Made by a program: the position numbers and the translations under genes. From contig NZ_FNFU01000015.1 of assembly GCF_900101115.1 (NCBI RefSeq), forward strand, positions 1 to 64,000: a stretch of DNA of 64,000 nt, in the 5' to 3' direction. A model generated the notes under the pieces. That model saw only the letters and a program-made list of their open reading frames with translations. It was not told where the DNA came from and ran no database searches. Shown here one piece after another: positions 1-64,000 of the stretch (positions are counted from its first letter, which is position 1; each line of letters starts with the position of its first letter). This DNA comes from Cryobacterium psychrotolerans (GTDB lineage Bacteria > Actinomycetota > Actinomycetes > Actinomycetales > Microbacteriaceae).

Positions 1-1
1 C

Positions 2-874
2 ACCGGAGCCCACGGTAAGGTCGGCCGTGCCGCCACCCAGGCCCTGCTGGACGCCGGTCACGACGTCCTCGCGACGGACTTGACCCGCCCCGGATTTGAG
101 CGACGCGCCGAAGGAACGGCCCGCTACCAGATGGCCGACCTGACGGATGCCGGAGAGGCGTTCGCCGTCGTGAGCGGCGTCGATGCCGTCGTGCACGTGG
201 CTGCGATCCCGGAGCCAACCGGAAACCCCGCGCATGTCGTGTTCCGCACGAACCTGATGGCCACTTTCAACGTTCTCGAAGCGGCCGTCCGGTTCGGGGT
301 GAAGCGCTTCGTCAACATCTCGAGCGAGACGGTCCCCGGTTTCTTCTTCCCGGAGCGGGACTTCCTGCCCGACTACGCCCCGGTCGACGAGGAACACCCG
401 GCCCACCCGCAGGACCCCTACGCCCTGTCCAAGCACTTCGGCGAACAGCTGATGAACGCTGCGGTCGAGCGGTCGGACATCCGTTGCATCTCCCTGCGCC
501 CGAGCTGGGTTCAGAACGAAGGCAACTACGAGCAGAACCTTGGGCCGCAGGTGCGCGACGCCGCGGTGCTCAGCCCGAATCTGTGGAGCTACATCGACGT
601 CTATGATCTGGCAGACGCGATTGTGCTGGCCACCGAAGCCGACCTGCCCGGGCATGAGGTTTTCTACATTGCCTCACCGGACAACGTCGGTGGACGGGAC
701 TTCGGCGAGATCCTGCACAAGTACTACGGCGACACGATCGAGCTTCGACCAACTGATCGGCCTGACGCCTCGGGAATCTCCAGCGCGAAGGCGCAGCGCA
801 TGCTCGGCTGGACCCCGAAGCGGTCGTGGCGCGACTACCTCGACGCCGACGGCAACGCGCTTCCGCGCGGCTGA
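2..874 (+). CDS. NAD(P)-dependent epimerase/dehydratase (extended SDR), 5' partial
   Basis: The reading frame is already open at base 2 and begins TGAHGKVGRAA, the glycine-rich Rossmann motif that normally lies within the first ~15 residues, so only the first few codons are missing. A TTG at 80 would remove this motif and is not the start. The motif DPYALSKHFGE carries the YxxxK catalytic pair, with an SSE serine upstream. About 290 residues are present, normal for sugar epimerases or uronate-type dehydrogenases of the extended SDR family. The next genes downstream are a ribose pyranase and a tartrate/malate-type dehydrogenase, so a role in oxidising or epimerising a sugar or sugar acid is inferred. 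The exact substrate cannot be read from the sequence. Confidence 0.85.
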   Translation, partial: TGAHGKVGRAATQALLDAGHDVLATDLTRPGFERRAEGTARYQMADLTDAGEAFAVVSGVDAVVHVAAIPEPTGNPAHVVFRTNLMATFNVLEAAVRFGVKRFVNISSETVPGFFFPERDFLPDYAPVDEEHPAHPQDPYALSKHFGEQLMNAAVERSDIRCISLRPSWVQNEGNYEQNLGPQVRDAAVLSPNLWSYIDVYDLADAIVLATEADLPGHEVFYIASPDNVGGRDFGEILHKYYGDTIELRPTDRPDASGISSAKAQRMLGWTPKRSWRDYLDADGNALPRG

Positions 875-993
875 GCGCAGCCCACGATGCCGCTGACGGG
901 CGGTGCAGACAATGCATCGCCCCGTCGGTACCACGCTGCCTTCGGCAAACCACATTCAGGCGAGTAGAACGACGTAAGAAACACGAGGAAACA

Positions 994-1398
994 GTGAGAC
1001 GCAACAACGGCACCCTGCACCCACAACTTTCGCGAGTGATATCCGAGTGCGGGCACACCGACTCCATCGTCGTGGCCGATGCCGGCCTTCCCATTCCCTC
1101 ATCAGTCGAGCGAATCGATCTGGCGTACCGAGCCGGAACACCGTCCTTCCTGGATGTTCTGGAAACGGTTCTGGCGGAGTTCGTTGTCGAGAAGGCCATA
1201 GTTTCGCTTGAAATGGTCGAGGATAGCCCCGAAATGTTGCAGGCAATCACGCAACGGTTGGTCGAGGTCGGTGTTTCAGTGGAGTTCGTGCCGCACACCG
1301 AGTTCAAGCAGAAGACCCACCAGGCTCGCGCGGTGGTTCGCTCCGGCGAGTTCACGCCGTACTCCAACGTTCTCTTATACTCGGGCGTTCCTTTCTAG
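994..1398 (+). CDS. rbsD: D-ribose pyranase (RbsD/FucU family)
   Basis: The 134-residue product matches RbsD along its whole length. It has the N-terminal NGTLHPQLSR segment, GHTDSIVVADAGLP with the catalytic His and Asp, VPHTEFK, and the C-terminal TPYSNVLLYSGVPF that lines the active site. RbsD interconverts beta-pyranose and beta-furanose forms of ribose so that ribokinase can use it. I chose the GTG at 994 because GAGGAAA lies just upstream and the protein then starts at the family-typical position; the frame is open further upstream but is not RbsD-like there. The gene stands without rbsK or rbsABC in this window and sits between an SDR gene and a dehydrogenase gene, so its physiological sugar may not be ribose. 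Confidence 0.9.
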   Translation: MRRNNGTLHPQLSRVISECGHTDSIVVADAGLPIPSSVERIDLAYRAGTPSFLDVLETVLAEFVVEKAIVSLEMVEDSPEMLQAITQRLVEVGVSVEFVPHTEFKQKTHQARAVVRSGEFTPYSNVLLYSGVPF

Positions 1399-1528
1399 GG
1401 AGGCCACCCGATTGGGAGCCTCGAAGGAAAAATTTCCGACGATGCAGGGAGCGAACCCGGAGAAGCCGACCCGACCAGGCGGCACCCGCAGACCACCGGA
1501 CTACATAAACGAAATATGAGGCCACACC

Positions 1529-2605
1529 TTGACTATTGCCCCGCTAAGAATCGCAGCGATCCCAGGTGATGGCATCGGAGCGGAGGTGGTGGCCGCTGGG
1601 CGTCGCGTGATCGACGCGCTTGCCGCGGCATCGGATGGACGACTCGCCGTCGAGTGGACCGAATTTCCGTGGGGTTGTGGGTACTACGAAGCGACTGGGT
1701 CCATGATGCAAGAGGGTGGAGTGGCGGCTCTGCGAGACTTCGATGCCATCTACTTCGGCGCAGTAGGGTGGCCGACTGTGCCCGACCACGTGAGTTTATG
1801 GGGTCTGCGCATAGCCATCTGCCAGGGGCTTGACCAGTGGGCCAACGTCCGACCGGTCCGATTTCTCCCCGGCGTGAAAAGCCCGCTTCGGAAAGCCGAC
1901 GAGGTTGAGCTTGATTGGATTGTCGTGCGCGAGAACAGCGAGGGCGAATATTCAGGCTTCGGCGGTCGAAATTTCGGAGGGCGTTTGCCTGGCGGAGAGA
2001 TAGCCGTGCAATCCTCGGTCTTCACCGAAGTAGGTTGCGAACGAATCATCCGCTACGCCTTTGAGGTGGCTCGGACGCGTGTCCGCAAGAAGCTCACGAG
2101 TGTAACCAAGAGCAACGCGCAGCAGTACGGGATGGTGTTATGGGACGACGTTTTCAAGAGGGTTGCGCATGATTACCCCGATGTTGAGATCGACACCTGC
2201 CTTGTTGACGCGATGGCCGCACGCTTTGTGCTGCACCCCGAGCAGTTGTCTGTGGTGGTCGCCTCGAATCTCCACGCTGACATCTTGTCTGATCTCGGCA
2301 GCGCGCTGGCCGGAAGCCTCGGCCTGGCCGGTAGCGCCAACCTAAACCCGGAGCGGCGTACGCCGAGCATGTTCGAGGCCGTGCACGGCAGTGCGCCCGA
2401 CATCGCCGGCCTTGGCATCGCGAATCCGATCGGGGCAATCGAGAGCGCGGCGCTCATGCTGCGCCATCTCGGTTTCCCAGCGGAGGCCGACTGTATCGAG
2501 CGTGCTATCGATCGCACGACCGCCGCCGGCGTGCTGCCCCGTGACCTGGGCGGGGAAGCGAACACCGCGGAAGTGACTGCGACGATTCTGCGTTTCCTCA
2601 ACTGA
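1529..2605 (+). CDS. Tartrate dehydrogenase/decarboxylase or D-malate dehydrogenase (IDH/IPMDH superfamily)
   Basis: The 358-residue protein has the beta-decarboxylating dehydrogenase fold: IPGDGIGAEV near the N-terminus, RENSEGEYSGFGGR in the substrate loop, and [15 protein letters not shown] in the NAD site. The stretches YFGAVGWPTVPDHVSLWGLR and CQGLDQWANVRP are typical of the TtuC/DmlA (tartrate/D-malate) branch rather than of LeuB. It oxidatively decarboxylates a 2-hydroxy diacid with NAD and Mn/Mg. Translation probably starts at TTG 1529 behind a GAGG. The gene follows rbsD by 130 bp in the same direction. By eye it is somewhat poorer in GC than the backbone genes and it borders the mobile island, so acquisition by transfer is possible. 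A separate leuB lies at 16771. Confidence 0.82.
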   Translation: MTIAPLRIAAIPGDGIGAEVVAAGRRVIDALAAASDGRLAVEWTEFPWGCGYYEATGSMMQEGGVAALRDFDAIYFGAVGWPTVPDHVSLWGLRIAICQGLDQWANVRPVRFLPGVKSPLRKADEVELDWIVVRENSEGEYSGFGGRNFGGRLPGGEIAVQSSVFTEVGCERIIRYAFEVARTRVRKKLTSVTKSNAQQYGMVLWDDVFKRVAHDYPDVEIDTCLVDAMAARFVLHPEQLSVVVASNLHADILSDLGSALAGSLGLAGSANLNPERRTPSMFEAVHGSAPDIAGLGIANPIGAIESAALMLRHLGFPAEADCIERAIDRTTAAGVLPRDLGGEANTAEVTATILRFLN

Positions 2606-2686
2606 CTCAGGTGCGCCGGCCTAGTCATATGGTCGAGGCGACGCTCAGTCCAGACGGTGCGCGATGTCCCGAACGAGGCCAGCCTG

Positions 2687-2908
2687 TTACAGCTTCGTGT
2701 CGACGTGTCGCAGGTACTCATCGGTCACGGTGAAGGTGGCTGGGCCGGCGTGTGGTTCGCGGTGTTCGCTGCGGTCGCGGCATCCGGCGAGGCCGGCGCG
2801 GAGCTTGAGCGAGTCGAGGGTGGGCCAGAGTGCTCGTTGGTGCCAGTCCACGAGGGCGGAGGAGGCTTTGGCGGAGCGGGTGTCGTACGCAGCGCGGTGC
2901 GAGACCAT
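2687..2908 (-). CDS. Short unrecognised ORF beside the IS21-like end
   Basis: A 73-residue frame starts MVSHRAAYDTR and ends TDEYLRHVDTKL. Its composition is fairly protein-like (mixed charged and aromatic residues) rather than the Arg/Pro/Ala-rich look of antisense shadows. The ATG lies just outside two copies of a TTCGGGGGCC repeat that may belong to the IS end. I recognise no family. It may be the tail of a gene cut by the IS, or not a gene at all. The rest of the 377 bp between the dehydrogenase stop and istB (2606-2686, 2909-2982) shows no other gene. Confidence 0.25.
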   Translation of the reverse strand: MVSHRAAYDTRSAKASSALVDWHQRALWPTLDSLKLRAGLAGCRDRSEHREPHAGPATFTVTDEYLRHVDTKL

Positions 2909-2925
2909 GAGTGAGTATTTGCGGG

Positions 2926-2958
2926 TTCGGGGGCCGGTGAATATTGCCTTCGGGGGCC
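2926..2958. repeat. Two direct copies of TTCGGGGGCC, possible IS21-type terminal repeats
   Basis: TTCGGGGGCC occurs at 2926-2935 and 2949-2958, 23 bp apart, just beyond the istB stop codon. IS21-family elements carry multiple short terminal repeats that bind the transposase, so these may mark the istB-side end of the element. No matching repeats remain on the other side, where istA is truncated. Confidence 0.4.
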
Positions 2959-2982
2959 ACTGGCGCCCGACCGCGCGAGCCT

Positions 2983-3735
2983 TTATGCCTTGACCTGGCC
3001 GGCGGTGTGTTCTCGCATGTTGTGGCCGCCGGTCTCGACCCAGATGGTGTTGTGCACGATGCGGTCCATGATCGCGTCGGCGTGAACCCCGGAACCGAGA
3101 CGCTGGTGCCAATCCTTTTGGGCGTATTGGGTGCAGAACACCGTTGATGCTTGGTCGTAGCGGCGCTCGAGGAGTTCCAGAAGCATGCTCCTTGTGCTCT
3201 CGTCGGGCTCGTCGAGGAGCCATTCATCGATTACCAGGAGCTTGAATGCGGCGTACTTGTTCAAGAACTTCGTCGTGCCGGAGGGTTCATCGCGGGCCAG
3301 CTGCCAGGCCTCTTCGCGCTCCGGCATCCGAATGTAATGTGCTCGCACTCGGTGCAGGCACGCGGCCTACGCCAGCGCGCACCCCAGATGCGATTTCCCC
3401 GACCCGGTGAATCCTTGAAAAACGACGTTCTGCTGCCGGTCGATGAATGAGCACGTGCCCAGCCCCGCGATCATCGATCGGTCAAGGCCGCGTTCCTCGA
3501 CGAGGTCCAGGCGGCGCAGGGCAGCGTTTGGATTTCGCAGGTTCGCCCGGCGGATCAGCCCCTCGACCTTGGTTTGGGTGAAGACGAAGTGGGCGTCATC
3601 GACGGCGAGTTTGATCTTCTCCTCGAATGCCAGACCGAGGGTGAGGGTGTCGTCCTGTGCGTCGAAGGCGTCCAACAGGGTGGCGACGCCCATTTCGCGG
3701 AGTTTGCGTTTGGTCTCGATATCCATCCGGCTCAT
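2983..3735 (-). pseudogene. istB: IS21-family helper ATPase istB, interrupted by one amber codon
   Basis: The product starts MSRMDIETKRKLREMG and contains Walker A (GFTGSGKSHLGCALA), a Walker B-like LLVIDEWLLD, and the IstB ending GGHNMREHTA. It would be 250 codons long, the normal size of this AAA+ helper, which assists IstA in target selection. An in-frame TAG at 3367-3369 (minus strand) interrupts it directly after Walker A. The frame resumes without any shift in the expected ACLHRVRAHYIRMP, so a single TAC-to-TAG substitution explains it. The start overlaps the istA remnant stop as ATGA. Unless the amber codon is suppressed, the protein is inactive; translation could restart only at internal Mets that lack Walker A. 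Confidence 0.85.
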
Positions 3736-3850
3736 CGTGCACCGCCTCCGGCGTAGTAGTCGGCGCCGCGGACATATCCGCCGGATTCGGGTTCGGTGGG
3801 TTCGAAGCGCGGAATCCTGCGGGTACCTTTCTTGTCTTGCCCGGTCTCCA
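3732..3850 (-). pseudogene. istA: C-terminal remnant of IS21 transposase istA
   Basis: Directly upstream of istB, a short frame reads LETGQDKKGTRRIPRF followed by YVRGADYYAGGGAR and a TGA that overlaps the istB ATG. Its position and coupled stop/start are what is expected of the 3' end of istA. Only about 38 codons remain; upstream the sequence changes to a tyrosine-recombinase gene at about 3850. The identity rests on position and on the tail character, since no catalytic part is left. Confidence 0.5.
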
Positions 3851-4436
3851 AGATATGTTCGCGTGACCGAGGAACTCCTTAATATGAGGGAGAGGAACGC
3901 CGGCGCGCAGCATCTGCATCGCGCGGGCATGCCGAAGCTGGTGAGCATGGATCTTCTCCGGAAGCTCCGAACACTGCGCTCGTGCCGCGGCGGCATGTTT
4001 GTTCAGCAAGTAGGAGATGTTGTCCTGGCTCATCTGGTGGCGGCGACCTGCCCGGACCGTGAAGGACAACGGGGCTGTTGTCTCGGGGGCGCCGGGGTGG
4101 AACTCGCGTCGGTAGTGGTCGAGATGGCGTGCGGTCTTGTCCATCAGGGGAACGGTTCTGCTTTTGCGCCCTTTGCCGGTGAGCGTCACGCGGCTGGCGC
4201 CGATCGTGGTGTCGATATCGGCCGGGGTCAGGTCGAGGATTTCCTGGATCCGTGCTGCGGCATCGAAGGTGAGCAGGATGAGGGTGGTGTCCCTGCGACC
4301 GCGGCTGGTGTCTTGCCCGGGTGCGCGGATCAGCGCGTCGACGGCGGGCATGCTCAACCCGTCCGGAGCCCGCGCCGGTGTTCGGGCGGGCTTCACCTGT
4401 CTGACACCCAGCCAGATCGACACGAGCGACGCGCGA
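3851..4436 (-). pseudogene. Tyrosine recombinase/integrase fragment lacking both ends
   Basis: The frame on the minus strand contains the catalytic core of a phage/island-type tyrosine recombinase: TFDAAARIQEILDLTPADID (first Arg), LTGKGRKSRTVPL (beta-hairpin Lys), HAHQLRHARAMQMLRAGV (HxxLRH box) and EFLGHANIS. At about 3850 the sequence switches to istA remnant before the Tyr nucleophile, so the enzyme is inactive. At the other end the frame has no convincing N-terminal arm-binding domain and stops at the inverted repeat of the IS3 element (4437). It is probably the remains of the integrase of an island inserted at the nearby tRNA-Gln. Confidence 0.75.
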
Positions 4437-4456
4437 TGTCAAGCTGAGTGGAGTCA
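4437..4456. repeat. Left inverted repeat of the IS3-family element
   Basis: TGTCAAGCTGAGTGGAGTCA pairs imperfectly with the right end at 5910-5932. It covers the orfB stop codon at 4454-4456. Confidence 0.6.
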
Positions 4457-5482
4457 CTCGGGTGAGCTTGTGACGGCTGTGTCGGGGATGTTGATTCCGA
4501 CGGTGCCGGCTGGTGCGGGTGTTCTTGGTCGCGCGCGGACTCGTTCCGGGTGCTTCTGGTGATAGTGCTGCAGGGCACGGTCGCGAATGCGGTGCGCATG
4601 CTTCCAGGAACCGTCGTGCACTTGCTGGGGTGTGAACAAAGCGATGCCGGAGTGCCTGTGGGTCGTGTTGTACCAGGGCACGTAGTCGGTCAGGTGATCG
4701 CGTGCGGTCTGGAGATTGTCGAAGATCCCTGGGTAGTTCGGCCGGTACTTCATCGTGCGGAACTCGGACTCGGAGAACGGGTTGTCGTTGGAGACATAGG
4801 GCCGGTTGTGGGTCTTGGTGACATTGTGCTCTTCGAGGAGCTCGGCCAGAGCGCTCGAGCGCATCGCGGGTCCGGAGTCGGCGTGCACGAACTGTGGGGT
4901 GCCGTGTTGACGGAACGCGGTCTGGAACATCTCCACGGCGAGGTGGTCGCTCTCGCGATCTTCGACCCGCCAGCCGGTGATCTTGCGGGACCAGATGTCG
5001 ATGATCGTGTACGCCTTGAACGCTTTCCCCCGCCACGGAGAGCGCAGATCGGTGATGTCCCAACTCCAAACCTGGCCAGGCCCGGTCGCTATCAACACCG
5101 GCTTCTCCCGGGGTGTTCGGGACCCACGCCTCGTGGGCACCAGGGGGCGTGCGCTCTGATCCTCGATATCGGCGGCGATACGCCACCATGACCTGCGCCC
5201 GGCGAGCATTACACCCCGGTCCCATGCGGACGCGAACGTGTGATCGACAGAGTGTCCGCCCGCCCAGCCCGCCGTGATCTTCTCCGCGATCGCTCTCCGA
5301 TCGGTTGTGGGGATACGAGACAGGTAAGCGCGATCTTTCTGCAGGACAGGCTCGGACACCCGTGCGCGGGGCGTATGCCGGTACTGCCATGTTGATCGTG
5401 CGACGCCGGCGATCGCCAACGCATTACGTTGCGAACCTGTCGTGCGCGTCAGCTCAGCTACGAGCTCGTTCTCCAACGTCAA
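4454..5482 (-). CDS. IS3-family transposase OrfB (DDE integrase domain)
   Basis: The 342-residue product has an N-terminal helical region (RNALAIAGVARSTWQYRH), an HTH_21-like segment and an rve catalytic core. The three catalytic acids are visible in WSWDITDLRS (Asp), HADSGPAMRS (Asp) and NPFSESEFRTMKY (Glu), with the usual YNTTHRHSGI tail. It cuts and joins DNA during transposition. The start TTG at 5482 overlaps the orfA stop as TTGA, so translation of OrfB seems to be coupled by stop-start overlap; I see no slippery A-run typical of the -1 frameshift used by many IS3 elements. All catalytic residues and the length look normal, so the element may be active. Confidence 0.9.
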   Translation of the reverse strand: MTLENELVAELTRTTGSQRNALAIAGVARSTWQYRHTPRARVSEPVLQKDRAYLSRIPTTDRRAIAEKITAGWAGGHSVDHTFASAWDRGVMLAGRRSWWRIAADIEDQSARPLVPTRRGSRTPREKPVLIATGPGQVWSWDITDLRSPWRGKAFKAYTIIDIWSRKITGWRVEDRESDHLAVEMFQTAFRQHGTPQFVHADSGPAMRSSALAELLEEHNVTKTHNRPYVSNDNPFSESEFRTMKYRPNYPGIFDNLQTARDHLTDYVPWYNTTHRHSGIALFTPQQVHDGSWKHAHRIRDRALQHYHQKHPERVRARPRTPAPAGTVGINIPDTAVTSSPE

Positions 5483-5883
5483 GAATTCGACGGATCGGGG
5501 GTCGTCGGGTTGTCTGCGGGCTCTTCCTCGCTCATCGCGTGCAAGAGCCCGATAGCTTTTCCCAGCGCGGCATTGGTGTCCTCCAACTCGTGCACTCGCG
5601 CGCTCAGCCGCGCGACCTCAGCCGCGTGTGCCGCGTGCTCAGCCGCACGTGCTTTCTCCAGCGCAGTGCGCTTGCCCGGTGGAACAGTCATAGGACTACC
5701 CTCTCGCGGAATCAGCCCGCGATCGAGATCCCCCTCGTACACCGCGTCGCGCCAACGAGTGAGCGTGTGCCTCGAGACGCCGCGCTCCGCCAACCAGGCG
5801 CATTTCCGCCCGTACGGCAGCCCGTGGTACTCATGAACGAACTCGCGGATCTCCGCCGTGGTGAATCCTGGGCTTATCGACAT
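5479..5883 (-). CDS. IS3-family transposase OrfA
   Basis: The 134-residue protein has an N-terminal helix-turn-helix (CAWLAERGVSRHTLTRWRDA) that should bind the terminal repeats. A later leucine-zipper-like coiled coil (VARLSARVHELEDTNAALGKAIGLL) is typical of OrfA multimerisation. It starts 27 bp inside the right inverted repeat and its TGA overlaps the TTG of orfB. Confidence 0.88.
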   Translation of the reverse strand: MSISPGFTTAEIREFVHEYHGLPYGRKCAWLAERGVSRHTLTRWRDAVYEGDLDRGLIPREGSPMTVPPGKRTALEKARAAEHAAHAAEVARLSARVHELEDTNAALGKAIGLLHAMSEEEPADNPTTPDPSNS

Positions 5884-5909
5884 TCCCCTGCCTCCTTCTG
5901 ATCGTGAAC

Positions 5910-5932
5910 TGACTCACAATCAGCCTGACGCA
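5910..5932. repeat. Right inverted repeat of the IS3-family element
   Basis: TGACTCACAATCAGCCTGAC plus GCA is the imperfect complement of the left repeat at 4437-4456. It lies upstream of orfA and probably overlaps its promoter. Confidence 0.6.
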
Positions 5933-5998
5933 GAGGGTCGGGAATCGTTTGTGGCACCCAAAGTGGCACTTTTGGCGGTTAGCAGTATGTCTCGAAAC

Positions 5999-6033
5999 AA
6001 AAAATGCCCCTGGTTTCCGCGGAAACTCAGGGG
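5999..6033 (-). terminator. Rho-independent terminator downstream of tRNA-Gln
   Basis: On the minus strand, CCCCTGAGTTTCC and GGAAACCAGGGG form a stem of about 11 bp around a GC loop, followed within two bases by six or more T residues. It lies 6 bp past the tRNA 3' end and faces the mobile island. It is the clearest classical terminator in the window. Confidence 0.85.
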
Positions 6034-6039
6034 TTAAAG

Positions 6040-6111
6040 CTGGGGTACCTGGACTCGAACCAAGAACAACTGAACCAGAATCAGTCGTGTTGCCAATTAC
6101 ACCATACCCCA
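6040..6111 (-). tRNA. tRNA-Gln (anticodon CTG)
   Basis: Read on the minus strand, the 72-nt gene has a 7-bp acceptor stem (TGGGGTA with TACCCCA) and discriminator G. The anticodon stem ACTGA/TCAGT encloses loop TTCTGGT, giving anticodon CTG, and GGTTCGAGTCC forms the T arm. CCA is not encoded. Actinobacteria usually lack GlnRS; this tRNA would be mis-charged by the non-discriminating GluRS encoded just upstream (gltX) and then amidated by GatCAB. Its 3' end faces the integrase fragment, as expected if the island inserted here. Confidence 0.95.
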
Positions 6112-6210
6112 ATGCCCGTTCCGAAGACCGGGCCGGGAGCTACTCTAGCCCATCCGGGCGGGCCCGGACAAACCCGCCGGTGAGTCGCGCGGGTCGCGCC
6201 GGCCTGCCCC

Positions 6211-6888
6211 TCAGTCGAAGCTGAACTCGTCGACGATCATGCACGTGCTGTCTCCCGAGCAGGTTGCCGTCACGGTGAGGTCGACCCCCAGGGCGTCGTC
6301 GGTGTGGATGCGGTACTCGTAGGCGGCGTCGGCCTTGAAGGCCTTCTCCGCGGCCGTCGGAAAGCCGGCGAGGTCGGCATCCGGGATGCCGTACCGGGCC
6401 GCGCGGCCCCGGAGGAGGTCGAGCGTGTTGCGGTAGCCGAGCACCCGGGTGGAATCCTCGACCCTCGCCGCGGCAAGGCGGCCGCCGGCGGTCGTGATCT
6501 CGATCGAGGTGCCGTTGAAGCGCATGCTGCCGCCCGGCCCGAGCACGGTGAGGTACTCGTAGACGCCCTCTGTGGGCGGCACGACCGTCAGTCGGCCGGA
6601 ACGAGACAGCCCGAGCGGTTCGGCCGGGATCGGCACGGTGGTCGCGTCGATGGAGACCCTGCGCGTGTCGGCGATGTAGCTGAGGCCGTCGTCAGTGAAG
6701 AGCGAGGTGCCCTTGGCCGTCACCGCTCCGGCGGGGGCGGCCGTCGGGGCCGTGCCGACATCCGTGACCCGCGTGTTCACCGCAATCGTGAACGCGGCTC
6801 CGATCGCGGCCAGCAGCACCGCGGCGGGAATCCAGGATCGGATCGCCTTGCGGCGGCGCAGCTGCTCATGAGTTGGGGGCACCCGCAT
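6211..6888 (-). CDS. Membrane-anchored hypothetical protein
   Basis: The 225-residue product has a short basic N-terminus (HEQLRRRKAIRSW), one transmembrane segment (IPAAVLLAAIGAAFTIAV) and an external domain of about 180 residues. That domain has two Cys near the C-terminus (TATCSGDSTCMIVDEFSFD), which may form a disulfide. I recognise no enzyme family. It lies between gltX and tRNA-Gln on the same strand, 42 bp after the gltX stop, and may be cotranscribed with gltX. Function unknown. Confidence 0.75.
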   Translation of the reverse strand: MRVPPTHEQLRRRKAIRSWIPAAVLLAAIGAAFTIAVNTRVTDVGTAPTAAPAGAVTAKGTSLFTDDGLSYIADTRRVSIDATTVPIPAEPLGLSRSGRLTVVPPTEGVYEYLTVLGPGGSMRFNGTSIEITTAGGRLAAARVEDSTRVLGYRNTLDLLRGRAARYGIPDADLAGFPTAAEKAFKADAAYEYRIHTDDALGVDLTVTATCSGDSTCMIVDEFSFD

Positions 6889-6930
6889 ACTCTATGGGTG
6901 CGCGGGCGCCCCGGCCGTCGAACCGAACGG

Positions 6931-8451
6931 TCAGTCGACCAGCGTGGAGGCCAGGCGCGCGAGGCGCGCGACCGACTCCGTCTTGCCCAGGATCTCCATC
7001 GACTCGAACAGAGGCGGCGACACGCGCCGGCCGGAGACGGCCACCCGCAACGGTCCGAAGGCGACGCGGGGCTTGAGGCCCAGCCCGTCGATCAGCGTCT
7101 CGGTGAGCGTCGTGTGCACGCGGTCGGTGTTCCAGTCCGTCTCGGGGATGTCCAGGAGGGCGGCACTGGACGCGGCCAGGATCTCGCGGGCGTTCGCCGG
7201 GAGCGATTTGAGGGCATCCGCCTGGTATTCGAGCACGTCACCGGCGGTGAAGAGGAAGCCGAGCATGCCGGGCGCTTCGCCCAGCAGCGCGATGCGCTCC
7301 TGCACGAGGGGCGCTGCCGCCGTGAGGATGGCCTGCTCCTCGGCGCTGAGCGGCTCGCTGATGTCGCCGGCAGCGACGAGGTACGGAACGACCCGCTTCG
7401 CGAAGTCGGCGGGATCGAGCAGGCGGATGTGGTCACCGTTGATCGACTCGGCCTTCTTGAGGTCGAACCGGGCCGGGTTCGGCAGCACGTCGGCGACGTC
7501 GAACGCGGCGATCATCTCGTCGATCGAGAAGATGTCGCGGTCGCTGGCGAGCGACCAGCCGAGCAGCGAGAGGTAGTTGACGAGCCCCTCCGGGATGAAG
7601 CCGCGGGCGCGGTGGTGGAACAGGTTGGACTCGGGATCGCGCTTGGAGAGCTTCTTGTTGCCCTCGCCCATCACGTAGGGCAGGTGCCCGAAGCGCGGGA
7701 TGAAGGTGGTCAGCCCGATGTCGATCAGCGCGTGGTACAACGCGATCTGCCTGGGCGTGGAGGAGAGCAGGTCCTCGCCGCGCAGCACGTGCGTGACGCC
7801 CATCAGCGCGTCGTCGACGGGGTTCACGAACGGGTAGAGCGGATGCCCGTTGGGCCGCACCAGCACGAAGTCGCTGAACGAACCGGCCGGGAAGGTGATC
7901 TCGCCGCGGACCAGGTCGTCGAAGGAGGTGTCGCCGCCCGGCACCTTGAGGCGGAGCGCCGGCTTGCGGCCCTCTGCGCGGTAGGCGGCCTTCTGCTCCT
8001 CGGTCAGGTTGCGCTCGAAGTTGTCGTAGCCCGTCTTCGGGTCGCGGCCGAGCGAGACGTTGCGCAGCTCGATCTCCTCGCCGCTGGCGAAGCTCTCGTA
8101 GAGGTGGCCGGAGACCTTGAGCTGCTCGATCACATCGCGGTAGATGTCGTAGCGCTGCGACTGGCGGTACGGCGCGTGCGGTCCGCCAACGTCGACGCCC
8201 TCGTCCGAGTCGAGTCGCAGCCAGCGCAACGCGTCGAGCAGCTGCAGGTAGCTTTCCTCGGTGTCGCGGGCCGGATCCGTGTCCTCGACCCGGAAGATGA
8301 ACTTTCCGCCGGTGTGCCGGGCGTAGGCCCAGTTGAACAGGGCCGTGCGGATCAGCCCGACGTGCGGCGTTCCGGTGGGCGACGGGCAGAACCGAACACG
8401 GACATCGCTGCCGGTTGCGGTGGACACGGGGTATGAACTGGTCTCAGACAT
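6931..8451 (-). CDS. gltX: Glutamyl-tRNA synthetase (probably non-discriminating)
   Basis: The 506-residue class I synthetase has the HIGH-type motif as PHVGL (residues 29-33) inside [20 protein letters not shown], the [11 protein letters not shown] substrate segment, and KMSKS as KLSKR (267-271). It attaches Glu to tRNA-Glu and, in organisms without GlnRS, also to tRNA-Gln for later amidation. I placed the start at ATG 8451, giving MSETSSYP shortly before the catalytic core; the frame runs open upstream but is only Arg/Gly-rich shadow of the neighbouring LysR gene. The tRNA-Gln gene lies about 0.8 kb downstream on the same strand. Confidence 0.97.
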
Positions 8452-8462
8452 CACCCCCGATT

Positions 8463-9443
8463 CTACGCGTCGTTCGCCCCGGCGCCGGGGACCGCGGAAT
8501 CGGGGGCCGACGGGTCGGGGGCCGCGAGCGCACCCAGCTGGCGCAGGGTCGCAGCGAGGGCCGGGACCCGGGTCGCCCCGGATGCGGTCACGGCGTGCAC
8601 CGTGCGCTGGTCCCGGCCGGTCGTCGGCCGGATCACGATCCCGGCACGGACGCCGACGGATTCGACGGCGAGCATCGGCAGCATCGCGACGCCGATCCCC
8701 GCCTCTACCAGGCCCAGCACGGCCGCCACGTTGTCGGTCTCGTAGGCGATGCGGGGCGCGAAACCCTGGCGGCCGCAGAGCTCGAGGAGGTGGCCGCGGC
8801 ACCGCGGGCATCCGCCGATCCAGTTCTCCTCGGCAAGGTCGCCGAGGTCGACGGCGTCGCGGCCGGCCAGCCGATGCGTCGTCGGCAGCACGAGCATCAT
8901 CTCGTCGCGCCGCAGGGCGGTCACGGCCAGCCCCTCCGTGCCGGCGCGGTGCGGGTCGACCCGGTCGCCGGGGTAGCTGAAGGTGATCGCCAGGTCAGCC
9001 CGATGCTCGCGGACCGCGGCGACGGCCTCCGGCGGCTCCGCTTCCAGGTAGGTGATCCGGATTCCGGGGTGCCGCTCCGCCATGACGGCGAGCAGCCTGG
9101 GGACGAGAGCCGCGGACGCCGAGGGGAACGCGGCCAGTCGCACCCGGCCGGCGCGCAGGCCCTGCAGCTCGGCCAGTTCCCCGGCCGCGGCCTCCAGGGC
9201 GCTGGTGACGGCGACCGCGTGCCTGGCGAGCACGCTCCCGGCCTCGGTGAGTCGCACCGTGCGCCCGACGCGCTCGATCACGGCCATCCCGAGACGTTGT
9301 TCGAGTCGCTTGAGCTGCTGGCTGACGGCGGGCTGGCTGTAGCCGAGCGCGATCGCGGCGGCGGTGATCGAACCGTGCTCGGCCAGCGCGCGGACGACGC
9401 GCAGCGAGTGGGAGTCAAGATCGGACGGAGCGATGCGGGGCAT
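8463..9443 (-). CDS. LysR-family transcriptional regulator
   Basis: The 326-residue protein has the LysR winged helix at its N-terminus ([20 protein letters not shown], then [18 protein letters not shown]) and a two-lobed effector domain. The effector domain contains [19 protein letters not shown], with three Cys in a short stretch. The ATG at 9443 places the HTH at the family-typical distance. The gene is divergent from a class V aminotransferase gene at 9539, with 95 bp between, which is the usual arrangement of a LysR regulator and its target. The effector is unknown. Confidence 0.9.
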
Positions 9444-9472
9444 CTGCGAAGAATAGCCGATGACGAATAACG

Positions 9473-9491
9473 GATGCTTATGCTTTGCATC
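9473..9491. promoter_or_regulatory. Candidate LysR-binding dyad
   Basis: GATGC and GCATC form a dyad with a 9-bp spacer in the 95-bp region between the divergent LysR and aminotransferase genes. Arm length and position fit a LysR recognition site, but the arms are short. Confidence 0.35.
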
Positions 9492-9538
9492 GATCACTGG
9501 TCATTGTTGAATGGATGGCCCGGGCGCAGGCTTGACGT

Positions 9539-10687
9539 ATGGACCCCGCACCATCCCCCACCGTCCCGCCCCCCGGCACCGCCATGCCCTCCGCCACCAT
9601 TCCGCCCTCCGCGGGCATCGCAGCGTCCGGCCCGCGTGCCCGGCTCGGTGTCCGCGAGGCGCGCGGCCGGTTCAGCGGCGGGCGCGGCTACCTCGCCGCG
9701 TGCACGCTGGGCCTGCCGACCCGGGAGACCCTCGCTGCCATGCGGGCCGACGCCGAGGAGTGGTCGCTCGGCCGGGCCGACGCCGCAAGGTACGGCGCGG
9801 TGGTCGAGCGGGTTCGGTCGGGGTATGCGGGCCTGGTGAGCGTGCCCGTCGGCGCCGTCGCGATCGGCTCGCAGGCATCCGTCATGGCCGGACTTGTCGC
9901 GGCGAGCGTGCCGGACGGCGCCGAGGTGCTGTGCGTCGACGGCGACTTCAGCTCGATGGTGTTCCCGTTCCTCAGCCAGCGGCACCGCGGGGTGACCGTG
10001 CGCCATGTGCCCCTCGGCGAGCTGGCCGGGAGCATCACTGCGAACACGTGGCTCGTCGCCTGGTCGCTCGTGCAGTCGGCCACAGGAGCGATCGCCAACA
10101 CGGAGGCCATCGTGGCGGCCGCGCACCGGTCAGGCACGTTCACCCTGTGCGATACGACGCAGGCGGCCGGCTGGATGCCCGTCGACGCGTCGCGGTTCGA
10201 CGCGACGATCTGCCACAGCTATAAGTGGCTGTGCGCTCCGCGCGGGGCGGCCTTCCTCACCGTGAGCGCGCGGCTGGCCGAAGAGCTCAACCCCGCGCAG
10301 GCCGGCTGGTACGCCGGCGAGTCGCCCTGGGCATCCTGTTACGGCCCGGAGATGAACCTCGCGACCGACGCCCGCCGCTTCGACGTCTCCCCGGCGTGGC
10401 CGGCCTGGGTGGGCGCCGAACCCGCGATCGAGCTGTTCCGGAGCCTCGACCTGGCCGAGGTCCGCGCCCACGCCGTGGGGCTCGGCGACGCGCTCTGCGA
10501 CGGCCTGGGGATCGACCGGCTCGGCCAGGCCATCGTGAGCTGGCCGGATGCCGACGGCCAGGGCCTCGGGCGCCTCACCGCCGCGGGGCTGGTCGCGTCC
10601 GGTCGCGCCGGCCGTGCCCGCGTGGCGTTCCACCTCTGGAACGACGAGGACGACGTCGCCGACGCGCTGACGGCCCTCGGCCGCTGA
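9539..10687 (+). CDS. Class V PLP-dependent aminotransferase/cysteine desulfurase-like enzyme
   Basis: The 382-residue fold-type I PLP enzyme has its Schiff-base lysine in CHSYKWLCAPRG (K229) and the cofactor-binding segment TLCDTTQAAGWMPVD shortly before. This pattern is seen in kynureninase, isopenicillin-N epimerase-like and selenocysteine-lyase-like proteins. The first ~30 residues are Pro/Ala-rich and probably unstructured; a later start is possible. It is divergent from a LysR gene that likely controls it. Substrate unknown. Confidence 0.85.
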   Translation: MDPAPSPTVPPPGTAMPSATIPPSAGIAASGPRARLGVREARGRFSGGRGYLAACTLGLPTRETLAAMRADAEEWSLGRADAARYGAVVERVRSGYAGLVSVPVGAVAIGSQASVMAGLVAASVPDGAEVLCVDGDFSSMVFPFLSQRHRGVTVRHVPLGELAGSITANTWLVAWSLVQSATGAIANTEAIVAAAHRSGTFTLCDTTQAAGWMPVDASRFDATICHSYKWLCAPRGAAFLTVSARLAEELNPAQAGWYAGESPWASCYGPEMNLATDARRFDVSPAWPAWVGAEPAIELFRSLDLAEVRAHAVGLGDALCDGLGIDRLGQAIVSWPDADGQGLGRLTAAGLVASGRAGRARVAFHLWNDEDDVADALTALGR

Positions 10688-10713
10688 CTGGCCGCTGGCT
10701 GGCCGCTGGCCAT

Positions 10714-10745
10714 GCTCCTGACCGGCTCGCAAGCCGGTCAGGAGC
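10714..10745. terminator. Bidirectional hairpin between convergent genes
   Basis: GCTCCTGACCGGCT and AGCCGGTCAGGAGC pair perfectly over 14 bp around a CGCA loop. It lies in the 62 bp between the convergent aminotransferase and DJ-1/PfpI genes. There is no U-tract, as is common for high-GC actinobacterial terminators. Confidence 0.7.
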
Positions 10746-10749
10746 TGAA

Positions 10750-11457
10750 TCAGGCCTGAGCGGCAACGGCCTTGATGATCGCCGTGGCGAGAGCGGCGGA
10801 GGAGGCGGGGTTCTGACCCGTGTACAGGTTCCGGTCGATCTCCATGTGCTCGCCCCAGGGTGCCCCGGCGACGAAGTCGGCTCCGAGTTCGACCAGGCGG
10901 CTCTGCACGAGCCAGGGCGCCTTCGGGGCAAGCCCGCCCAGTGTCTCTTCCTCGTCGGTGAACCCGGTCATCCGGTAGCCGGTGAACGGCCAGGTTCCGT
11001 CGTCGCGACGCGCGGCGAGAAGTGCTGCCGGGGCGTGGCACAGCACACCGAGGATGCGACCCGAGTCGAGGGCCTCGGTCAGGATGCGGCCGGAGACTGC
11101 GTCGACCGCGAGGTCTTCCATCGGGCCGTGGCCGCCGGGGTAGAAGACGACGTCGTAGTCGGTGACGACGACATCGGAGATCGAGCGCGGCTCGTCGAGC
11201 TCGGAGCCGATCGACCCGAGATAGTCGACGATTTCGGCGGCCCGATCGACTCCTCCGGCGGCCTGGGGAGACAGGCTGCCGGCGTCGATGGTCGGGGCGA
11301 CCCCGCCCGGGGTCGCGATCGTGATCTGCCAGCCGGCATCCGCGAACTGCCGGTGCGGCTCGGCGAGCTCCTCGGCCCAGTAACCGGTCGGGTGCAGCGT
11401 GCCGTCGTTGAGGGTCCAGTGGTCAGCGGCACTGACGACGAAAAGTACGGAATTCAT
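10750..11457 (-). CDS. DJ-1/PfpI-family protein (Hsp31/glyoxalase III-like)
   Basis: The 235-residue protein has the class I glutamine amidotransferase-like fold: FYPGGHGPMEDL and the nucleophile elbow ILGVLCHAPAALL with Cys140. A Glu-containing TGYWAEELAEP near the N-terminus is typical of Hsp31-like glyoxalase III or chaperone members. These proteins convert methylglyoxal to lactate or repair glycated proteins, but the specific activity here is inferred. The stop is 43 bp upstream-side of the MDR reductase gene on the same strand, so the two genes may form a carbonyl-stress unit under the TetR at 12626. Confidence 0.85.
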   Translation of the reverse strand: MNSVLFVVSAADHWTLNDGTLHPTGYWAEELAEPHRQFADAGWQITIATPGGVAPTIDAGSLSPQAAGGVDRAAEIVDYLGSIGSELDEPRSISDVVVTDYDVVFYPGGHGPMEDLAVDAVSGRILTEALDSGRILGVLCHAPAALLAARRDDGTWPFTGYRMTGFTDEEETLGGLAPKAPWLVQSRLVELGADFVAGAPWGEHMEIDRNLYTGQNPASSAALATAIIKAVAAQA

Positions 11458-11499
11458 GGGTTCTCCAAAGTGGTCTGGGGTGGATGAGTTGAGCGCGGT

Positions 11500-12513
11500 T
11501 TAGGCCGTGCGGACGACCATCTTGCCGGTGTTCTCGCCGCGCATCAGACCGAGGAATGCCCGGGCCGTGTTGTCGATCCCGTCGACGACGGTCTCGTCGA
11601 AGACGACCTCGCCGTTCGCGAGCCAGCCGGACATGTCGGCGGAGAAGGCCGGGAAGTGCTGCACGTAGTTGCCGACGGTGAACCCCTTCAGGCTCAGTCC
11701 GCGGGTGATGATGTTGGACATGTTGCGCGGTCCGGCGGGGGCATCGGTGCTGTTGTACAGCGAGATTGCGCCGCACAGCGCGGCCCGGCCGCCGTTGTTG
11801 AACGCCCCTAGCGCGGCTTCGAGGTGGTCGCCTCCGACATTGTCGAAGTACACGTCGATGCCCTCGGGTGCCGCGGCGGCGAGCTGGTTGGCGAGCGAGC
11901 CGTCCTTGTAGTTGAATGCGTCGTCGAAGCCGTACTTCTCGGTCAGGAGCGCGACCTTCTCGGCCGAGCCGGCGGAGCCGATCACGCGCCCGGCGCCCTT
12001 GAGCCTCGCGATCTGCCCGACCATGGTGCCGACGGCCCCGGCCGCACCGGACACGAACACCGTGTCGCCTTCCTTGAGGCCGGCGATCTCGAGCAGGCCG
12101 ACGTACGCGGTGAGGGCGGTCATGCCGAGCACGCCGAGATAGGCGGAGAGTGGGACGCCTGGGATTTCGGGGACAACGCGGAACCCGGAGGCATCCTCCT
12201 GCACCAGGTCGCGCCAGCCGTGCTGGTGCACGACCACGTCGCCGACGGCGACGGCGTCAGAGGCGGATGCGATCACCCGGCCGACGGCCCCGCCGGTCAT
12301 GGTCGCGCCGAGCGCGTAGGGCGCAGCGTAGGACTTGGCGTCGTTCATCCGTCCGCGCATGTAGGGGTCGACCGAGACGAACTCGTTGGCCACGCGCACC
12401 TGGCCCGGAGCGAGGTCGGGCAGGGTCACCTGCACCGTGCGGAAGTCGGCGGCGGTGGGCCAGCCGACCGGGCGGGCGACGAGCTGGGTCTGGGTGCTGA
12501 TGGATGAGGCCAT
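11500..12513 (-). CDS. NADP-dependent MDR oxidoreductase (CurA/prostaglandin-reductase-like)
   Basis: The 337-residue protein belongs to the zinc-independent medium-chain reductases: VSVDPYMRGRMNDAKSY in the substrate site, GMTALTAYVGLLEIAG, and the nucleotide-binding VFVSGAAGAVGTMVGQIA. These enzymes reduce the C=C bond of enones and alkenals with NADPH. No zinc-ligand Cys/His set is present. It is divergent from the TetR gene, and an 18-bp perfect palindrome lies between them, so repression by that TetR is likely. Confidence 0.9.
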   Translation of the reverse strand: MASSISTQTQLVARPVGWPTAADFRTVQVTLPDLAPGQVRVANEFVSVDPYMRGRMNDAKSYAAPYALGATMTGGAVGRVIASASDAVAVGDVVVHQHGWRDLVQEDASGFRVVPEIPGVPLSAYLGVLGMTALTAYVGLLEIAGLKEGDTVFVSGAAGAVGTMVGQIARLKGAGRVIGSAGSAEKVALLTEKYGFDDAFNYKDGSLANQLAAAAPEGIDVYFDNVGGDHLEAALGAFNNGGRAALCGAISLYNSTDAPAGPRNMSNIITRGLSLKGFTVGNYVQHFPAFSADMSGWLANGEVVFDETVVDGIDNTARAFLGLMRGENTGKMVVRTA

Positions 12514-12562
12514 GGATGACTCCTCTGTTGCGTGTGGAACGAAGGTGTTTTTGGAACGACTG

Positions 12563-12580
12563 GTCCACTATATAGTGGAC
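12563..12580. promoter_or_regulatory. Perfect 18-bp palindrome, probable TetR operator
   Basis: GTCCACTATATAGTGGAC is a perfect palindrome 49 bp from the reductase start and 45 bp from the TetR start. The TATA-rich centre could overlap a -10 element of either gene, so binding would repress both. Confidence 0.8.
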
Positions 12581-12625
12581 TGAGCGATACACAAACTGAA
12601 CGAGACACGAACAGGAGGGCTCACC

Positions 12626-13309
12626 GTGGGACGGATCCAGGCATTCGACACCGTCGCCGTCGTTCAGGCCGCGCGCGACCTGTTCTGGGACAAAGGCTAC
12701 GAGGCGACCTCGCTCGCCGACCTGGAGGCGGCGACCGGGCTGGCTCGATCGAGCCTCTATCACGCCTTCGGCAGCAAGCGCGGGCTCTTCGACGCGGCGG
12801 TTGCGGACTACCTCGATACGGTCATCCGGCCCAGGCTGCAGGTGTTGCTGACCGGCGCGACCGACACGAGCGCACTGCTCGCGTACCTCGACGGGCTGCG
12901 TCTCGCGGTGCAGAGGCGCGCGGACGCCTCAGACGGCTCGGACAGCCCGGACGGCTCCCGCGGCTCGAACAACTCGGGCGACTCCCGCGGCTCGGGCAAC
13001 TCCCCCACGCGCGGCTGCCTTCTCATCAATTGCGCTGCAGGCCTGGCCGCCCATGACGACCCCGCCCGCGAGGTCGTCGACGGATACCGGGCCGAACTCG
13101 TGGCCGCGCTCAAGCATGCCCTCCTCTCGGCCGGGGCCGGGCAGCCCTTCCAGCCGACGCTCGTCGATGAGCGAGCGCGAACCCTCGCCTCCTTCACGAT
13201 GAGCGCCATGCTTCTCGCCCGGGTCAACCCGGACGAATCGGCAGCACTTCTGGAAACGGCATCCGGCCTGGTGCGGTCCTGGATGCCCGAGGTCGGGTCG
13301 ACGGCGTAG
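12626..13309 (+). CDS. TetR/AcrR-family regulator with a Ser/Gly/Asp-rich insertion
   Basis: The 227-residue protein begins with a clear TetR helix-turn-helix (YEATSLADLEAATGLARSSL, then YHAFGSKRGLFDAAV). The ligand domain carries the typical GCLLINCAAGLAAHDDP motif. Between LRLAVQRR and that motif there is a ~25-residue low-complexity insertion (DASDGSDSPDGSRGSNNS...) built from partly repeated DNA. It starts at GTG 12626 behind AGGAGG. It probably represses the divergent MDR reductase and itself through the palindrome at 12563. The inducer is likely an electrophile, but this is only inferred from the target. Confidence 0.9.
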   Translation: MGRIQAFDTVAVVQAARDLFWDKGYEATSLADLEAATGLARSSLYHAFGSKRGLFDAAVADYLDTVIRPRLQVLLTGATDTSALLAYLDGLRLAVQRRADASDGSDSPDGSRGSNNSGDSRGSGNSPTRGCLLINCAAGLAAHDDPAREVVDGYRAELVAALKHALLSAGAGQPFQPTLVDERARTLASFTMSAMLLARVNPDESAALLETASGLVRSWMPEVGSTA

Positions 13310-13463
13310 CCCCGAGTTGGCCGGAGGCGGCAGCCCGGTCTGCCGGGCCCGTCGGCCACTCCTCCACAGCCGCCGATCAGGCGGAGTTATCCACAGGAAT
13401 TACGGGCTTGACCGGGTTATTCAGTCGTCGAGGAATGTCAGTGGGTACCCGGAGAATAGCTGC

Positions 13464-14714
13464 ATGGACCCCCGCAATGCGCTCCAGCTGGCCTCCGTCG
13501 GCGACATCGTCGATGCGGTCGTCGCGGCGGATCGGCTGCTCGCGACGGTGAGCGCCCACCGGGCTGAACTCATCGACGAGGCGCGGCGGCGAAGCGAGCT
13601 GAGCGAAGCGACAACCGCCCGGCCGGCGGGCGCCCGGTGGGACGCCCGCACCATGGCGCGACGCGAGCTCCTGTCCGAGCTTGCCTGCGCACTCCGTCTC
13701 CCCCAGCGCAGCATGGAAACCCTGCTTGCCGAGAGCGAGGCCCTGGTGCACGAGTTGCCGGCCACCATGTCGGCGCTTCGCGCGGGCGAGATCAGCTACC
13801 GGCACGCGAAGGCCATGATCGATCACGCGGGGTCGCTCCCCGCCGAATCACGGAAGGAGTTCGAGGAGGCCCTGCTGCCGCAAGCGAGTCGGCTCACCGT
13901 CGCCAAGTTCGACGGCACGGCGCGAAAGGCCAGGGAGCGCACTCATCCCGAGACGATCAGCACGAGGCACGAGAAATGCGCCGGCGACAGGGCTGTGCAG
14001 CTCGTGCCCGCCCGCGACGGAATGGCCTGGTTGAACGCATACCTGCCCACCGCCACCGCGCACTCCATCTACAACCGGATCAGCGATCTCGCGATCAGTC
14101 TCCAACGGCCCGACGAGACGCGCACCCTCACCCAGCTCAGGGCCGACGTGCTGTCCGAGCTGCTGATCGACGGTGTCGGTGCGCCCGGCACTCCGTCCGC
14201 CGGCCTCGGCCAGGGCGTCCGCGCTACGGTGCTGATCACCGTTCCGGTCATGACCCTCCTCGGCCACAGCGAGGAACCCGGCCACCTCGAAGGCTACGGA
14301 CCGATCGACCCGGAAACCGCCAGGCGCCTGGCCGCGAAGGCGCCCAGCTTCATACGCATCCTCACCCACCCCGAGACCGGATGTGTGCTGTCGGTCGGCC
14401 GATCCCGCTACAAGGTGCCCAAAGACCTCCGCCGCTGGCTCAGGGTGCGCGACGAAACCTGCCGGTTCCCCGGCTGCAACCGCAGTGCCTCCCGCTGCGA
14501 CATCGACCATGGCCTCGACTGGCAGTTCGGCGGGCGCACCGACTCCGACAACCTGGCCAATCTCTGCCCACCCGATCACGATCTGAAAAGCGAGACCGGC
14601 TGGAGCGTCAAACACGCCAGGGACGGCACCCTGAACTGGACCTCCCCCGGCGGCCGAACGTACAGCACCGACCCCGCGACCCCGATGGGGCCCGCCCCGC
14701 CCCCGCCGTTCTAG
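13464..14714 (+). CDS. DUF222 / HNH endonuclease-domain protein
   Basis: The 416-residue protein has an alpha-helical DUF222 N-terminal part and a C-terminal HNH domain: CRFPGCNRSASRCDIDHGLDWQFGG, then TDSDNLANLCPPDHDLK. The Zn-binding Cys pairs and the DIDH metal site are present; the usual final His-His is Asp-His here. Such genes occur in many copies in actinobacterial genomes, sometimes linked to mobile DNA, and their role is not established. The start ATG 13464 follows GGAGA. The gene ends before a large hairpin that separates it from the convergent FAH-like gene. Confidence 0.9.
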   Translation: MDPRNALQLASVGDIVDAVVAADRLLATVSAHRAELIDEARRRSELSEATTARPAGARWDARTMARRELLSELACALRLPQRSMETLLAESEALVHELPATMSALRAGEISYRHAKAMIDHAGSLPAESRKEFEEALLPQASRLTVAKFDGTARKARERTHPETISTRHEKCAGDRAVQLVPARDGMAWLNAYLPTATAHSIYNRISDLAISLQRPDETRTLTQLRADVLSELLIDGVGAPGTPSAGLGQGVRATVLITVPVMTLLGHSEEPGHLEGYGPIDPETARRLAAKAPSFIRILTHPETGCVLSVGRSRYKVPKDLRRWLRVRDETCRFPGCNRSASRCDIDHGLDWQFGGRTDSDNLANLCPPDHDLKSETGWSVKHARDGTLNWTSPGGRTYSTDPATPMGPAPPPPF

Positions 14715-14736
14715 GCCTCGCCGGCTCCTGCACTCC

Positions 14737-14803
14737 CTCGCCGAACCGTGAGTTTGGCACCTTCCCGAGCACAACGAAGGTGCCGAACTCACGGTTCGGC
14801 GAG
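14737..14803. repeat. Long intergenic hairpin (28-bp arms, 11-nt loop)
   Basis: Arms at 14737-14764 and 14776-14803 pair over 28 bp with one G-U. The inner end is ACCTTC, an 11-nt loop, then GAAGGT. The same core with the same loop length occurs at 45770-45816. It lies between convergent genes and may act as a bidirectional terminator, but it is much longer than needed. Confidence 0.85.
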
Positions 14804-14838
14804 AGGGCGAGAGGGCGAGAGGGCGAGAGGCGAGAGGA
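14801..14838. repeat. Short tandem repeat, unit GAGAGGGC
   Basis: Three full GAGAGGGC copies (14801-14824) are followed by shortened copies GAGAGGC and GAGAGG. The array abuts the right arm of the hairpin and lies 30 bp from the stop of the FAH-like gene. It is likely a slippage product. Confidence 0.7.
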
Positions 14839-14867
14839 GGTAGGAGGTTGGATGTAGGAGGGCGGGG

Positions 14868-15635
14868 CTACCGCGCGCGGCGCACCGGGTTCGACAGCGT
14901 GCCGATGCCCGGGATCTCGACCAGGACGGTGTCGCCGTCGGCGATGGCCCGGGAACGACCGGACGCGCCGGTCAGGATGACGTCGCCGGGCAGCATCGTG
15001 AAGACGCCCGAGACGAAGGAGACGAGCTCCGCGATCGAGTGGCGCATCAGTGCGATGTCGTCGCTCTGCACGTCCTCGCCGTTGACCTGGCCACGGATGA
15101 CCGCCGCCGCGGCGTCGAACTCGGTGTCAATGACCGGCCCGAGGGGGCAGAACGAGTCGAAGCCCTTCGCCCTGGCCGGCTGCCCGTCGCGCTCCTGCAA
15201 CTCGTGCGCGGTGACGTCGATCCCCACCGTGTAGCCGAGGATCACGTCTGCGGCCTGCTCGACCGGCACATTCTTCGCGATCTTGCCGATGACGATCCCG
15301 AGCACGCCTTCGGCCCGCACGTCGTTCACTCCGGCCGGGAGCACGATCGGGTCGCCGGGTCCGACGACGGCGGTGTTCGGCTTGAGGAACAGCACCGGTT
15401 CGCCCGGCTCCCCGTCCGCCTTCTCGTGCGCAGTGAGGAACGCGGCATTGGCCACCCCGACGATCTTCGACCGCGGGATCACCGGGACGAGCAGGCGCAC
15501 GTCGTGCAGCGCCACCCGCTCCCCCGTCGGGTCGTAGCCGGCGAACATCGGATCGCCCTTGAGCACGACGAGTTCGTCCTCATCGACGATGCCGAACGCG
15601 ATGATCTCCCCGCGGCTGAACCGCGCGATCTTCAT
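14868..15635 (-). CDS. Fumarylacetoacetate hydrolase (FAH)-family protein with altered active site
   Basis: The 255-residue protein has the FAH fold: EPVLFLKPNTAVVGPGDPI, the central GVLGIVIGK, GYTVGIDVTAHELQERDGQ, and RAKGFDSFCPLGP. Position after leuB/ilvE and upstream of gltX corresponds to the C. glutamicum oxaloacetate decarboxylase-like FAH gene (from memory). However, the family's metal-binding HYEGEL reads RAEGVL here (second Glu is Val, codon GTG), NDVTARD reads IDVTAHE, and the NYxxH segment is not recognisable. The fold seems kept but the usual hydrolase/decarboxylase chemistry is doubtful. Its ATG overlaps the ilvE stop (ATGA), so translation is coupled to leuB-ilvE. Confidence 0.85.
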   Translation of the reverse strand: MKIARFSRGEIIAFGIVDEDELVVLKGDPMFAGYDPTGERVALHDVRLLVPVIPRSKIVGVANAAFLTAHEKADGEPGEPVLFLKPNTAVVGPGDPIVLPAGVNDVRAEGVLGIVIGKIAKNVPVEQAADVILGYTVGIDVTAHELQERDGQPARAKGFDSFCPLGPVIDTEFDAAAAVIRGQVNGEDVQSDDIALMRHSIAELVSFVSGVFTMLPGDVILTGASGRSRAIADGDTVLVEIPGIGTLSNPVRRAR

Positions 15636-16774
15636 GCCCGGGATTCCGGGGCGTCGAGCCGGGTGAGCCAGCCGTGGCGGTCGGGGCGACGGCCGTACTG
15701 GATGTCGGTGAGCTCCTGGCGGATCGCCATGGTGATTTCCCCGGCGGGCGCGTCGGCGTCGCCGATCTCCAGGTCCTTGCCCTTGAGCTGAGCGATCGGG
15801 GTCACGACGGCGGCGGTGCCGCAGGCGAAGACCTCGGTTATGGCGCCGGATGCCACGCCGTCGCGCCACTCGTCGAGAGTCACCTCGCGCTCTTCCACGG
15901 TCATCCCGCGGTCACGGGCGAGCTGCATGATGCTGTCGCGGGTGACGCCCTCGAGGATCGACCCGGTCAGTCGCGGCGTGACGAGCGTGTCGGTGCCGTG
16001 CACGAAGAACACGTTCATGCCGCCGAGTTCGTCGATGCGGGTGCCCGTCTCGCCGTCGAGGAAGAGCACCTGCGCGCATCCGTTCTCGTTCGCCTCCATC
16101 TGCGGAAGCAGCGACGCGGCGTAGTTGCCGCCGCACTTGGCGGCTCCGGTGCCGCCGCGCCCGGCGCGGGAGTAGTCGGCCGCCAGCCAGATCTTCACGG
16201 GGGCCACGCCGCCGTGGAAGTAGGCACCGGCCGGGCTGGCGATCACGTAGTAGCCCACCTTGTGCGCGGCGCGCACTCCGAGGAAGGTCTCGTTGGCGAT
16301 CATGAACGGGCGCAGGTACAGGCTCGTCTCGGGAGCGGATGGCACCCAGTCGCCGTCGACGGCAACAATCTGCTTGATCGATTCGATGAAGTCGCGGGCG
16401 GGCAGCTCAGGCAGGGCGAGACGGCGTGCGGAACGCTGCATCCGCTCGGCGTTCTTCTCCGGGCGGAAGGTCCAGATCGAGCCGTCGGCGTGCCGGTAGG
16501 CCTTGAGTCCCTCGAAGATCTCCTGCGCGTAGTGCAGCACGGATGACGCCGGGTCGAGCATCAGCGGGCCGTACGCGGTGACGCGGGCGTCGTGCCAGCC
16601 CTCGTCGAGGGTCCAGTCGATCGTCACCATGTGATCGGTGAAGTTCTTGCCGAAGCCGGGGTCGGCGAGGATGGCCTCGCGCTCGGCGGCCGAGCGCGCG
16701 TGGGTCGACGGAGTGACGGTGAAGGTCAGCGGCGCTCGTTCGGTGGCAGCGGTCGCGGCAATTGTCTGGCTCAC
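15632..16774 (-). CDS. ilvE: Branched-chain amino acid aminotransferase
   Basis: The 380-residue class IV PLP enzyme has the Schiff-base Lys in [12 protein letters not shown] (K213), [27 protein letters not shown] near the N-terminus, and [10 protein letters not shown] and GTAAVVTPI in the C-terminal half. It performs the last step of Val, Leu and Ile synthesis with glutamate. It starts inside the leuB stop (ATGA) and its TGA overlaps the ATG of the FAH-like gene, so leuB-ilvE-FAH form one coupled operon. Confidence 0.96.
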
Positions 16775-17877
16775 TGGAGTCCCTTTTCTGTCGGACGGGT
16801 CACGATGGTCTCGGTCAGGCGGGTCACGATCGCATCGCCCACATCGGCGGTGCTGCGCGGGGCCGAGTCAACGCCCCGGTCGGCGCGGTCGGCGATATCG
16901 GCGGTGACCGCCGCCTTCACCCGGGCGCCGGCCTCGGTCAGGCCGAGGTGGTCGAGCAGGAGCGCGACCGAGAGGATGGCTGCGGTGGGGTCGGCGAGTT
17001 GCTTGCCGGCGATGTCCGGAGCGGAACCGTGCACCGGCTCGAACATGCTGGGGAAGCGGCCGTCGGGGTTGATGTTCCCGGAGGCGGCAAGCCCGATGCC
17101 GCCGCTGATCGCCGCTGCCAGGTCGGTGAGGATGTCGCCGAACAGGTTGTCGGTGACGATCACGTCGAACCGGCTGGGCTGGGTGACCATGAAGATGGTC
17201 GCGGCGTCGACGTGCAGGTAGTCGACCGTGACATCCGGGTACTCGGTGGCCACGGCCAGCACGATCCGCTGCCACAGGCTCCCGGCGAAGACGAGCACGT
17301 TGGTCTTGTGCACGAGCGTCAGCCTGCGGGCGGGCCGCCCCTGCGCCACGGCGAACGCGTGGCGCACGACCCTTTCGACGCCGAAGGCCGTGTTGACCGA
17401 CACCTCATTGGCCACCTCGTGCGAGGTGCCCTGGCGGATGGACCCGCCGTTGCCGACATACGGGCCCTCCGTTCCCTCGCGCACGACGACGAAGTCGACG
17501 GCACCGGGTGCCGCGAGCGGGCCGGGCACGCCGGGGAAGATCACGCTGGGGCGCAGGTTCACATAGTGGTCGAGCGAGAAGCGCAGCCCCAGCAGCAGAC
17601 CACGCTCGATGTTCGCGTCGGCGAGCCGCGGATCGCCCGGAACCCCGCCCACTGCGCCAAGAAGAATCGCGTCGTGCGAAGCGATTGCTGCCAGGTCCGC
17701 GTCGGTCAGCACGTCGCCGGTTTCGAGGAACCTGGCCGCCCCGAGCGAGAACTCGGTCTTCTCGAAGGTGACCTCCTCGCGGGCGGTCACGGCATCCAGA
17801 ACCTTGACTGCTTCGGCGATGACCTCGGGGCCAATCCCGTCTCCGGGGATGACAGCAAGCTTGATTTGACGTGACAT
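16771..17877 (-). CDS. leuB: 3-isopropylmalate dehydrogenase
   Basis: The 368-residue protein shows [36 protein letters not shown], the substrate-loop [15 protein letters not shown] and the NAD-site [17 protein letters not shown]. It oxidises and decarboxylates 3-isopropylmalate in leucine synthesis. The shorter, actinobacterial-type form is seen. ATG 17877 puts the GDGIG motif at residue ~13. It is first in the leuB-ilvE-FAH operon; a 102-bp gap separates it from the divergent small membrane protein. Confidence 0.96.
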
Positions 17878-17979
17878 TCGGCTCCGTATGTCTGAAAGTA
17901 ACCAGTAGATAAACCCTACTGCCGCGAATCGTGTGTCTAAGCTGGACCAACCCTGACAACCGAAAGAAAGCAGAACACC

Positions 17980-18231
17980 ATGAGTATCGGACTGGGAATT
18001 TTCCTTTTCGTCGTTGGCGCCATCCTTGTCTTCGCCCTCAACGTCAGCGTTGATGTCATCAACCTCGACCTCGTCGGCTACATCCTGATGGGTGCCGGAG
18101 CGGTCATCACGATCCTGGGTCTCGTCCTGATGACCCGCAAGCGCAGCAGCGTCGTCACCACGCGCAGCGCCGTTGACCCCGCCAGCGGCGAGCAGGTCAC
18201 CCGCCACGAGAACAAGGCCAACGACATCTAA
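17980..18231 (+). CDS. Small membrane protein, DUF6458-like
   Basis: The 83-residue protein has two transmembrane helices ([18 protein letters not shown] and [20 protein letters not shown]) and a hydrophilic tail ([13 protein letters not shown]...). This layout is common in actinobacterial DUF6458 proteins, which have no assigned function. A GAAAGAAAG precedes the ATG. The gene is divergent from leuB and convergent with the MFS gene. Confidence 0.8.
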
Positions 18232-18289
18232 GTCAACGACATGCACGTGCGCGGCATCTAACCGTTCGACCAACGGTTCACGCACGAGG

Positions 18290-18319
18290 GAGGCCCCGGG
18301 GATCGCTCCCCGGGGCCTC
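18290..18319. terminator. Bidirectional terminator hairpin
   Basis: GAGGCCCCGGGGA and TCCCCGGGGCCTC pair perfectly over 13 bp around TCGC, between the convergent small membrane protein and MFS genes. Confidence 0.8.
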
Positions 18320-18339
18320 TTCCCTGTCACGGACACCGC

Positions 18340-19869
18340 TTACCGGGCCTTGCGCAGCGTCAACCGGGCCACGCCGGCCGCCAGCAGCACGAGAGCGACC
18401 CCGATCCAGGCGCTGGGCCCGATTCCGCTGCCGAAGGCCGCCCGCGCCGACTCCAGGAGCGCCGCCGCGGCATCCGTCGGAAGCCCGGCGGCCACCGACA
18501 CCGCGCCGCCGAGCGTCTCCCCTGCCGCGGCCTGCTCGGGGCTGGTCAGCCCATCGGGAAGCACAACGGCGTTGCGGTAGGAAGCGGTGAGGATCGAGCC
18601 GAGGACTGCCGTGCCGAGCACCGCGCCCAGCTCGTAGGCGGTCTCCCCGACGGCCGCGGCCGCGCCCATCTTCTCGGCCGGGGCGTTCGTCACGATGAGT
18701 TCGTTGGAGACCGTCTCCGCGGCTCCGATCCCGATGCCGAGGGCCACGAAGACCAGGGCCATGCCGACCGCATCGAGCGAGTCTCCGACCAGGGCGACGG
18801 CCGCGTAACCGCCGGCCGACACCAGCAGCGCGAGCGGGACAAGCACCGAGGGTCGCACCCGCCGGGCGATCGGCACGACGAGCAGGCCGGCGATCATCAT
18901 GGTGACCAGGCCCGGCACGAGAACCACGCCCGCGTTCAGCGGCGACAGGCCCAGCACGAGCTGCAGGTACTGCGAGACGAAGAACAGCCCGCCGACGAGC
19001 GCGACCACGCTGAGCAGGTTGACGCCCACCGCCCCGCTGAACGCACCGCGGCGGAACAGCCGCAGGTCGAGCATGGGCTGGACGAGCCTGCGCTGCCGGC
19101 GCACGAAGAGGATGCCGAAACCGACTCCGAGCAGGATCGGCGCGAGGGTGGCGGGGCCAGGTCCGTGCTCCGCGACCACCTTGATGCCGAAGACGATGGG
19201 CAGCATCGTCACGATCGAGAACAGGATGCTCGGCACATCGATTCGCCCGGGATTCGGATCCCGGGACTCGGGGACGAGGAACGGCGCGAGCGCGAGCAGC
19301 GGCAGGAGCAGCGGAACGGCCAGGAGGAAAACCGAGCCCCAGGCGAAGTGCTGCAACAGCACCCCGCCCACGACGGGGCCGAGGGCGCTTCCGGCGGCGA
19401 AACCACTCGCCCAGACCGCGATGGCCAGTCGCCGCTGGTCGCGGTCGACGAAGACGGAGCGCAGCAGCGACAGGGTCGGCGGCATGAGCATGGCGCCGAA
19501 GATTCCGAGCACGGCCCGCGCCGCGATGAGCCACTCGATGGTCGGTGCCGCCGCCGCAACCACGGAGACCGCGCCGAAGCCGGCCGAGCCGATCAGCAGC
19601 AGCCGGCGCCGCCCGATCCGGTCACCGAGGCTGCCCATCGCGACGAGCAGCCCGGCCAGCATGAGCGGGTAGACGTCGATCATCCAGAGCAGTTGCGCGC
19701 CGGTGGGGCCGAGGTCCTCCGAGATCGCGGGCAGGGCGAGGTTGAGCACGGTGTTGTCGATCGACACCAGGAGCACCGGCAGCATGAGCACGGCCAGCGC
19801 CCACCACTGCCGGCGTCGGCGTGCGGCGACGTGCAGGGGCGAAGATGCGGTAATCGTAGGGCGTGACAT
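18340..19869 (-). CDS. MFS drug exporter, DHA2 (14-TM, QacA/EmrB-like)
   Basis: The 509-residue protein has about 14 hydrophobic segments and the DHA2 signatures: LDNTVLNLALP-type motif as SIDNTVLNLALPAISEDL, WMIDVYPLMLAGLLVAMGSLGDRIGRRR (motif A) and LGPVVGGVL (motif C). It should export cationic drugs or related compounds using proton motive force. The start at ATG 19869 precedes the first TM. A TetR gene is divergent and a 24-bp dyad lies between, so this is a classical repressor-pump pair. Confidence 0.93.
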   Translation of the reverse strand: MSRPTITASSPLHVAARRRRQWWALAVLMLPVLLVSIDNTVLNLALPAISEDLGPTGAQLLWMIDVYPLMLAGLLVAMGSLGDRIGRRRLLLIGSAGFGAVSVVAAAAPTIEWLIAARAVLGIFGAMLMPPTLSLLRSVFVDRDQRRLAIAVWASGFAAGSALGPVVGGVLLQHFAWGSVFLLAVPLLLPLLALAPFLVPESRDPNPGRIDVPSILFSIVTMLPIVFGIKVVAEHGPGPATLAPILLGVGFGILFVRRQRRLVQPMLDLRLFRRGAFSGAVGVNLLSVVALVGGLFFVSQYLQLVLGLSPLNAGVVLVPGLVTMMIAGLLVVPIARRVRPSVLVPLALLVSAGGYAAVALVGDSLDAVGMALVFVALGIGIGAAETVSNELIVTNAPAEKMGAAAAVGETAYELGAVLGTAVLGSILTASYRNAVVLPDGLTSPEQAAAGETLGGAVSVAAGLPTDAAAALLESARAAFGSGIGPSAWIGVALVLLAAGVARLTLRKAR

Positions 19870-19902
19870 GAACGGGCGGCTTTCTGGACTCGTGTTGCAT
19901 TT

Positions 19903-19926
19903 ACTATACCGTCCAGACGGTATAGT
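19903..19926. promoter_or_regulatory. 24-bp dyad operator between MFS pump and TetR
   Basis: Arms ACTATACCGTC and GACGGTATAGT pair perfectly over 11 bp with CA between. TATAGT on each strand resembles a -10 hexamer, so the repressor bound here would block both promoters. Confidence 0.85.
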
Positions 19927-20002
19927 CATCCAGTGGGCAGGCTTGGCGCTCGCCTGAGCGGCGTGAGATCCGGCGAGGCAGGCGCCTCGGTACGATGGCC
20001 GC

Positions 20003-20596
20003 ATGGCCTTGTCCTCCCCCGCACCGTCCACCCCCGCCTCCTCCCTCGCCGCGGTCCCCACCCGGGACCGGATCCTCGACGCCTTGGTGGCCGTGCTGAT
20101 CGACCAGGGTGAGCGCGCCGCGACGCTGGATGCCGTCGCCGCCGCCGCCGGGGTGTCCAAGGGCGGCCTGCTCTATCACTTCGCCTCGAAGGATGCCCTC
20201 GTGGACGGCTTGATCGCGCGCCTCCGCGCGCTCGTCGGGGTCGACATCGACAACATCCGCTCGGCCCCGGCCGGCGTGGTCGACTATCTCATTCGCACCT
20301 CGGTCAGCGAGGGCACGCCCCTGGACCGGGCGATCGTCGCGGTCGCCCGGCTGGCGCAGGGGTCACATCCGAGCGCGAACCAGGCGCTCGCGGACATCCG
20401 TCGCCAGTGGCTCGCCGTCGTCGAGGAAGCCGTGGGCGACCCCGGCACGGCGGAGGCGATCATGCTGATCAGCGACGGCCTGTACTACGAGTCGACGCTG
20501 GCACACCCGGGCGCGCCGGCGACATCCGGCCAGGACGCCGCCGCGCTCGACCGGCTTCTCGGAGTGATCGAACGGCTGACCGCCACTGGGACCTGA
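20003..20596 (+). CDS. TetR-family regulator, probable repressor of the MFS pump
   Basis: The 197-residue protein has a TetR helix-turn-helix (ERAATLDAVAAAAGVSKGGL, then LYHFASKDALVDGLI) and a helical ligand domain. The first ~18 residues are Ser/Pro/Ala-rich. It is divergent from the DHA2 exporter with the dyad at 19903-19926 between. Repression of both genes, released by a pump substrate, is the inferred role. Confidence 0.93.
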   Translation: MALSSPAPSTPASSLAAVPTRDRILDALVAVLIDQGERAATLDAVAAAAGVSKGGLLYHFASKDALVDGLIARLRALVGVDIDNIRSAPAGVVDYLIRTSVSEGTPLDRAIVAVARLAQGSHPSANQALADIRRQWLAVVEEAVGDPGTAEAIMLISDGLYYESTLAHPGAPATSGQDAAALDRLLGVIERLTATGT

Positions 20597-20602
20597 CGGC
20601 AG

Positions 20603-20621
20603 CGCTCGTAGGGCGAGCGCC
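20603..20621. terminator. Small hairpin between convergent TetR and serA
   Basis: GCGCTCG and CGAGCGC pair over 7 bp around TAGGG in the 32 bp between the two stops. Weak, but well placed for a bidirectional terminator. Confidence 0.45.
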
Positions 20622-20628
20622 CGTCGCG

Positions 20629-22221
20629 CTAGTCGGTGAGGTCGATCTCCACCAGGATGTCGGCCTCAATCGCGTCGCGCACGCTGGCCAGGAGACTGGC
20701 CGGAACCGGCGAGTCCACGGTCAGGATACTGAGCGCCTTGCCTCCGGCAACGTGGCGGGCGATCTGCATGCCGGCGATGTTGATCTGGGCATCGCCGAAC
20801 TCGCGGCCGTAGACGGCCACGATGCCCGGGCGGTCCGTGTAGAGCATGACGATGAGGTTCTTCGCGAACGGGACCTCGACCTCGTAGCCGTTGACCTCGA
20901 CGATCTTCTCCGCCTGCTTGGTGCCGGTCAGCGTGCCGGAGACGGAGACCTGCGAGCCGTCGGCGAGGGCGCCGCGCAGCGTGATCACGTTGCGGTATTC
21001 GGGCGACTCGGCCTCGGTGATCAGGCGCACGCTGACGCCGCGCTGCTCGGCGAGGAGCGGCGCGTTCACGTAGGACACGGTCTCGCTCACGACATTGGTG
21101 AAGATGCCCTTGAGCGCGGCCAGGCGGAGCACACTGACGTCGTAGTCGACAAGCTCGCCGCGCACCTCGACGTCGACACTCGTGAGCGGGCTGTGCTGCG
21201 CGAGCCCGGAGAACACCTGGCCGAGCTTCTCCACCAGCGGGATGCCGGGGCGAACATACGGGTCGATGACGCCGCCGGCGACGTTGACCGCGTCGGGCAC
21301 GAGCTCGCCGGACAACGCCAGGCGCACCGACCTCGCGACGGAGACCCCGGCCTTCTCCTGGGCCTCGTCGGTCGACGCGCCGAGGTGGGGCGTGGTGATG
21401 ATGTTGTCCAGGCCGAGCAGCGGAGATCCGGTCGGCGGCTCGCTGACGAACACGTCGAGGCCCGCGCCGGCGATCGTGCCGGTGGTCAGCGCCGTGAACA
21501 GGTCGTCCTCGTCGATCAGCCCGCCGCGGGCGACGTTGACGACGAACGCGGTCGGCTTCATCAGCTTGAACTGCGCCTCGCCGATCATGCCGGTGGTCTC
21601 CGGCGTCTTCGGCATGTGGATCGTGATGAAGTCGGACTGCGCGAGCAGTTCGTCCAGGCTGACCGGCACGACCCCGAGCTGCTGCGCCCGGGCCGACGTG
21701 ATGTAGGGGTCATAGGCGATGACGTTGGTGCCGAACGCCTGCATACGGGCCGCGATGAGCGCGCCGATGCGGCCCAGCCCGATGATGCCGATGGTCTTTT
21801 CATACAGCTCGACACCGGTGTACGTGGAACGCTTCCACTGCCCCTCGGCCAGGGCGCCGTGCGCGGCCGGGATGTGGCGGGCCAGGCTGATGATGTGGCC
21901 GACGGTGAGTTCGGCGGCCGAGATGATGTTCGAGGTGGGCGCGTTGACGACCATGACGCCGGCGGTGGTGGCCGCCTTGATGTCGACGTTGTCGAGGCCG
22001 ACGCCGGCGCGGGCGATGACCTTCAGCAGCGGCGCGGCCGCAATCGCCTCGGCATCCACCTTCGTCGCCGACCGCACGAGGATGGCGTGCGCCGTCGCAA
22101 GCTCGGCGATCAGCGCGACACGGTCCGTGCCGTCGACCTGGCGCACGTCGAAATCGGGGCCGAGGGCGTCGACGGTAGCGGGCGAGAGTTCTTCGGCGAT
22201 CAGGACGACAGGCTTCGACAC
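20629..22221 (-). CDS. serA: D-3-phosphoglycerate dehydrogenase
   Basis: The 530-residue enzyme has a D-2-hydroxyacid dehydrogenase core with IGIIGLGRIGALIAARM (NAD site), VNVARGGLIDEDDL and TPHLGAST. It is followed by the intervening ASB domain and a C-terminal ACT domain (PGIVAVYGREFGDAQINIAGMQIAR). This is the long, serine-feedback-controlled form found in actinobacteria. It catalyses the first step of serine synthesis. GTG 22221 (VSKPVVLIAEEL) has GAAGGA upstream and gives the usual length; an ATG 30 bp upstream is less likely. Confidence 0.96.
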   Translation of the reverse strand: MSKPVVLIAEELSPATVDALGPDFDVRQVDGTDRVALIAELATAHAILVRSATKVDAEAIAAAPLLKVIARAGVGLDNVDIKAATTAGVMVVNAPTSNIISAAELTVGHIISLARHIPAAHGALAEGQWKRSTYTGVELYEKTIGIIGLGRIGALIAARMQAFGTNVIAYDPYITSARAQQLGVVPVSLDELLAQSDFITIHMPKTPETTGMIGEAQFKLMKPTAFVVNVARGGLIDEDDLFTALTTGTIAGAGLDVFVSEPPTGSPLLGLDNIITTPHLGASTDEAQEKAGVSVARSVRLALSGELVPDAVNVAGGVIDPYVRPGIPLVEKLGQVFSGLAQHSPLTSVDVEVRGELVDYDVSVLRLAALKGIFTNVVSETVSYVNAPLLAEQRGVSVRLITEAESPEYRNVITLRGALADGSQVSVSGTLTGTKQAEKIVEVNGYEVEVPFAKNLIVMLYTDRPGIVAVYGREFGDAQINIAGMQIARHVAGGKALSILTVDSPVPASLLASVRDAIEADILVEIDLTD

Positions 22222-22316
22222 GAAAAGGGATCCTTCGTTTGCGACAGGCAAGGGATGTGCGCCGCGACCGTGGGGCGCCAGATACCAAATCAGCCTACTG
22301 GCTGCACAATGGACCG

Positions 22317-22712
22317 ATGAGCAGCGTTACGTTTCCCGGCATCCAGTTGGCCCTCCGCCTGGTGCTGGCCCTCCTCTTCGTGGTGGCGGGAACCGCGCAT
22401 TTTCTGCCCGGCGTGCAGCGCACAATGGCGGCGATGGTGCCGCCTCGCCTGCGCTGGAGCGGATTCGCCAACCCGCGCAACCTCGTCATCTTCACCGGGC
22501 TCTGCGAACTGGCCGGAGGAATCGGACTGCTCTACCCGCCGACGATTATGACGTCCGGCGTCTGCCTGGTGGTGTTCCTCGCCCTCGTCTTCCCGGCGAA
22601 CGCGTATGCCGCCCGCCACCCGGAGCGTTTCGGGCGGGTCTCCATCCCCCTCGTGCCGCGCCTCATCGGCCAGCTCGCCCTGATGGTCCTCATCGCTCTC
22701 GCGATCGCCTAA
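22317..22712 (+). CDS. DoxX-like integral membrane protein
   Basis: The 131-residue protein has four hydrophobic segments (ALRLVLALLFVVAGTAHFLPG, LVIFTGLCELAGGIGLLYP, GVCLVVFLALVFPANAYAA, LIGQLALMVLIALAIA). The early G-T-A-H-F and the E-L-A-G-G-I-G-L motifs are typical of DoxX-like proteins. Their role is poorly defined (redox-related in some cases). It is divergent from serA, 95 bp apart. Confidence 0.85.
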   Translation: MSSVTFPGIQLALRLVLALLFVVAGTAHFLPGVQRTMAAMVPPRLRWSGFANPRNLVIFTGLCELAGGIGLLYPPTIMTSGVCLVVFLALVFPANAYAARHPERFGRVSIPLVPRLIGQLALMVLIALAIA

Positions 22713-22715
22713 AAC

Positions 22716-22782
22716 CCCCGCGAAACCGCAGTTGTGCGCGCTAAAACGCCCGAATAACGCGCACAACTGCGGTTTCGCGGGG
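22716..22782. repeat. Long intergenic hairpin (25-bp perfect arms, 17-nt loop)
   Basis: Arms 22716-22740 and 22758-22782 are perfect complements. The outer arm resembles that of the hairpin at 14737 (AACCG-AGTT core). It sits directly after the DoxX-like stop and before the convergent membrane-protein gene. Confidence 0.85.
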
Positions 22783-22804
22783 AGAGGACGGGGAGTGATG
22801 GGGG

Positions 22805-23170
22805 TTAGAGGAGGAGGGCGCCGAGGCCGAAGGTGAAGATGTCGAGGGTGAGCGCGGCGACCAGGCAGAGCCCGACGAGGAAGAGCACGGCCCGGGCCAC
22901 GGCCGTGCGGCCCCGGCCGAGCCGGAATGCCAGCGCATAGACGACCACGGGCAGCAGAACACCGCCGATGAGCACGGCCCACGCGCCGCCGTTCAGTTGC
23001 GTGTCGAGGCCCTGCGCGGCGAGGTTGAGGCCGACCAGATTGGTGACGGCCTCCCAGACGTCCCAGGCGAAGAAGAGCCCGAAGAAGATGGCGATGGTGA
23101 GGCTCACCCACTGCGGCGTGGGTCGCCCGGTGCGGGCGGCCTCGACCTTCGCCTCGGATGCGTCGCTCAT
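22805..23170 (-). CDS. Small integral membrane protein, unknown
   Basis: The 121-residue protein has about three hydrophobic segments (WVSLTIAIFFGLFFAWDVWEA, GAWAVLIGGVLLPVVVYALAF, AVARAVLFLVGLCLVAALTL) and no motif I recognise. Its ATG overlaps the stop of the upstream gene (ATGA), so the pair is cotranslated and the proteins may act together in the membrane. Confidence 0.8.
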   Translation of the reverse strand: MSDASEAKVEAARTGRPTPQWVSLTIAIFFGLFFAWDVWEAVTNLVGLNLAAQGLDTQLNGGAWAVLIGGVLLPVVVYALAFRLGRGRTAVARAVLFLVGLCLVAALTLDIFTFGLGALLL

Positions 23171-23730
23171 GAGATACCTCCGGTGCCGAGAATGAATGGG
23201 AGCGGCGCGAGCAGCACCGCGCCGGCGAGGAGCCAGCTGATGCGCGCGTTGCCGTGCCCGGAGGTGAGCCAGTAGGTCGCACCGAACCAGGCGGCGGGCG
23301 CCGCCACGGCGAGCCCAAGCCCCAGCGAAAACATGAACCTGGCCACCGGCTCGATCAGCGAGTTCTCGATCCGGCCGACGCCGAGGAACCAGCCGATCGT
23401 GTACAGCAGGTAGATCCCGGCGAAAACGCCCAGGGCGATAAGCGCGGCCGAACTCGCCGGGGCCGCTGCCTCGCGTGCCGCCTGCGCCTCCACCGCGGTC
23501 GTCGGCCCGGCGACGGACCACCCGTCCGGGATGTCGGCTGGCGGCTCGGCCTCGGGCGCCGGCTCGGGCGCCGGCTCGGCTACCGGCGCGGTTTCGGGCT
23601 CGGCCTTTGCCCCCGTCCCGGCATCCGGCCCGGCCTCGGGCGCGTGTTGCCCCCGGGCCGGTCCGGACGCGAGGGTCGGATCGTCGTCGCCGGCCCAGCC
23701 GAGGGCATCGTCATCCCGATGAGAAGTCAT
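23167..23730 (-). CDS. Membrane protein with acidic Ala/Pro/Glu-rich N-terminus, unknown
   Basis: Of 187 residues, the first ~90 form a low-complexity acidic tail (PETAPVAEPAPEPAPEAEPP). They are followed by about three membrane helices (AALIALGVFAGIYLLYTIGWFLG, FSLGLGLAVAAPAAWFGATYWL, ISWLLAGAVLLAPLPFIL). No catalytic motif is visible. It is coupled by ATGA overlap to the next small membrane protein. Such disordered tails often cause misannotation as DNA polymerase III gamma/tau; there is no AAA+ domain here. Confidence 0.8.
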   Translation of the reverse strand: MTSHRDDDALGWAGDDDPTLASGPARGQHAPEAGPDAGTGAKAEPETAPVAEPAPEPAPEAEPPADIPDGWSVAGPTTAVEAQAAREAAAPASSAALIALGVFAGIYLLYTIGWFLGVGRIENSLIEPVARFMFSLGLGLAVAAPAAWFGATYWLTSGHGNARISWLLAGAVLLAPLPFILGTGGIS

Positions 23731-23758
23731 ACCCCTAGGTTAGCGAGCGCGGGGGAGA

Positions 23759-24814
23759 CTACCGGCTGATCACGACCTTGAGCGCCTTCGTTTCCGCCGC
23801 GCGGGAGAACGTGTCGTAGGCCTCGAGGAACTGGTCGAAGCTGAAATGGTGCGTCGCGAGCTTCTCGGCCGGGATCTTCTTCTGCGCCACCAGCTTCAGC
23901 AGCATGGGCGTCGTGTTGGCGTTGACCAGGCCCATGCTGATGTTGATGTTCTGGATCCACAGGTTCTCGAGGTGCAGCTCGACCGACTTGCCGTGCACGC
24001 CGACGTTGGCCACGTTTCCGCCAGGGCGCACGATGTCGGTGGCCATGGTGAAGGTCTGCGGGATGCCGACGGCCTCGATGGCGACATCGACCCCGGCACC
24101 GTCGGTCAGGGCGAAGACCTGTTCCTTCCAGTCGGCCGCATTGGAGAGCACCGTGTCCGTCGCCCCGAACCCCTTCGCCTGCTCGAGGCGGTTCGGATCC
24201 AGGTCGAGCGCGATGATGGTCGCGGCGCCGTAGAGTCCGGCCGTGGCGATCGCGGCCAGGCCGACCGGACCGGCCCCGATCACGGCCACCACATCGCCGG
24301 GCTTGACCCGGCCGTACTGCACGCCGATCTCGAACCCGGTCGGCAGGATGTCCGAGAGCATGACCGCCTGGTCATCGGTCACACCCGCCGGCATCTTGTG
24401 CAGGGAGTTCTCCGCATACGGCACGCGCACGAATTCGGCCTGGGTGCCGTCGATCAGGTGCCCGAAGACCCAGCCGATGCCCGACTGGCCTTCGTCGCCG
24501 AGGCAGTGCGAATACAGCTCCGACTTGCAGTTGGCACAGTGCCCGCAGGACTTGATGCAGGAAATAATGACCCGGTCGCCCACCGCGAGGCTGCTCACCG
24601 ATGAGCCCACGGCCGTGATCGTTCCGACGCCTTCATGGCCGAGGATCCGGCCGACCTGCACTGCCGGCACATCGCCCTTGAGGATGTGCAGGTCCGTGCC
24701 GCAGATCGTGGTCGTATCGACCCGCACGATGGCGTCGGTGGCGTGCACGATCTCCGGGTCCGGAACGTCCTGCCAGGTCTTCTTGCCCGGACCGCCATAA
24801 ACCAGTGCCTTCAC
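23759..24814 (-). CDS. Zinc-dependent alcohol dehydrogenase (MDR)
   Basis: The 351-residue enzyme has the catalytic zinc ligand in TTICGTDLH (C38), GRILGHEGVGTI, the structural-zinc cysteines in SCGHCANCKSELYSHC, and the NAD site VVAVIGAGPVGLAAIATAG. The family oxidises alcohols or reduces aldehydes with NAD. GTG 24814 behind GAGGGA is the start, giving KALVYGGPG at the N-terminus. It is divergent from an alpha/beta hydrolase with 117 bp between. Confidence 0.93.
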   Translation of the reverse strand: MKALVYGGPGKKTWQDVPDPEIVHATDAIVRVDTTTICGTDLHILKGDVPAVQVGRILGHEGVGTITAVGSSVSSLAVGDRVIISCIKSCGHCANCKSELYSHCLGDEGQSGIGWVFGHLIDGTQAEFVRVPYAENSLHKMPAGVTDDQAVMLSDILPTGFEIGVQYGRVKPGDVVAVIGAGPVGLAAIATAGLYGAATIIALDLDPNRLEQAKGFGATDTVLSNAADWKEQVFALTDGAGVDVAIEAVGIPQTFTMATDIVRPGGNVANVGVHGKSVELHLENLWIQNINISMGLVNANTTPMLLKLVAQKKIPAEKLATHHFSFDQFLEAYDTFSRAAETKALKVVISR

Positions 24815-24931
24815 AGTGACTCCCTCAGTGGATTTCTTTAAGTGGACTTCGTTCAGTGGATTTCGCTCCGGGCATCCGCCCGCCTGTGCCCACCGTACTC
24901 CCGGCGGCCGCCGCGGGGCTACGATCCCTGC

Positions 24932-25855
24932 ATGGCGGATCAGACCAGGAATCCCTTCGCCCTCCCCGGTGCCGAGGCGCCGCGGGCAGGTCTGCGTGAC
25001 GTGAACGGATGCCGGCTCCACACGGAGGTGCGCGGCAGCGGCCCGACGATCCTGATCATCGGCGCGGCGAGTGATGACGCGGAGATGTTCCGCCCCATCG
25101 CCGAACGGCTGACCGGGTTCACCGTTGTCACCTATGACCCGCGCGGCACCCTGCGGAGCAGCCGCGATGGCTGGCCCTGCGACTCCACGCGGCATGCGGA
25201 GGACGCCGCGGAGCTGCTCCGCACCCTCGGACTCGGCGCCGAAACACGCGCGGACGTCTTCGGCTCCAGCGCCGGCGGCATCGTTGCCCTGCAGCTGGCC
25301 CTGCGACACCCCGAGCTGGTGCGACGCGTCACCGTGTTCGAGCCGGGCTACTTCCAGCTGACGGCATCCGGCCGGGCCCTGGCCTCCCGCGTAGGCGCGC
25401 AGGTGGACCGGCACCTCGCCGCGCATCCCGGCGACTGGGCCGGGGCGATGGCGCTGGTGTCCGGCGTCGCGCGGGTCGAACGGCCCGACGACAAGCAGCC
25501 CGGCGTCACGCAGCCCGGCGCCCGGCCGTCCGGGCTGCTCGCCGCCCCGGCGGGCCTGGAATGGTACGCGGCACGCGGCGAAGCGCTGGCCGAGAACCTG
25601 ATCAGGGGCGACCTCCCGGTCACCGGCGAGTCCGTCGACTTGCGGGCCCTGGCGACATCGGCCGCCGACATCCGCTTCGCGCTCGGAAGCGCGTCGCATC
25701 CCGTGTTCGGCGAGATCGCCCGCGAGCTGACCCGAGTGCGGCGGCGCCCGGGGTCGGCCGATCCCGAGGAACCCGACGTCATCGACGGCGTCGGCCACGT
25801 AGTCTGTTTCGCTCCGGAGCCGGTCGCCGAGTACATCCGGCGGCGGTGCGCCTAG
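24932..25855 (+). CDS. Alpha/beta hydrolase
   Basis: The 307-residue protein shows the fold: VRGSGPTILIIGAASDD (oxyanion strand), VVTYDPRGTLRSSR, the nucleophile elbow FGSSAGGIVAL (S113) and a C-terminal GVGHVVCF with the catalytic His. An internal repeat-like KQPGVTQPGARPSG lies in the cap. The substrate is unknown. Its TAG stop shares the CTAG at 25852-25855 with the convergent FAD oxidase stop. Confidence 0.88.
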   Translation: MADQTRNPFALPGAEAPRAGLRDVNGCRLHTEVRGSGPTILIIGAASDDAEMFRPIAERLTGFTVVTYDPRGTLRSSRDGWPCDSTRHAEDAAELLRTLGLGAETRADVFGSSAGGIVALQLALRHPELVRRVTVFEPGYFQLTASGRALASRVGAQVDRHLAAHPGDWAGAMALVSGVARVERPDDKQPGVTQPGARPSGLLAAPAGLEWYAARGEALAENLIRGDLPVTGESVDLRALATSAADIRFALGSASHPVFGEIARELTRVRRRPGSADPEEPDVIDGVGHVVCFAPEPVAEYIRRRCA

Positions 25856-27252
25856 ATCAGCGGGATGTTGTGGTTGAGCCGGAAGATGTTCTCCGGGTCG
25901 AACTCGCGTTTCAGGGCCGCGAGGCGCTGCAGTTTCTCCGGACCGTAGACCGAGAGCGCCTGGGCCACGGGATCCCGCCCGCGCTCCTCGCCGAGGAAGT
26001 TCACGTACTGCCCGCCCGTCGAGTACGGCTCCATGTCGGCGGCCATCCCACGCACGAAGGCGGTGTGCGGCGCGTCGTCCGCGGCATCCGGCCAGTAGCC
26101 GTAGACATTGAGCCAGAACCGCGCGGAGCGGTTCGGGAAGGGCGTGGCGTCTTCGGGGACGCGGCCGAACGCGCCGCCCAGGTGGTGGATGTCGAAGCCC
26201 GTCCCCCGCCAGGTTTGTTCGGTTCCCCGACGCACGAGCGTCCCAATCACGTCGTCATCCAACCGGTCGAACGAGGTGTTCTTCCAGTACCCCCGGACGC
26301 CCTTCGGGAACATCTCGTCCGCGGCCGACTGCCACTCGGCCCAGCGGGCGGGCGGGGCGACTTCCGTGTCGGGCGGGGCGGCCGTCCGCAGCCGGTCGAC
26401 GATCCGCTCGCCCTCCTCTGCATCCGGTGATGCCCAGACGAACCCCAGCAACATGTGCGGGTCACCGCCGAGTTCCCAGGTCTCCGGCGGAACAAAGAAC
26501 GAGACGATCGAAGTCATCTCATCGGGCAGGTCGCGCGTCCAGGTGTCGTAGACCCGGAGAGCGTCGGCCCAGCCGTCCCGGCGGTAGACGAGGTTGCCGG
26601 AGAACACCTTCGAGGGCAGCGGATGCGCGCGAAAGGTGAATGAGGACACCACGCCGAAATTGCCTCCGCCTCCCCGGAGTCCCCAGAACAACTCCGGGTT
26701 CTCCCCGGCGCTCGCTCGCAGGACCTCGCCCGACGCCGTGACCAGCTCGGCCGAGAGGAGGTTATCGATCGTCAGGCCGTGGGCCCGGGTCAGCCAGCCG
26801 ACTCCCCCGCCCAGCGTCAGGCCGGCCACGCCGGTTCCCGAGACCACCCCGACCGGCACGGCGAGGTTGTGCGGCCCGGTCGCCCGGTCGATGTCACCGA
26901 GCGTCGCCCCGGCCTGGGCCCGCACGGTGCCTCGTTCCTCGTCGACCTGCACGGCCTTCAGCCCGCCCAGGTCGAGCACGATGCCGCCCTCGACGGTTCC
27001 GTTGCCGGCGACGTTGTGCCCGCCTCCCCGCACCGCGAGGGGCAGCGCATGCTCCCTCGCGTACCGCACGGTCGGAGCAATGTCGGCCGGGGAGGCCGCC
27101 CGAACCACCGCCGCGGGCCGTCGATCGATCATCCCGTTCCAGACGCGCCTGGCCTCGTCGTACCCGGGGTCTTCGGCCAGCAGCACGCTTCCGGCGACCT
27201 GTCCCCGCAGGCCGTCGACAGCAGCCGAGGCCATGGTCTTCGGATCACCCAT
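25852..27252 (-). CDS. FAD-binding oxidoreductase, BBE type (VAO/p-cresol methylhydroxylase fold)
   Basis: The 466-residue flavoenzyme has the PP-loop region LAVRGGGHNVAGNGTV with the His (H79) that carries 8-alpha-histidyl FAD. It also has VGVVSGTGVAGLTLGGGVGWL and the C-terminal berberine-bridge motif YWPDA...FDPENIFRLNHNIP. A second (Cys) FAD link is not evident. Relatives oxidise sugars or aromatic alcohols; the substrate here is unknown. ATG 27252 has AGGTGAG upstream. Three 14-bp tandem repeats lie directly before the gene. Confidence 0.9.
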   Translation of the reverse strand: MGDPKTMASAAVDGLRGQVAGSVLLAEDPGYDEARRVWNGMIDRRPAAVVRAASPADIAPTVRYAREHALPLAVRGGGHNVAGNGTVEGGIVLDLGGLKAVQVDEERGTVRAQAGATLGDIDRATGPHNLAVPVGVVSGTGVAGLTLGGGVGWLTRAHGLTIDNLLSAELVTASGEVLRASAGENPELFWGLRGGGGNFGVVSSFTFRAHPLPSKVFSGNLVYRRDGWADALRVYDTWTRDLPDEMTSIVSFFVPPETWELGGDPHMLLGFVWASPDAEEGERIVDRLRTAAPPDTEVAPPARWAEWQSAADEMFPKGVRGYWKNTSFDRLDDDVIGTLVRRGTEQTWRGTGFDIHHLGGAFGRVPEDATPFPNRSARFWLNVYGYWPDAADDAPHTAFVRGMAADMEPYSTGGQYVNFLGEERGRDPVAQALSVYGPEKLQRLAALKREFDPENIFRLNHNIPLI

Positions 27253-27266
27253 GTGTCTCACCTACA

Positions 27267-27308
27267 GATTTGCCGATACTGATGTGCCGATATCGATTTG
27301 CCGATACT
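27267..27308. repeat. Three tandem 14-bp iterons before the FAD oxidase gene
   Basis: Contiguous copies GATTTGCCGATACT (27267-27280), GATGTGCCGATATC (27281-27294) and GATTTGCCGATACT (27295-27308) start 15 bp upstream of the ATG. The first and third are identical. They could be regulator-binding iterons in the promoter or 5' leader. Confidence 0.85.
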
Positions 27309-27417
27309 TGCGTGTGTGTGCGGCTGGCCGCGCCGGCTGGTGAGCGCGGCCCGGATCATCCGCTTCGTCCATTATCGGCAGGGTGAAACACACTCGCAAG
27401 GACCACGTCCCGGACGG

Positions 27418-28719
27418 TCAGGCCCCGAAAGCGTCGATTCGCGCCGTCCCGTCGTAGCCGCCTTTCGGCGCGGGCAGCCCGAACAGCGCCCCCACCGTGG
27501 GCGCCACATCTATCGTGCGGGCGGGCTGGGAAGACGACCCTGCGAGAACCCGAGGGCTGCCACCGGCGATGAAGAAGGGGATCGGTTCGGTGGCCGGATG
27601 CCCGTGGTTGCCCGGAATCGGGTTGGACGCGACCCAGGGATCGGAGAAGCGCCAGCCCGTCCGGCAGAACGCGACCAGGTCGCCCGCCTCCGGGCCGAGG
27701 CGCAGGTCGGCGGGGTTCGAAATCGACAGCACTCCCGGGTGCGCGGCCACGAGACCGCGAATCTCGGCCACCCCGGCATCCCGAGCACCAGCGGGCCCCG
27801 TCCAATACAGCAGGTCGGCCCCGCCGTTTTGGGCGATGGCGACCCGATCGCGCAGGTCGGGACGTCCGGCGAGGATCTGATCCACGGAGATGACGTTCGA
27901 CGGGATGGACCAATCCATGGAATGGTCCGCGAGCACGATGAGCACGCTGCTCTCCCAGGTGCCCGCCGCGACGAGATGATCCACGAATCGCCCGACCTGG
28001 TTGTCCGTGTCGCGGAGGGCCGTGGTCCGGGCGGCCTGCAGGGTCGTGCCGGAGACATCCGAATGCCCCACTCGGTCGACATCGCCGAGGTTCGTGAACA
28101 CGAAATCGGGGTCCACCCGGTCGACCATGGCGATCAGCGCGTCCATCGTGAAGTTGTCGGGCGCGTGCCCCGTCACCGGGAGAAGCGGGGAGGGCTCCCA
28201 GCGGTAGGTGGCGCGCTCGCCGAAGATACCGAAGAGGTAGCGCTTGCTGAGCACCGATCCCGTCGAGAAGCCCTCATCCCTGAGCCGGTCGAGCAACGTC
28301 GGAAAGCGAAGGTCGGCGGGCCGGTCCAGATCGCGCACGACGGACTCTGCGCGGTCGTAGATCGAGTTGGCCGGAACCCCGGAGCGAATCGGTCGGACCC
28401 CGGTCATCATCATCACGTGGTTGGGGATGGTCTCCATGACGGGCAGGGAACGGGCGGCGGGGAAGTCGGTCCCGGCGGTGCGCAGCGCCGCCAGGCGGGG
28501 GGTGAGGGCCGAGGTGATCTCATCGGGGCGGCAACCGTCGACGACCAGCACGTACACCCGCGTTCGCGACGCCGGCGCCGTCACGCGGGTCGGCAGCGCG
28601 GATGCCTGGCCGGCGGTCCCCGCGGCGATGGAGAGAATGACGGAGGCCCCGCCTGCCGCGGCCAGTCTGAGGAACCGGCGGCGGTCGGAGTCCGGGAATC
28701 CGGACGGCGCGGCGTTCAC
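27418..28719 (-). CDS. Tat-exported alkaline-phosphatase-superfamily phosphodiesterase/nucleotide pyrophosphatase
   Basis: The 433-residue protein begins with a Tat signal (DRRRFLRLAAAGGASVILSIAAG). The mature domain has RVYVLVVDGCRPDE (metal/nucleophile region), PNHVMMMTG, NLGDVDRVGHSD and VLADHSMDW, the metal-binding motifs of type I phosphodiesterases. It should hydrolyse extracellular phosphodiesters or pyrophosphates. GTG 28719 overlaps the phoD stop (GTGA), so the two phosphatases are coupled. It may serve phosphate scavenging. Confidence 0.88.
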   Translation of the reverse strand: MNAAPSGFPDSDRRRFLRLAAAGGASVILSIAAGTAGQASALPTRVTAPASRTRVYVLVVDGCRPDEITSALTPRLAALRTAGTDFPAARSLPVMETIPNHVMMMTGVRPIRSGVPANSIYDRAESVVRDLDRPADLRFPTLLDRLRDEGFSTGSVLSKRYLFGIFGERATYRWEPSPLLPVTGHAPDNFTMDALIAMVDRVDPDFVFTNLGDVDRVGHSDVSGTTLQAARTTALRDTDNQVGRFVDHLVAAGTWESSVLIVLADHSMDWSIPSNVISVDQILAGRPDLRDRVAIAQNGGADLLYWTGPAGARDAGVAEIRGLVAAHPGVLSISNPADLRLGPEAGDLVAFCRTGWRFSDPWVASNPIPGNHGHPATEPIPFFIAGGSPRVLAGSSSQPARTIDVAPTVGALFGLPAPKGGYDGTARIDAFGA

Positions 28720-30365
28720 AGGACGCGGCTCACGGCCTGGGTGCCGGCGGCAACCTGCCACGACGCGGACAGGGTGCTGGTCGCCGCCCTGCTCGTGCGG
28801 TCAGAGAGCACGTACCAGTCCATCCGCAGGGCGCCCGGCGTCACCTCCAGGACCGAGAATCCGTGCGAGTCGAAGTCCAGGTACTTGACGTGCGGGTTCG
28901 CGGCCTTGAAGGCCTCCTCGACGGCGACGGATGCCGTGCGCGGCTGGGTCCCGAGGATGTCGTCCAGGTTGTCGCTGGTCACTGAGGTGCAGACGAGTTC
29001 CGCGGCCACGGACGCGCCGTTCGACGGGTACGTCAGCGGGTCCGCCGGCACGTCGCAGGCCCAGCTGGAGTGGATGTCCCCGGTGAGGAAGACGGCATCC
29101 GTGATGGCGTTGTCGCGCAGGTGGCTGATCACCCGGCTGCGGTCCGCCGTGTAGCCATCCCACTGGTCCACGTTGTACGGGACGCCGTCGATCGTGGTCG
29201 ACCCGAGCAGCTGCGAAACGGCGCCGACTTCCCGCGCGCTCAGCGTTGACGGGAAGCGGACGGGGGCGATCATGACGGGGTTGCCGATGAGTTTCCATTG
29301 CGTCTCGGCCCCGGAGAAACCGTCCAGCAGCCAGTCCATCTGCGCCGCACCGGTCAGGGTGCGTGCCGGGTCGCCAATCGCGGGATCGACCATGTTCGAC
29401 GCCTGCTGGCTGCGGTAACTGCGCAGGTCCAGCATGGAAATGCTGGCCAGAGCGCCGTAACTGAAGCGGCGGTAGAGGTGGCCGCCCGGTTCGTATCGCA
29501 CCGGCATCCACTCGGCGTAGGCCTGCTGGGATGCCGCCTGGCGCGACGCCCAGGACCCCTCCACGCCTTCCGTGTGGTTCTCGGCTCCCCCGGACCAGGC
29601 GTCGTTGGCGGACTCGTGATCGTCCCAGGTGACGACGAACGGAACCGCCGCATGCAACGCCTGCAGCTCGAGGTCGGTCTTGTACTGCGCGTGACGGCGC
29701 CGGTAGTGGGACAGCGTGGTCATTTCGACCGCCGGGTCGTGCGGCCGGACCACGACGTCCCGGGCCTGGTACTCGCCGGGGCCGTACTCGTAGAGGTAGT
29801 CACCCAGGTGCAGCACCACGTCCAGGTCGCCCCGGTCCGCGAGGTGGCGGTACGCGCTGAAGTAGCCGGCCTGCCAGTTGGCGCACGACACGACCCCCAT
29901 CCGCAGTCGTTGAACGGCCGTTCCGGCCGCGGGCGCCGTGCGTGTGCGACCGGTTGCCGACGTCACTCCGGCCACGATGAATCGGTACCAGTAGGTCGTG
30001 CCCGGTCGCAGCCCGTGGGCCGCCACCTTGACGGTGTGGTCCCGTGCGGCGCCCGTGATGACGGAACCGCGCGCCGCGACCCGGTGGAAACCGGAGTCCT
30101 CTGCCACCTCCCACTTCACGGCCACGTCCGCGCCGACCCCCGATCCCGGCACGGCGTCCGCGGAGGGGGTCACCCGCGTCCAGAGCAGGATTCCGTCGGG
30201 CAGCGGGTCGCCGGAGGCTACGCCGTGCAGGAAACCGGGCACCACGGCGCCGGCCGCCTGGGCCGGCAGCGCGCCGGCTGTCGCGCCGGCTGTCGTCGCG
30301 GCGGCACCGGCAAAAGCCATGACGCCTGCGGAGCGGAGAAGATCTCGTCGATTGAAAGGACTCAT
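28716..30365 (-). CDS. phoD: PhoD-type alkaline phosphatase, Tat-exported
   Basis: The 549-residue protein starts MSPFNRRDLLRSAGV, a Tat signal, followed by a PhoD N-terminal Fn3-like domain (HGVASGDPLPDGILLWTRVTP). The metallophosphatase core has VVSCANWQAGYFSAYRHLA, VLHLGDYLYEYG, TWDDHESANDAW and LTGDIHSSW (Fe/Ca ligands). PhoD releases phosphate from mono- and diesters outside the cell. A PHO-box-like repeat lies about 50 bp upstream. The downstream phosphodiesterase overlaps it as GTGA. Confidence 0.94.
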   Translation of the reverse strand: MSPFNRRDLLRSAGVMAFAGAAATTAGATAGALPAQAAGAVVPGFLHGVASGDPLPDGILLWTRVTPSADAVPGSGVGADVAVKWEVAEDSGFHRVAARGSVITGAARDHTVKVAAHGLRPGTTYWYRFIVAGVTSATGRTRTAPAAGTAVQRLRMGVVSCANWQAGYFSAYRHLADRGDLDVVLHLGDYLYEYGPGEYQARDVVVRPHDPAVEMTTLSHYRRRHAQYKTDLELQALHAAVPFVVTWDDHESANDAWSGGAENHTEGVEGSWASRQAASQQAYAEWMPVRYEPGGHLYRRFSYGALASISMLDLRSYRSQQASNMVDPAIGDPARTLTGAAQMDWLLDGFSGAETQWKLIGNPVMIAPVRFPSTLSAREVGAVSQLLGSTTIDGVPYNVDQWDGYTADRSRVISHLRDNAITDAVFLTGDIHSSWACDVPADPLTYPSNGASVAAELVCTSVTSDNLDDILGTQPRTASVAVEEAFKAANPHVKYLDFDSHGFSVLEVTPGALRMDWYVLSDRTSRAATSTLSASWQVAAGTQAVSRVL

Positions 30366-30415
30366 ACCCCCAGTCTGGGGGGGGCATATTCACGCGGCCG
30401 CGCATTCGAGGGGTC

Positions 30416-30433
30416 GTTCACCCGCTGTTCCCC
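30416..30433. promoter_or_regulatory. PHO-box-like direct repeat
   Basis: GTTCACC, spacer CGCT, GTTCCCC gives two 7-bp units with 4-bp spacing, the layout of PhoP boxes in Streptomyces. It lies 51 bp from the phoD start in the divergent phoD/ppsA region. A third, weaker ATTCACG occurs at 30389. Suggests induction of the phosphatase operon by phosphate starvation. Confidence 0.5.
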
Positions 30434-30531
30434 CAGGATTCGTCCACCGTCCATGCCCCCGCGCCGGGATTCTTTGGGTGTACCGTGCGACGAGAGACCC
30501 CTGTTCGTGAACGGATGAGCGGAGCAAACGG

Positions 30532-32907
30532 ATGCAACGAGTTCTCTGGCTGGGCGACGCGTCGCTGGCCGATTTGGGTGCCCTGGGCGGCAAGAACGCA
30601 TCGCTCGGGGAGATGATCTCGCATCTGTCCTCCCTCGGGGTCACCGTGCCGATGGGTTTCGCCACCACATCGGACGCCTTCCGCGAGTTCCTGCTCGAGA
30701 ACGGCGTCGACAAGCACGTCGACCGGGCGCTGCAGGGCCTCGACACGAACAACCTCGCGGCGCTGCAGACCGCCGGCGCCTCCATCCGCGCCGCGATCAT
30801 CGCCGGCACACTCCCGCCTCCCCTCGAGGCCGAGGTGCGGGAGGCCTACGGCCAGCTGGAGAGCTGCAACCCGGCGGGCCTGAGCGTGGCCATGCGCTCC
30901 AGCGCCACCGCGGAGGACCTGCCCGAGGCATCCTTTGCCGGCCAGCAGGAGACTCTGCTCAATGTGCAGGGAATCGACGAGGTGCTGCGCCGCCTGCCCG
31001 AGGTCTTCGCGTCGCTGTTCACCGACCGGGCGATCGCCTACCGGGCACACCACAACGTGCCGACCCTCGGCATCGCGCTGTCGGTGGGGGTGCAGGTGAT
31101 GGTTCGCTCCGACATCGGCGCATCCGGGGTGCTGTTCACGATCGACACCGAGTCCGGCTTCAAGGACCTCGTGTTGATCAACTCCGTCTACGGGCTCGGC
31201 GAAGCGATCGTGCAGGGTGCGGTCAACCCGGATGAATTCCGGGTATACAAGAGCTCCCTGGCCGCGGACAAGTACGCGATCCTCAGCCACGAGCTCGGCA
31301 CCAAGGAGCAACGGATGGTCTACGCCGACGGGGCACAGGCGACCACGCGCTTCGAGCCGGTGCCGGTCGTCGACCAGCGCCGGTTCAGCATCACCGACGA
31401 CGACGTGCACGAGCTCGCCCGGATGGCCGTGACGATTGAAAACCACTACGGCCGGGCGATGGACATCGAGTGGGGCAAGAGCGGCATCGACGGCCGTCTC
31501 TACATCCTCCAGGCCCGGCCGGAGACCGTGGAGTCCCGGGCCGGCACGGCTGGGGTCCTCCGCCAGTACCGCCTCACCGGGACGGCCCCGGAGCTGCTCT
31601 CCGGCCGGGCCGTGGGCCGCAAGATCGGCAGCGGGATCGCCCGGATCCTCGCGTCCACGGCGGAGATGGGGCGGCTGCAGCCGGGTGATGTTCTCGTCAC
31701 GGACATGACGGACCCGGACTGGGAACCGGTCATCAAGAAGGCCAGCGCCATTGTCACGAACCGCGGCGGCCGCACCTGCCACGCGGCGATCATCGCCCGC
31801 GAGCTCGGGATTCCGGCCATCGTGGGCACCGCCTCCGGCACGACGGCCCTGTATGACGGGCAGCCGGTCACCGTCACCTGCGCCGAGGGAGAGACCGGCC
31901 GCGTCCTCGACGGGCTGGTCGACTTCACCGTTGATGAGGTCAGCATCAACGAGCTCCCGCCCATCGGGCCCCGCCTGATGCTCAACGTCGGCTCCCCCGA
32001 CCAGGCCTTCTCCCTCGCGTCGCTGCCCCACCACGGCGTCGGCCTGGCCCGGCTCGAGTTCATCATCAGCACCCGCATCGGCATCCACCCCGCCGCGCTG
32101 ATCGCGGTCGAGTCGGGCGACACCGCCGGGCTGACGGATGAGGTCGTCGCGGAAATCCACCAGAGAACGGATGCCTACGGCGGCGCGACCGCCTTCTACG
32201 TGAAGCGCCTCGCCGAGGGCATCGCGACCATCGCCGCCGCCTTCGCCCCCGAGCCCGTCATCGTCAGGTTCTCCGATTTCAAGTCCAACGAATACGCCAA
32301 TCTGCTCGGCGGCCCGGCGTTCGAACCCGACGAGGAGAACCCGATGATCGGCTACCGGGGTGCATCCCGGTACGTGTCCGACGCCTTCCGGGAATGCTTC
32401 GACCTCGAGTGCCAGGCCGCCCTGTTCGTGCGGGACACGATGGGCTTGACCAACCTCAAACTCATGATTCCCTTCGTCCGGACGATCGCCGAAGCGGAGG
32501 GTGTGATCCGCATTCTCGCCGAGAACGGGCTGGAGCGCGGGCGCAACGGTTTGGAGGTCGTGATGATGTGCGAGGTCCCCTCGAACGCCGTCCTGGCCGA
32601 CGAGTTCCTCGAGCACTTTGACGGGTTCTCGATCGGCTCGAACGACCTAACCCAGCTGACGCTCGGACTCGACCGGGACTCCGCGCTGGTGGCCGAGGCA
32701 TTCGACGAGCGCGACCCGGCGGTGCTGAAGCTCATCTCCCTGGCTATCGCCGCGGGTAAGCGCGCCGGCAAGTATGTGGGCATCTGCGGCCAGGGGCCAA
32801 GCGACTACCCGGACTTCGCCCGCTGGCTCGCGGCCGAGGGGATCGACTCCATGTCGCTGTCGCCCGACACGCTCGTCTCGACCTGGCTGGCGTTGGCCGA
32901 ACCCTGA
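30532..32907 (+). CDS. ppsA: Phosphoenolpyruvate synthase
   Basis: The 791-residue protein has the ATP-grasp N-terminal domain ([42 protein letters not shown]), the swivelling phospho-His domain ([22 protein letters not shown]417) and the PEP/pyruvate barrel with GICGQGPSD (C752). It makes PEP from pyruvate and ATP in gluconeogenesis. GGAG lies 9 bp before ATG 30532. Its last 103 bp are overlapped on the other strand by the DUF998-like gene. Confidence 0.95.
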
Positions 32908-33599
32908 TCCGCGCCGGCCGGGCCCGGATCCGTCATCGTGCGGCGAATGGCCGCACAGACGACGAAGGCCCAGCCGAGGATCCCGGCCAGGCAGACCCGT
33001 TCTGCGAGCCCGAGCAGGGTCGGTTCGAACCGGTCGGACAGGCCGACGCCGAGCAGCCCGGCCGCCGCGACGGCGACGAGGGCCAGGGCGGCCGGGTAGA
33101 TGCGACGGAGCTCGGGTGTGGCCCGGAGCCAGCCGGTCAGGAGCGCGAAGGCTGCGAGTGCGGCGAAGAAGCCGAGCGACGCCACGATGAGGTGCAGGGT
33201 GCCGGCAAGGGTGGAGGCCCGCAGGCCGAACTCCCCCGCTGGATTGATGTCCGTGGGAAGGAACGCCAGCGCCGCCGAGCACGCGCCGGCGACGATCAGC
33301 AGCACCAGCCCGGCTCCCCGGAGCCTCGTCGGGGGGCCGACGAGGCCGATGGCCGCGGCCGCGCAGAGCGTCAACCCGGCCCGGCCGAGGAAGTTGAGGT
33401 TCATGATCCAGCCGAAGGGACCGACCGCGAGGTTGCTCTCGGCGTCACTGACCACGCTGTAGTGCGGCGGCAGGCATTGGAGCACGACGTCCACGAGCAC
33501 GTACACGACGACGCCGACCATCGCCGCAGTGGCGAAACGCCGCGCCGCATCCGGCGGCAGGGCCGGTCGAAACCGACCGGCCCTGCCGCGAACAATCAC
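32805..33599 (-). CDS. DUF998-family membrane protein
   Basis: The 264-residue protein has six or so hydrophobic segments. DAESNLAVGPFGWIMNLNFLGRAG and LAGTLHLIVASLGFF are typical of DUF998. Function unknown. GTG 33599 is the longest start, but codons 4-15 form the hairpin that probably terminates ilvC, so a later start (ATG 33521) is possible. The last ~34 residues are hydrophilic and encoded antisense to the 3' end of ppsA. This looks like read-through past a lost stop rather than a conserved domain. Confidence 0.78.
   Translation of the reverse strand: MIVRGRAGRFRPALPPDAARRFATAAMVGVVVYVLVDVVLQCLPPHYSVVSDAESNLAVGPFGWIMNLNFLGRAGLTLCAAAAIGLVGPPTRLRGAGLVLLIVAGACSAALAFLPTDINPAGEFGLRASTLAGTLHLIVASLGFFAALAAFALLTGWLRATPELRRIYPAALALVAVAAAGLLGVGLSDRFEPTLLGLAERVCLAGILGWAFVVCAAIRRTMTDPGPAGADQGSANASQVETSVSGDSDMESIPSAASQRAKSG
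33552..33587. terminator. Strong hairpin downstream of ilvC
   Basis: GCGGCAGGGCCGGTCG and CGACCGGCCCTGCCGC pair perfectly over 16 bp around AAAC, 23 bp past the ilvC stop. It probably ends the ilv transcript although it lies inside the 5' end of the longest DUF998 frame. Confidence 0.7.
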
Positions 33600-33609
33600 C
33601 TGGCGATAC

Positions 33610-35179
<1,570 letters not shown>

Positions 35180-35181
35180 GG

Positions 35182-37011
35182 TTACTCCTCTTCCCAGGTC
35201 GGTGCGTGGTCTTTGGCGTACTGGACGTAACTGTTGCTGACGCCCTGCGGCACCATCGGCCAGACCATCGCGTCGCGGCTGACGATGAAGTCGATCACGA
35301 CGGGCCGGTCATTGGTCGCCAGCGCGAGCTTGATCGCGTCGTCGACCTGGTCGGCGCTCGTGACCCGGATGGCGAGGGCACCGTAGGCTTCGGCCAGCTT
35401 CACGAAGTCGGGCACCATCGCGGTGCCATGGCCCGTGTTCAGGTCGGTGAAGGAGTGCCGTCCGTCGTAGAACAGCGACTGCCACTGGCGCACCATGCCG
35501 AGGGACGAGTTGTTGATGATCGCCACCTTGATCGGGATGTTGTTGATCGTGCAGGTGGCGAGCTCCTGGTTGGTCATCTGGAAGCATCCGTCGCCGTCGA
35601 TGGCCCAGACCACGCGGTCGGGCTCGGCGACCTTGGCGCCCATCGCGGCGGGAACCGAGTAGCCCATGGTGCCGGCGCCGCCGGAGTTCAGCCAGGAGTT
35701 GGGGCGCTCGTACTTGATGTACTGGGCCGCCCACATCTGGTGCTGGCCGACGCCGGCCGCGTAGGTGCCTTCCGGCCCGGTCAGCTCGCCGATCCGCTTG
35801 ATCACGTACTGGGGGGCGAGGAGGCCGTCGGAGGGCTCGGAGAAGCCCAGCGGGTACTCCTCACGCAGGCCGTTCAGGTACGACCACCAGACGCTGATGT
35901 CCGGCGTGGTCTCGGCCGCGGCCGCCGCATACGCCACCGTGAGGTCGGCGATGACGTCCTTGGCATCGCCGACTATCGGCACGTCGGCCGTGCGGATCTT
36001 CGAGATCTCCGCTGGGTCGACATCCACGTGCACGATCTTCGCGTTCGGGGCGAACTCGGACACCTTGCCGGTGACGCGGTCGTCGAACCGGGCGCCGAGC
36101 GACACGATCAGGTCGCTTTCCTGCAGCGCGAGGACGGCCGGCACCGTGCCGTGCATGCCGGGCATCCCGACGTGCTGCTCGTGCGAGTCGGGGAAGGCGC
36201 CGCGCGCCATCAGCGTGGTGACCACGGGGGCCCCGGTCAGTTCGGCCAGTTTCAGCAGCTCGGCCGATGCGTGGGCGCGGATGACGCCGCCGCCGACGTA
36301 GAGCACGGGCTTCTTCGCTTCGACGAAGAGTTGCGCCGCGGCCTGCACCTGCTTGCCGTGCGCCTTGGTGATCGGCCGGTAGCCGGGCAGGTCGAGCTTG
36401 GGCGGCCAGATGAACGGTGCCAGGTTCTGCTGCGCGTCCTTGGTGATGTCCACGAGCACCGGGCCGGGCCGGCCGGTGGAGGCGATGTGATACGCCGCCG
36501 CGATGGCCGCCGGGATGTCTTCCGCACGGCGGACCAGGAAGGAGTGCTTCGTGATCGGCATCGTGATGCCGACGATGTCGGCCTCCTGGAACGCGTCGGT
36601 GCCCATCGAGGTCGAGAACACCTGGCCGGTGATGCAGAGGATGGGCACGGAGTCCATGTAGGCATCCGCGATCGCCGTGACCAGGTTGGTCGCCCCCGGT
36701 CCGGAGGTGGCGATGGCCACGCCGACGCGGCCGGTCGCCGCGGCGTAGCCCTCGGCCGCGTGGCCGGCGCCCTGCTCGTGTCGCACGAGGATGTGGCGGA
36801 TGACGTCCTGGGTCATCAGCTCGTCGTAGAGCGGGATGACGGCGCCGCCGGGGATGCCGAAGACATCGGTGACCCCGAGGAGCGCGAGGGTGCGGATGAT
36901 CGCCCCGGAACCCGTGAGGACTTCCGGCGCTGAACCGTGCGCACCTGACGTGTCGGGGGACGCGGAGGCGCGCGGTGTGGGCGATGGCACGGGCGAAGGT
37001 TCCGTGGTCAT
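35182..37011 (-). CDS. ilvB: Acetolactate synthase large (catalytic) subunit
   Basis: The 609-residue ThDP enzyme has [16 protein letters not shown] with [14 protein letters not shown] (catalytic Glu), the FAD-domain region, and the ThDP motif [15 protein letters not shown]. It condenses pyruvate with pyruvate or 2-ketobutyrate. The first ~25 residues are Pro/Ser-rich and probably disordered. It lies 45 bp after ilvD and is coupled closely to ilvN. I see no leader peptide or attenuator in the 45-bp gap. Confidence 0.97.
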
Positions 37012-37056
37012 GGAAGGTTGAATCCCTACTTCAGATACGTGCGGTGAGCAGAAGGC

Positions 37057-38751
37057 CTAGCCGGTAACCGCGCCGAGAGCCGCGGATTGCACGAGCTTCG
37101 TGTACTTAGCCAGGACGCCACGGGTGTAGCGCGGAGGAAGCGGAGCCCAGCCGATGCGGCGGGTGGCCAGCTCATCAGGGTCGACCAGTAGGTCAAGCGT
37201 GCGAGCTGCGATATCGACCCGTATGAGATCACCATCGCGCACGAAGGCGATGGGACCTGCGTCCACCGCTTCGGGTGCTATGTGGCCGATACACAGTCCG
37301 GTTGTGCCGCCTGAGAATCGACCGTCAGTCAATAGTAGTACATCGGCACCGAGCCCGGCGCCCTTGATGGCGGCGGTGATCGAGAGCATCTCGCGCATGC
37401 CGGGACCGCCCTTCGGGCCCTCATAGCGGATGATCACGACGTCGCCCTTTTCGATGCGACCCTCGGTCAGGGCGTCCATCGCGCCGCGCTCTCGCTCGAA
37501 CACACGCGCCGGACCTTCGAAGATGTCGGAGTCGAAACCGGCGGTCTTCACGACCGCGCCCTCGGGGGCCATCGTGCCCGTGAGCACGGTGATGCCGCCG
37601 CTGGCGTGGATCGGGTTGTCGAGGGTGCGCAGAACCTCGCCGTCGAGGGCGGGCGGGTCGATCTCGGCCAGGTTCTCGGCGACGGTCTTGCCGGTGACGG
37701 TGAGGGCGTCGCCGTGGATCAATCCGGCCTCGAGGAGCGCGCGCATGACCGCCGGCACCCCGCCGTGACGGTCGACGTCGTTCATGACGTACTTGCCGAA
37801 GGGCTTGAGGTCGCCAATGTGCGGAACCTTGTCGCCAATGCGGTTGAAGTCGTCGAGGGTGAGCTCGACCTCGGCCTCGCTGGCAATGGCCAGCAGGTGC
37901 AGCACGACGTTGGTGGATCCCCCGAAGGCCATGGCGACGGCGATCGCGTTCTCGAAGGCCTTCTTGGTCAGGATGTCCCTGGCCGTGATCCCGAGGCGCA
38001 GCAGGTTGACGACGGCCTCGCCGGAGCGGTGCGCGTAGTAGTCACGGCGGCGGTCGGCCGACGCCGGCGACGCGGAGCCGGGGAGGCTCATCCCGAGGGC
38101 CTCGGCGACGCTCGCCATTGTGTTGGCCGTGTACATGCCGCCACAGGCCCCCTCGCCGGGGGCGAAGGCACATTCGATCCGCTTCGCGTCCTCGACGCTC
38201 ATCCGTCCGGCCTTCACCGCGCCGACGGCCTCGAAGGAGTCGATGATGGTGATGTCTTTTTCGGTTCCGTCCGAGAGCTTGACCCAGCCGGGGGCGATCG
38301 ACCCGGCGTAGAGGAAGACGGAGGCCAGGTCCAGGCGCGCGGCGGCCATCAGCATCCCGGGCAGCGACTTGTCGCAGCCGGCCAGCAGCACCGAACCGTC
38401 GAGGCGCTCGGCCTGCATGACGACCTCGACGGAGTCGGCGATGACCTCGCGGGAGACGAGCGAGAAGTGCATGCCCTCATGGCCCATCGAGATGCCGTCG
38501 GAGACGGAAATCGTGCCGAACTGGAGCGGGTAGCCCCCACCGGAGTGCACGCCTTCCTTCGACGCCTGGGCCAGGCGGTCGAGGGACAGGTTGCACGGCG
38601 TGATCTCGTTCCACGAGCTGGCAATTCCGATCTGGGGCTTGTCCCAGTCGGCGTCCCCCATCCCCACGGCGCGCAGCATGCCGCGCGACGTGGTGGCTTC
38701 GATCCCGTCGGTGACGGCACGGCTGCGTGGTTTCAGATCGTTCTCAGGCAT
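37057..38751 (-). CDS. ilvD: Dihydroxy-acid dehydratase
   Basis: The 564-residue protein has [19 protein letters not shown] and [14 protein letters not shown], with Cys ligands of the Fe-S cluster, and [15 protein letters not shown] near the C-terminus. It dehydrates the dihydroxy acids to 2-keto acids in Val/Ile synthesis. It is first in the ilvD-ilvB-ilvN-ilvC set. Its start is 56 bp from the otsAB stop on the same strand. Confidence 0.97.
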
Positions 38752-38807
38752 GCTCCGAGTCTAGAACGTCGGAACAAGGGTCACTGTTCGTGTGACGCCT
38801 CGTGTGA

Positions 38808-40979
38808 TCAGGTGGCCGAATCGGAGGCGGCCGACCGGAAATCGGCGAGAAGCCGAAGCACCTCGGTGACCTCGCCCGGGCCGCGAACGCGGTAGCCGGC
38901 CAGCGACACCCCTGGCCCGATCTTGAGGCCGATGTCGCCCTCGCGAAGCACCGCGAACGCGTCCTCATCGGTCACGTCGTCGCCCGCGTAGAGCACCCGG
39001 TCGGCGCCCGTGTGATCCCGAAGGCGGGCCAGGGCTTCTCCCTTTGTACTCGCGCGGACGGAGAACTCGAGCACGTTCTTGCCCTCCCGGATGGTAAGTC
39101 CCGGTAGAAGCTGCTCTGTTTGCTCGCGCGCCTGGCGCTGGGCGGCCAGGCCGTCCTGCGGCGTCGCGAGCCGGGTGTGCAGCGCCAGGCCGGCCGGTTT
39201 GCGCTCGATCCAGGTGCCGGAGGTCGACCCGGCGATCCGGTCGAGCACGCCGGCGAGCGCGTCGAGCTGCTCGAGTTCGGCGGCGACCAGGTCCAGCTCG
39301 ATCTCCGGGGTGTCCAGTTGCACCTCGATGCCGTGCGACCCCGTCAGCAGCACGTCACTTTGGGGCTGCGCGACGTGCTGCAGGCTCACCAGGGCGCGGC
39401 CGGAAACGAACGCGACGCGAACGCCGGGAAGGTCGAGCAGGCGCTGCACGGCCTCCCGGGTGCCTTCCACCGCGCGCGCCTCTTCCGGCCGGTCGACGTG
39501 CGGCGCCAGAGTGCCGTCGAAGTCGAGGGCCACCAGAAGCGTCTCCGCTCCGCTGATCTCACGCAGGGCTTCGGCGAGCTTGTCGGGTACTCCGGCGCGC
39601 ACAACGGCTCCTTCGGTCAGGGTTCGGAGGAAGGATGCCGACCAGGCGGCGACATCGTTGTCAAAGACTTTGCGCCGCAGCGCGCGCATCCGGCGTGTGC
39701 GCTCGGTGCGGGGCATGGCGATGGCGCGGAGGATGGCGGCCTTCACACCGTCGATGTCATGGGGGTTGATCAGGATCGCCTGTTTGAGTTCGTCGGCGGC
39801 TCCGGCGAATTCGCTCAGCACGAGCACCCCGTCGCCGTCGAAGCGCACGGCCACGTACTCCTTGGCGACGAGGTTCATCCCGTCACGCAGTGCGGTCACG
39901 AGCATGACGTCGGCGGCCAGGTAGAGGGCGACCATCTCTTCCCGCGGGTACGCGTGGTGGTGGTAGCTGATGGCCGTGTGGCTGATGGTGGAGTAATCGC
40001 CGTTCAGGCGCCCGACGGCGAGCTCGATCTCGTCGCGCAGGGCAATGTATGTGCCGACCCGTTCCCGGGAGGGGCTCGCGACCTGCACCAGCGTGACATC
40101 CTCAACGCTCAGGCTGCCGTCTTCGAGCAGTTCCCCGAAGGCCTTGATGCGGTGCCCGATGCCCTTGGTGTAATCGAGCCGGTCGACGCCGAGCATGATC
40201 GTCCCGGGGTTGCCGAGGTCCGCACGGATCTGCCGGGCTCGCTCCTGGATATCCGGGCGCCTGGCCAGCGCCTCGTAGCTGGCCGCGTCGATCGAAATCG
40301 GGAAGTGCTTCGCGATCACGTGGCGCGAACCTGCGGCGTCGGGGACGTCGATGGCCACCCCGCGCGTCGTGTATCCGAACAGTCGTCGCACGGCGGCCGA
40401 GAAGTTGCCGGCGTCCGCGACCCTTTGGAAGCCGATCAGATCGGCGCCGAGAAGGCCGTCGAGGATCTGTTTGCGCCACGGCAGCTGGGCGTAGATTCCG
40501 TACGGCGGGAACGGGATGTGATTGAAGAACCCGATCAGCAGGTCGGGGCGCGCCTCGCGCAGCATCCGCGGCACGAGCTGGAGCTGATAGTCGTGCACCC
40601 AGACCGTGGCGCCCGGCGCAGCGGCCGAGGCCGCCCGTTCGGCGAATCGCCGATTCACCGCTACGTAGGAGTCCCACCATTCCCGGTGGTAGCTCGGCGG
40701 GGCGATCACGTCGTGGTACAGCGGCCAGAGCGTGTCGTTGGAGAAGCCCTCGTAGAACTGCTCCAGCTCGAGGGCGCTCAGCCGAACCGGGATGATCGAG
40801 ATCCCGTTTTTCTCGAACGGGTCGAAACTCCGATCGGCGACCCCGGGCCAGCCGACCCAGGCGCCATCCGACGCCTGCATCAGGGGCTCCAGCGCGGTCA
40901 CCAGCCCTCCCGGCGAGGTGCGCCAGGCGTCGGACCCGTCGGGATTCACCTCGTGGTCCACCGGCAGGCGGTTCGACAC
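38808..40979 (-). CDS. otsAB: Fused trehalose-6-phosphate synthase/phosphatase (OtsA-OtsB)
   Basis: Residues ~1-460 are a GT20 synthase: SPGGLVTALEP (UDP-glucose loop), VWVHDYQLQLVPRML, GVDRLDYTKGIGHR and RDGMNLVAKEYVA. Residues ~470-723 are a HAD phosphatase: LLVALDFDGTLAPH, VAFVSGRAL and YAGDDVTDEDAF. One protein thus makes trehalose from UDP-glucose and glucose-6-phosphate, a compatible solute. The GTG at 40979 is the only ATG/GTG/TTG upstream, but it lies inside the first beta-strand (YPLVVVSNRLPV), and the open frame continues to an ATT at 41042 that would give a (M)STPAEPRQSAEPQGAYPLVVV start. The true start is probably that ATT or another non-canonical codon. Confidence 0.93.
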   Translation of the reverse strand: MSNRLPVDHEVNPDGSDAWRTSPGGLVTALEPLMQASDGAWVGWPGVADRSFDPFEKNGISIIPVRLSALELEQFYEGFSNDTLWPLYHDVIAPPSYHREWWDSYVAVNRRFAERAASAAAPGATVWVHDYQLQLVPRMLREARPDLLIGFFNHIPFPPYGIYAQLPWRKQILDGLLGADLIGFQRVADAGNFSAAVRRLFGYTTRGVAIDVPDAAGSRHVIAKHFPISIDAASYEALARRPDIQERARQIRADLGNPGTIMLGVDRLDYTKGIGHRIKAFGELLEDGSLSVEDVTLVQVASPSRERVGTYIALRDEIELAVGRLNGDYSTISHTAISYHHHAYPREEMVALYLAADVMLVTALRDGMNLVAKEYVAVRFDGDGVLVLSEFAGAADELKQAILINPHDIDGVKAAILRAIAMPRTERTRRMRALRRKVFDNDVAAWSASFLRTLTEGAVVRAGVPDKLAEALREISGAETLLVALDFDGTLAPHVDRPEEARAVEGTREAVQRLLDLPGVRVAFVSGRALVSLQHVAQPQSDVLLTGSHGIEVQLDTPEIELDLVAAELEQLDALAGVLDRIAGSTSGTWIERKPAGLALHTRLATPQDGLAAQRQAREQTEQLLPGLTIREGKNVLEFSVRASTKGEALARLRDHTGADRVLYAGDDVTDEDAFAVLREGDIGLKIGPGVSLAGYRVRGPGEVTEVLRLLADFRSAASDSAT

Positions 40980-41218
40980 GACGACCAGGGGGTAAGCGCC
41001 CTGGGGCTCGGCGGACTGTCGGGGTTCGGCGGGAGTTGAAATGGGAGTGTCCGTTCCGCTGCGCGCGTGGTTGTCGAAGTGTGCTGCAAAATCTGGAGTT
41101 TACCAGCCGAGCCCATTCCGGGGCCGGGAAGAGCGATGCCGACCGGGAGGCCGCCGGGCCGGCCATCCACGCCGCGCCGCGCCCGAGTAGCCTAGGACCC
41201 AGACGAAACGGAGGCCCC

Positions 41219-41407
41219 ATGCGCAAGTACATTTTCAACGGTCCCATGATCGGCGTCATCCTCGGCGGGTGGAGCACCCTCCAGGCCACCAGGAACCGCC
41301 CGCGCGATTGGCGACTCGCGCTGGTGTGGCTGGGCTGGGCGCTCAGCGCCGTCGCCGCCATCGACGCCGTCGTCGAAGACGCCAGGGCTCGCAAGATCAA
41401 GGCCTGA
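41219..41407 (+). CDS. Small hydrophobic protein, unknown
   Basis: The 62-residue protein has a hydrophobic first part (NGPMIGVILGGWSTLQA) and a second likely membrane helix (LALVWLGWALSAVAAIDAV) with a basic tail. A GGAGG lies 6 bp before the ATG. It is divergent from otsAB. I do not recognise a family; such small proteins are common in Micrococcales. Confidence 0.65.
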   Translation: MRKYIFNGPMIGVILGGWSTLQATRNRPRDWRLALVWLGWALSAVAAIDAVVEDARARKIKA

Positions 41408-41500
41408 GCGGGCCGATCTCCCGGCGTGTCCGGCAGGGGGAACCGGGGCTCGTCAGCGAGAATTGAACCACTACAGTCGTACCGCTCGAAAGGGGTCCCG

Positions 41501-41887
41501 ATGTTTGGTCGCCGACGTCGCGTCGCACCCGTCATTCAGGTGCCCGCGCCTGAACTCAGTGACGAGCAGATCTTCGACCTGCTGCATAGCAAGCTCACCG
41601 AACTCATCGGCGAACAAGGCCAGTGGACCCTCGTTTCCCGCAGCGTCGACGACACCGACGTCATCTTCCACGGACTCAAGGCGACGCAGATCGCTACGAC
41701 GCTGACCGGCATCCTGAGCAGCCAGAAGGCCGAGCTTCGCGGCGAACGCACCGCCGAGCCGACCGCCCTGTCGTGGACACCCGCCCCGATCTCCGTGTGG
41801 GCCGAACCCGCACGCGCGGCTGCGGTTCCCGTGCTGCTCCCGACCCGCTCGGTCCGAAGCAGCGAGCCGGCCCGCCTCGTCGCGTAA
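41501..41887 (+). CDS. Hypothetical protein, 128 residues
   Basis: The protein has a short basic N-terminus (MFGRRRRVAP), a folded-looking middle (SDEQIFDLLHSKLTELIGEQGQWTLVSRSVDDTDVIFHGLKA) and an Ala/Pro-rich tail. The start has GAAAGGGG upstream. It is convergent with zwf, with 6 bp between stops. No family recognised. Confidence 0.65.
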   Translation: MFGRRRRVAPVIQVPAPELSDEQIFDLLHSKLTELIGEQGQWTLVSRSVDDTDVIFHGLKATQIATTLTGILSSQKAELRGERTAEPTALSWTPAPISVWAEPARAAAVPVLLPTRSVRSSEPARLVA

Positions 41888-41893
41888 CGACGA

Positions 41894-43270
41894 CTAGCCC
41901 AGGGCGCTCCAGCCCGACGGACCGGTTGTGCCCGCCGCGTAGTCTTCGAGCGCCGGCTTTCCCGCGCGCCAGGCCGCGAGCACGGGCGCCACGATTCGCC
42001 AGCATTGCTCCGCGACGTCGCCGCGCACGGAGAGCGCCGGATCGGAATCGAGCACACCTTCGAGCACCTCCCCATAGGCCAGCAGCTGGCCCGGGCCGAA
42101 GACCGCGCCGAGGCTGACCCGTTCGAGCACGTGCGGGTCTCCCGGGCCGTTGAGATTGAGTTCCAGTGACAGCTCGTCGGGCCCGAGGAAGATGCGCAGG
42201 ACCGTCGGCTCTTCGTGTCCGGTCAGTCCCACCGGCAGGTGCGGAACGGGCTTGAAGGTGACGACGATCTCGCGGCGCCGCGCGGAGAGGGCCTTGCCCG
42301 ACCGGAGCGTGAAGGGCACTCCGGCCCACCGCCAGTTGTTGATCTCGAAGGTGACCTCGGCGAGCGTCTCGGTGTCGTTGGCGGGGTCGACGCCCGGCTC
42401 ATCGACGTAGGCCGGCACGGGTCGCGCGGCGACGACGCCCGCGCCGTAGCGGGCTCGGCGGCTCGACCGACGCGGGCTTCCGCCGCGCACCCGCGTGGCG
42501 CGCAGCACGATCCCCTTTGCGTCTCGCAGGTCTGCGGCCTCCAGCGTCGACGGCGGCTCCATGGCCAGCACGGCGAGCACCTGCAGGAGGTGGCTCTGGA
42601 TCATGTCCACCAAAGCCCCGGCCCGGTCGTAGTATCCCGCTCGTCCCTCGAGTCCGAGCTGCTCGTCATAGACGATGTCGACACGCTCGATGTGGTCGTT
42701 GTTCCACAGCGGTTCGAAGATGCGGTTCGCGAACCGGAAGCCGAGCAGGTTGAACACCGTCGACCGGCCCAGAAAATGGTCGATGCGGTGGATACACTCT
42801 TCCGGAACGAGCCTGGCAAGGCTCGCGTTGAGCCGCACCGCACTGTCCTCGTCGAAACCGAACGGCTTCTCCAGGGCGAGCTGGGTGCCGCCGGGAAGTT
42901 CCAGCTCAGCAAGCGCATCGCAGACCAGCCCGGTCACGGCCGGCGGCAGCGCGAAGTAGACGGCCGGCGCCCCCTCGCACAGGGCGAGCAGCCCCTGCAT
43001 CTCCTCGGGCCGGGTCACATCGGCCCGTCGGTACACCGTCGTGGCCACGAGGTGGTCGACGCAGGCGCCGGACGCCTCGGCGGCGGCGAAGGACTTCACG
43101 ACGATCGCCCGCCACTCGGCAGGCGTGAGGTCGTCGCTGCCCGCACCGACCAGGCGCAACCGACGTACGTGCTGCTCGGTCAGGAGCTGCCCCAGCGCCG
43201 GCAAGAGGAGCCGGGAAGTGAGGTCTCCGCTTGCGCCGAGGATGAGGAGAGTCGCGATGGGCTGCGTCAT
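41894..43270 (-). CDS. zwf: Glucose-6-phosphate dehydrogenase
   Basis: The 458-residue protein has LLILGASGDLTSRLLLPAL (NADP site), LALEKPFGFDEDSA and the substrate motif RIDHFLGRSTVFNLLGFRFAN (canonical RIDHYLGK, so Tyr-to-Phe and Lys-to-Arg here). It is slightly shorter than typical Zwf (~480-510) and more divergent, and may be a second, paralogous G6PDH; no opcA or other pentose-phosphate genes are adjacent. ATG 43270 is chosen because it precedes the Rossmann motif directly. Confidence 0.88.
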   Translation of the reverse strand: MTQPIATLLILGASGDLTSRLLLPALGQLLTEQHVRRLRLVGAGSDDLTPAEWRAIVVKSFAAAEASGACVDHLVATTVYRRADVTRPEEMQGLLALCEGAPAVYFALPPAVTGLVCDALAELELPGGTQLALEKPFGFDEDSAVRLNASLARLVPEECIHRIDHFLGRSTVFNLLGFRFANRIFEPLWNNDHIERVDIVYDEQLGLEGRAGYYDRAGALVDMIQSHLLQVLAVLAMEPPSTLEAADLRDAKGIVLRATRVRGGSPRRSSRRARYGAGVVAARPVPAYVDEPGVDPANDTETLAEVTFEINNWRWAGVPFTLRSGKALSARRREIVVTFKPVPHLPVGLTGHEEPTVLRIFLGPDELSLELNLNGPGDPHVLERVSLGAVFGPGQLLAYGEVLEGVLDSDPALSVRGDVAEQCWRIVAPVLAAWRAGKPALEDYAAGTTGPSGWSALG

Positions 43271-43315
43271 ACGCCCACCGTAGCTGTCCGGATGGCGCCG
43301 GGCATCAGGCACAGG

Positions 43316-43347
43316 AAAAGGGAGCCCCGCCGAAGCGGAGCCCCCTT
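43316..43347 (-). terminator. Terminator after the GlsB-like gene
   Basis: On the minus strand, AAGGGGGCTCCGC and GCGGGGCTCCCTT pair over 13 bp (two G-U) around TTCG, ending in TTTT. It separates the stress gene from zwf. Confidence 0.75.
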
Positions 43348-43372
43348 CCCTGTGGAGCGTTGGAGTGCGGGA

Positions 43373-43636
43373 TCAGGCCTTCCGGCTGCGGGTGAAAAGC
43401 CCGTAGATGAGCAGCACGACGATGGAACCGAGAATCGCGATGATCCAGGTCCGCCAGTCGAAGAACTCGCCCATTTCGACACCGAAGAGCAGGCTGGCAA
43501 GCCAGCCGCCGAGGAGCGCCCCAACCACGCCGAGGACCAGGGTGATGACCCAGCCGCCGCCCTGTGTGCCGGGCAGGAGTGCCTTCGCTATGGCGCCTGC
43601 GATTAGGCCGAGGAGGAGAAAGCCGAGAAAACTCAT
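43373..43636 (-). CDS. GlsB/YeaQ/YmgE-family stress membrane protein
   Basis: The 87-residue protein has three hydrophobic helices with Gly-rich spacing (MSFLGFLLLGLIAGAIAKALLPG, GGGWVITLVLGVVGALLGGWL, WIIAILGSIVVLLIYGLF), diagnostic of the transglycosylase-associated/GlsB family. These small membrane proteins are linked to general stress. A terminator follows. Confidence 0.9.
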   Translation of the reverse strand: MSFLGFLLLGLIAGAIAKALLPGTQGGGWVITLVLGVVGALLGGWLASLLFGVEMGEFFDWRTWIIAILGSIVVLLIYGLFTRSRKA

Positions 43637-43790
43637 AATCGATACCCTTCTGTCGGCACCCACATTCTGGATGCGGCGGTGCGGCCGGCTGTGAATTTGC
43701 TGTCCGTGGAGGGCAGCTTATAGACTTTCCGCGATTTTGTTGTAGGTTCCCTTTTCCCCGGCGTGTCGCACGAATTCTAAATTGGGGAAT

Positions 43791-44456
43791 ATGACAAATC
43801 GGACACTCGCCGCACGCGACCTCGCACACATCGCCATCTTCGCCGCCCTGATCGCAGCCCTCGGTCTTCCCGGTGCGCTGTCTATCGGTGCCGTCGCGGT
43901 TCCGATCACCTTCCAGACCCTCGGCGTCATGCTCGCCGGTGCCATCCTCGGTGCGCGCAAGGGCTTCTTCGCGGTGGCATTGTTCCTCGCCCTGGCCGCG
44001 GCGGGCCTTCCCCTGCTGTCCGGCGGTCGCGGCGGGCTGCTCTGGTTCACCATCTCCCCCTCGACCGGCTACCTGTACGGCTGGCTGCTCGCCGCGGTCG
44101 TGATCGGCTACCTCACTGCGCGCCTGCTGCCGAGGTATCCGTTCTGGCCCGCCGTCGGAGCGACCGCGCTCGGCGGCATCGTCGCCGTCTATCTCATCGG
44201 AGTTCCGGTGACCGCGATCAACCTGGGCCTGCCCCTCTGGGTCGCGTTGTTCGACAGCGCGAAGTTCCTGCCCGGCGACCTGCTGAAGGTCGTCGTGACC
44301 GTGCTCGTTGCCCGCCAGGTGCACCGGGCCTACCCCGGACTCATCGCCCCGCTCGGCCGGCGGTCCGCGTCCAGCGCGGCGCCGGTCGCGGTCAGCGCTG
44401 AGCCCGCCAACGCAAAGCCGGCCAACGCAGAGAACGCGGGCCAGGGGTCTCGATGA
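43791..44456 (+). CDS. bioY: Biotin ECF transporter S component
   Basis: The 221-residue membrane protein has ~6 TM helices and the BioY signatures: ALGLPGALSIGAVAVPITFQTLGVMLAGAILGARKGFFAVALFLALAAAGLP, then FTISPSTGYLYGWLLAA. The C-terminal ~40 residues are an Ala/Pro-rich tail. It binds biotin with nanomolar affinity. The ATG has almost no spacing to a GGGGA and a TAAATT lies at about -14, so leaderless translation is possible. Its TGA overlaps bioM as ATGA. Confidence 0.95.
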   Translation: MTNRTLAARDLAHIAIFAALIAALGLPGALSIGAVAVPITFQTLGVMLAGAILGARKGFFAVALFLALAAAGLPLLSGGRGGLLWFTISPSTGYLYGWLLAAVVIGYLTARLLPRYPFWPAVGATALGGIVAVYLIGVPVTAINLGLPLWVALFDSAKFLPGDLLKVVVTVLVARQVHRAYPGLIAPLGRRSASSAAPVAVSAEPANAKPANAENAGQGSR

Positions 44457-45133
44457 GCGCAATCACCTTCGACCGGGTCTCACACTCGTTCGGCGAGAGG
44501 CAGGTGCTGCGGGGCATCGACCTGAGCCTCACCGAGCACCGCATCGGGATCGTCGGCGCCAACGGCTCCGGCAAGTCCACGCTGGTGCGCATGATCAACG
44601 GCCTCGTCGCACCGAGCAGCGGCACCGTGACCGTGGACGGGCTCGACGTGGCGAAGAAGGCTCGCGACGTGCGCCGCCTGGTCGGTTTCATCTTCACCAA
44701 TCCCGACAACCAGATCGTCATGCCGACCGTGCAGGAGGACATCGCCTTCACGCTTCGGCGCCGCGGCCTGAGCGCCGCGGAGATCGCCGAGCGCACCACG
44801 GCCGCGTTGCACCGCTTCGGGCTCGCGGAACACGCAGACCATCCTGCTCACCTGCTCTCCGGTGGACAGAAGCAGCTCCTCGCCCTGGCCGCCGTGCTCG
44901 TCGCGGAACCGCAGGTGCTCGTCGCGGATGAGCCGACGACCCTGCTCGACGCCCGCAATGCCCGCCGCATCGGCGAGCTGCTGCACTCGATGAGCCAGCA
45001 GGTCATCGTGGTCACCCATCAGTTCGCGCTGATCGAGGGCTTCGACCGGGTGATCGTCATCGAGCACGGCGAAGTGGTCGCCGACGGAGTGCCCGAGGAC
45101 TCCCTCGACTCGTACCGCGCGCTGCTGGCATGA
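44453..45133 (+). CDS. bioM: ECF transporter ATPase (biotin)
   Basis: The 226-residue ABC ATPase has Walker A (IVGANGSGKSTLVRM), the Q-loop TNPDNQIVMPTVQEDIAF typical of ECF A-components, LSGGQKQLLALAAVL, and Walker B VLVADEPTTLLD. It powers biotin import with BioN and BioY. Coupled to bioY by ATGA. Confidence 0.95.
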   Translation: MSAITFDRVSHSFGERQVLRGIDLSLTEHRIGIVGANGSGKSTLVRMINGLVAPSSGTVTVDGLDVAKKARDVRRLVGFIFTNPDNQIVMPTVQEDIAFTLRRRGLSAAEIAERTTAALHRFGLAEHADHPAHLLSGGQKQLLALAAVLVAEPQVLVADEPTTLLDARNARRIGELLHSMSQQVIVVTHQFALIEGFDRVIVIEHGEVVADGVPEDSLDSYRALLA

Positions 45134-45143
45134 TCGGCCTCGC

Positions 45144-45737
45144 GTGATCGGCCTGTACTCCCCCGGCCGGTCGGTCATCCACCGGGCGCCCACCCTGCTG
45201 AAGCTGCTCCTGCTCTCGGTCGGCGTGGTGGTCGTCGGCGTGCTGGCGGAGCCCTGGCAGCTCGCCATCGCTGCGCTCGTCGTTCTCTCGCTCTTCGTCA
45301 TCGCGCGCATTCCGCCGCGCGCCGCGGTGGCGCAGATCGCGCCGATCCTCTGGATGCTCGTGCTCGTCGTTCCGATTCAGGGGCTGCTGTCCGGATGGCT
45401 CGTCGCGGCCCTGATGGCCGGGCGACTCATCGTGGCAGTCGCCCTCGCCGCGCTGTTCACCCTCACCACGACCGTGACGGCCGTGCTCGAGGCCTTCCAC
45501 CGCCTGCTGCGGCCGTTCGGGCGCTGGGTCGACGCCGACCGAATCGGCCTGCTGGTGGCCCTCACCATCCGCTGCATCCCGCTGGTGACCGAGATCGTGA
45601 CCGAGGTGCTCGAGGCACGCCGCGCTCGAGGCACGCGCGGCTCCGTCATGGCGCTGGCCGTTCCCGTCGTCGTCCGGTCGCTGTACGCGGCGGATGCCCT
45701 GGGCGAGGCCCTCGTCGCCCGGGGCCTCGACGACTGA
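45144..45737 (+). CDS. bioN: ECF transporter T component (biotin)
   Basis: The 197-residue membrane protein has four or five TM segments and the coupling helices with Ala-Arg-Gly motifs (EARRARGTRG, and GEALVARGLDD at the C-terminus), typical of EcfT. With bioY and bioM it forms a complete dedicated (group I) biotin importer. It starts at GTG 45144; a 14-bp near-duplicate of the start lies just before it (45130). Confidence 0.94.
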   Translation: MIGLYSPGRSVIHRAPTLLKLLLLSVGVVVVGVLAEPWQLAIAALVVLSLFVIARIPPRAAVAQIAPILWMLVLVVPIQGLLSGWLVAALMAGRLIVAVALAALFTLTTTVTAVLEAFHRLLRPFGRWVDADRIGLLVALTIRCIPLVTEIVTEVLEARRARGTRGSVMALAVPVVVRSLYAADALGEALVARGLDD

Positions 45738-45769
45738 GCGGGTGTGCTGGGGCCACGTTCTGGCTGACT

Positions 45770-45816
45770 TGCGGAGAAAGTACCTTCGTCGCGCCAGTGA
45801 AGGTACTTTGTCCGCA
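45770..45816. repeat. Intergenic hairpin (18-bp arms, 11-nt loop)
   Basis: Arms 45770-45787 and 45799-45816 pair with one mismatch. The inner core ACCTTC, 11 nt, GAAGGT is the same as in the hairpin at 14737-14803. It lies between bioN and the flavodoxin gene, both on the plus strand. Confidence 0.85.
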
Positions 45817-45906
45817 CCTCAGCGCGGAATTCCCGGAGTACATTGCCTGCATGGCTGCATGGGCACAGGTCGAATCAGAGATGCGTCTGAAGGAAGGAAG
45901 CTGGTC

Positions 45907-46380
45907 ATGAGTACACTCGTTCTGTTTGACTCGAACTTCGGCAACACCCGGAAGATCGCCGAGACGGTTGCCGCGGAACTCGGAAACGACGCCACTGCGA
46001 CCCCCCTGGCAGGCCTGGGACAGGGCGGTCTGGAGGGCGTGGACCTGCTCGTCGTCGGAAGCCCGATCAACGCGTGGAAACCCACCCCTCGGACGCAGGA
46101 GTTCCTCGACGGCCTCGGCGAGGGGTCCCTGCGCGGGGTCCGGGCCGCGGCCTTCGACACGCGCGTGAGGCTCTTCATCCACGGTGACGCCGCGGCGAAG
46201 ATCTCCCACGCCCTCGAAAAGGCGGGAGCCCGGATCGTAGCGAGACCCCGCGGCTTCATTGTCGAGGGCCGGGAGGGGCCGCTCGCTGCCGGCGAGGTGG
46301 AGGGGGCAACCGCCTGGGCGCGGTCGATAGCGGTCGCCGCCCAGGGCTCCGGCCCGAGCGGCACGGACGTCACGGACTAG
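45907..46380 (+). CDS. Flavodoxin-domain protein
   Basis: The 157-residue protein has the FMN P-loop LFDSNFGNTRKIAETVA and the flavodoxin core (LLVVGSPINAWKPTPRTQEFLDGL). It could carry electrons or bind FMN. Its ATG 45907 has GAAGGAAG upstream. The stop overlaps the mgtA-type gene by 11 bp (convergent). Confidence 0.9.
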   Translation: MSTLVLFDSNFGNTRKIAETVAAELGNDATATPLAGLGQGGLEGVDLLVVGSPINAWKPTPRTQEFLDGLGEGSLRGVRAAAFDTRVRLFIHGDAAAKISHALEKAGARIVARPRGFIVEGREGPLAAGEVEGATAWARSIAVAAQGSGPSGTDVTD

Positions 46381-49048
46381 GCCGGCGGCGGCGTCTGCGC
46401 CGTCTTCTCGGCCGGTCCACGGCGGGCACGGGTGCGGTAATGCTGAACGGCGCCGCCCGCCGGGCAATGTGGTGGTCGGACCTCCGCTGCCTGGGCGCCG
46501 GGGCCTTCTGCGCCGGCAGGCCGAAGAACCACAGCTTGGCGACCTCCACCAGGACCAGGTAGACGACGAGCATCGCCAGAAGCGCAAGGAAGAACGGTAC
46601 CGGAAGCGGGTCGAAGCCGAGCAGCCCCGCCAGCGGGGAGTACGGCAGGGAGATTCCGACGAACACCACGCTCAGGGCGGCCGTCGTGAGGCCGGCCGAC
46701 GGGCGGCTGCGCAGGAACGGCACCCGGCGCGTTCGGATGACGAAGATGATCAGGGTCTGCGTGGCGAGCGACTCGATGAACCAGCCGGCCCGGAACTCGC
46801 CCGGCACGGCGTCGAAGACAAACAGCATCAGGGCGAAGGTCGCGAAGTCGAAGAGAGAGCTGATCGGGCCGAAGACCAGCATGAAGCGCCGGATGAGCCC
46901 GATGTTCCAGTGCGCCGGCGCCCGAAGCTGCTCCTCATCGACGTTGTCGCCGGGGATGGCCAGCTGCCCGGTGTCGTAGAGAAGGTTGTTCAGCAGGATC
47001 TGGCCGGGCAGCATCGGCAGGAAGCTCAGCACGACGGATGCCACCGCGGCGCTGAACATATTGCCGAAGTTGCTCGACGTCCCCATCAGCACGTACTTGA
47101 TCGTGTTCGCGAAGATGCGCCTGCCCTCCATCACACCGTCCGCGAGCACTCCCAGATCCTTGTCGAGGAGCACCACGTCGGCGGCGTCCTTGGCTACGTC
47201 GGTGGCGCTGTCGACGGAAATGCCGATGTCCGCGTCGTGCAGCGCCAGCGCGTCGTTCACGCCGTCGCCGAGGAATCCGACGGCCCGGCCGCCTTCCCGG
47301 AGGAGCCGCACGATCCGCGCCTTCTGCTCCGGGGTCACCCGGGCGAAGATGCTCGCTTCCTCGGCCGCGGCGCCGAGCTCCGCATCCGACAACTCGTCGA
47401 TCTGCGTGCCGGTGAGGGTGCCGCCCGAGAGCACATCGAGATCCGCGCATACCTTTTCCGCCACCCGGGCGTTGTCCCCGGTGGCGATCTTCACCGTGAT
47501 TCCGAGCGCCTCCAGTCGGTCCAGCGACCGGCGGGCGTTGGCCTTCGGCGGGTCGAGGAAGACCAGGAAGCCGACCAAAACGAGGTGCTGCTCGTCCGCC
47601 GGCTGGATGGCGGCGAGCCCGGCGGCGGGCCGGGAGGCGACAGCGATCACCCGGGCGCCGGCATCGAACTGTTCGTCCAGTTGAGCCTCGGTCCCCGCCG
47701 GCGTTCCCACGCAGCGCCGGAGGACATCCTCGGGGGCGCCCTTGGTCACCAGGCGCACGCTGCCGGAGACTTCCCTGACCAGCACGCTGGTCATCCGCCG
47801 CTCATGGTCGAAGGGGATCACGTCGAGGCGCTCGTACCGGGCTGCCTGGAAGGTCTGTGCGCGCGGGGACTCCCAGAGCGCAGAGTCGAGGGGGTTCTGG
47901 CCCTCATCCGCAGGCCCGCCCGTCGCGTAGTCGGCTTCGGTGGCCAGCAGGCCCAGCACGTACACGTCCTCGGCCGAGGCGTCCGGCCCGATCGGCAGGG
48001 CGTCGGTGAACCTGATCCGCCCCTCGGTGAGCGTCCCTGTCTTGTCGGTGACCAGCACATCCATGTCGCCCAGGTCTTCGATGCAGACCAGTCGTTTGAC
48101 GAGCACCTTTCGGCGAGCCAGCCGCCTCGTTCCCGTCGCGAGGCTGGTGCTGACCACGGCAGGAAGCAACTGCGGAGTGATGCCGACCGCGATGGCCAGG
48201 GAGAACAGCAGGGACTCAAGCACCGGGCGCTGCAGCAACAGGTTGGCGACGAAGATCAGCGAGGTCAGGCCGATCGCAACCTGCAGCAGAAGGATGGAGA
48301 AGCGTCGGAGCCCGAGCTGGAATTCGGTCTGCGGTTGCTGCTCCCCCAGCCCGAGGGCGATTCGGCCGAATTCTGCCCGTCCTCCGGTGGCGACCACGAC
48401 GCCGACGCAGCTGCCGGCCTGGACGACCGTTCCCATACGGATGCAGGAGGCCAGCTCTCCCGGCTCCGCCGGCGTCGCGGCCGGGTTCTTGCTCACCGGG
48501 AGCGACTCGCCGGTGAGGATGCTTTCGTCGCAGAGCAGGTCTTCGCTGCTCAGCAACCGGATGTCCGCCGGCACGATCGCGCCGAGTCCCAGGTGCACGA
48601 CGTCGCCGGGCACCAGGTCCACGACGTCGACCGGGCGGGCCGTGCCGTCGCGGACGACGACGGCGCGGTGCGTCACTCGGGAGTGCAGGGCCTGGGCGGC
48701 ACGTTCCGCCCGGTACTCGTTGCTGAAACCGAGGCCGACGCTGACCACGAGGATCACGCCGATGACTATCGAGTTCGTGACATCGCCGAGGAAGAGCGAT
48801 ACGCCCGCGGTGATGACGAGGAGGATCAGGATGGGGCTGCGCAACTGCCGGGCGAGTACCGACCAGGCGCTGGCCCTGTGCGTCCGGACCGCGTTGGGTC
48901 CCAGCTCCCGCAGGCGCTGTGCCGCTTCCGCGCTCGTCAACCCGGCTTCGCGGGTGCCCAGCGCCCGCAGCGCCTCGACCGGACTCAGGCGCGCGGCATC
49001 GGCCAACGACTCCCGCACAGCCACGTCTCCTACGCCCACGTCCGGCAT
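46370..49048 (-). CDS. mgtA: Mg2+-importing P-type ATPase (P3B, MgtA-like)
   Basis: The 892-residue pump has the phosphorylation motif VLVTDKTGTLTEG (D335), the TGES actuator motif (ILTGESLPVSK), KGAPEDVLRRC, and GDGVNDALALHDADIGISVDSATDVAK. The TM4 ...AIAVGITPQLLPAVVSTSLATG is typical of P3B Mg pumps. About ten TM helices and the normal MgtA length (~900) are present. ATG 49048 is preferred to the upstream open frame. It imports Mg2+. It lies downstream of the betaine ABC operon on the same strand, behind a terminator. Confidence 0.95.
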   Translation of the reverse strand: MPDVGVGDVAVRESLADAARLSPVEALRALGTREAGLTSAEAAQRLRELGPNAVRTHRASAWSVLARQLRSPILILLVITAGVSLFLGDVTNSIVIGVILVVSVGLGFSNEYRAERAAQALHSRVTHRAVVVRDGTARPVDVVDLVPGDVVHLGLGAIVPADIRLLSSEDLLCDESILTGESLPVSKNPAATPAEPGELASCIRMGTVVQAGSCVGVVVATGGRAEFGRIALGLGEQQPQTEFQLGLRRFSILLLQVAIGLTSLIFVANLLLQRPVLESLLFSLAIAVGITPQLLPAVVSTSLATGTRRLARRKVLVKRLVCIEDLGDMDVLVTDKTGTLTEGRIRFTDALPIGPDASAEDVYVLGLLATEADYATGGPADEGQNPLDSALWESPRAQTFQAARYERLDVIPFDHERRMTSVLVREVSGSVRLVTKGAPEDVLRRCVGTPAGTEAQLDEQFDAGARVIAVASRPAAGLAAIQPADEQHLVLVGFLVFLDPPKANARRSLDRLEALGITVKIATGDNARVAEKVCADLDVLSGGTLTGTQIDELSDAELGAAAEEASIFARVTPEQKARIVRLLREGGRAVGFLGDGVNDALALHDADIGISVDSATDVAKDAADVVLLDKDLGVLADGVMEGRRIFANTIKYVLMGTSSNFGNMFSAAVASVVLSFLPMLPGQILLNNLLYDTGQLAIPGDNVDEEQLRAPAHWNIGLIRRFMLVFGPISSLFDFATFALMLFVFDAVPGEFRAGWFIESLATQTLIIFVIRTRRVPFLRSRPSAGLTTAALSVVFVGISLPYSPLAGLLGFDPLPVPFFLALLAMLVVYLVLVEVAKLWFFGLPAQKAPAPRQRRSDHHIARRAAPFSITAPVPAVDRPRRRRRRRRRPSP

Positions 49049-49094
49049 GGCCTCAGAATGTCCCACCCGCGCGCGGGCCGCCACTGGGCGCCGA

Positions 49095-49123
49095 AAGGCC
49101 CGCGTCAGCGCGACGCGGGCCTT
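49095..49123. terminator. Terminator after the betaine ABC operon
   Basis: AAGGCCCGCGTC and GACGCGGGCCTT pair perfectly over 12 bp around AGCGC, 28 bp past the substrate-binding protein stop and before mgtA. Confidence 0.75.
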
Positions 49124-49150
49124 CCGGATGAAACGAGGAGCCGTGCGGCC

Positions 49151-50044
49151 CTACTTGGCGGTCATGGAGTCGACGTACTCCTGGTTTTCACCGATCCACT
49201 TCTTGACGATCGGCGCGTAGTCCTGGCCGTCGTAATCGACGAACATGGCCTTCTCGAGCGAGTACAGCTTCTCGAGGTCCATGTCGAAGCCCTTGATCCA
49301 CTTGGTGGCCTGCGGGAAGTCCTTGGCAACATCCTTCCTGCCGTAGGCGTGGATGCTTTCGACGTTCTTGAGGGTGCCCTCTGGGTCCTCGAGGGTCTTG
49401 ATCGGCAGCGAGCTGTAGGCCCAGTGCGGCTCCCAGAGGGTGACGGCGATGTTCTCGCCGGCCTTGGTGGCCGCGGTCAGCTCGGTGAGCATGGCTGCGG
49501 TCGAGGAGGTGAGGTATTCCATCTTTTCGAGGCCGTAGGCCGGGATGACCCGGTCGGTGGTCGCCGCGGTCAGGCCGGCGCCGGGCTCGATTCCCACGAT
49601 GCGGTTGCCGAACTTATCGGCGTTCTTGGCGAGCTCGTCGAGGGAGTCGATCGGAGCATCCTCGTTCACCGCGATGGTGAGCCGGGACTCTTCGTTCCAG
49701 GCGCCGAGGTCGACGATGTCATCGCCGTACTCCTTCACGTAGGAGGCGTGGGTTTCGGGCATCCACACGTCCAGGTTGAGGTCGTAGTCGCCGGTGGACA
49801 GGCCCGAGTACACCGGGGCCACGTCGGCGTATTCCAGCTCGACGTTGTAGCCCTTCTCGTCGAGAACGGCCTTCCATAGCTCGGAGGCGGCGACGCCTTC
49901 ATCCCAGCCGTTGAACACGGCGATGGTGAGGTCCTTCTTGTCCTTGTTGCCGCCGCCGACGGACTCCTCAGCGGACGCGCAACCGGTGAGGGCGAGGAGC
50001 CCGACTGCTCCGGCGGCGATCAATGATCGTGAACGATTCTTCAT
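49151..50044 (-). CDS. Glycine betaine/proline ABC transporter substrate-binding lipoprotein
   Basis: The 297-residue protein has a lipoprotein signal (LLALTGC, lipidated C22) and an OpuAC-type binding domain (LTIAVFNGWDEGVAASELWKAVL, ...ALWEPHWAYSSLPIKTL with Trp residues for the quaternary ammonium cage). It captures glycine betaine or similar solutes. Third gene of the ABC operon. Confidence 0.93.
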   Translation of the reverse strand: MKNRSRSLIAAGAVGLLALTGCASAEESVGGGNKDKKDLTIAVFNGWDEGVAASELWKAVLDEKGYNVELEYADVAPVYSGLSTGDYDLNLDVWMPETHASYVKEYGDDIVDLGAWNEESRLTIAVNEDAPIDSLDELAKNADKFGNRIVGIEPGAGLTAATTDRVIPAYGLEKMEYLTSSTAAMLTELTAATKAGENIAVTLWEPHWAYSSLPIKTLEDPEGTLKNVESIHAYGRKDVAKDFPQATKWIKGFDMDLEKLYSLEKAMFVDYDGQDYAPIVKKWIGENQEYVDSMTAK

Positions 50045-50094
50045 GTTTTCCTTTCATGCCACCGCGATGGGTGGCCGGGTGTGAGGTGTGTGGG

Positions 50095-50982
50095 TCAGGC
50101 TGCCAATGCCTGCTGGCGGCCGCGTTTGCGCGCCCCGAGGAAGCGACCCAGGGGGGTGTCGCTCGTGCCGAGGGCCGCGGTCAGGCGGTCCAGGAAGATC
50201 GCGAGGATGACCACGGCAAGTCCGGCCTCAAAGCCGAGGGCGACGTCGATCCGGTTGAGGCTGGCGACCACCTGGGCACCGAGACCGCCGGCGCCGACCA
50301 TTCCGGCGATGACGACCATCGACAGGGACAGCATGATGACCTGGTTGATTCCGGCCATGATCGTCGGCATCGCGAGCGGGAGCTGGATCTGGCGCAGGAT
50401 GCGCCAGGGCGACGCGCCGAAGGCCTGCCCGGCCTCGACAACTTCCTTGTCAACCCCGCGAATGCCCAGTTCGGTGAGACGGACACCGGGTGCCATCGCG
50501 AAGATGATCGTCGCGACGATTCCGGGAACGACGCCGACGCGGAAGAGGATGAGCGCCGGGATCAGGTACACGAAGGCCGGCATCGTCTGCATGAAGTCCA
50601 GGACCGGTCGGATGATGCTTGACGCGGCCTTGGACTTCGCGGCCAGGATGCCCAGGGGAACGCTGATGGCGATGGCGAGCAGGCTGGCTACCAGCACGAG
50701 CGCCAGGGTGTCCATGGCGTTTTCCCACTGGTCGACGCCCACGATCAGGGCCAGCCCGACGACAGAGCCGACCGCGAATTTCCAGCCACGGGTGGCGTAG
50801 GCCAGCGCGGCGGCGATCACGATGATCACCCAGAAGGGCGGAGCGACCAGCAGGAAGGCCACGACCTCGAACGCGCCATCGAAGACCGCACGGATGATGT
50901 CGAAGAGGAAACCGAACGTGTCGGTGATGTACTCGATGAAGCCGTCGACCCAGGTGCCCAGGGGAATGCGGAAGTCGTTCAC
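50095..50982 (-). CDS. Glycine betaine/proline ABC transporter permease
   Basis: The 295-residue permease has ~6 TM helices and the ProW-type EAA loop (VVEAGQAFGASPWRILRQIQLPLAMPTIMAGINQ). GTG 50982 overlaps the ATPase stop (GTGA). The C-terminal tail is basic (ARKRGRQQALAA). Confidence 0.92.
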   Translation of the reverse strand: MNDFRIPLGTWVDGFIEYITDTFGFLFDIIRAVFDGAFEVVAFLLVAPPFWVIIVIAAALAYATRGWKFAVGSVVGLALIVGVDQWENAMDTLALVLVASLLAIAISVPLGILAAKSKAASSIIRPVLDFMQTMPAFVYLIPALILFRVGVVPGIVATIIFAMAPGVRLTELGIRGVDKEVVEAGQAFGASPWRILRQIQLPLAMPTIMAGINQVIMLSLSMVVIAGMVGAGGLGAQVVASLNRIDVALGFEAGLAVVILAIFLDRLTAALGTSDTPLGRFLGARKRGRQQALAA

Positions 50983-52265
50983 AGCTGTGCCCCTTCCAGC
51001 GCGGTTTCGCGCAGGGTTTCGGTGATCAGGCTGACGGAGATCGTTGCAGCCGGCTCGACGACGGGCAGTTCGCCCGTGTTGGTGGTGACGTTGCCGATCG
51101 CGGCTAGAAGCGTGACCCGCGGGATGACCCCGACCAGGCGATTCTTCTCATCGACGACGGCGATGGGCAGGTCGCTTTCGACCGAGGCCTCGACGAGATC
51201 GACCAGCGCCGTATCGGGAGTGACCGCCGTGGCGGTGTCGCGGATGATCGTTCGCAGGTCGGTTTCACCGGCCTTGACCAGCCGGAGCACGTCCCGGTCA
51301 CGCACGACACCGGCGAAGGTGCGGTCGCGGTTGACGACGAACGTGGCCGAGGTCTGCAGGTCGCGCATGGTGCGAAGCGCCGCGCGCGGCCCGGCATTGA
51401 TCGTGACGACGCTGCGCACGGGCTCCATGACACTCGAGGCGGTGAGAACCCGGGCCCGGTCGACATCCTGCACGAACTGGGCAACGTAGTCGTTCGCCGG
51501 GTCGGTCAGGATCTCTTCTGGCGTGCCGATCTGCACGATTCGGCCGTCGCGCATGACGGCGATGCGGTCGCCAAGGAACATGGCCTCGTTGAGGTCGTGG
51601 GTGATGAAGATGATGGTCTTGCCCAGTTCGGCCTGCAGCTCGATGAGCTGTTCCTGCATTTCGCGACGGATCAGCGGGTCCAGCGCCGAGAAGGCCTCGT
51701 CCATCAGAAGCACGTCGGTGTCGGCGGCCAGCGCACGGCCGAGGCCGACGCGCTGCCGCATTCCACCGGAGAGCTCCGACGGAAGGCTGTCGGCCCAGCC
51801 GTCGAGTCCGACCAGGCGGATGATCGTGCGGGCGCGCTCCAGGCGCTCCTCGCGACCAATTCCCTGCACTTCGAGGCCGTAGGCGACGTTGTCGATCACG
51901 GTGCGGTGCGGCAGCAGGGCGAAGTGCTGGAAGACCATGGAGATGCTGCTGCGGCGAATCTCACGCAGCGCCTTGGCCGGGATGCCCGTGATGGGCTTGC
52001 CGGCGACCGTGACGGTTCCGGAGGTGGCGTCGAGAAGGCCGTTGAGCATGCGGATGAGCGTGGACTTGCCCGATCCGGACAGGCCCATGACGACGAAGAT
52101 CTCGCCGCGCTTGACCTCGAACGACGCGTCGATGACGGCGGCCGTACCGAGGGGGGAAACCTCCGACCTGCTGGCTCCTGCGCTAAGTTTCTTGACCATC
52201 TCGCTCGGGCGGCGCCCGAACGCTTTGTACAGTCGATCTGCCTTGACGGCAATAATTTCGGTCAC
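50979..52265 (-). CDS. Glycine betaine/proline ABC transporter ATPase with CBS domains
   Basis: The 428-residue ProV/OpuAA-type ATPase has VVMGLSGSGKSTLIRMLNGL, a Q-loop SMVFQHFALLPHRTV, LSGGMRQRVGLGRAL and LLMDEAFSALDPLIRREM. Two C-terminal CBS domains follow (ALRTMRDLQTSATFVVNRDR..., ...TDLRTIIRDTATAVTPDTAL), which sense ionic strength in OpuA. GTG 52265 lies behind GGAG. First gene of the operon, with the permease and binding protein. Confidence 0.94.
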   Translation of the reverse strand: MTEIIAVKADRLYKAFGRRPSEMVKKLSAGASRSEVSPLGTAAVIDASFEVKRGEIFVVMGLSGSGKSTLIRMLNGLLDATSGTVTVAGKPITGIPAKALREIRRSSISMVFQHFALLPHRTVIDNVAYGLEVQGIGREERLERARTIIRLVGLDGWADSLPSELSGGMRQRVGLGRALAADTDVLLMDEAFSALDPLIRREMQEQLIELQAELGKTIIFITHDLNEAMFLGDRIAVMRDGRIVQIGTPEEILTDPANDYVAQFVQDVDRARVLTASSVMEPVRSVVTINAGPRAALRTMRDLQTSATFVVNRDRTFAGVVRDRDVLRLVKAGETDLRTIIRDTATAVTPDTALVDLVEASVESDLPIAVVDEKNRLVGVIPRVTLLAAIGNVTTNTGELPVVEPAATISVSLITETLRETALEGAQL

Positions 52266-52639
52266 GTGTTCTCCGTGCACGCCGAACGCCCACCGGTTTA
52301 ACGGTCAACGCATCGAATGCAAGCTGTTGCCGGACGGGTAGGCAGTGACCGGCCACGGCGCGCTTCGATGAGCGGGGCTGGAGCGATCATGGGACCACTC
52401 GTCAGGGCCTCACCATACGATCACGGCCGTCCCGCGCGATTGTTTGCATCGGGGCTGTCGGCTGCGTGAGCGCGTCCTGGTGAAGGGTCGTAAGACCGTC
52501 GCCAACCCTAGCACACCCCCTTTTTGGGGGATGGCCGCGCTTTTTTGTCGCGAGGGGGATGGACGCGCGAGTGCCGCCCGGGAGTACTGCTGCCCGGACG
52601 GCACTGCCTTGCGCGTTCCCCCCAAGTTGTTTCGCCGGG
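52266..52639. other. 374-bp intergenic region between betaine ABC operon and dicarboxylate symporter
   Basis: Both flanking genes are on the minus strand. The dctA side holds the hairpin at 52570-52605. On the minus strand, TGCTAGGGT within AAAAAGGGGGTGTGC...TTGGCG could be an extended -10 for the ABC operon. A CCCCC-TTTTT-GGGGG run lies at about 52515. I see no ORF with protein character. Confidence 0.5.
52570..52605. terminator. Terminator after the dicarboxylate symporter gene
   Basis: AGTGCCGCCCGGG and CCCGGACGGCACT pair over 13 bp (one G-U/G-T) around a 10-nt loop, 35 bp beyond the symporter stop. Confidence 0.65.
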
Positions 52640-54061
52640 TCAGGCGCCGACGGAGACCGGCTGCCTGGTGGCGTCGCCCTGGCCCTCGCCCTGGCCCTCG
52701 GCCTGGCCCTCGCTCTGGCCCCCGGCCTGGCCTTCGTGGTGTTCGAAGCTGTGGTGCGCCAGCATCGTGGACTCGTCGAAGGGCTCGAGGCGGTCGAGAA
52801 CCCGGTCGACCTGCACCCGGTCGATTTCCCTCGTCCAGGTGCCGATAAGCACGGTGGCGACCGCGTTGCCGGTGAAGTTGGTCAGCGCGCGGGCCTCGGA
52901 CATGAACCGGTCGATCCCCACGATGAAGCCGACGCCGTCGAGCAGTTGCGGAGCGTGAGCCTGCAGGCCGCCGGCGAGGGTCGCCAGCCCGGCTCCGGAG
53001 ACGCCTGCCGCACCCTTCGAGGCGATGATCATGAAGACCAGAAGCCCGATCTGCTCCCCAAGCTGCAGGGGCTGGCCCAGCGCCGTAGCGATGAAGAGGG
53101 ACGCCATCGTCAGGTAGATGGCCGTGCCGTCGAGGTTGAAGGAGTACCCGGTGGGGACCGTGACACCGACAACCGGCCGGGAGACGCCGAGGTGCTCCAT
53201 CTTCGCGATCAGGCGAGGCAGGGCGGCCTCGGAAGACGAGGTGGAGAAGATGAGCAGGTATTCGCGTCCCAGGTACCGCATCAGCTTGAAGATGTTGACC
53301 CCGGTGACGATCTTCAGCAGCCCGCCGAGGATGACCACGATGAAGACGACGCAGGTGGCGTAGAAGGCCGCCATCAGGGTGAAGAGGCTGATCACGGCCT
53401 GGATGCCGGTCTCACCGACGACCGCGGCAATCGCGCCGAAGGCGCCGATGGGCGCAAGCCACATGACCATGATCAGGATGCGGAAGACGAGGGCCTGGAC
53501 GTGGGCGATGCCGCGGAGGATCGGCAGCCCGGCCGGCCCCATCTTCTGCAGGGCGAAGCCGGCGATGAGCGCCACCATCAGGGTCTGGAGGATGTTGCCG
53601 GAGGTCAGCGAGGAGAAGAGTGTGGTCGGGATGATTCCGAGAATGAAGGTCTCGGTGTCGGAGGATTCCGTCACCTCGTAGCTGGCGCCGGCGATGTCCA
53701 GGCCCGCCCCCGGCTGGATGAGGTTGCCGACCAGCAGGCCGATGCCGAGAGCGAAGGTGGACATGACGAGGAAGTACCCGAGCGCCAGGCCGCCGATGCG
53801 TCCGACCGTTGCGGCCTTCGCGATGGATCCGATGCCGAGCACGATCGTGCAGAAGATGATCGGCGAGATCATCATCTTGATCAGGCCGATGAACGCAGCC
53901 CCGAGCGGCTTCAGCGAGACGGCGAACCCGTCCGGACCACCGAACATCAGTCCGACGACGACGCCCAGCACGACGGCGACGATGACCGCCGTGTACAGGT
54001 AGTGCGACTTGTCGAAACGCTTCTTGCGCTTCACGACGGGGGCAACTGGCGACGACGCCAT
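52640..54061 (-). CDS. dctA: Dicarboxylate:cation symporter (DctA, DAACS family)
   Basis: The 473-residue protein has eight TM helices with two re-entrant loops: the serine-rich STSSSEAALPRL (HP1) and VPTGYSFNLDGTAIYLTMAS (TM7), plus ASKGAAGVSGAGLATL (HP2) and VGIDRFMSEARALTNFTGNAVA (TM8). This matches C4-dicarboxylate transporters. The C-terminus ends in a His/Gly/Gln/Glu repeat (EGQA, GGQS, EGQA, EGQG) encoded by five 12-bp repeats. A CitA/DcuS-type sensor kinase and regulator are encoded divergently and probably induce it. Confidence 0.94.
   Translation of the reverse strand: MASSPVAPVVKRKKRFDKSHYLYTAVIVAVVLGVVVGLMFGGPDGFAVSLKPLGAAFIGLIKMMISPIIFCTIVLGIGSIAKAATVGRIGGLALGYFLVMSTFALGIGLLVGNLIQPGAGLDIAGASYEVTESSDTETFILGIIPTTLFSSLTSGNILQTLMVALIAGFALQKMGPAGLPILRGIAHVQALVFRILIMVMWLAPIGAFGAIAAVVGETGIQAVISLFTLMAAFYATCVVFIVVILGGLLKIVTGVNIFKLMRYLGREYLLIFSTSSSEAALPRLIAKMEHLGVSRPVVGVTVPTGYSFNLDGTAIYLTMASLFIATALGQPLQLGEQIGLLVFMIIASKGAAGVSGAGLATLAGGLQAHAPQLLDGVGFIVGIDRFMSEARALTNFTGNAVATVLIGTWTREIDRVQVDRVLDRLEPFDESTMLAHHSFEHHEGQAGGQSEGQAEGQGEGQGDATRQPVSVGA
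52679..52738. repeat. Five 12-bp tandem repeats in the 3' end of dctA
   Basis: CTGGCCCTCGCC and variants occupy 52679-52690, 52691-52702, 52703-52714, 52715-52726 and 52727-52738. On the coding strand they give a four-residue (E/G)GQx repeat. Confidence 0.85.
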
Positions 54062-54121
54062 GGGAGACTCCTTTGTCTAGGCTTGAGGGGGCCCTCACTG
54101 GGCCCACAGAAATCCGTGGTG

Positions 54122-54179
54122 CGTTCAAGAGTCGTTCACGGCGCCCGCACCGTCACGCTTGCGGTCATATTGTTCACGG
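54122..54179. promoter_or_regulatory. GTTCA-type repeats between dctA and its sensor kinase
   Basis: GTTCAAGA near 54123, GTTCACGG at about 54134 and GTTCACGG at about 54172 are direct repeats in the 131-bp divergent region. They may be binding sites of the adjacent response regulator. Spacing is irregular, so this is tentative. Confidence 0.35.
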
Positions 54180-54192
54180 AAAGGCGATTGCC

Positions 54193-55851
54193 ATGAGTCA
54201 CGGATGGAGCATCGCGCGCCGGCTCTTCCTGGCCCATGCCCTCTTCATCCTCGTGCTGGCGGCATTCGTCGGAACTGCATCCTTCGTCGACGCCCGTGAT
54301 CGCGGATATTCGGAAACCGCGGATCGCATGCTGGCCGTGGCCACGGCCATCGCGGACAATCCCCTCGTGCTCGAGGCCAGCCGCGGAGCGGATCCGAGCG
54401 GTTCCCTCCAGCCGTATGCCCTGCGGGTGGCGGCGGACGCCGACCTCGACTTCATCACGATCATGGACACGGACCGCACCCGCTGGACCCACCCGACGAC
54501 CTCGGAGATAGGCAAGGAGTACATCGGCGCGGTCGGACCGGCGCTCGCCGGAGAACCGCTCACCGAGGTCAGCACCGGCACGCTCGGGCCATCCGTGCGC
54601 GCCGTAGTTCCGGTCACCGACGAGCAGGGAGCCGTGCGGGCGCTCGTGGCCGTCGGAGTGACGACGAGCAACGTGACAATCGCGCTCAACGCCCGCTTGC
54701 CGGCGGTGCTCGGCCTGGCCCTGGCGCTCCTGGCCGCAGGGTCCATCGCGACCTGGCTGCTCGGGCGCTACCTGCGCCGGGTCACCCTCGGCTGGGGACC
54801 GGAACAACTGGCCCAGCTCTTCGTCTACCTCGACTCCGTGCTGCATTCCGTGCGCGAGGGGCTGGTGCTGGTCGACCCCCGGGGCGAGCTGGTGCTCTAC
54901 AACGACCAGGCGGCCCGGCTGCTCGGCATCCCCCCGAGGTCGCCCGCGGGGGCGGCTGCCGGCGGAGCCCCGCTCCTGGCGGACCTGGACCTGCCGGCGA
55001 GCCTGGGCGAGCTGCTGCAGAGCGGCCGACCGGCGCGAGACGAGATCCATCCGACCGGGAGCCGGGTGCTGGTCGTCAGCCAGCAACCCGCGCTCGCGTC
55101 AGCGGCCGGCCGCGGCAAGCCCGCCGCGATGGGGTCGGTGGCCACCATCCGTGACCACACCGATCTCCAATCGCTGGGCAACGAGCTGCAGGGCATGCGC
55201 ACCCTCTCGGATGCGCTTCGCGCCCAGACCCACGAACACTCCAACCGCCTGCACGTGCTTGTCTCCCTGATGGAACTGGGCCGGATCCCGGAGGCGCTCG
55301 AGTTCGCGACCCGGGACCTCGAGCTCAGCCAGCAGCTGACCGACGAACTGGTCACCTCCGTCGACGAACCGGTGATCGGCGCCCTCTTGATGGGCAAGGC
55401 CGCGCAGGCGCACGAGCTCGGGATCGCGCTCACGGTCGAGGCGTCGGGCAGCCTGTCGGATTCCGGGCTCCTGGTGCAGGACCTCGTCACGGTGCTCGGC
55501 AACCTGATGGACAACGCCCTCGACGCGGCCGTCTCGGGCGAGGCGCCGCGCACCGTGGACCTCCGCGTTAGTTCGACGGCGGATGCCCTGGTCATCGAGG
55601 TGGCCGACAGCGGTCCGGGCGTCGCCGCCGAGGCGGAGGAAGACGTGTTCCGGCCGGGATTCAGCACCAAGGATCCCGGCGCCTACGGCCGCGGCCTGGG
55701 CCTGGCCCTCGTACGGCAGACCGTGGCGCGCCTCGGCGGCAGCCTCGTCATCGGCCGGCACCAGGGGGCGGTTTTCACCGTCACGATCCCCACTCACCGC
55801 TCCCCCGAACCCACCCCCGCCGCAGACCAGGCGCAGGCACCTCGTGCCTGA
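54193..55851 (+). CDS. CitA/DcuS-type sensor histidine kinase
   Basis: The 552-residue protein has an N-terminal TM helix, a periplasmic PAS-like domain (CitA/DcuS sensor), a second TM helix (LGLALALLAAGSIATWLLGRY) and a cytoplasmic PAS domain. The DcuS-type H-box QTHEHSNRLHVLVSLME (H347) and an HATPase with NLMDNALDAA, DSGPGV and GRGLGLALVRQ follow. The sensor domain likely binds C4-dicarboxylates or citrate. The regulator gene overlaps it by 8 bp, and dctA is divergent. Confidence 0.92.
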   Translation: MSHGWSIARRLFLAHALFILVLAAFVGTASFVDARDRGYSETADRMLAVATAIADNPLVLEASRGADPSGSLQPYALRVAADADLDFITIMDTDRTRWTHPTTSEIGKEYIGAVGPALAGEPLTEVSTGTLGPSVRAVVPVTDEQGAVRALVAVGVTTSNVTIALNARLPAVLGLALALLAAGSIATWLLGRYLRRVTLGWGPEQLAQLFVYLDSVLHSVREGLVLVDPRGELVLYNDQAARLLGIPPRSPAGAAAGGAPLLADLDLPASLGELLQSGRPARDEIHPTGSRVLVVSQQPALASAAGRGKPAAMGSVATIRDHTDLQSLGNELQGMRTLSDALRAQTHEHSNRLHVLVSLMELGRIPEALEFATRDLELSQQLTDELVTSVDEPVIGALLMGKAAQAHELGIALTVEASGSLSDSGLLVQDLVTVLGNLMDNALDAAVSGEAPRTVDLRVSSTADALVIEVADSGPGVAAEAEEDVFRPGFSTKDPGAYGRGLGLALVRQTVARLGGSLVIGRHQGAVFTVTIPTHRSPEPTPAADQAQAPRA

Positions 55852-56581
55852 CCCGGTCGCGCCTGGGCCGGTTGCGTCTGGCCGCCTGATCCGCGTGCTC
55901 GTCGTGGAGGACGAGCCCCTCGTCGCCGAGGCCCACGCGGCCTACCTCGGTCGGCTCGAGGGCTTCGTGCACGCCGGGACCGCCGGCACCGGCCAGTTGG
56001 CACTCCGACAGCTTGCCGAAGCCGCCGAATCGGGGGCGCCGATCGACCTCGTGCTGATGGACATGAACCTGCCCGACCTGCACGGCCTCGACGTCTGCCG
56101 CCGCATCCGGGCGGCCGGACTGGCCACCGACATCATCGCGATCACCGCCGGCCGGGAGCTCCGCACCGTGCGCGGCGCAATCGCCGCCGGCGCCGTGCAG
56201 TACCTGATCAAGCCGTTCACCTACGCGCGTTTCGCCGAGAAACTCATCCAGTACCGCGACTTCCACCAGCAGCTGGGAGCCCAGCCGGCGGTGACGACGC
56301 AGTCGGAAGTGGACCTCGCCTTCGCCACGCTCCGCGCGCCCAGCGAGCTTCCCCCGCCCAAGGGCCTCTCCGCGGCGACGCTCGCCGCCGTCATCGAGTT
56401 CCTCAAGGCCGAACCCGGGCCTGCCTCCGCGAGCGAGGTCATGGAGCGGCTCGGCATGTCCCGGGTGACCGCGCGGCGATACCTGGAGTACCTGGCCGAC
56501 GCCGGCGCCGTGCTCCGCACGCCCCGGTACGGCACGCCGGGGCGCCCCGAGAACGCGTACGCCTGGAAGTCGTCCGGCTGA
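55844..56581 (+). CDS. CitB/DcuR-type response regulator
   Basis: The 245-residue protein has a receiver domain (VLVVEDEPLVAEAHAAYL, LVLMDMNLPD with D73, and YLIKPF) and a C-terminal winged/HTH DNA-binding region (SASEVMERLGMSRVTARRYLEYLADAG). GTG 55844 overlaps the kinase stop by 8 bp, so translation is coupled. It probably activates dctA. Confidence 0.92.
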   Translation: MPDPVAPGPVASGRLIRVLVVEDEPLVAEAHAAYLGRLEGFVHAGTAGTGQLALRQLAEAAESGAPIDLVLMDMNLPDLHGLDVCRRIRAAGLATDIIAITAGRELRTVRGAIAAGAVQYLIKPFTYARFAEKLIQYRDFHQQLGAQPAVTTQSEVDLAFATLRAPSELPPPKGLSAATLAAVIEFLKAEPGPASASEVMERLGMSRVTARRYLEYLADAGAVLRTPRYGTPGRPENAYAWKSSG

Positions 56582-56653
56582 ACCTGTCCCGAAACTGAAC
56601 CGTTCCCGAAAAGGGGCGTGCCTTCGACCGGGGAATGCGCCAGACTCAGCGGG

Positions 56654-57298
56654 ATGAACGCAGATCTGTGGCTGCCGCTGCCGGCCGGGCTGGTCGGGCT
56701 GGCGCTCGGCGTGCCGCTCACAGGACTGGCCGCACGGATGCTGCGCGCGCCGCGCGACTTCGGCTGGCGGGTTCGCCTGGCCGCCAGCCTGGCGACCGGG
56801 GTGCTGTTTGCGCTGCTCGCCCTCGGGTTCGGCCCCAGCCCGGAACTTCCGGCTTACCTGCTGCTGGCCGCGGCATCCGTCGCGCTCAGCATCGTCGACG
56901 TCACTGAGAAGAGACTGCCCAACCCTCTGCTGCTCGCCACCACGGTGATCGTGGCGGTCGCCCTCGTGATCGCGGCCGCCGTCGGCGCCGACTGGGGCGC
57001 CGCGTTAGGCGCCCTGCTGGGCGGCGCCGCGCTGTTCGCGCTCTACCTGGTGCTCGCGCTCATCTCGCCGGCGGGCATCGGCTTGGGGGACGTGAAGCTC
57101 GCAGCGGTGATCGGGCTCGCCCTCGGCTACCTCGGCTGGGACACCTGGCTGATCGGGCTGGTCGCCGGATTCGTCGTCGGCAGCGCCATTTCTCTGGTCG
57201 CGCTGGCGCTGCGCCGGGTCAGCCTGCGCGGTTCCCTGCCATTCGGGCCTTCCATGCTGGCCGGGGCATATATCGCGATTCTCGTCGCCGTGCTCTGA
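56654..57298 (+). CDS. tadV: Prepilin peptidase (A24, TadV/CpaA type)
   Basis: The 214-residue protein has multiple TM helices and the two aspartates of the aspartic prepilin peptidase family: SIVDVTEKRLPNPL and GIGLGDVKLAAVIG. It lacks the N-terminal methyltransferase domain, as in TadV/CpaA. It should cleave the Flp and TadE pre-proteins encoded next. First gene of the pilus locus. Confidence 0.92.
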   Translation: MNADLWLPLPAGLVGLALGVPLTGLAARMLRAPRDFGWRVRLAASLATGVLFALLALGFGPSPELPAYLLLAAASVALSIVDVTEKRLPNPLLLATTVIVAVALVIAAAVGADWGAALGALLGGAALFALYLVLALISPAGIGLGDVKLAAVIGLALGYLGWDTWLIGLVAGFVVGSAISLVALALRRVSLRGSLPFGPSMLAGAYIAILVAVL

Positions 57299-57426
57299 CC
57301 CGCGTTCGTGAGCTTGCTTCGCCACCCCCGTTCGGGTGCCCCGCGACTGGGGGAATGATGCGCACGGGAGACCGGCAGTATGGTGGCCTCCTTCCCGGCG
57401 ATACCCGAAATCACAAGGGGTTAGAC

Positions 57427-57612
57427 ATGCGCACGATCCTCGACATCCTGGCCAGCCGTCTCCGCCATGCCGATGACCGCGAACGCGGCGCGACCGCGGT
57501 GGAATACGCCCTGATGGTGTCCCTGATCGCCCTGGTGATCTTCGGCTCCGTCGTAGTCTTCGGCGCCGCCGTCACCGGCATGTTCGGCGAGTACAACGCG
57601 AGCATGCCGTAA
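57427..57612 (+). CDS. flp: Flp-type pilin 1
   Basis: The 61-residue prepilin has a basic leader (RERG) cut after Gly before ATAVEYALMVSLIALVIFGS, with Glu at +5 and Tyr at +6 and a hydrophobic helix that forms the pilus core. This is the Flp/Fap motif. TATGGT about 45 bp upstream may be a -10. Confidence 0.94.
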   Translation: MRTILDILASRLRHADDRERGATAVEYALMVSLIALVIFGSVVVFGAAVTGMFGEYNASMP

Positions 57613-57874
57613 GCCCTGAATCCCTCTGCTCGCTGCCGGGACCGGCGGCGCAAGCCTCAGCGCGCCGGCGGCCCCGCCCTGCGCCCCCCTCCCCTCCCCG
57701 CCGTCCTCCCTCCACCCGCCACGCCGCTGGTCGCGTCGCCCTCGCACCCCCCGAACAGTGGCCCCCAAACAGGGGCCCCCCGTTCTGGGTGTTAGTGAGA
57801 AATCCTCAATCCGCATAGCTTGCCTTCATCCGCTCGGCTAACCAGGCCGGCTCTTCACAGAACGGAAACCCGAC
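57613..57874. other. 262-bp C-rich intergenic region between the two flp genes
   Basis: A strongly strand-biased C-rich stretch (57661-57780) contains an imperfect inverted repeat, CCCCGAACAGTGGCCCC with GGGGCCCCCCGTTCTGGG, around CAAACA (57747-57790). It may terminate or attenuate transcription after flp1. The following ~80 bp could hold a second promoter for flp2. No ORF. Confidence 0.5.
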
Positions 57875-58054
57875 ATGAAGTTCTTCACCAAAATCCAGGC
57901 CGCCGTCAACAGCCTGCGCACCGAAGACGACGGCGCCACCGCAGTCGAGTACGGCCTCATGGTCTCACTCATCGCCGTGGTCATCATCACCGCCGTTGCC
58001 CTCATCGGCACGAACCTCGACACGATGTTCACCGGCGTGGCCAACAACCTCTAA
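57875..58054 (+). CDS. flp: Flp-type pilin 2
   Basis: The 59-residue prepilin has the processing site DDG before ATAVEYGLMVSLIAVVIITAV (Glu +5, Tyr +6). Its leader is longer and more acidic than in flp1, and the mature tail (ALIGTNLDTMFTGVANNL) is different. It is a separate pilin, not a copy. GAACGG precedes the ATG. It may be the major or an alternative subunit. Confidence 0.93.
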   Translation: MKFFTKIQAAVNSLRTEDDGATAVEYGLMVSLIAVVIITAVALIGTNLDTMFTGVANNL

Positions 58055-58163
58055 CCACGAACCCGAGTAGGGCGGCGGCCTCCCGGAATCCGGGAGCCGC
58101 CGCCGCACTCTCCCCCACTCTCCCGATCTCCCCGTTGCCCCGCCCACCCGAAGGGCCATCCAG

Positions 58164-58553
58164 ATGAAGCGTCTTCGCGATCGATTCAACGAACGCGGCG
58201 CGGCCGCCGTTGAGTTCGCGCTCATCCTCCCGGTGCTCCTGCTGCTCGTGATGGGGCTCATCGAGTTCAGCCGGGTCTTCAACATTCAAATCTCCCTGAG
58301 CAACGCGGCTCGGGAAGGCGCCAGGACCATGGCCATCCATGATGACCCCGCCCGCGCACGCACGGCCGCCAGCGCGGCCGCCCCGTCGATCAACCCCGCG
58401 ATCGCTGACGGTCAAATCACGGTCAGCCCCGGCGCCTGCACGCCCGACGCGACCGTGGAAGTGACCATCGACTACAACGTCGCCCTCATGACGGGCTTCT
58501 TCGGCGCGACGATCCCCCTGACTGGAACTGGAGTAATGCTATGTGGTGGTTGA
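58164..58553 (+). CDS. tadE: TadE-like pseudopilin
   Basis: The 129-residue protein has the prepilin-like site NERG before AAAVEFALILPVLLLLVMGLIEF (Glu +5, Phe +6) and a C-terminal domain of about 90 residues with two Cys. TadE is a pseudopilin of the Tad machine. Its last 13 bp overlap the tadG start. Confidence 0.92.
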   Translation: MKRLRDRFNERGAAAVEFALILPVLLLLVMGLIEFSRVFNIQISLSNAAREGARTMAIHDDPARARTAASAAAPSINPAIADGQITVSPGACTPDATVEVTIDYNVALMTGFFGATIPLTGTGVMLCGG

Positions 58554-59518
58554 CCAGCCGGCTTCGGCCCGAACGCGGCGCATCCGCGGTTATCGTCGGC
58601 ATCATGCTGGTGCCGCTCATCGGATCTCTGGCGATCGCCCTCGACGTCGGCGCGCTGTACGCCGAACGCGCGCAACTGCAGAACGGGGCCGATGCCGCCG
58701 CCCTGGCGATCGCAATGGGTTGCGCGGACGACGGGGTATGCGATGCCCCTGGCGCCGCCGCCGCGAACTTCACGAACGACAACGCCAATGACGGTGCCGC
58801 GAACGTGCTCGCTCCGGTCATCGACCTCACCAACAGAACCGTGACCGTGACCGACTCGACGCGGGTCGCCGGCACGGATCAGGACGCCATCCAGCACCCG
58901 TTCGCTGCCATGCTCGGCATTACCGAGACGACCGTGGGCGCAACGGCGACTGCGGAGTGGGGCGGTATCCGCTCCGGCCCCGCGGTGTTGCCGCTCGCGC
59001 TGTCCTTTTGCGAATTCCAGCTGTTCGGCGAGCTGAACAACGAACAGAAGCTCACCATCCGCTACGACGAAAACCACCCGTGCACGAGAAACGGTATGGA
59101 CATCCCCGGCGGATTCGGCTGGCTCGAGCAGACCGACGGCACCTGCGCGGCAACGGTGGCCGTTGACGGTTCCGTGCCGAGCGAGCCAGGCGTCGACTCC
59201 CCGAGCAACTGCGACGCGACCCTTCGCGCGCTCGAGGGCAGCACCGTCCTGATCCCGATCTTCGATGGGTCCACCGGCAACGGTGGTCCCGGCATCTTCC
59301 ATATCTACGCCTTCGCCGCCTTCAGGGTCACCGGCTGGAAATTCGCCGGCGGCAACCGGTTCCCGCTGGTCAATGTGGATCGCTACCCGGGGTGCGACTG
59401 CTCCGGCGGCAACGAGCGATTCATCCAGGGCTTCTTCGAAGAATGGGTCACTATCGACTCGGCCTACGACATCGGCGGCCCCGACACCAACGTCACGACC
59501 GTCAACCTCACGAACTAG
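58541..59518 (+). CDS. tadG: TadG-like Tad-domain protein
   Basis: The 325-residue protein has the N-terminal TM Tad domain (GASAVIVGIMLVPLIGSLAIALDVGALYAERAQLQNGADAAALA) and a long extracellular domain with several Cys. Unlike TadE it lacks Glu at +5 after the Gly and is probably not processed. It helps anchor or assemble the pilus. Confidence 0.9.
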   Translation: MWWLTSRLRPERGASAVIVGIMLVPLIGSLAIALDVGALYAERAQLQNGADAAALAIAMGCADDGVCDAPGAAAANFTNDNANDGAANVLAPVIDLTNRTVTVTDSTRVAGTDQDAIQHPFAAMLGITETTVGATATAEWGGIRSGPAVLPLALSFCEFQLFGELNNEQKLTIRYDENHPCTRNGMDIPGGFGWLEQTDGTCAATVAVDGSVPSEPGVDSPSNCDATLRALEGSTVLIPIFDGSTGNGGPGIFHIYAFAAFRVTGWKFAGGNRFPLVNVDRYPGCDCSGGNERFIQGFFEEWVTIDSAYDIGGPDTNVTTVNLTN

Positions 59519-59526
59519 GAGATGTC

Positions 59527-60264
59527 ATGAAAACCCGACTCATTGGAGCGATCGTCGCCATCGTGCTGGCGCTTGTCGGCACCGTCGTGCTCACCGGATA
59601 TGTGCGGGGCGCTGATGCCCGCGCCGCGGACGGCGCCGCGTTCGTGCCGGTCTTCGTGGTCTCCGAGGAGATCCCGGAAGGAACCGCGGCGGAGGCGATC
59701 AGCGACTTCATCACGGTGAAGCAGTTGCCCGCGATGTCCGCGGTTCCGGGGCGGGTGACCAAGCTGTCGGCCCTGGCCGGCATGGTCACGGACGCCGCCC
59801 TGATGCCGGGCGAACAGCTCATCAAATCGCGCTGGGTCGACCCTGCCGAGCTCGCGGCCCGCGGCCAGGTCGACCTGCCGGACGGCATGCAGGCCCTGAC
59901 GATCGCACTCCCCGTCGAACGAATCGTCGGCGGCACCGTCAAGGCGGGAGACACGGTGGGCATCGTCGTGGCGGCCACCGTGAAGATCGGGCAAGCCGCC
60001 GAGGACGTGTCGGTGAGTAAGCAGGTCTTCCACAAGGTGCTCGTAACGGCCGTGCACGAAGGAACCCAGACATCGCCCGCGAAAAACGATGAAGCGCAGT
60101 CCGAGCCGGTCGGCGAGATCATGGTCACCCTCGCCCGCACCACGCCCGACATCGAGAAGATCGTCTGGGGCCAGGAATTCGGCTCGGTCTGGCTGACGAT
60201 TGAGCCCAAGGAAGCCACCGAAACCGGCTCCACCGTCGTCGACGCCGGAGACGTGTTCAAATGA
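59527..60264 (+). CDS. cpaB: Flp pilus assembly protein CpaB/RcpC
   Basis: The 245-residue protein has an N-terminal TM (IGAIVAIVLALVGTVVLTGYV) and a SAF-type domain (PVFVVSEEIPEGTAAEAI...VKQLPAMSAVPG...GEQLIKSRW), typical of CpaB/RcpC. It stabilises the pilus channel. Starts 8 bp after tadG. Confidence 0.9.
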   Translation: MKTRLIGAIVAIVLALVGTVVLTGYVRGADARAADGAAFVPVFVVSEEIPEGTAAEAISDFITVKQLPAMSAVPGRVTKLSALAGMVTDAALMPGEQLIKSRWVDPAELAARGQVDLPDGMQALTIALPVERIVGGTVKAGDTVGIVVAATVKIGQAAEDVSVSKQVFHKVLVTAVHEGTQTSPAKNDEAQSEPVGEIMVTLARTTPDIEKIVWGQEFGSVWLTIEPKEATETGSTVVDAGDVFK

Positions 60265-60286
60265 CCCACGCACCGGCAGGTCGATA

Positions 60287-62813
<2,527 letters not shown>

Positions 62814-62817
<4 letters not shown>

Positions 62818-63767
62818 ATCCCGTCGTGCTCTATGGCGGAATCGCCATCGGACTGGCCGCGTTGCTCGTCTTCATCTTCGCGGTGATCGCGCCGGCCCCG
62901 CGCATCCCCCTCGAACGGCGGCGAGCCCCCGGCGCGGAGGAGACGACGACCCTGACCCGGATGACCGATCACACGACGGCAGCGATCGACCGGGCGATGA
63001 AACGACGCGGCAAGGCTCCGTTCAGCGCTGCCGAACTCGAGCAGGCCAACATTCGTATGCAGCCATCCGGCTTCGTTCTGCTGGTCGTCTCGGCCGCGAT
63101 CGTGCTGGCGCTGCTGGGCCTGGTGCTCGGCAGCAACGGCCCGTTCGGTGTGCCGCTGATGGTCACCTTCGCGGCGCTCTCCCCCGTCGGCGCGAAGATC
63201 CTGATCAGCGTCCGCGCCTCCCGACGGCGCGCCAGGTTCGCGGACCAACTCGACGAATCACTCGGTCTTCTCGCCGGCGGTCTGCGCGCAGGGCACAGCC
63301 TGCTCCGCGCGCTCGACGCCGCTTCCCAGGAGACAGAGGCGCCGACCTCCGAGGAATTCGTCCGGGTCGTGAACGAAACCCGAATCGGGCGCGACCTGGG
63401 CGAGGCACTGGACAACACCGCTATTCGGATGCGCAGTGACGACTTCCGGTGGGTTGCGCAGGCCATCGCCATCAACCGTGAGGTCGGCGGCAACCTCTCC
63501 CAGGTGCTCGACCGGGTTGGCCACACCATCCGGGAGCGCAACGAAATTCGCCGGCAGGTGAAGGCGCTGGCCGCGGAAGGGAAGATGTCGGCGTGGGTGC
63601 TCATCATGCTCCCCATCGGAGTGTTCACGTTTCTGCTCCTGACGAAGCCGGACTATTTCGGCGCCTTCTTCGAGAACGTGTGGGGCATTCTGGCGCTGGT
63701 CGTCGCGGTCGTACTGCTCATTGTCGGCTCATTGTGGATGATGGCCGTCGTCAAGGTGAAGTTTTAG
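62814..63767 (+). CDS. tadB: Tad inner-membrane platform protein TadB
   Basis: The 317-residue protein has TM helices at both ends and the T2SF domain (LLAGGLRAGHSLLRALDAASQE, RIGRDLGEALDNTAIRM, EVGGNLSQVLDRVGHTIRER). It works with TadC as the pilus platform. ATGA overlap with tadA. Confidence 0.93.
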
Positions 63768-63776
63768 GAGAATCCA

Positions 63777-64000
63777 ATGACGTCATTCATTGCCATCCTC
63801 GCGATTGCCGGCGGATTCGGGGCCCTGGTGGGAATCCTCGTCGGCAGCCGCCGCCCGCAACGGGTCACCGTTGGTCCTGAGGCCGCATCCGCTGCGGTTT
63901 CCATGGGCGCCTCCCTCGGTACCAGGATGCGCGACATCGCCCCGACCGGCTATGTCGGCATGCTCGCCCGCCAGGTGGCACTGGCGGGTCGCCCGCCCGC
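63777..64000 (+). CDS. tadC: TadC platform protein, 3' truncated by window
   Basis: ATG 63777 starts 9 bp after tadB behind AGGAG. The visible ~74 residues have one TM helix (FIAILAIAGGFGALVGILVG) and the start of a TadC-like cytoplasmic part (RMRDIAPTGYVGMLARQVALAG). The rest lies beyond base 64000. Position and layout fit TadC. Confidence 0.85.
   Translation, partial: MTSFIAILAIAGGFGALVGILVGSRRPQRVTVGPEAASAAVSMGASLGTRMRDIAPTGYVGMLARQVALAGRPP

Follow-up and report, generated by a model that had tools for sequence, protein, structure and literature searches.

A three-copy 14-bp tandem repeat before the ribosome-binding site of an FAD-linked oxidase gene in Cryobacterium psychrotolerans

Results

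Organization of the oxidase locus

The DNA analyzed here (the window) is a stretch of 64,000 nucleotides from Cryobacterium psychrotolerans. Near its middle, two oxidoreductase genes on the minus strand are each preceded by a short tandem array. The features considered in this work, with the basis of each assignment, are the following:

23759..24814, minus strand: zinc-dependent alcohol dehydrogenase (ADH) gene (ADH_N and ADH_zinc_N), GTG start (Pfam)
24823..24864, minus strand: second array of three 14-bp units, of unrelated sequence, directly before the ADH ribosome-binding site (TRF, comparison)
25852..27252, minus strand: FAD-linked oxidase gene (FAD_binding_4 and BBE), 466 aa, ATG start at 27252 (Pfam, ortholog)
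27258..27263, minus strand: Shine-Dalgarno-like AGGTGA, separated from the array by 3 bp and from the ATG by 5 nt (sequence)
27267..27308, minus strand: tandem array of three contiguous 14-bp units (sequence, TRF, shuffles)
27326..27351, minus strand: leader hairpin GGCCGC(14-nt loop)GCGGCC (folding, leader alignment)
27371..27399, minus strand: promoter-like site TTGCGA-17-GATAAT (motif search, leader comparison)
27373..27380, minus strand: fourth TGCCGATA, which reads TGCCGATA on the gene strand, is inverted with respect to the array and overlaps the −10 hexamer (sequence)

Moving upstream from the ATG on the gene strand, one meets GACAC, AGGTGA, TGT, the array, a CA-rich stretch, the hairpin and the promoter-like site; the preceding gene on the same strand encodes a phosphodiesterase and ends at 27418. 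An earlier note on this DNA had assigned the repeats to the beginning of an FAD oxidase gene and put them immediately ahead of its ribosome-binding site, and both statements are right on the minus strand. The promoter-like site was found once, against a mean of 0.1 in shuffled sequences. Transcription would start at about position 27364 and, if this site is real, the array would lie in the mRNA leader, some 55 to 100 nt past the start; as far as position goes, the sequence supports the note's suggestion of a leader element. A search of the region 23500–31000 returned no match to any Rfam covariance model up to an E value of 1.

Sequence and statistical weight of the array

On the plus strand, the three units read GATTTGCCGATACT (27267–27280), GATGTGCCGATATC (27281–27294) and GATTTGCCGATACT (27295–27308), corresponding to AGTATCGGCAAATC, GATATCGGCACATC and AGTATCGGCAAATC on the gene strand. 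The first and third units are identical, 11 of the 14 columns are common to all three, and the core TGCCGATA is exact in each (at 27271, 27285 and 27299), which confirms the contiguous 14-bp units with a conserved core described in the note. Tandem Repeats Finder (TRF) reports positions 27263–27308 with a period of 14, 3.3 copies and a score of 64. The array has a three-copy score of 8, whereas the best of 500 shuffles of the 165-bp intergenic region, made with dinucleotide composition preserved, scored 3. Judged against these intergenic-region shuffles, the head-to-tail copies exceed chance, as expected of a short tandem repeat in a 5′ leader. At the scale of the whole window a comparable TRF score is less rare: a score of at least 65 was obtained in 4 of 30 window shuffles, and seven real TRF rows score at least 64.

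The octamer TGCCGATA is itself rare. It occurs 11 times in 483.5 kb, both strands included, and 4 of the 11 occurrences are found at the oxidase locus, within 110 bp. Part of this pattern is accounted for by the −10 consensus.

The array of the ADH gene has 10 of its 14 columns common to all three units, and its unit matches that of the oxidase array at 7 of 14 positions at best over all rotations. The two neighbouring genes carry arrays of equal period, copy number and placement.

Comparison across Cryobacterium

Among named records, the nearest relative of the oxidase protein is that of Cryobacterium tagatosivorans Sr47 (90% identical), and the source organism is close to this species. The genus set comprised 57 genomes, including the organism's own 3.25-Mb draft, and the oxidase protein was matched in 25 of them (E up to 1e-60). 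Six distinct Cryobacterium leaders, those of the window and C. tagatosivorans among them, were compared in an L-INS-i alignment; the G040 leader, which has the same length and sites as that of MP_M3, was left uncounted.

The whole array is present in the window leader only. The C. tagatosivorans leader has two degenerate copies, ATATCGG and GATCGGCA, at a spacing of 10 bp, and in the alignment of the four other Cryobacterium leaders the array is absent, the hairpin being followed by CAATCGCA, which runs directly into the ribosome-binding site. In this between-species comparison, copy number differs among close relatives: the window has three copies, C. tagatosivorans two degenerate ones, and the four others lack the unit. 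Other parts of the leader are more widely kept. The aligned leaders have a GGTGA-, GGTGG- or GGGGA-type site at the equivalent position, and all six share one unchanged hairpin stem around a loop of 14 to 17 nt. C. tagatosivorans has the same promoter hexamers at the same distance; the four other leaders retain TTGC, and a simple-word search finds a weaker −10-like word at 17 bp in two of them, at 15 bp in one and none in the last. The inverted TGCCGATA over the −10 box is retained in C. tagatosivorans and in no other leader compared.

As a separate observation, the hairpin GGCCGC...GCGGCC follows a conserved AGCGGATGANCC-like stretch in the window and at loci L036, L005, L006, L015 and L068, and is far better kept than the array. 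In another ortholog group (L043 2876, L039 2903, L040 2861), a frame of 26–28 codons lies upstream of the oxidase, with GGTG before its ATG and the pattern MxAD....GGRPA..; in three of the six genomes examined, its TGA and the oxidase start share an ATGA, and in the other three the frame is shortened or has no ATG.

The ADH array, present in three copies in the window, has two in C. tagatosivorans and none at L006, L015 and L016/L068 (three genomes), so that the oxidase and ADH arrays each seem to differ by one copy from those of C. tagatosivorans. Across the 57 genus genomes, the doubled ADH unit occurs exactly in the window and C. tagatosivorans only; at two mismatches there is one further occurrence in the window and one each in G031 and G041.

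By eye, the upstream DNA of 38 loci plus the window (35 of the 80 loci with oxidase relatives, and three more) contains no such array outside the six leaders, where the upstream DNA is of other origin. The two-copy motif of the oxidase array had no second occurrence in the organism's own genome at up to two mismatches (one match for the reversed control), and in the 56 other genus genomes it had three at up to one mismatch, against two for the reversed control. The leader core AGCGGATGANCCNGGCCGC, searched at two mismatches, was found in 57 of 57 genomes among the matches listed, above its reversed control, a pattern too loose to discriminate. Finally, the 181-bp leader gave weak matches in 7 of 298 other genomes of the family (E 4.7e-5 to 9.5e-4); these cover query positions 58–122, mainly the hairpin, and one extends about 10 bases into the array.

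The earlier note had listed a regulator array among its readings and had itself named absence of the repeats from orthologous promoters as one of two observations that together would speak against them, the other concerning the effect of copy number. The repeats are absent from four other Cryobacterium leaders and decayed, with 10-bp spacing, in C. tagatosivorans, and the genome has no second two-copy site; for these reasons the regulator array is unsupported.

Candidate regulators

A Pfam scan covered 53 proteins of the window, five of which had no match. The sole DNA-binding regulator domain among them is TetR_N (12626–13309), 14 kb from the array, in a protein whose gene adjoins another oxidoreductase gene. 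MmyB-like regulators had been the first candidate for 14-bp direct repeats; the corresponding model, PF17765, is unmatched in the genome, a literature search showed nothing relevant among the papers listed, and the candidate was dropped.

Predicted effect of the copies on leader folding

The cost of opening the Shine-Dalgarno and start region was calculated by single-strand folding prediction for two stretches, −18 to +6 and −35 to +15. For the narrower stretch of the oxidase leader, one, two, three, four and six units give predicted costs of 9.3, 9.4, 9.2, 10.0 and 9.2 kcal/mol, respectively, and removal of all units raises the cost to 11.1. In the same order, the values for the wider stretch are 16.5, 16.2, 16.4, 14.1 and 16.1 kcal/mol, and 22.0 with none. 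In this model, copy number as such should have little effect on the oxidase leader, whereas the presence of any array may be of consequence. The C. tagatosivorans oxidase leader, at 11.7 kcal/mol (−18 to +6) and 21.4 (−35 to +15), resembles the copy-free version. The opening cost of the ADH leader is 9.1 with three copies, 6.7 with two and 8.8 with one; by the same kind of prediction, this leader may respond to copy number. The earlier note had also proposed that the repeat tunes expression through changes in its number: the number does differ between species, and for tuning the folding prediction is mixed.

Background of short noncoding arrays

The 483.5 kb examined, which amount to 15% of the genome, contain 69 noncoding arrays with a TRF score of 50 or more, a count based on crude gene calls in which the ADH array was missed, being covered by a longer spurious frame. 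Seven of the 69 end 25 nt or less ahead of a start codon that has a Shine-Dalgarno match; random placement gives 4.96 and reaches seven in 37 of 200 trials. The arrays are not clearly concentrated before ribosome-binding sites.

Density per 10 kb of noncoding DNA is 5.6 in the window, 6.9 on contig C32 and 2.6 on seven other contigs of the same genome. It is 2.4 and 1.8 in C. tagatosivorans, 3.7, 2.3, 2.3 and 1.5 in four other members of the genus, and 0.9 in one member of another genus of the family. Noncoding short arrays at these densities are therefore common here, and those of the oxidase and ADH genes are of that kind. A species-wide excess, which was suggested at first, is weakened by the uneven density (2.6 on the seven other contigs) and is not claimed.

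The units of the listed arrays look unrelated to each other in sequence. The word ACTGAAC, common to the arrays at 12579, 24823 and 56578, shows no excess in noncoding DNA (12 sites), and 104 of 420 words of equal composition are as frequent or more so.

Some further elements were noted in passing. At 12579–12612, a 16-bp unit in 2.1 copies stands directly before the AGGAGG site of the TetR_N gene (12626–13309, plus strand), between this gene and a divergent oxidoreductase gene (ADH_N_2, 11500–12513, minus strand); this array is a likelier place for an operator than that of the oxidase. Contig C32 is rich in such arrays. It includes a degenerate noncoding one in which a 16-bp unit is repeated about 18 times (G000:C32 98568–98843, L128) and one of 3.1 copies of a 33-bp unit with 90% matches (L132 3229–3331, G000:C32), which stops 11 nt short of a start codon that has a GGAGG site. 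At 2983–3996 of the window (minus strand), two IstB_IS21 pieces in separate frames lie beside an rve integrase gene (4454–5482); together they look like a broken IS21-type insertion sequence.

Discussion

The array is probably a minisatellite-like short tandem repeat that is specific to this lineage, lies in the untranslated 5′ part of the oxidase mRNA, grew by slippage or microhomology and is tolerated where it stands. Slipped-strand or microhomology-mediated duplication of a stretch just upstream of the ribosome-binding site would have occurred in the common line of the source species and C. tagatosivorans, and would have been followed by gain or loss of copies and by point changes. The array would be tolerated because its position, downstream of the promoter and hairpin and upstream of the ribosome-binding site, leaves all three intact, and any effect on expression would be small. 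It looks like an ordinary, recently grown repeat rather than a dedicated control switch. Several observations sit less easily with slippage. C. tagatosivorans retains the inverted TGCCGATA that overlaps the −10 box, although the octamer is rare; the Shine-Dalgarno region is predicted to be less open when the copies are removed, and the ADH opening cost varies with them; two neighbouring genes have arrays of the same period, copy number and place; and array density is uneven.

The rare octamer is the starting point for an operator array, in which a DNA-binding regulator would recognize TGCCGATA at the −10 box together with the three reversed copies in the leader, and repress by blocking or looping. 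Four copies within 110 bp, one of them overlapping the promoter-like −10 and conserved in C. tagatosivorans, speak for it; however, no other two-copy site exists in the organism's genome, the genus count does not rise above its control, four orthologous leaders do without the array while C. tagatosivorans has a 10-bp spacing, and the one regulator domain found in the window lies 14 kb away. We consider this reading unlikely. Still less probable, and in our opinion very doubtful, is that the TGCCGATA copy overlapping the −10 box, together with the three reversed leader copies, makes up an operator-and-decoy set for a single gene that arose in this Cryobacterium line, in parallel with the 14-bp ADH array, leader repeats of different sequence having been recruited for copy-number tuning of adjacent oxidoreductase genes.

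Action at the level of translation is likewise improbable. Here, repeats richer in A/U would keep a standby site accessible to the ribosome or recruit an RNA-binding protein, and the presence or number of copies would set translation. The array abuts the ribosome-binding site, as does that of the similarly arranged ADH gene, and for Beggiatoaceae the relevant part of PMC4679880 proposes that repeats preceding start codons act as translational sites. Removal of all copies raises the predicted opening cost from 9.2 to 11.1 kcal/mol (16.4 to 22.0 for the wider stretch), and two ADH copies are predicted to be more open than three. On the other hand, the oxidase leader has about the same predicted value with 1, 2, 3, 4 or 6 copies, orthologs manage with no array, arrays are not significantly concentrated before ribosome-binding sites, and Rfam gave no match up to E 1 in 23500–31000. 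A further reading is a translated upstream reading frame that runs through the array, ends in the ribosome-binding site and is coupled to oxidase translation. Two ATG frames of the window, of 36 and 33 codons, terminate at this site, in TAG and TGA respectively; in C. tagatosivorans, a 31-codon ATG frame ends in the TGA of the GGTGA site, as do frames from TTG or GTG in MP_M3 and G029, and a common stretch encoding (A/V)(D/E)(D/E)PGR varies, by eye, mostly at third codon positions. But the leaders have no start codon in common, the frame is shifted in G030 and read through in G010, the ATG of the window falls within the putative −10 box, and each 14-bp copy shifts the frame, so we regard coupling of this sort as extremely improbable.

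With a tolerated leader repeat as the preferred reading, the locus illustrates how short tandem repeats appear and disappear in the leaders of genes in one actinobacterial genus. It also cautions against taking a tidy, iteron-like array next to a ribosome-binding site as evidence of regulation in its own right. Should copy number tune expression after all, two adjacent leaders that stand about one unit apart between sister species would offer a simple natural test.

Iterons in the strict sense are the sites of replication initiators. The oxidase array resembles them only in the general sense of short direct repeats of similar length; it lies in a gene leader, the scan of 53 window proteins revealed no replication initiator, and the genes between 23759 and 32907 (ADH, hydrolase, oxidase, phosphodiesterase, PhoD and a PEP-utilising enzyme) include no initiator gene beside it, so the name given in the earlier note is a misfit. 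Our literature search found nothing on tandem repeats in Cryobacterium leaders, and the closest comparisons come from other bacteria. Moraxella catarrhalis uspA1 has a tract of 9–10 G between promoter and start codon (as given in the relevant part of PMC4679880), and Haemophilus hmw1A has 7-bp repeats, 13–24 heptamers in number (in the corresponding part of PMC8262952). As these passages describe them, both have tandem units of varying number in or near the transcribed 5′ leader, as here; they belong, however, to surface-protein genes with measured effects on expression, whereas the oxidase array consists of three imperfect units. In marine Beggiatoaceae, TAACTGA heptamer repeats stand upstream of start codons, a single genome having 169 sets of them; in Cyanothece, two closely related strains differ in copies mostly by whole units, according to the sections of PMC4679880 on these organisms. 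The same account has the Beggiatoaceae heptamer spread genome-wide and overlapping the expected place of the Shine-Dalgarno sequence, whereas the oxidase unit occupies a single place and is followed by a good Shine-Dalgarno sequence. Within what that source reports, the two are alike in being short direct repeats in few copies, intergenic and near the starts of functionally unrelated genes.
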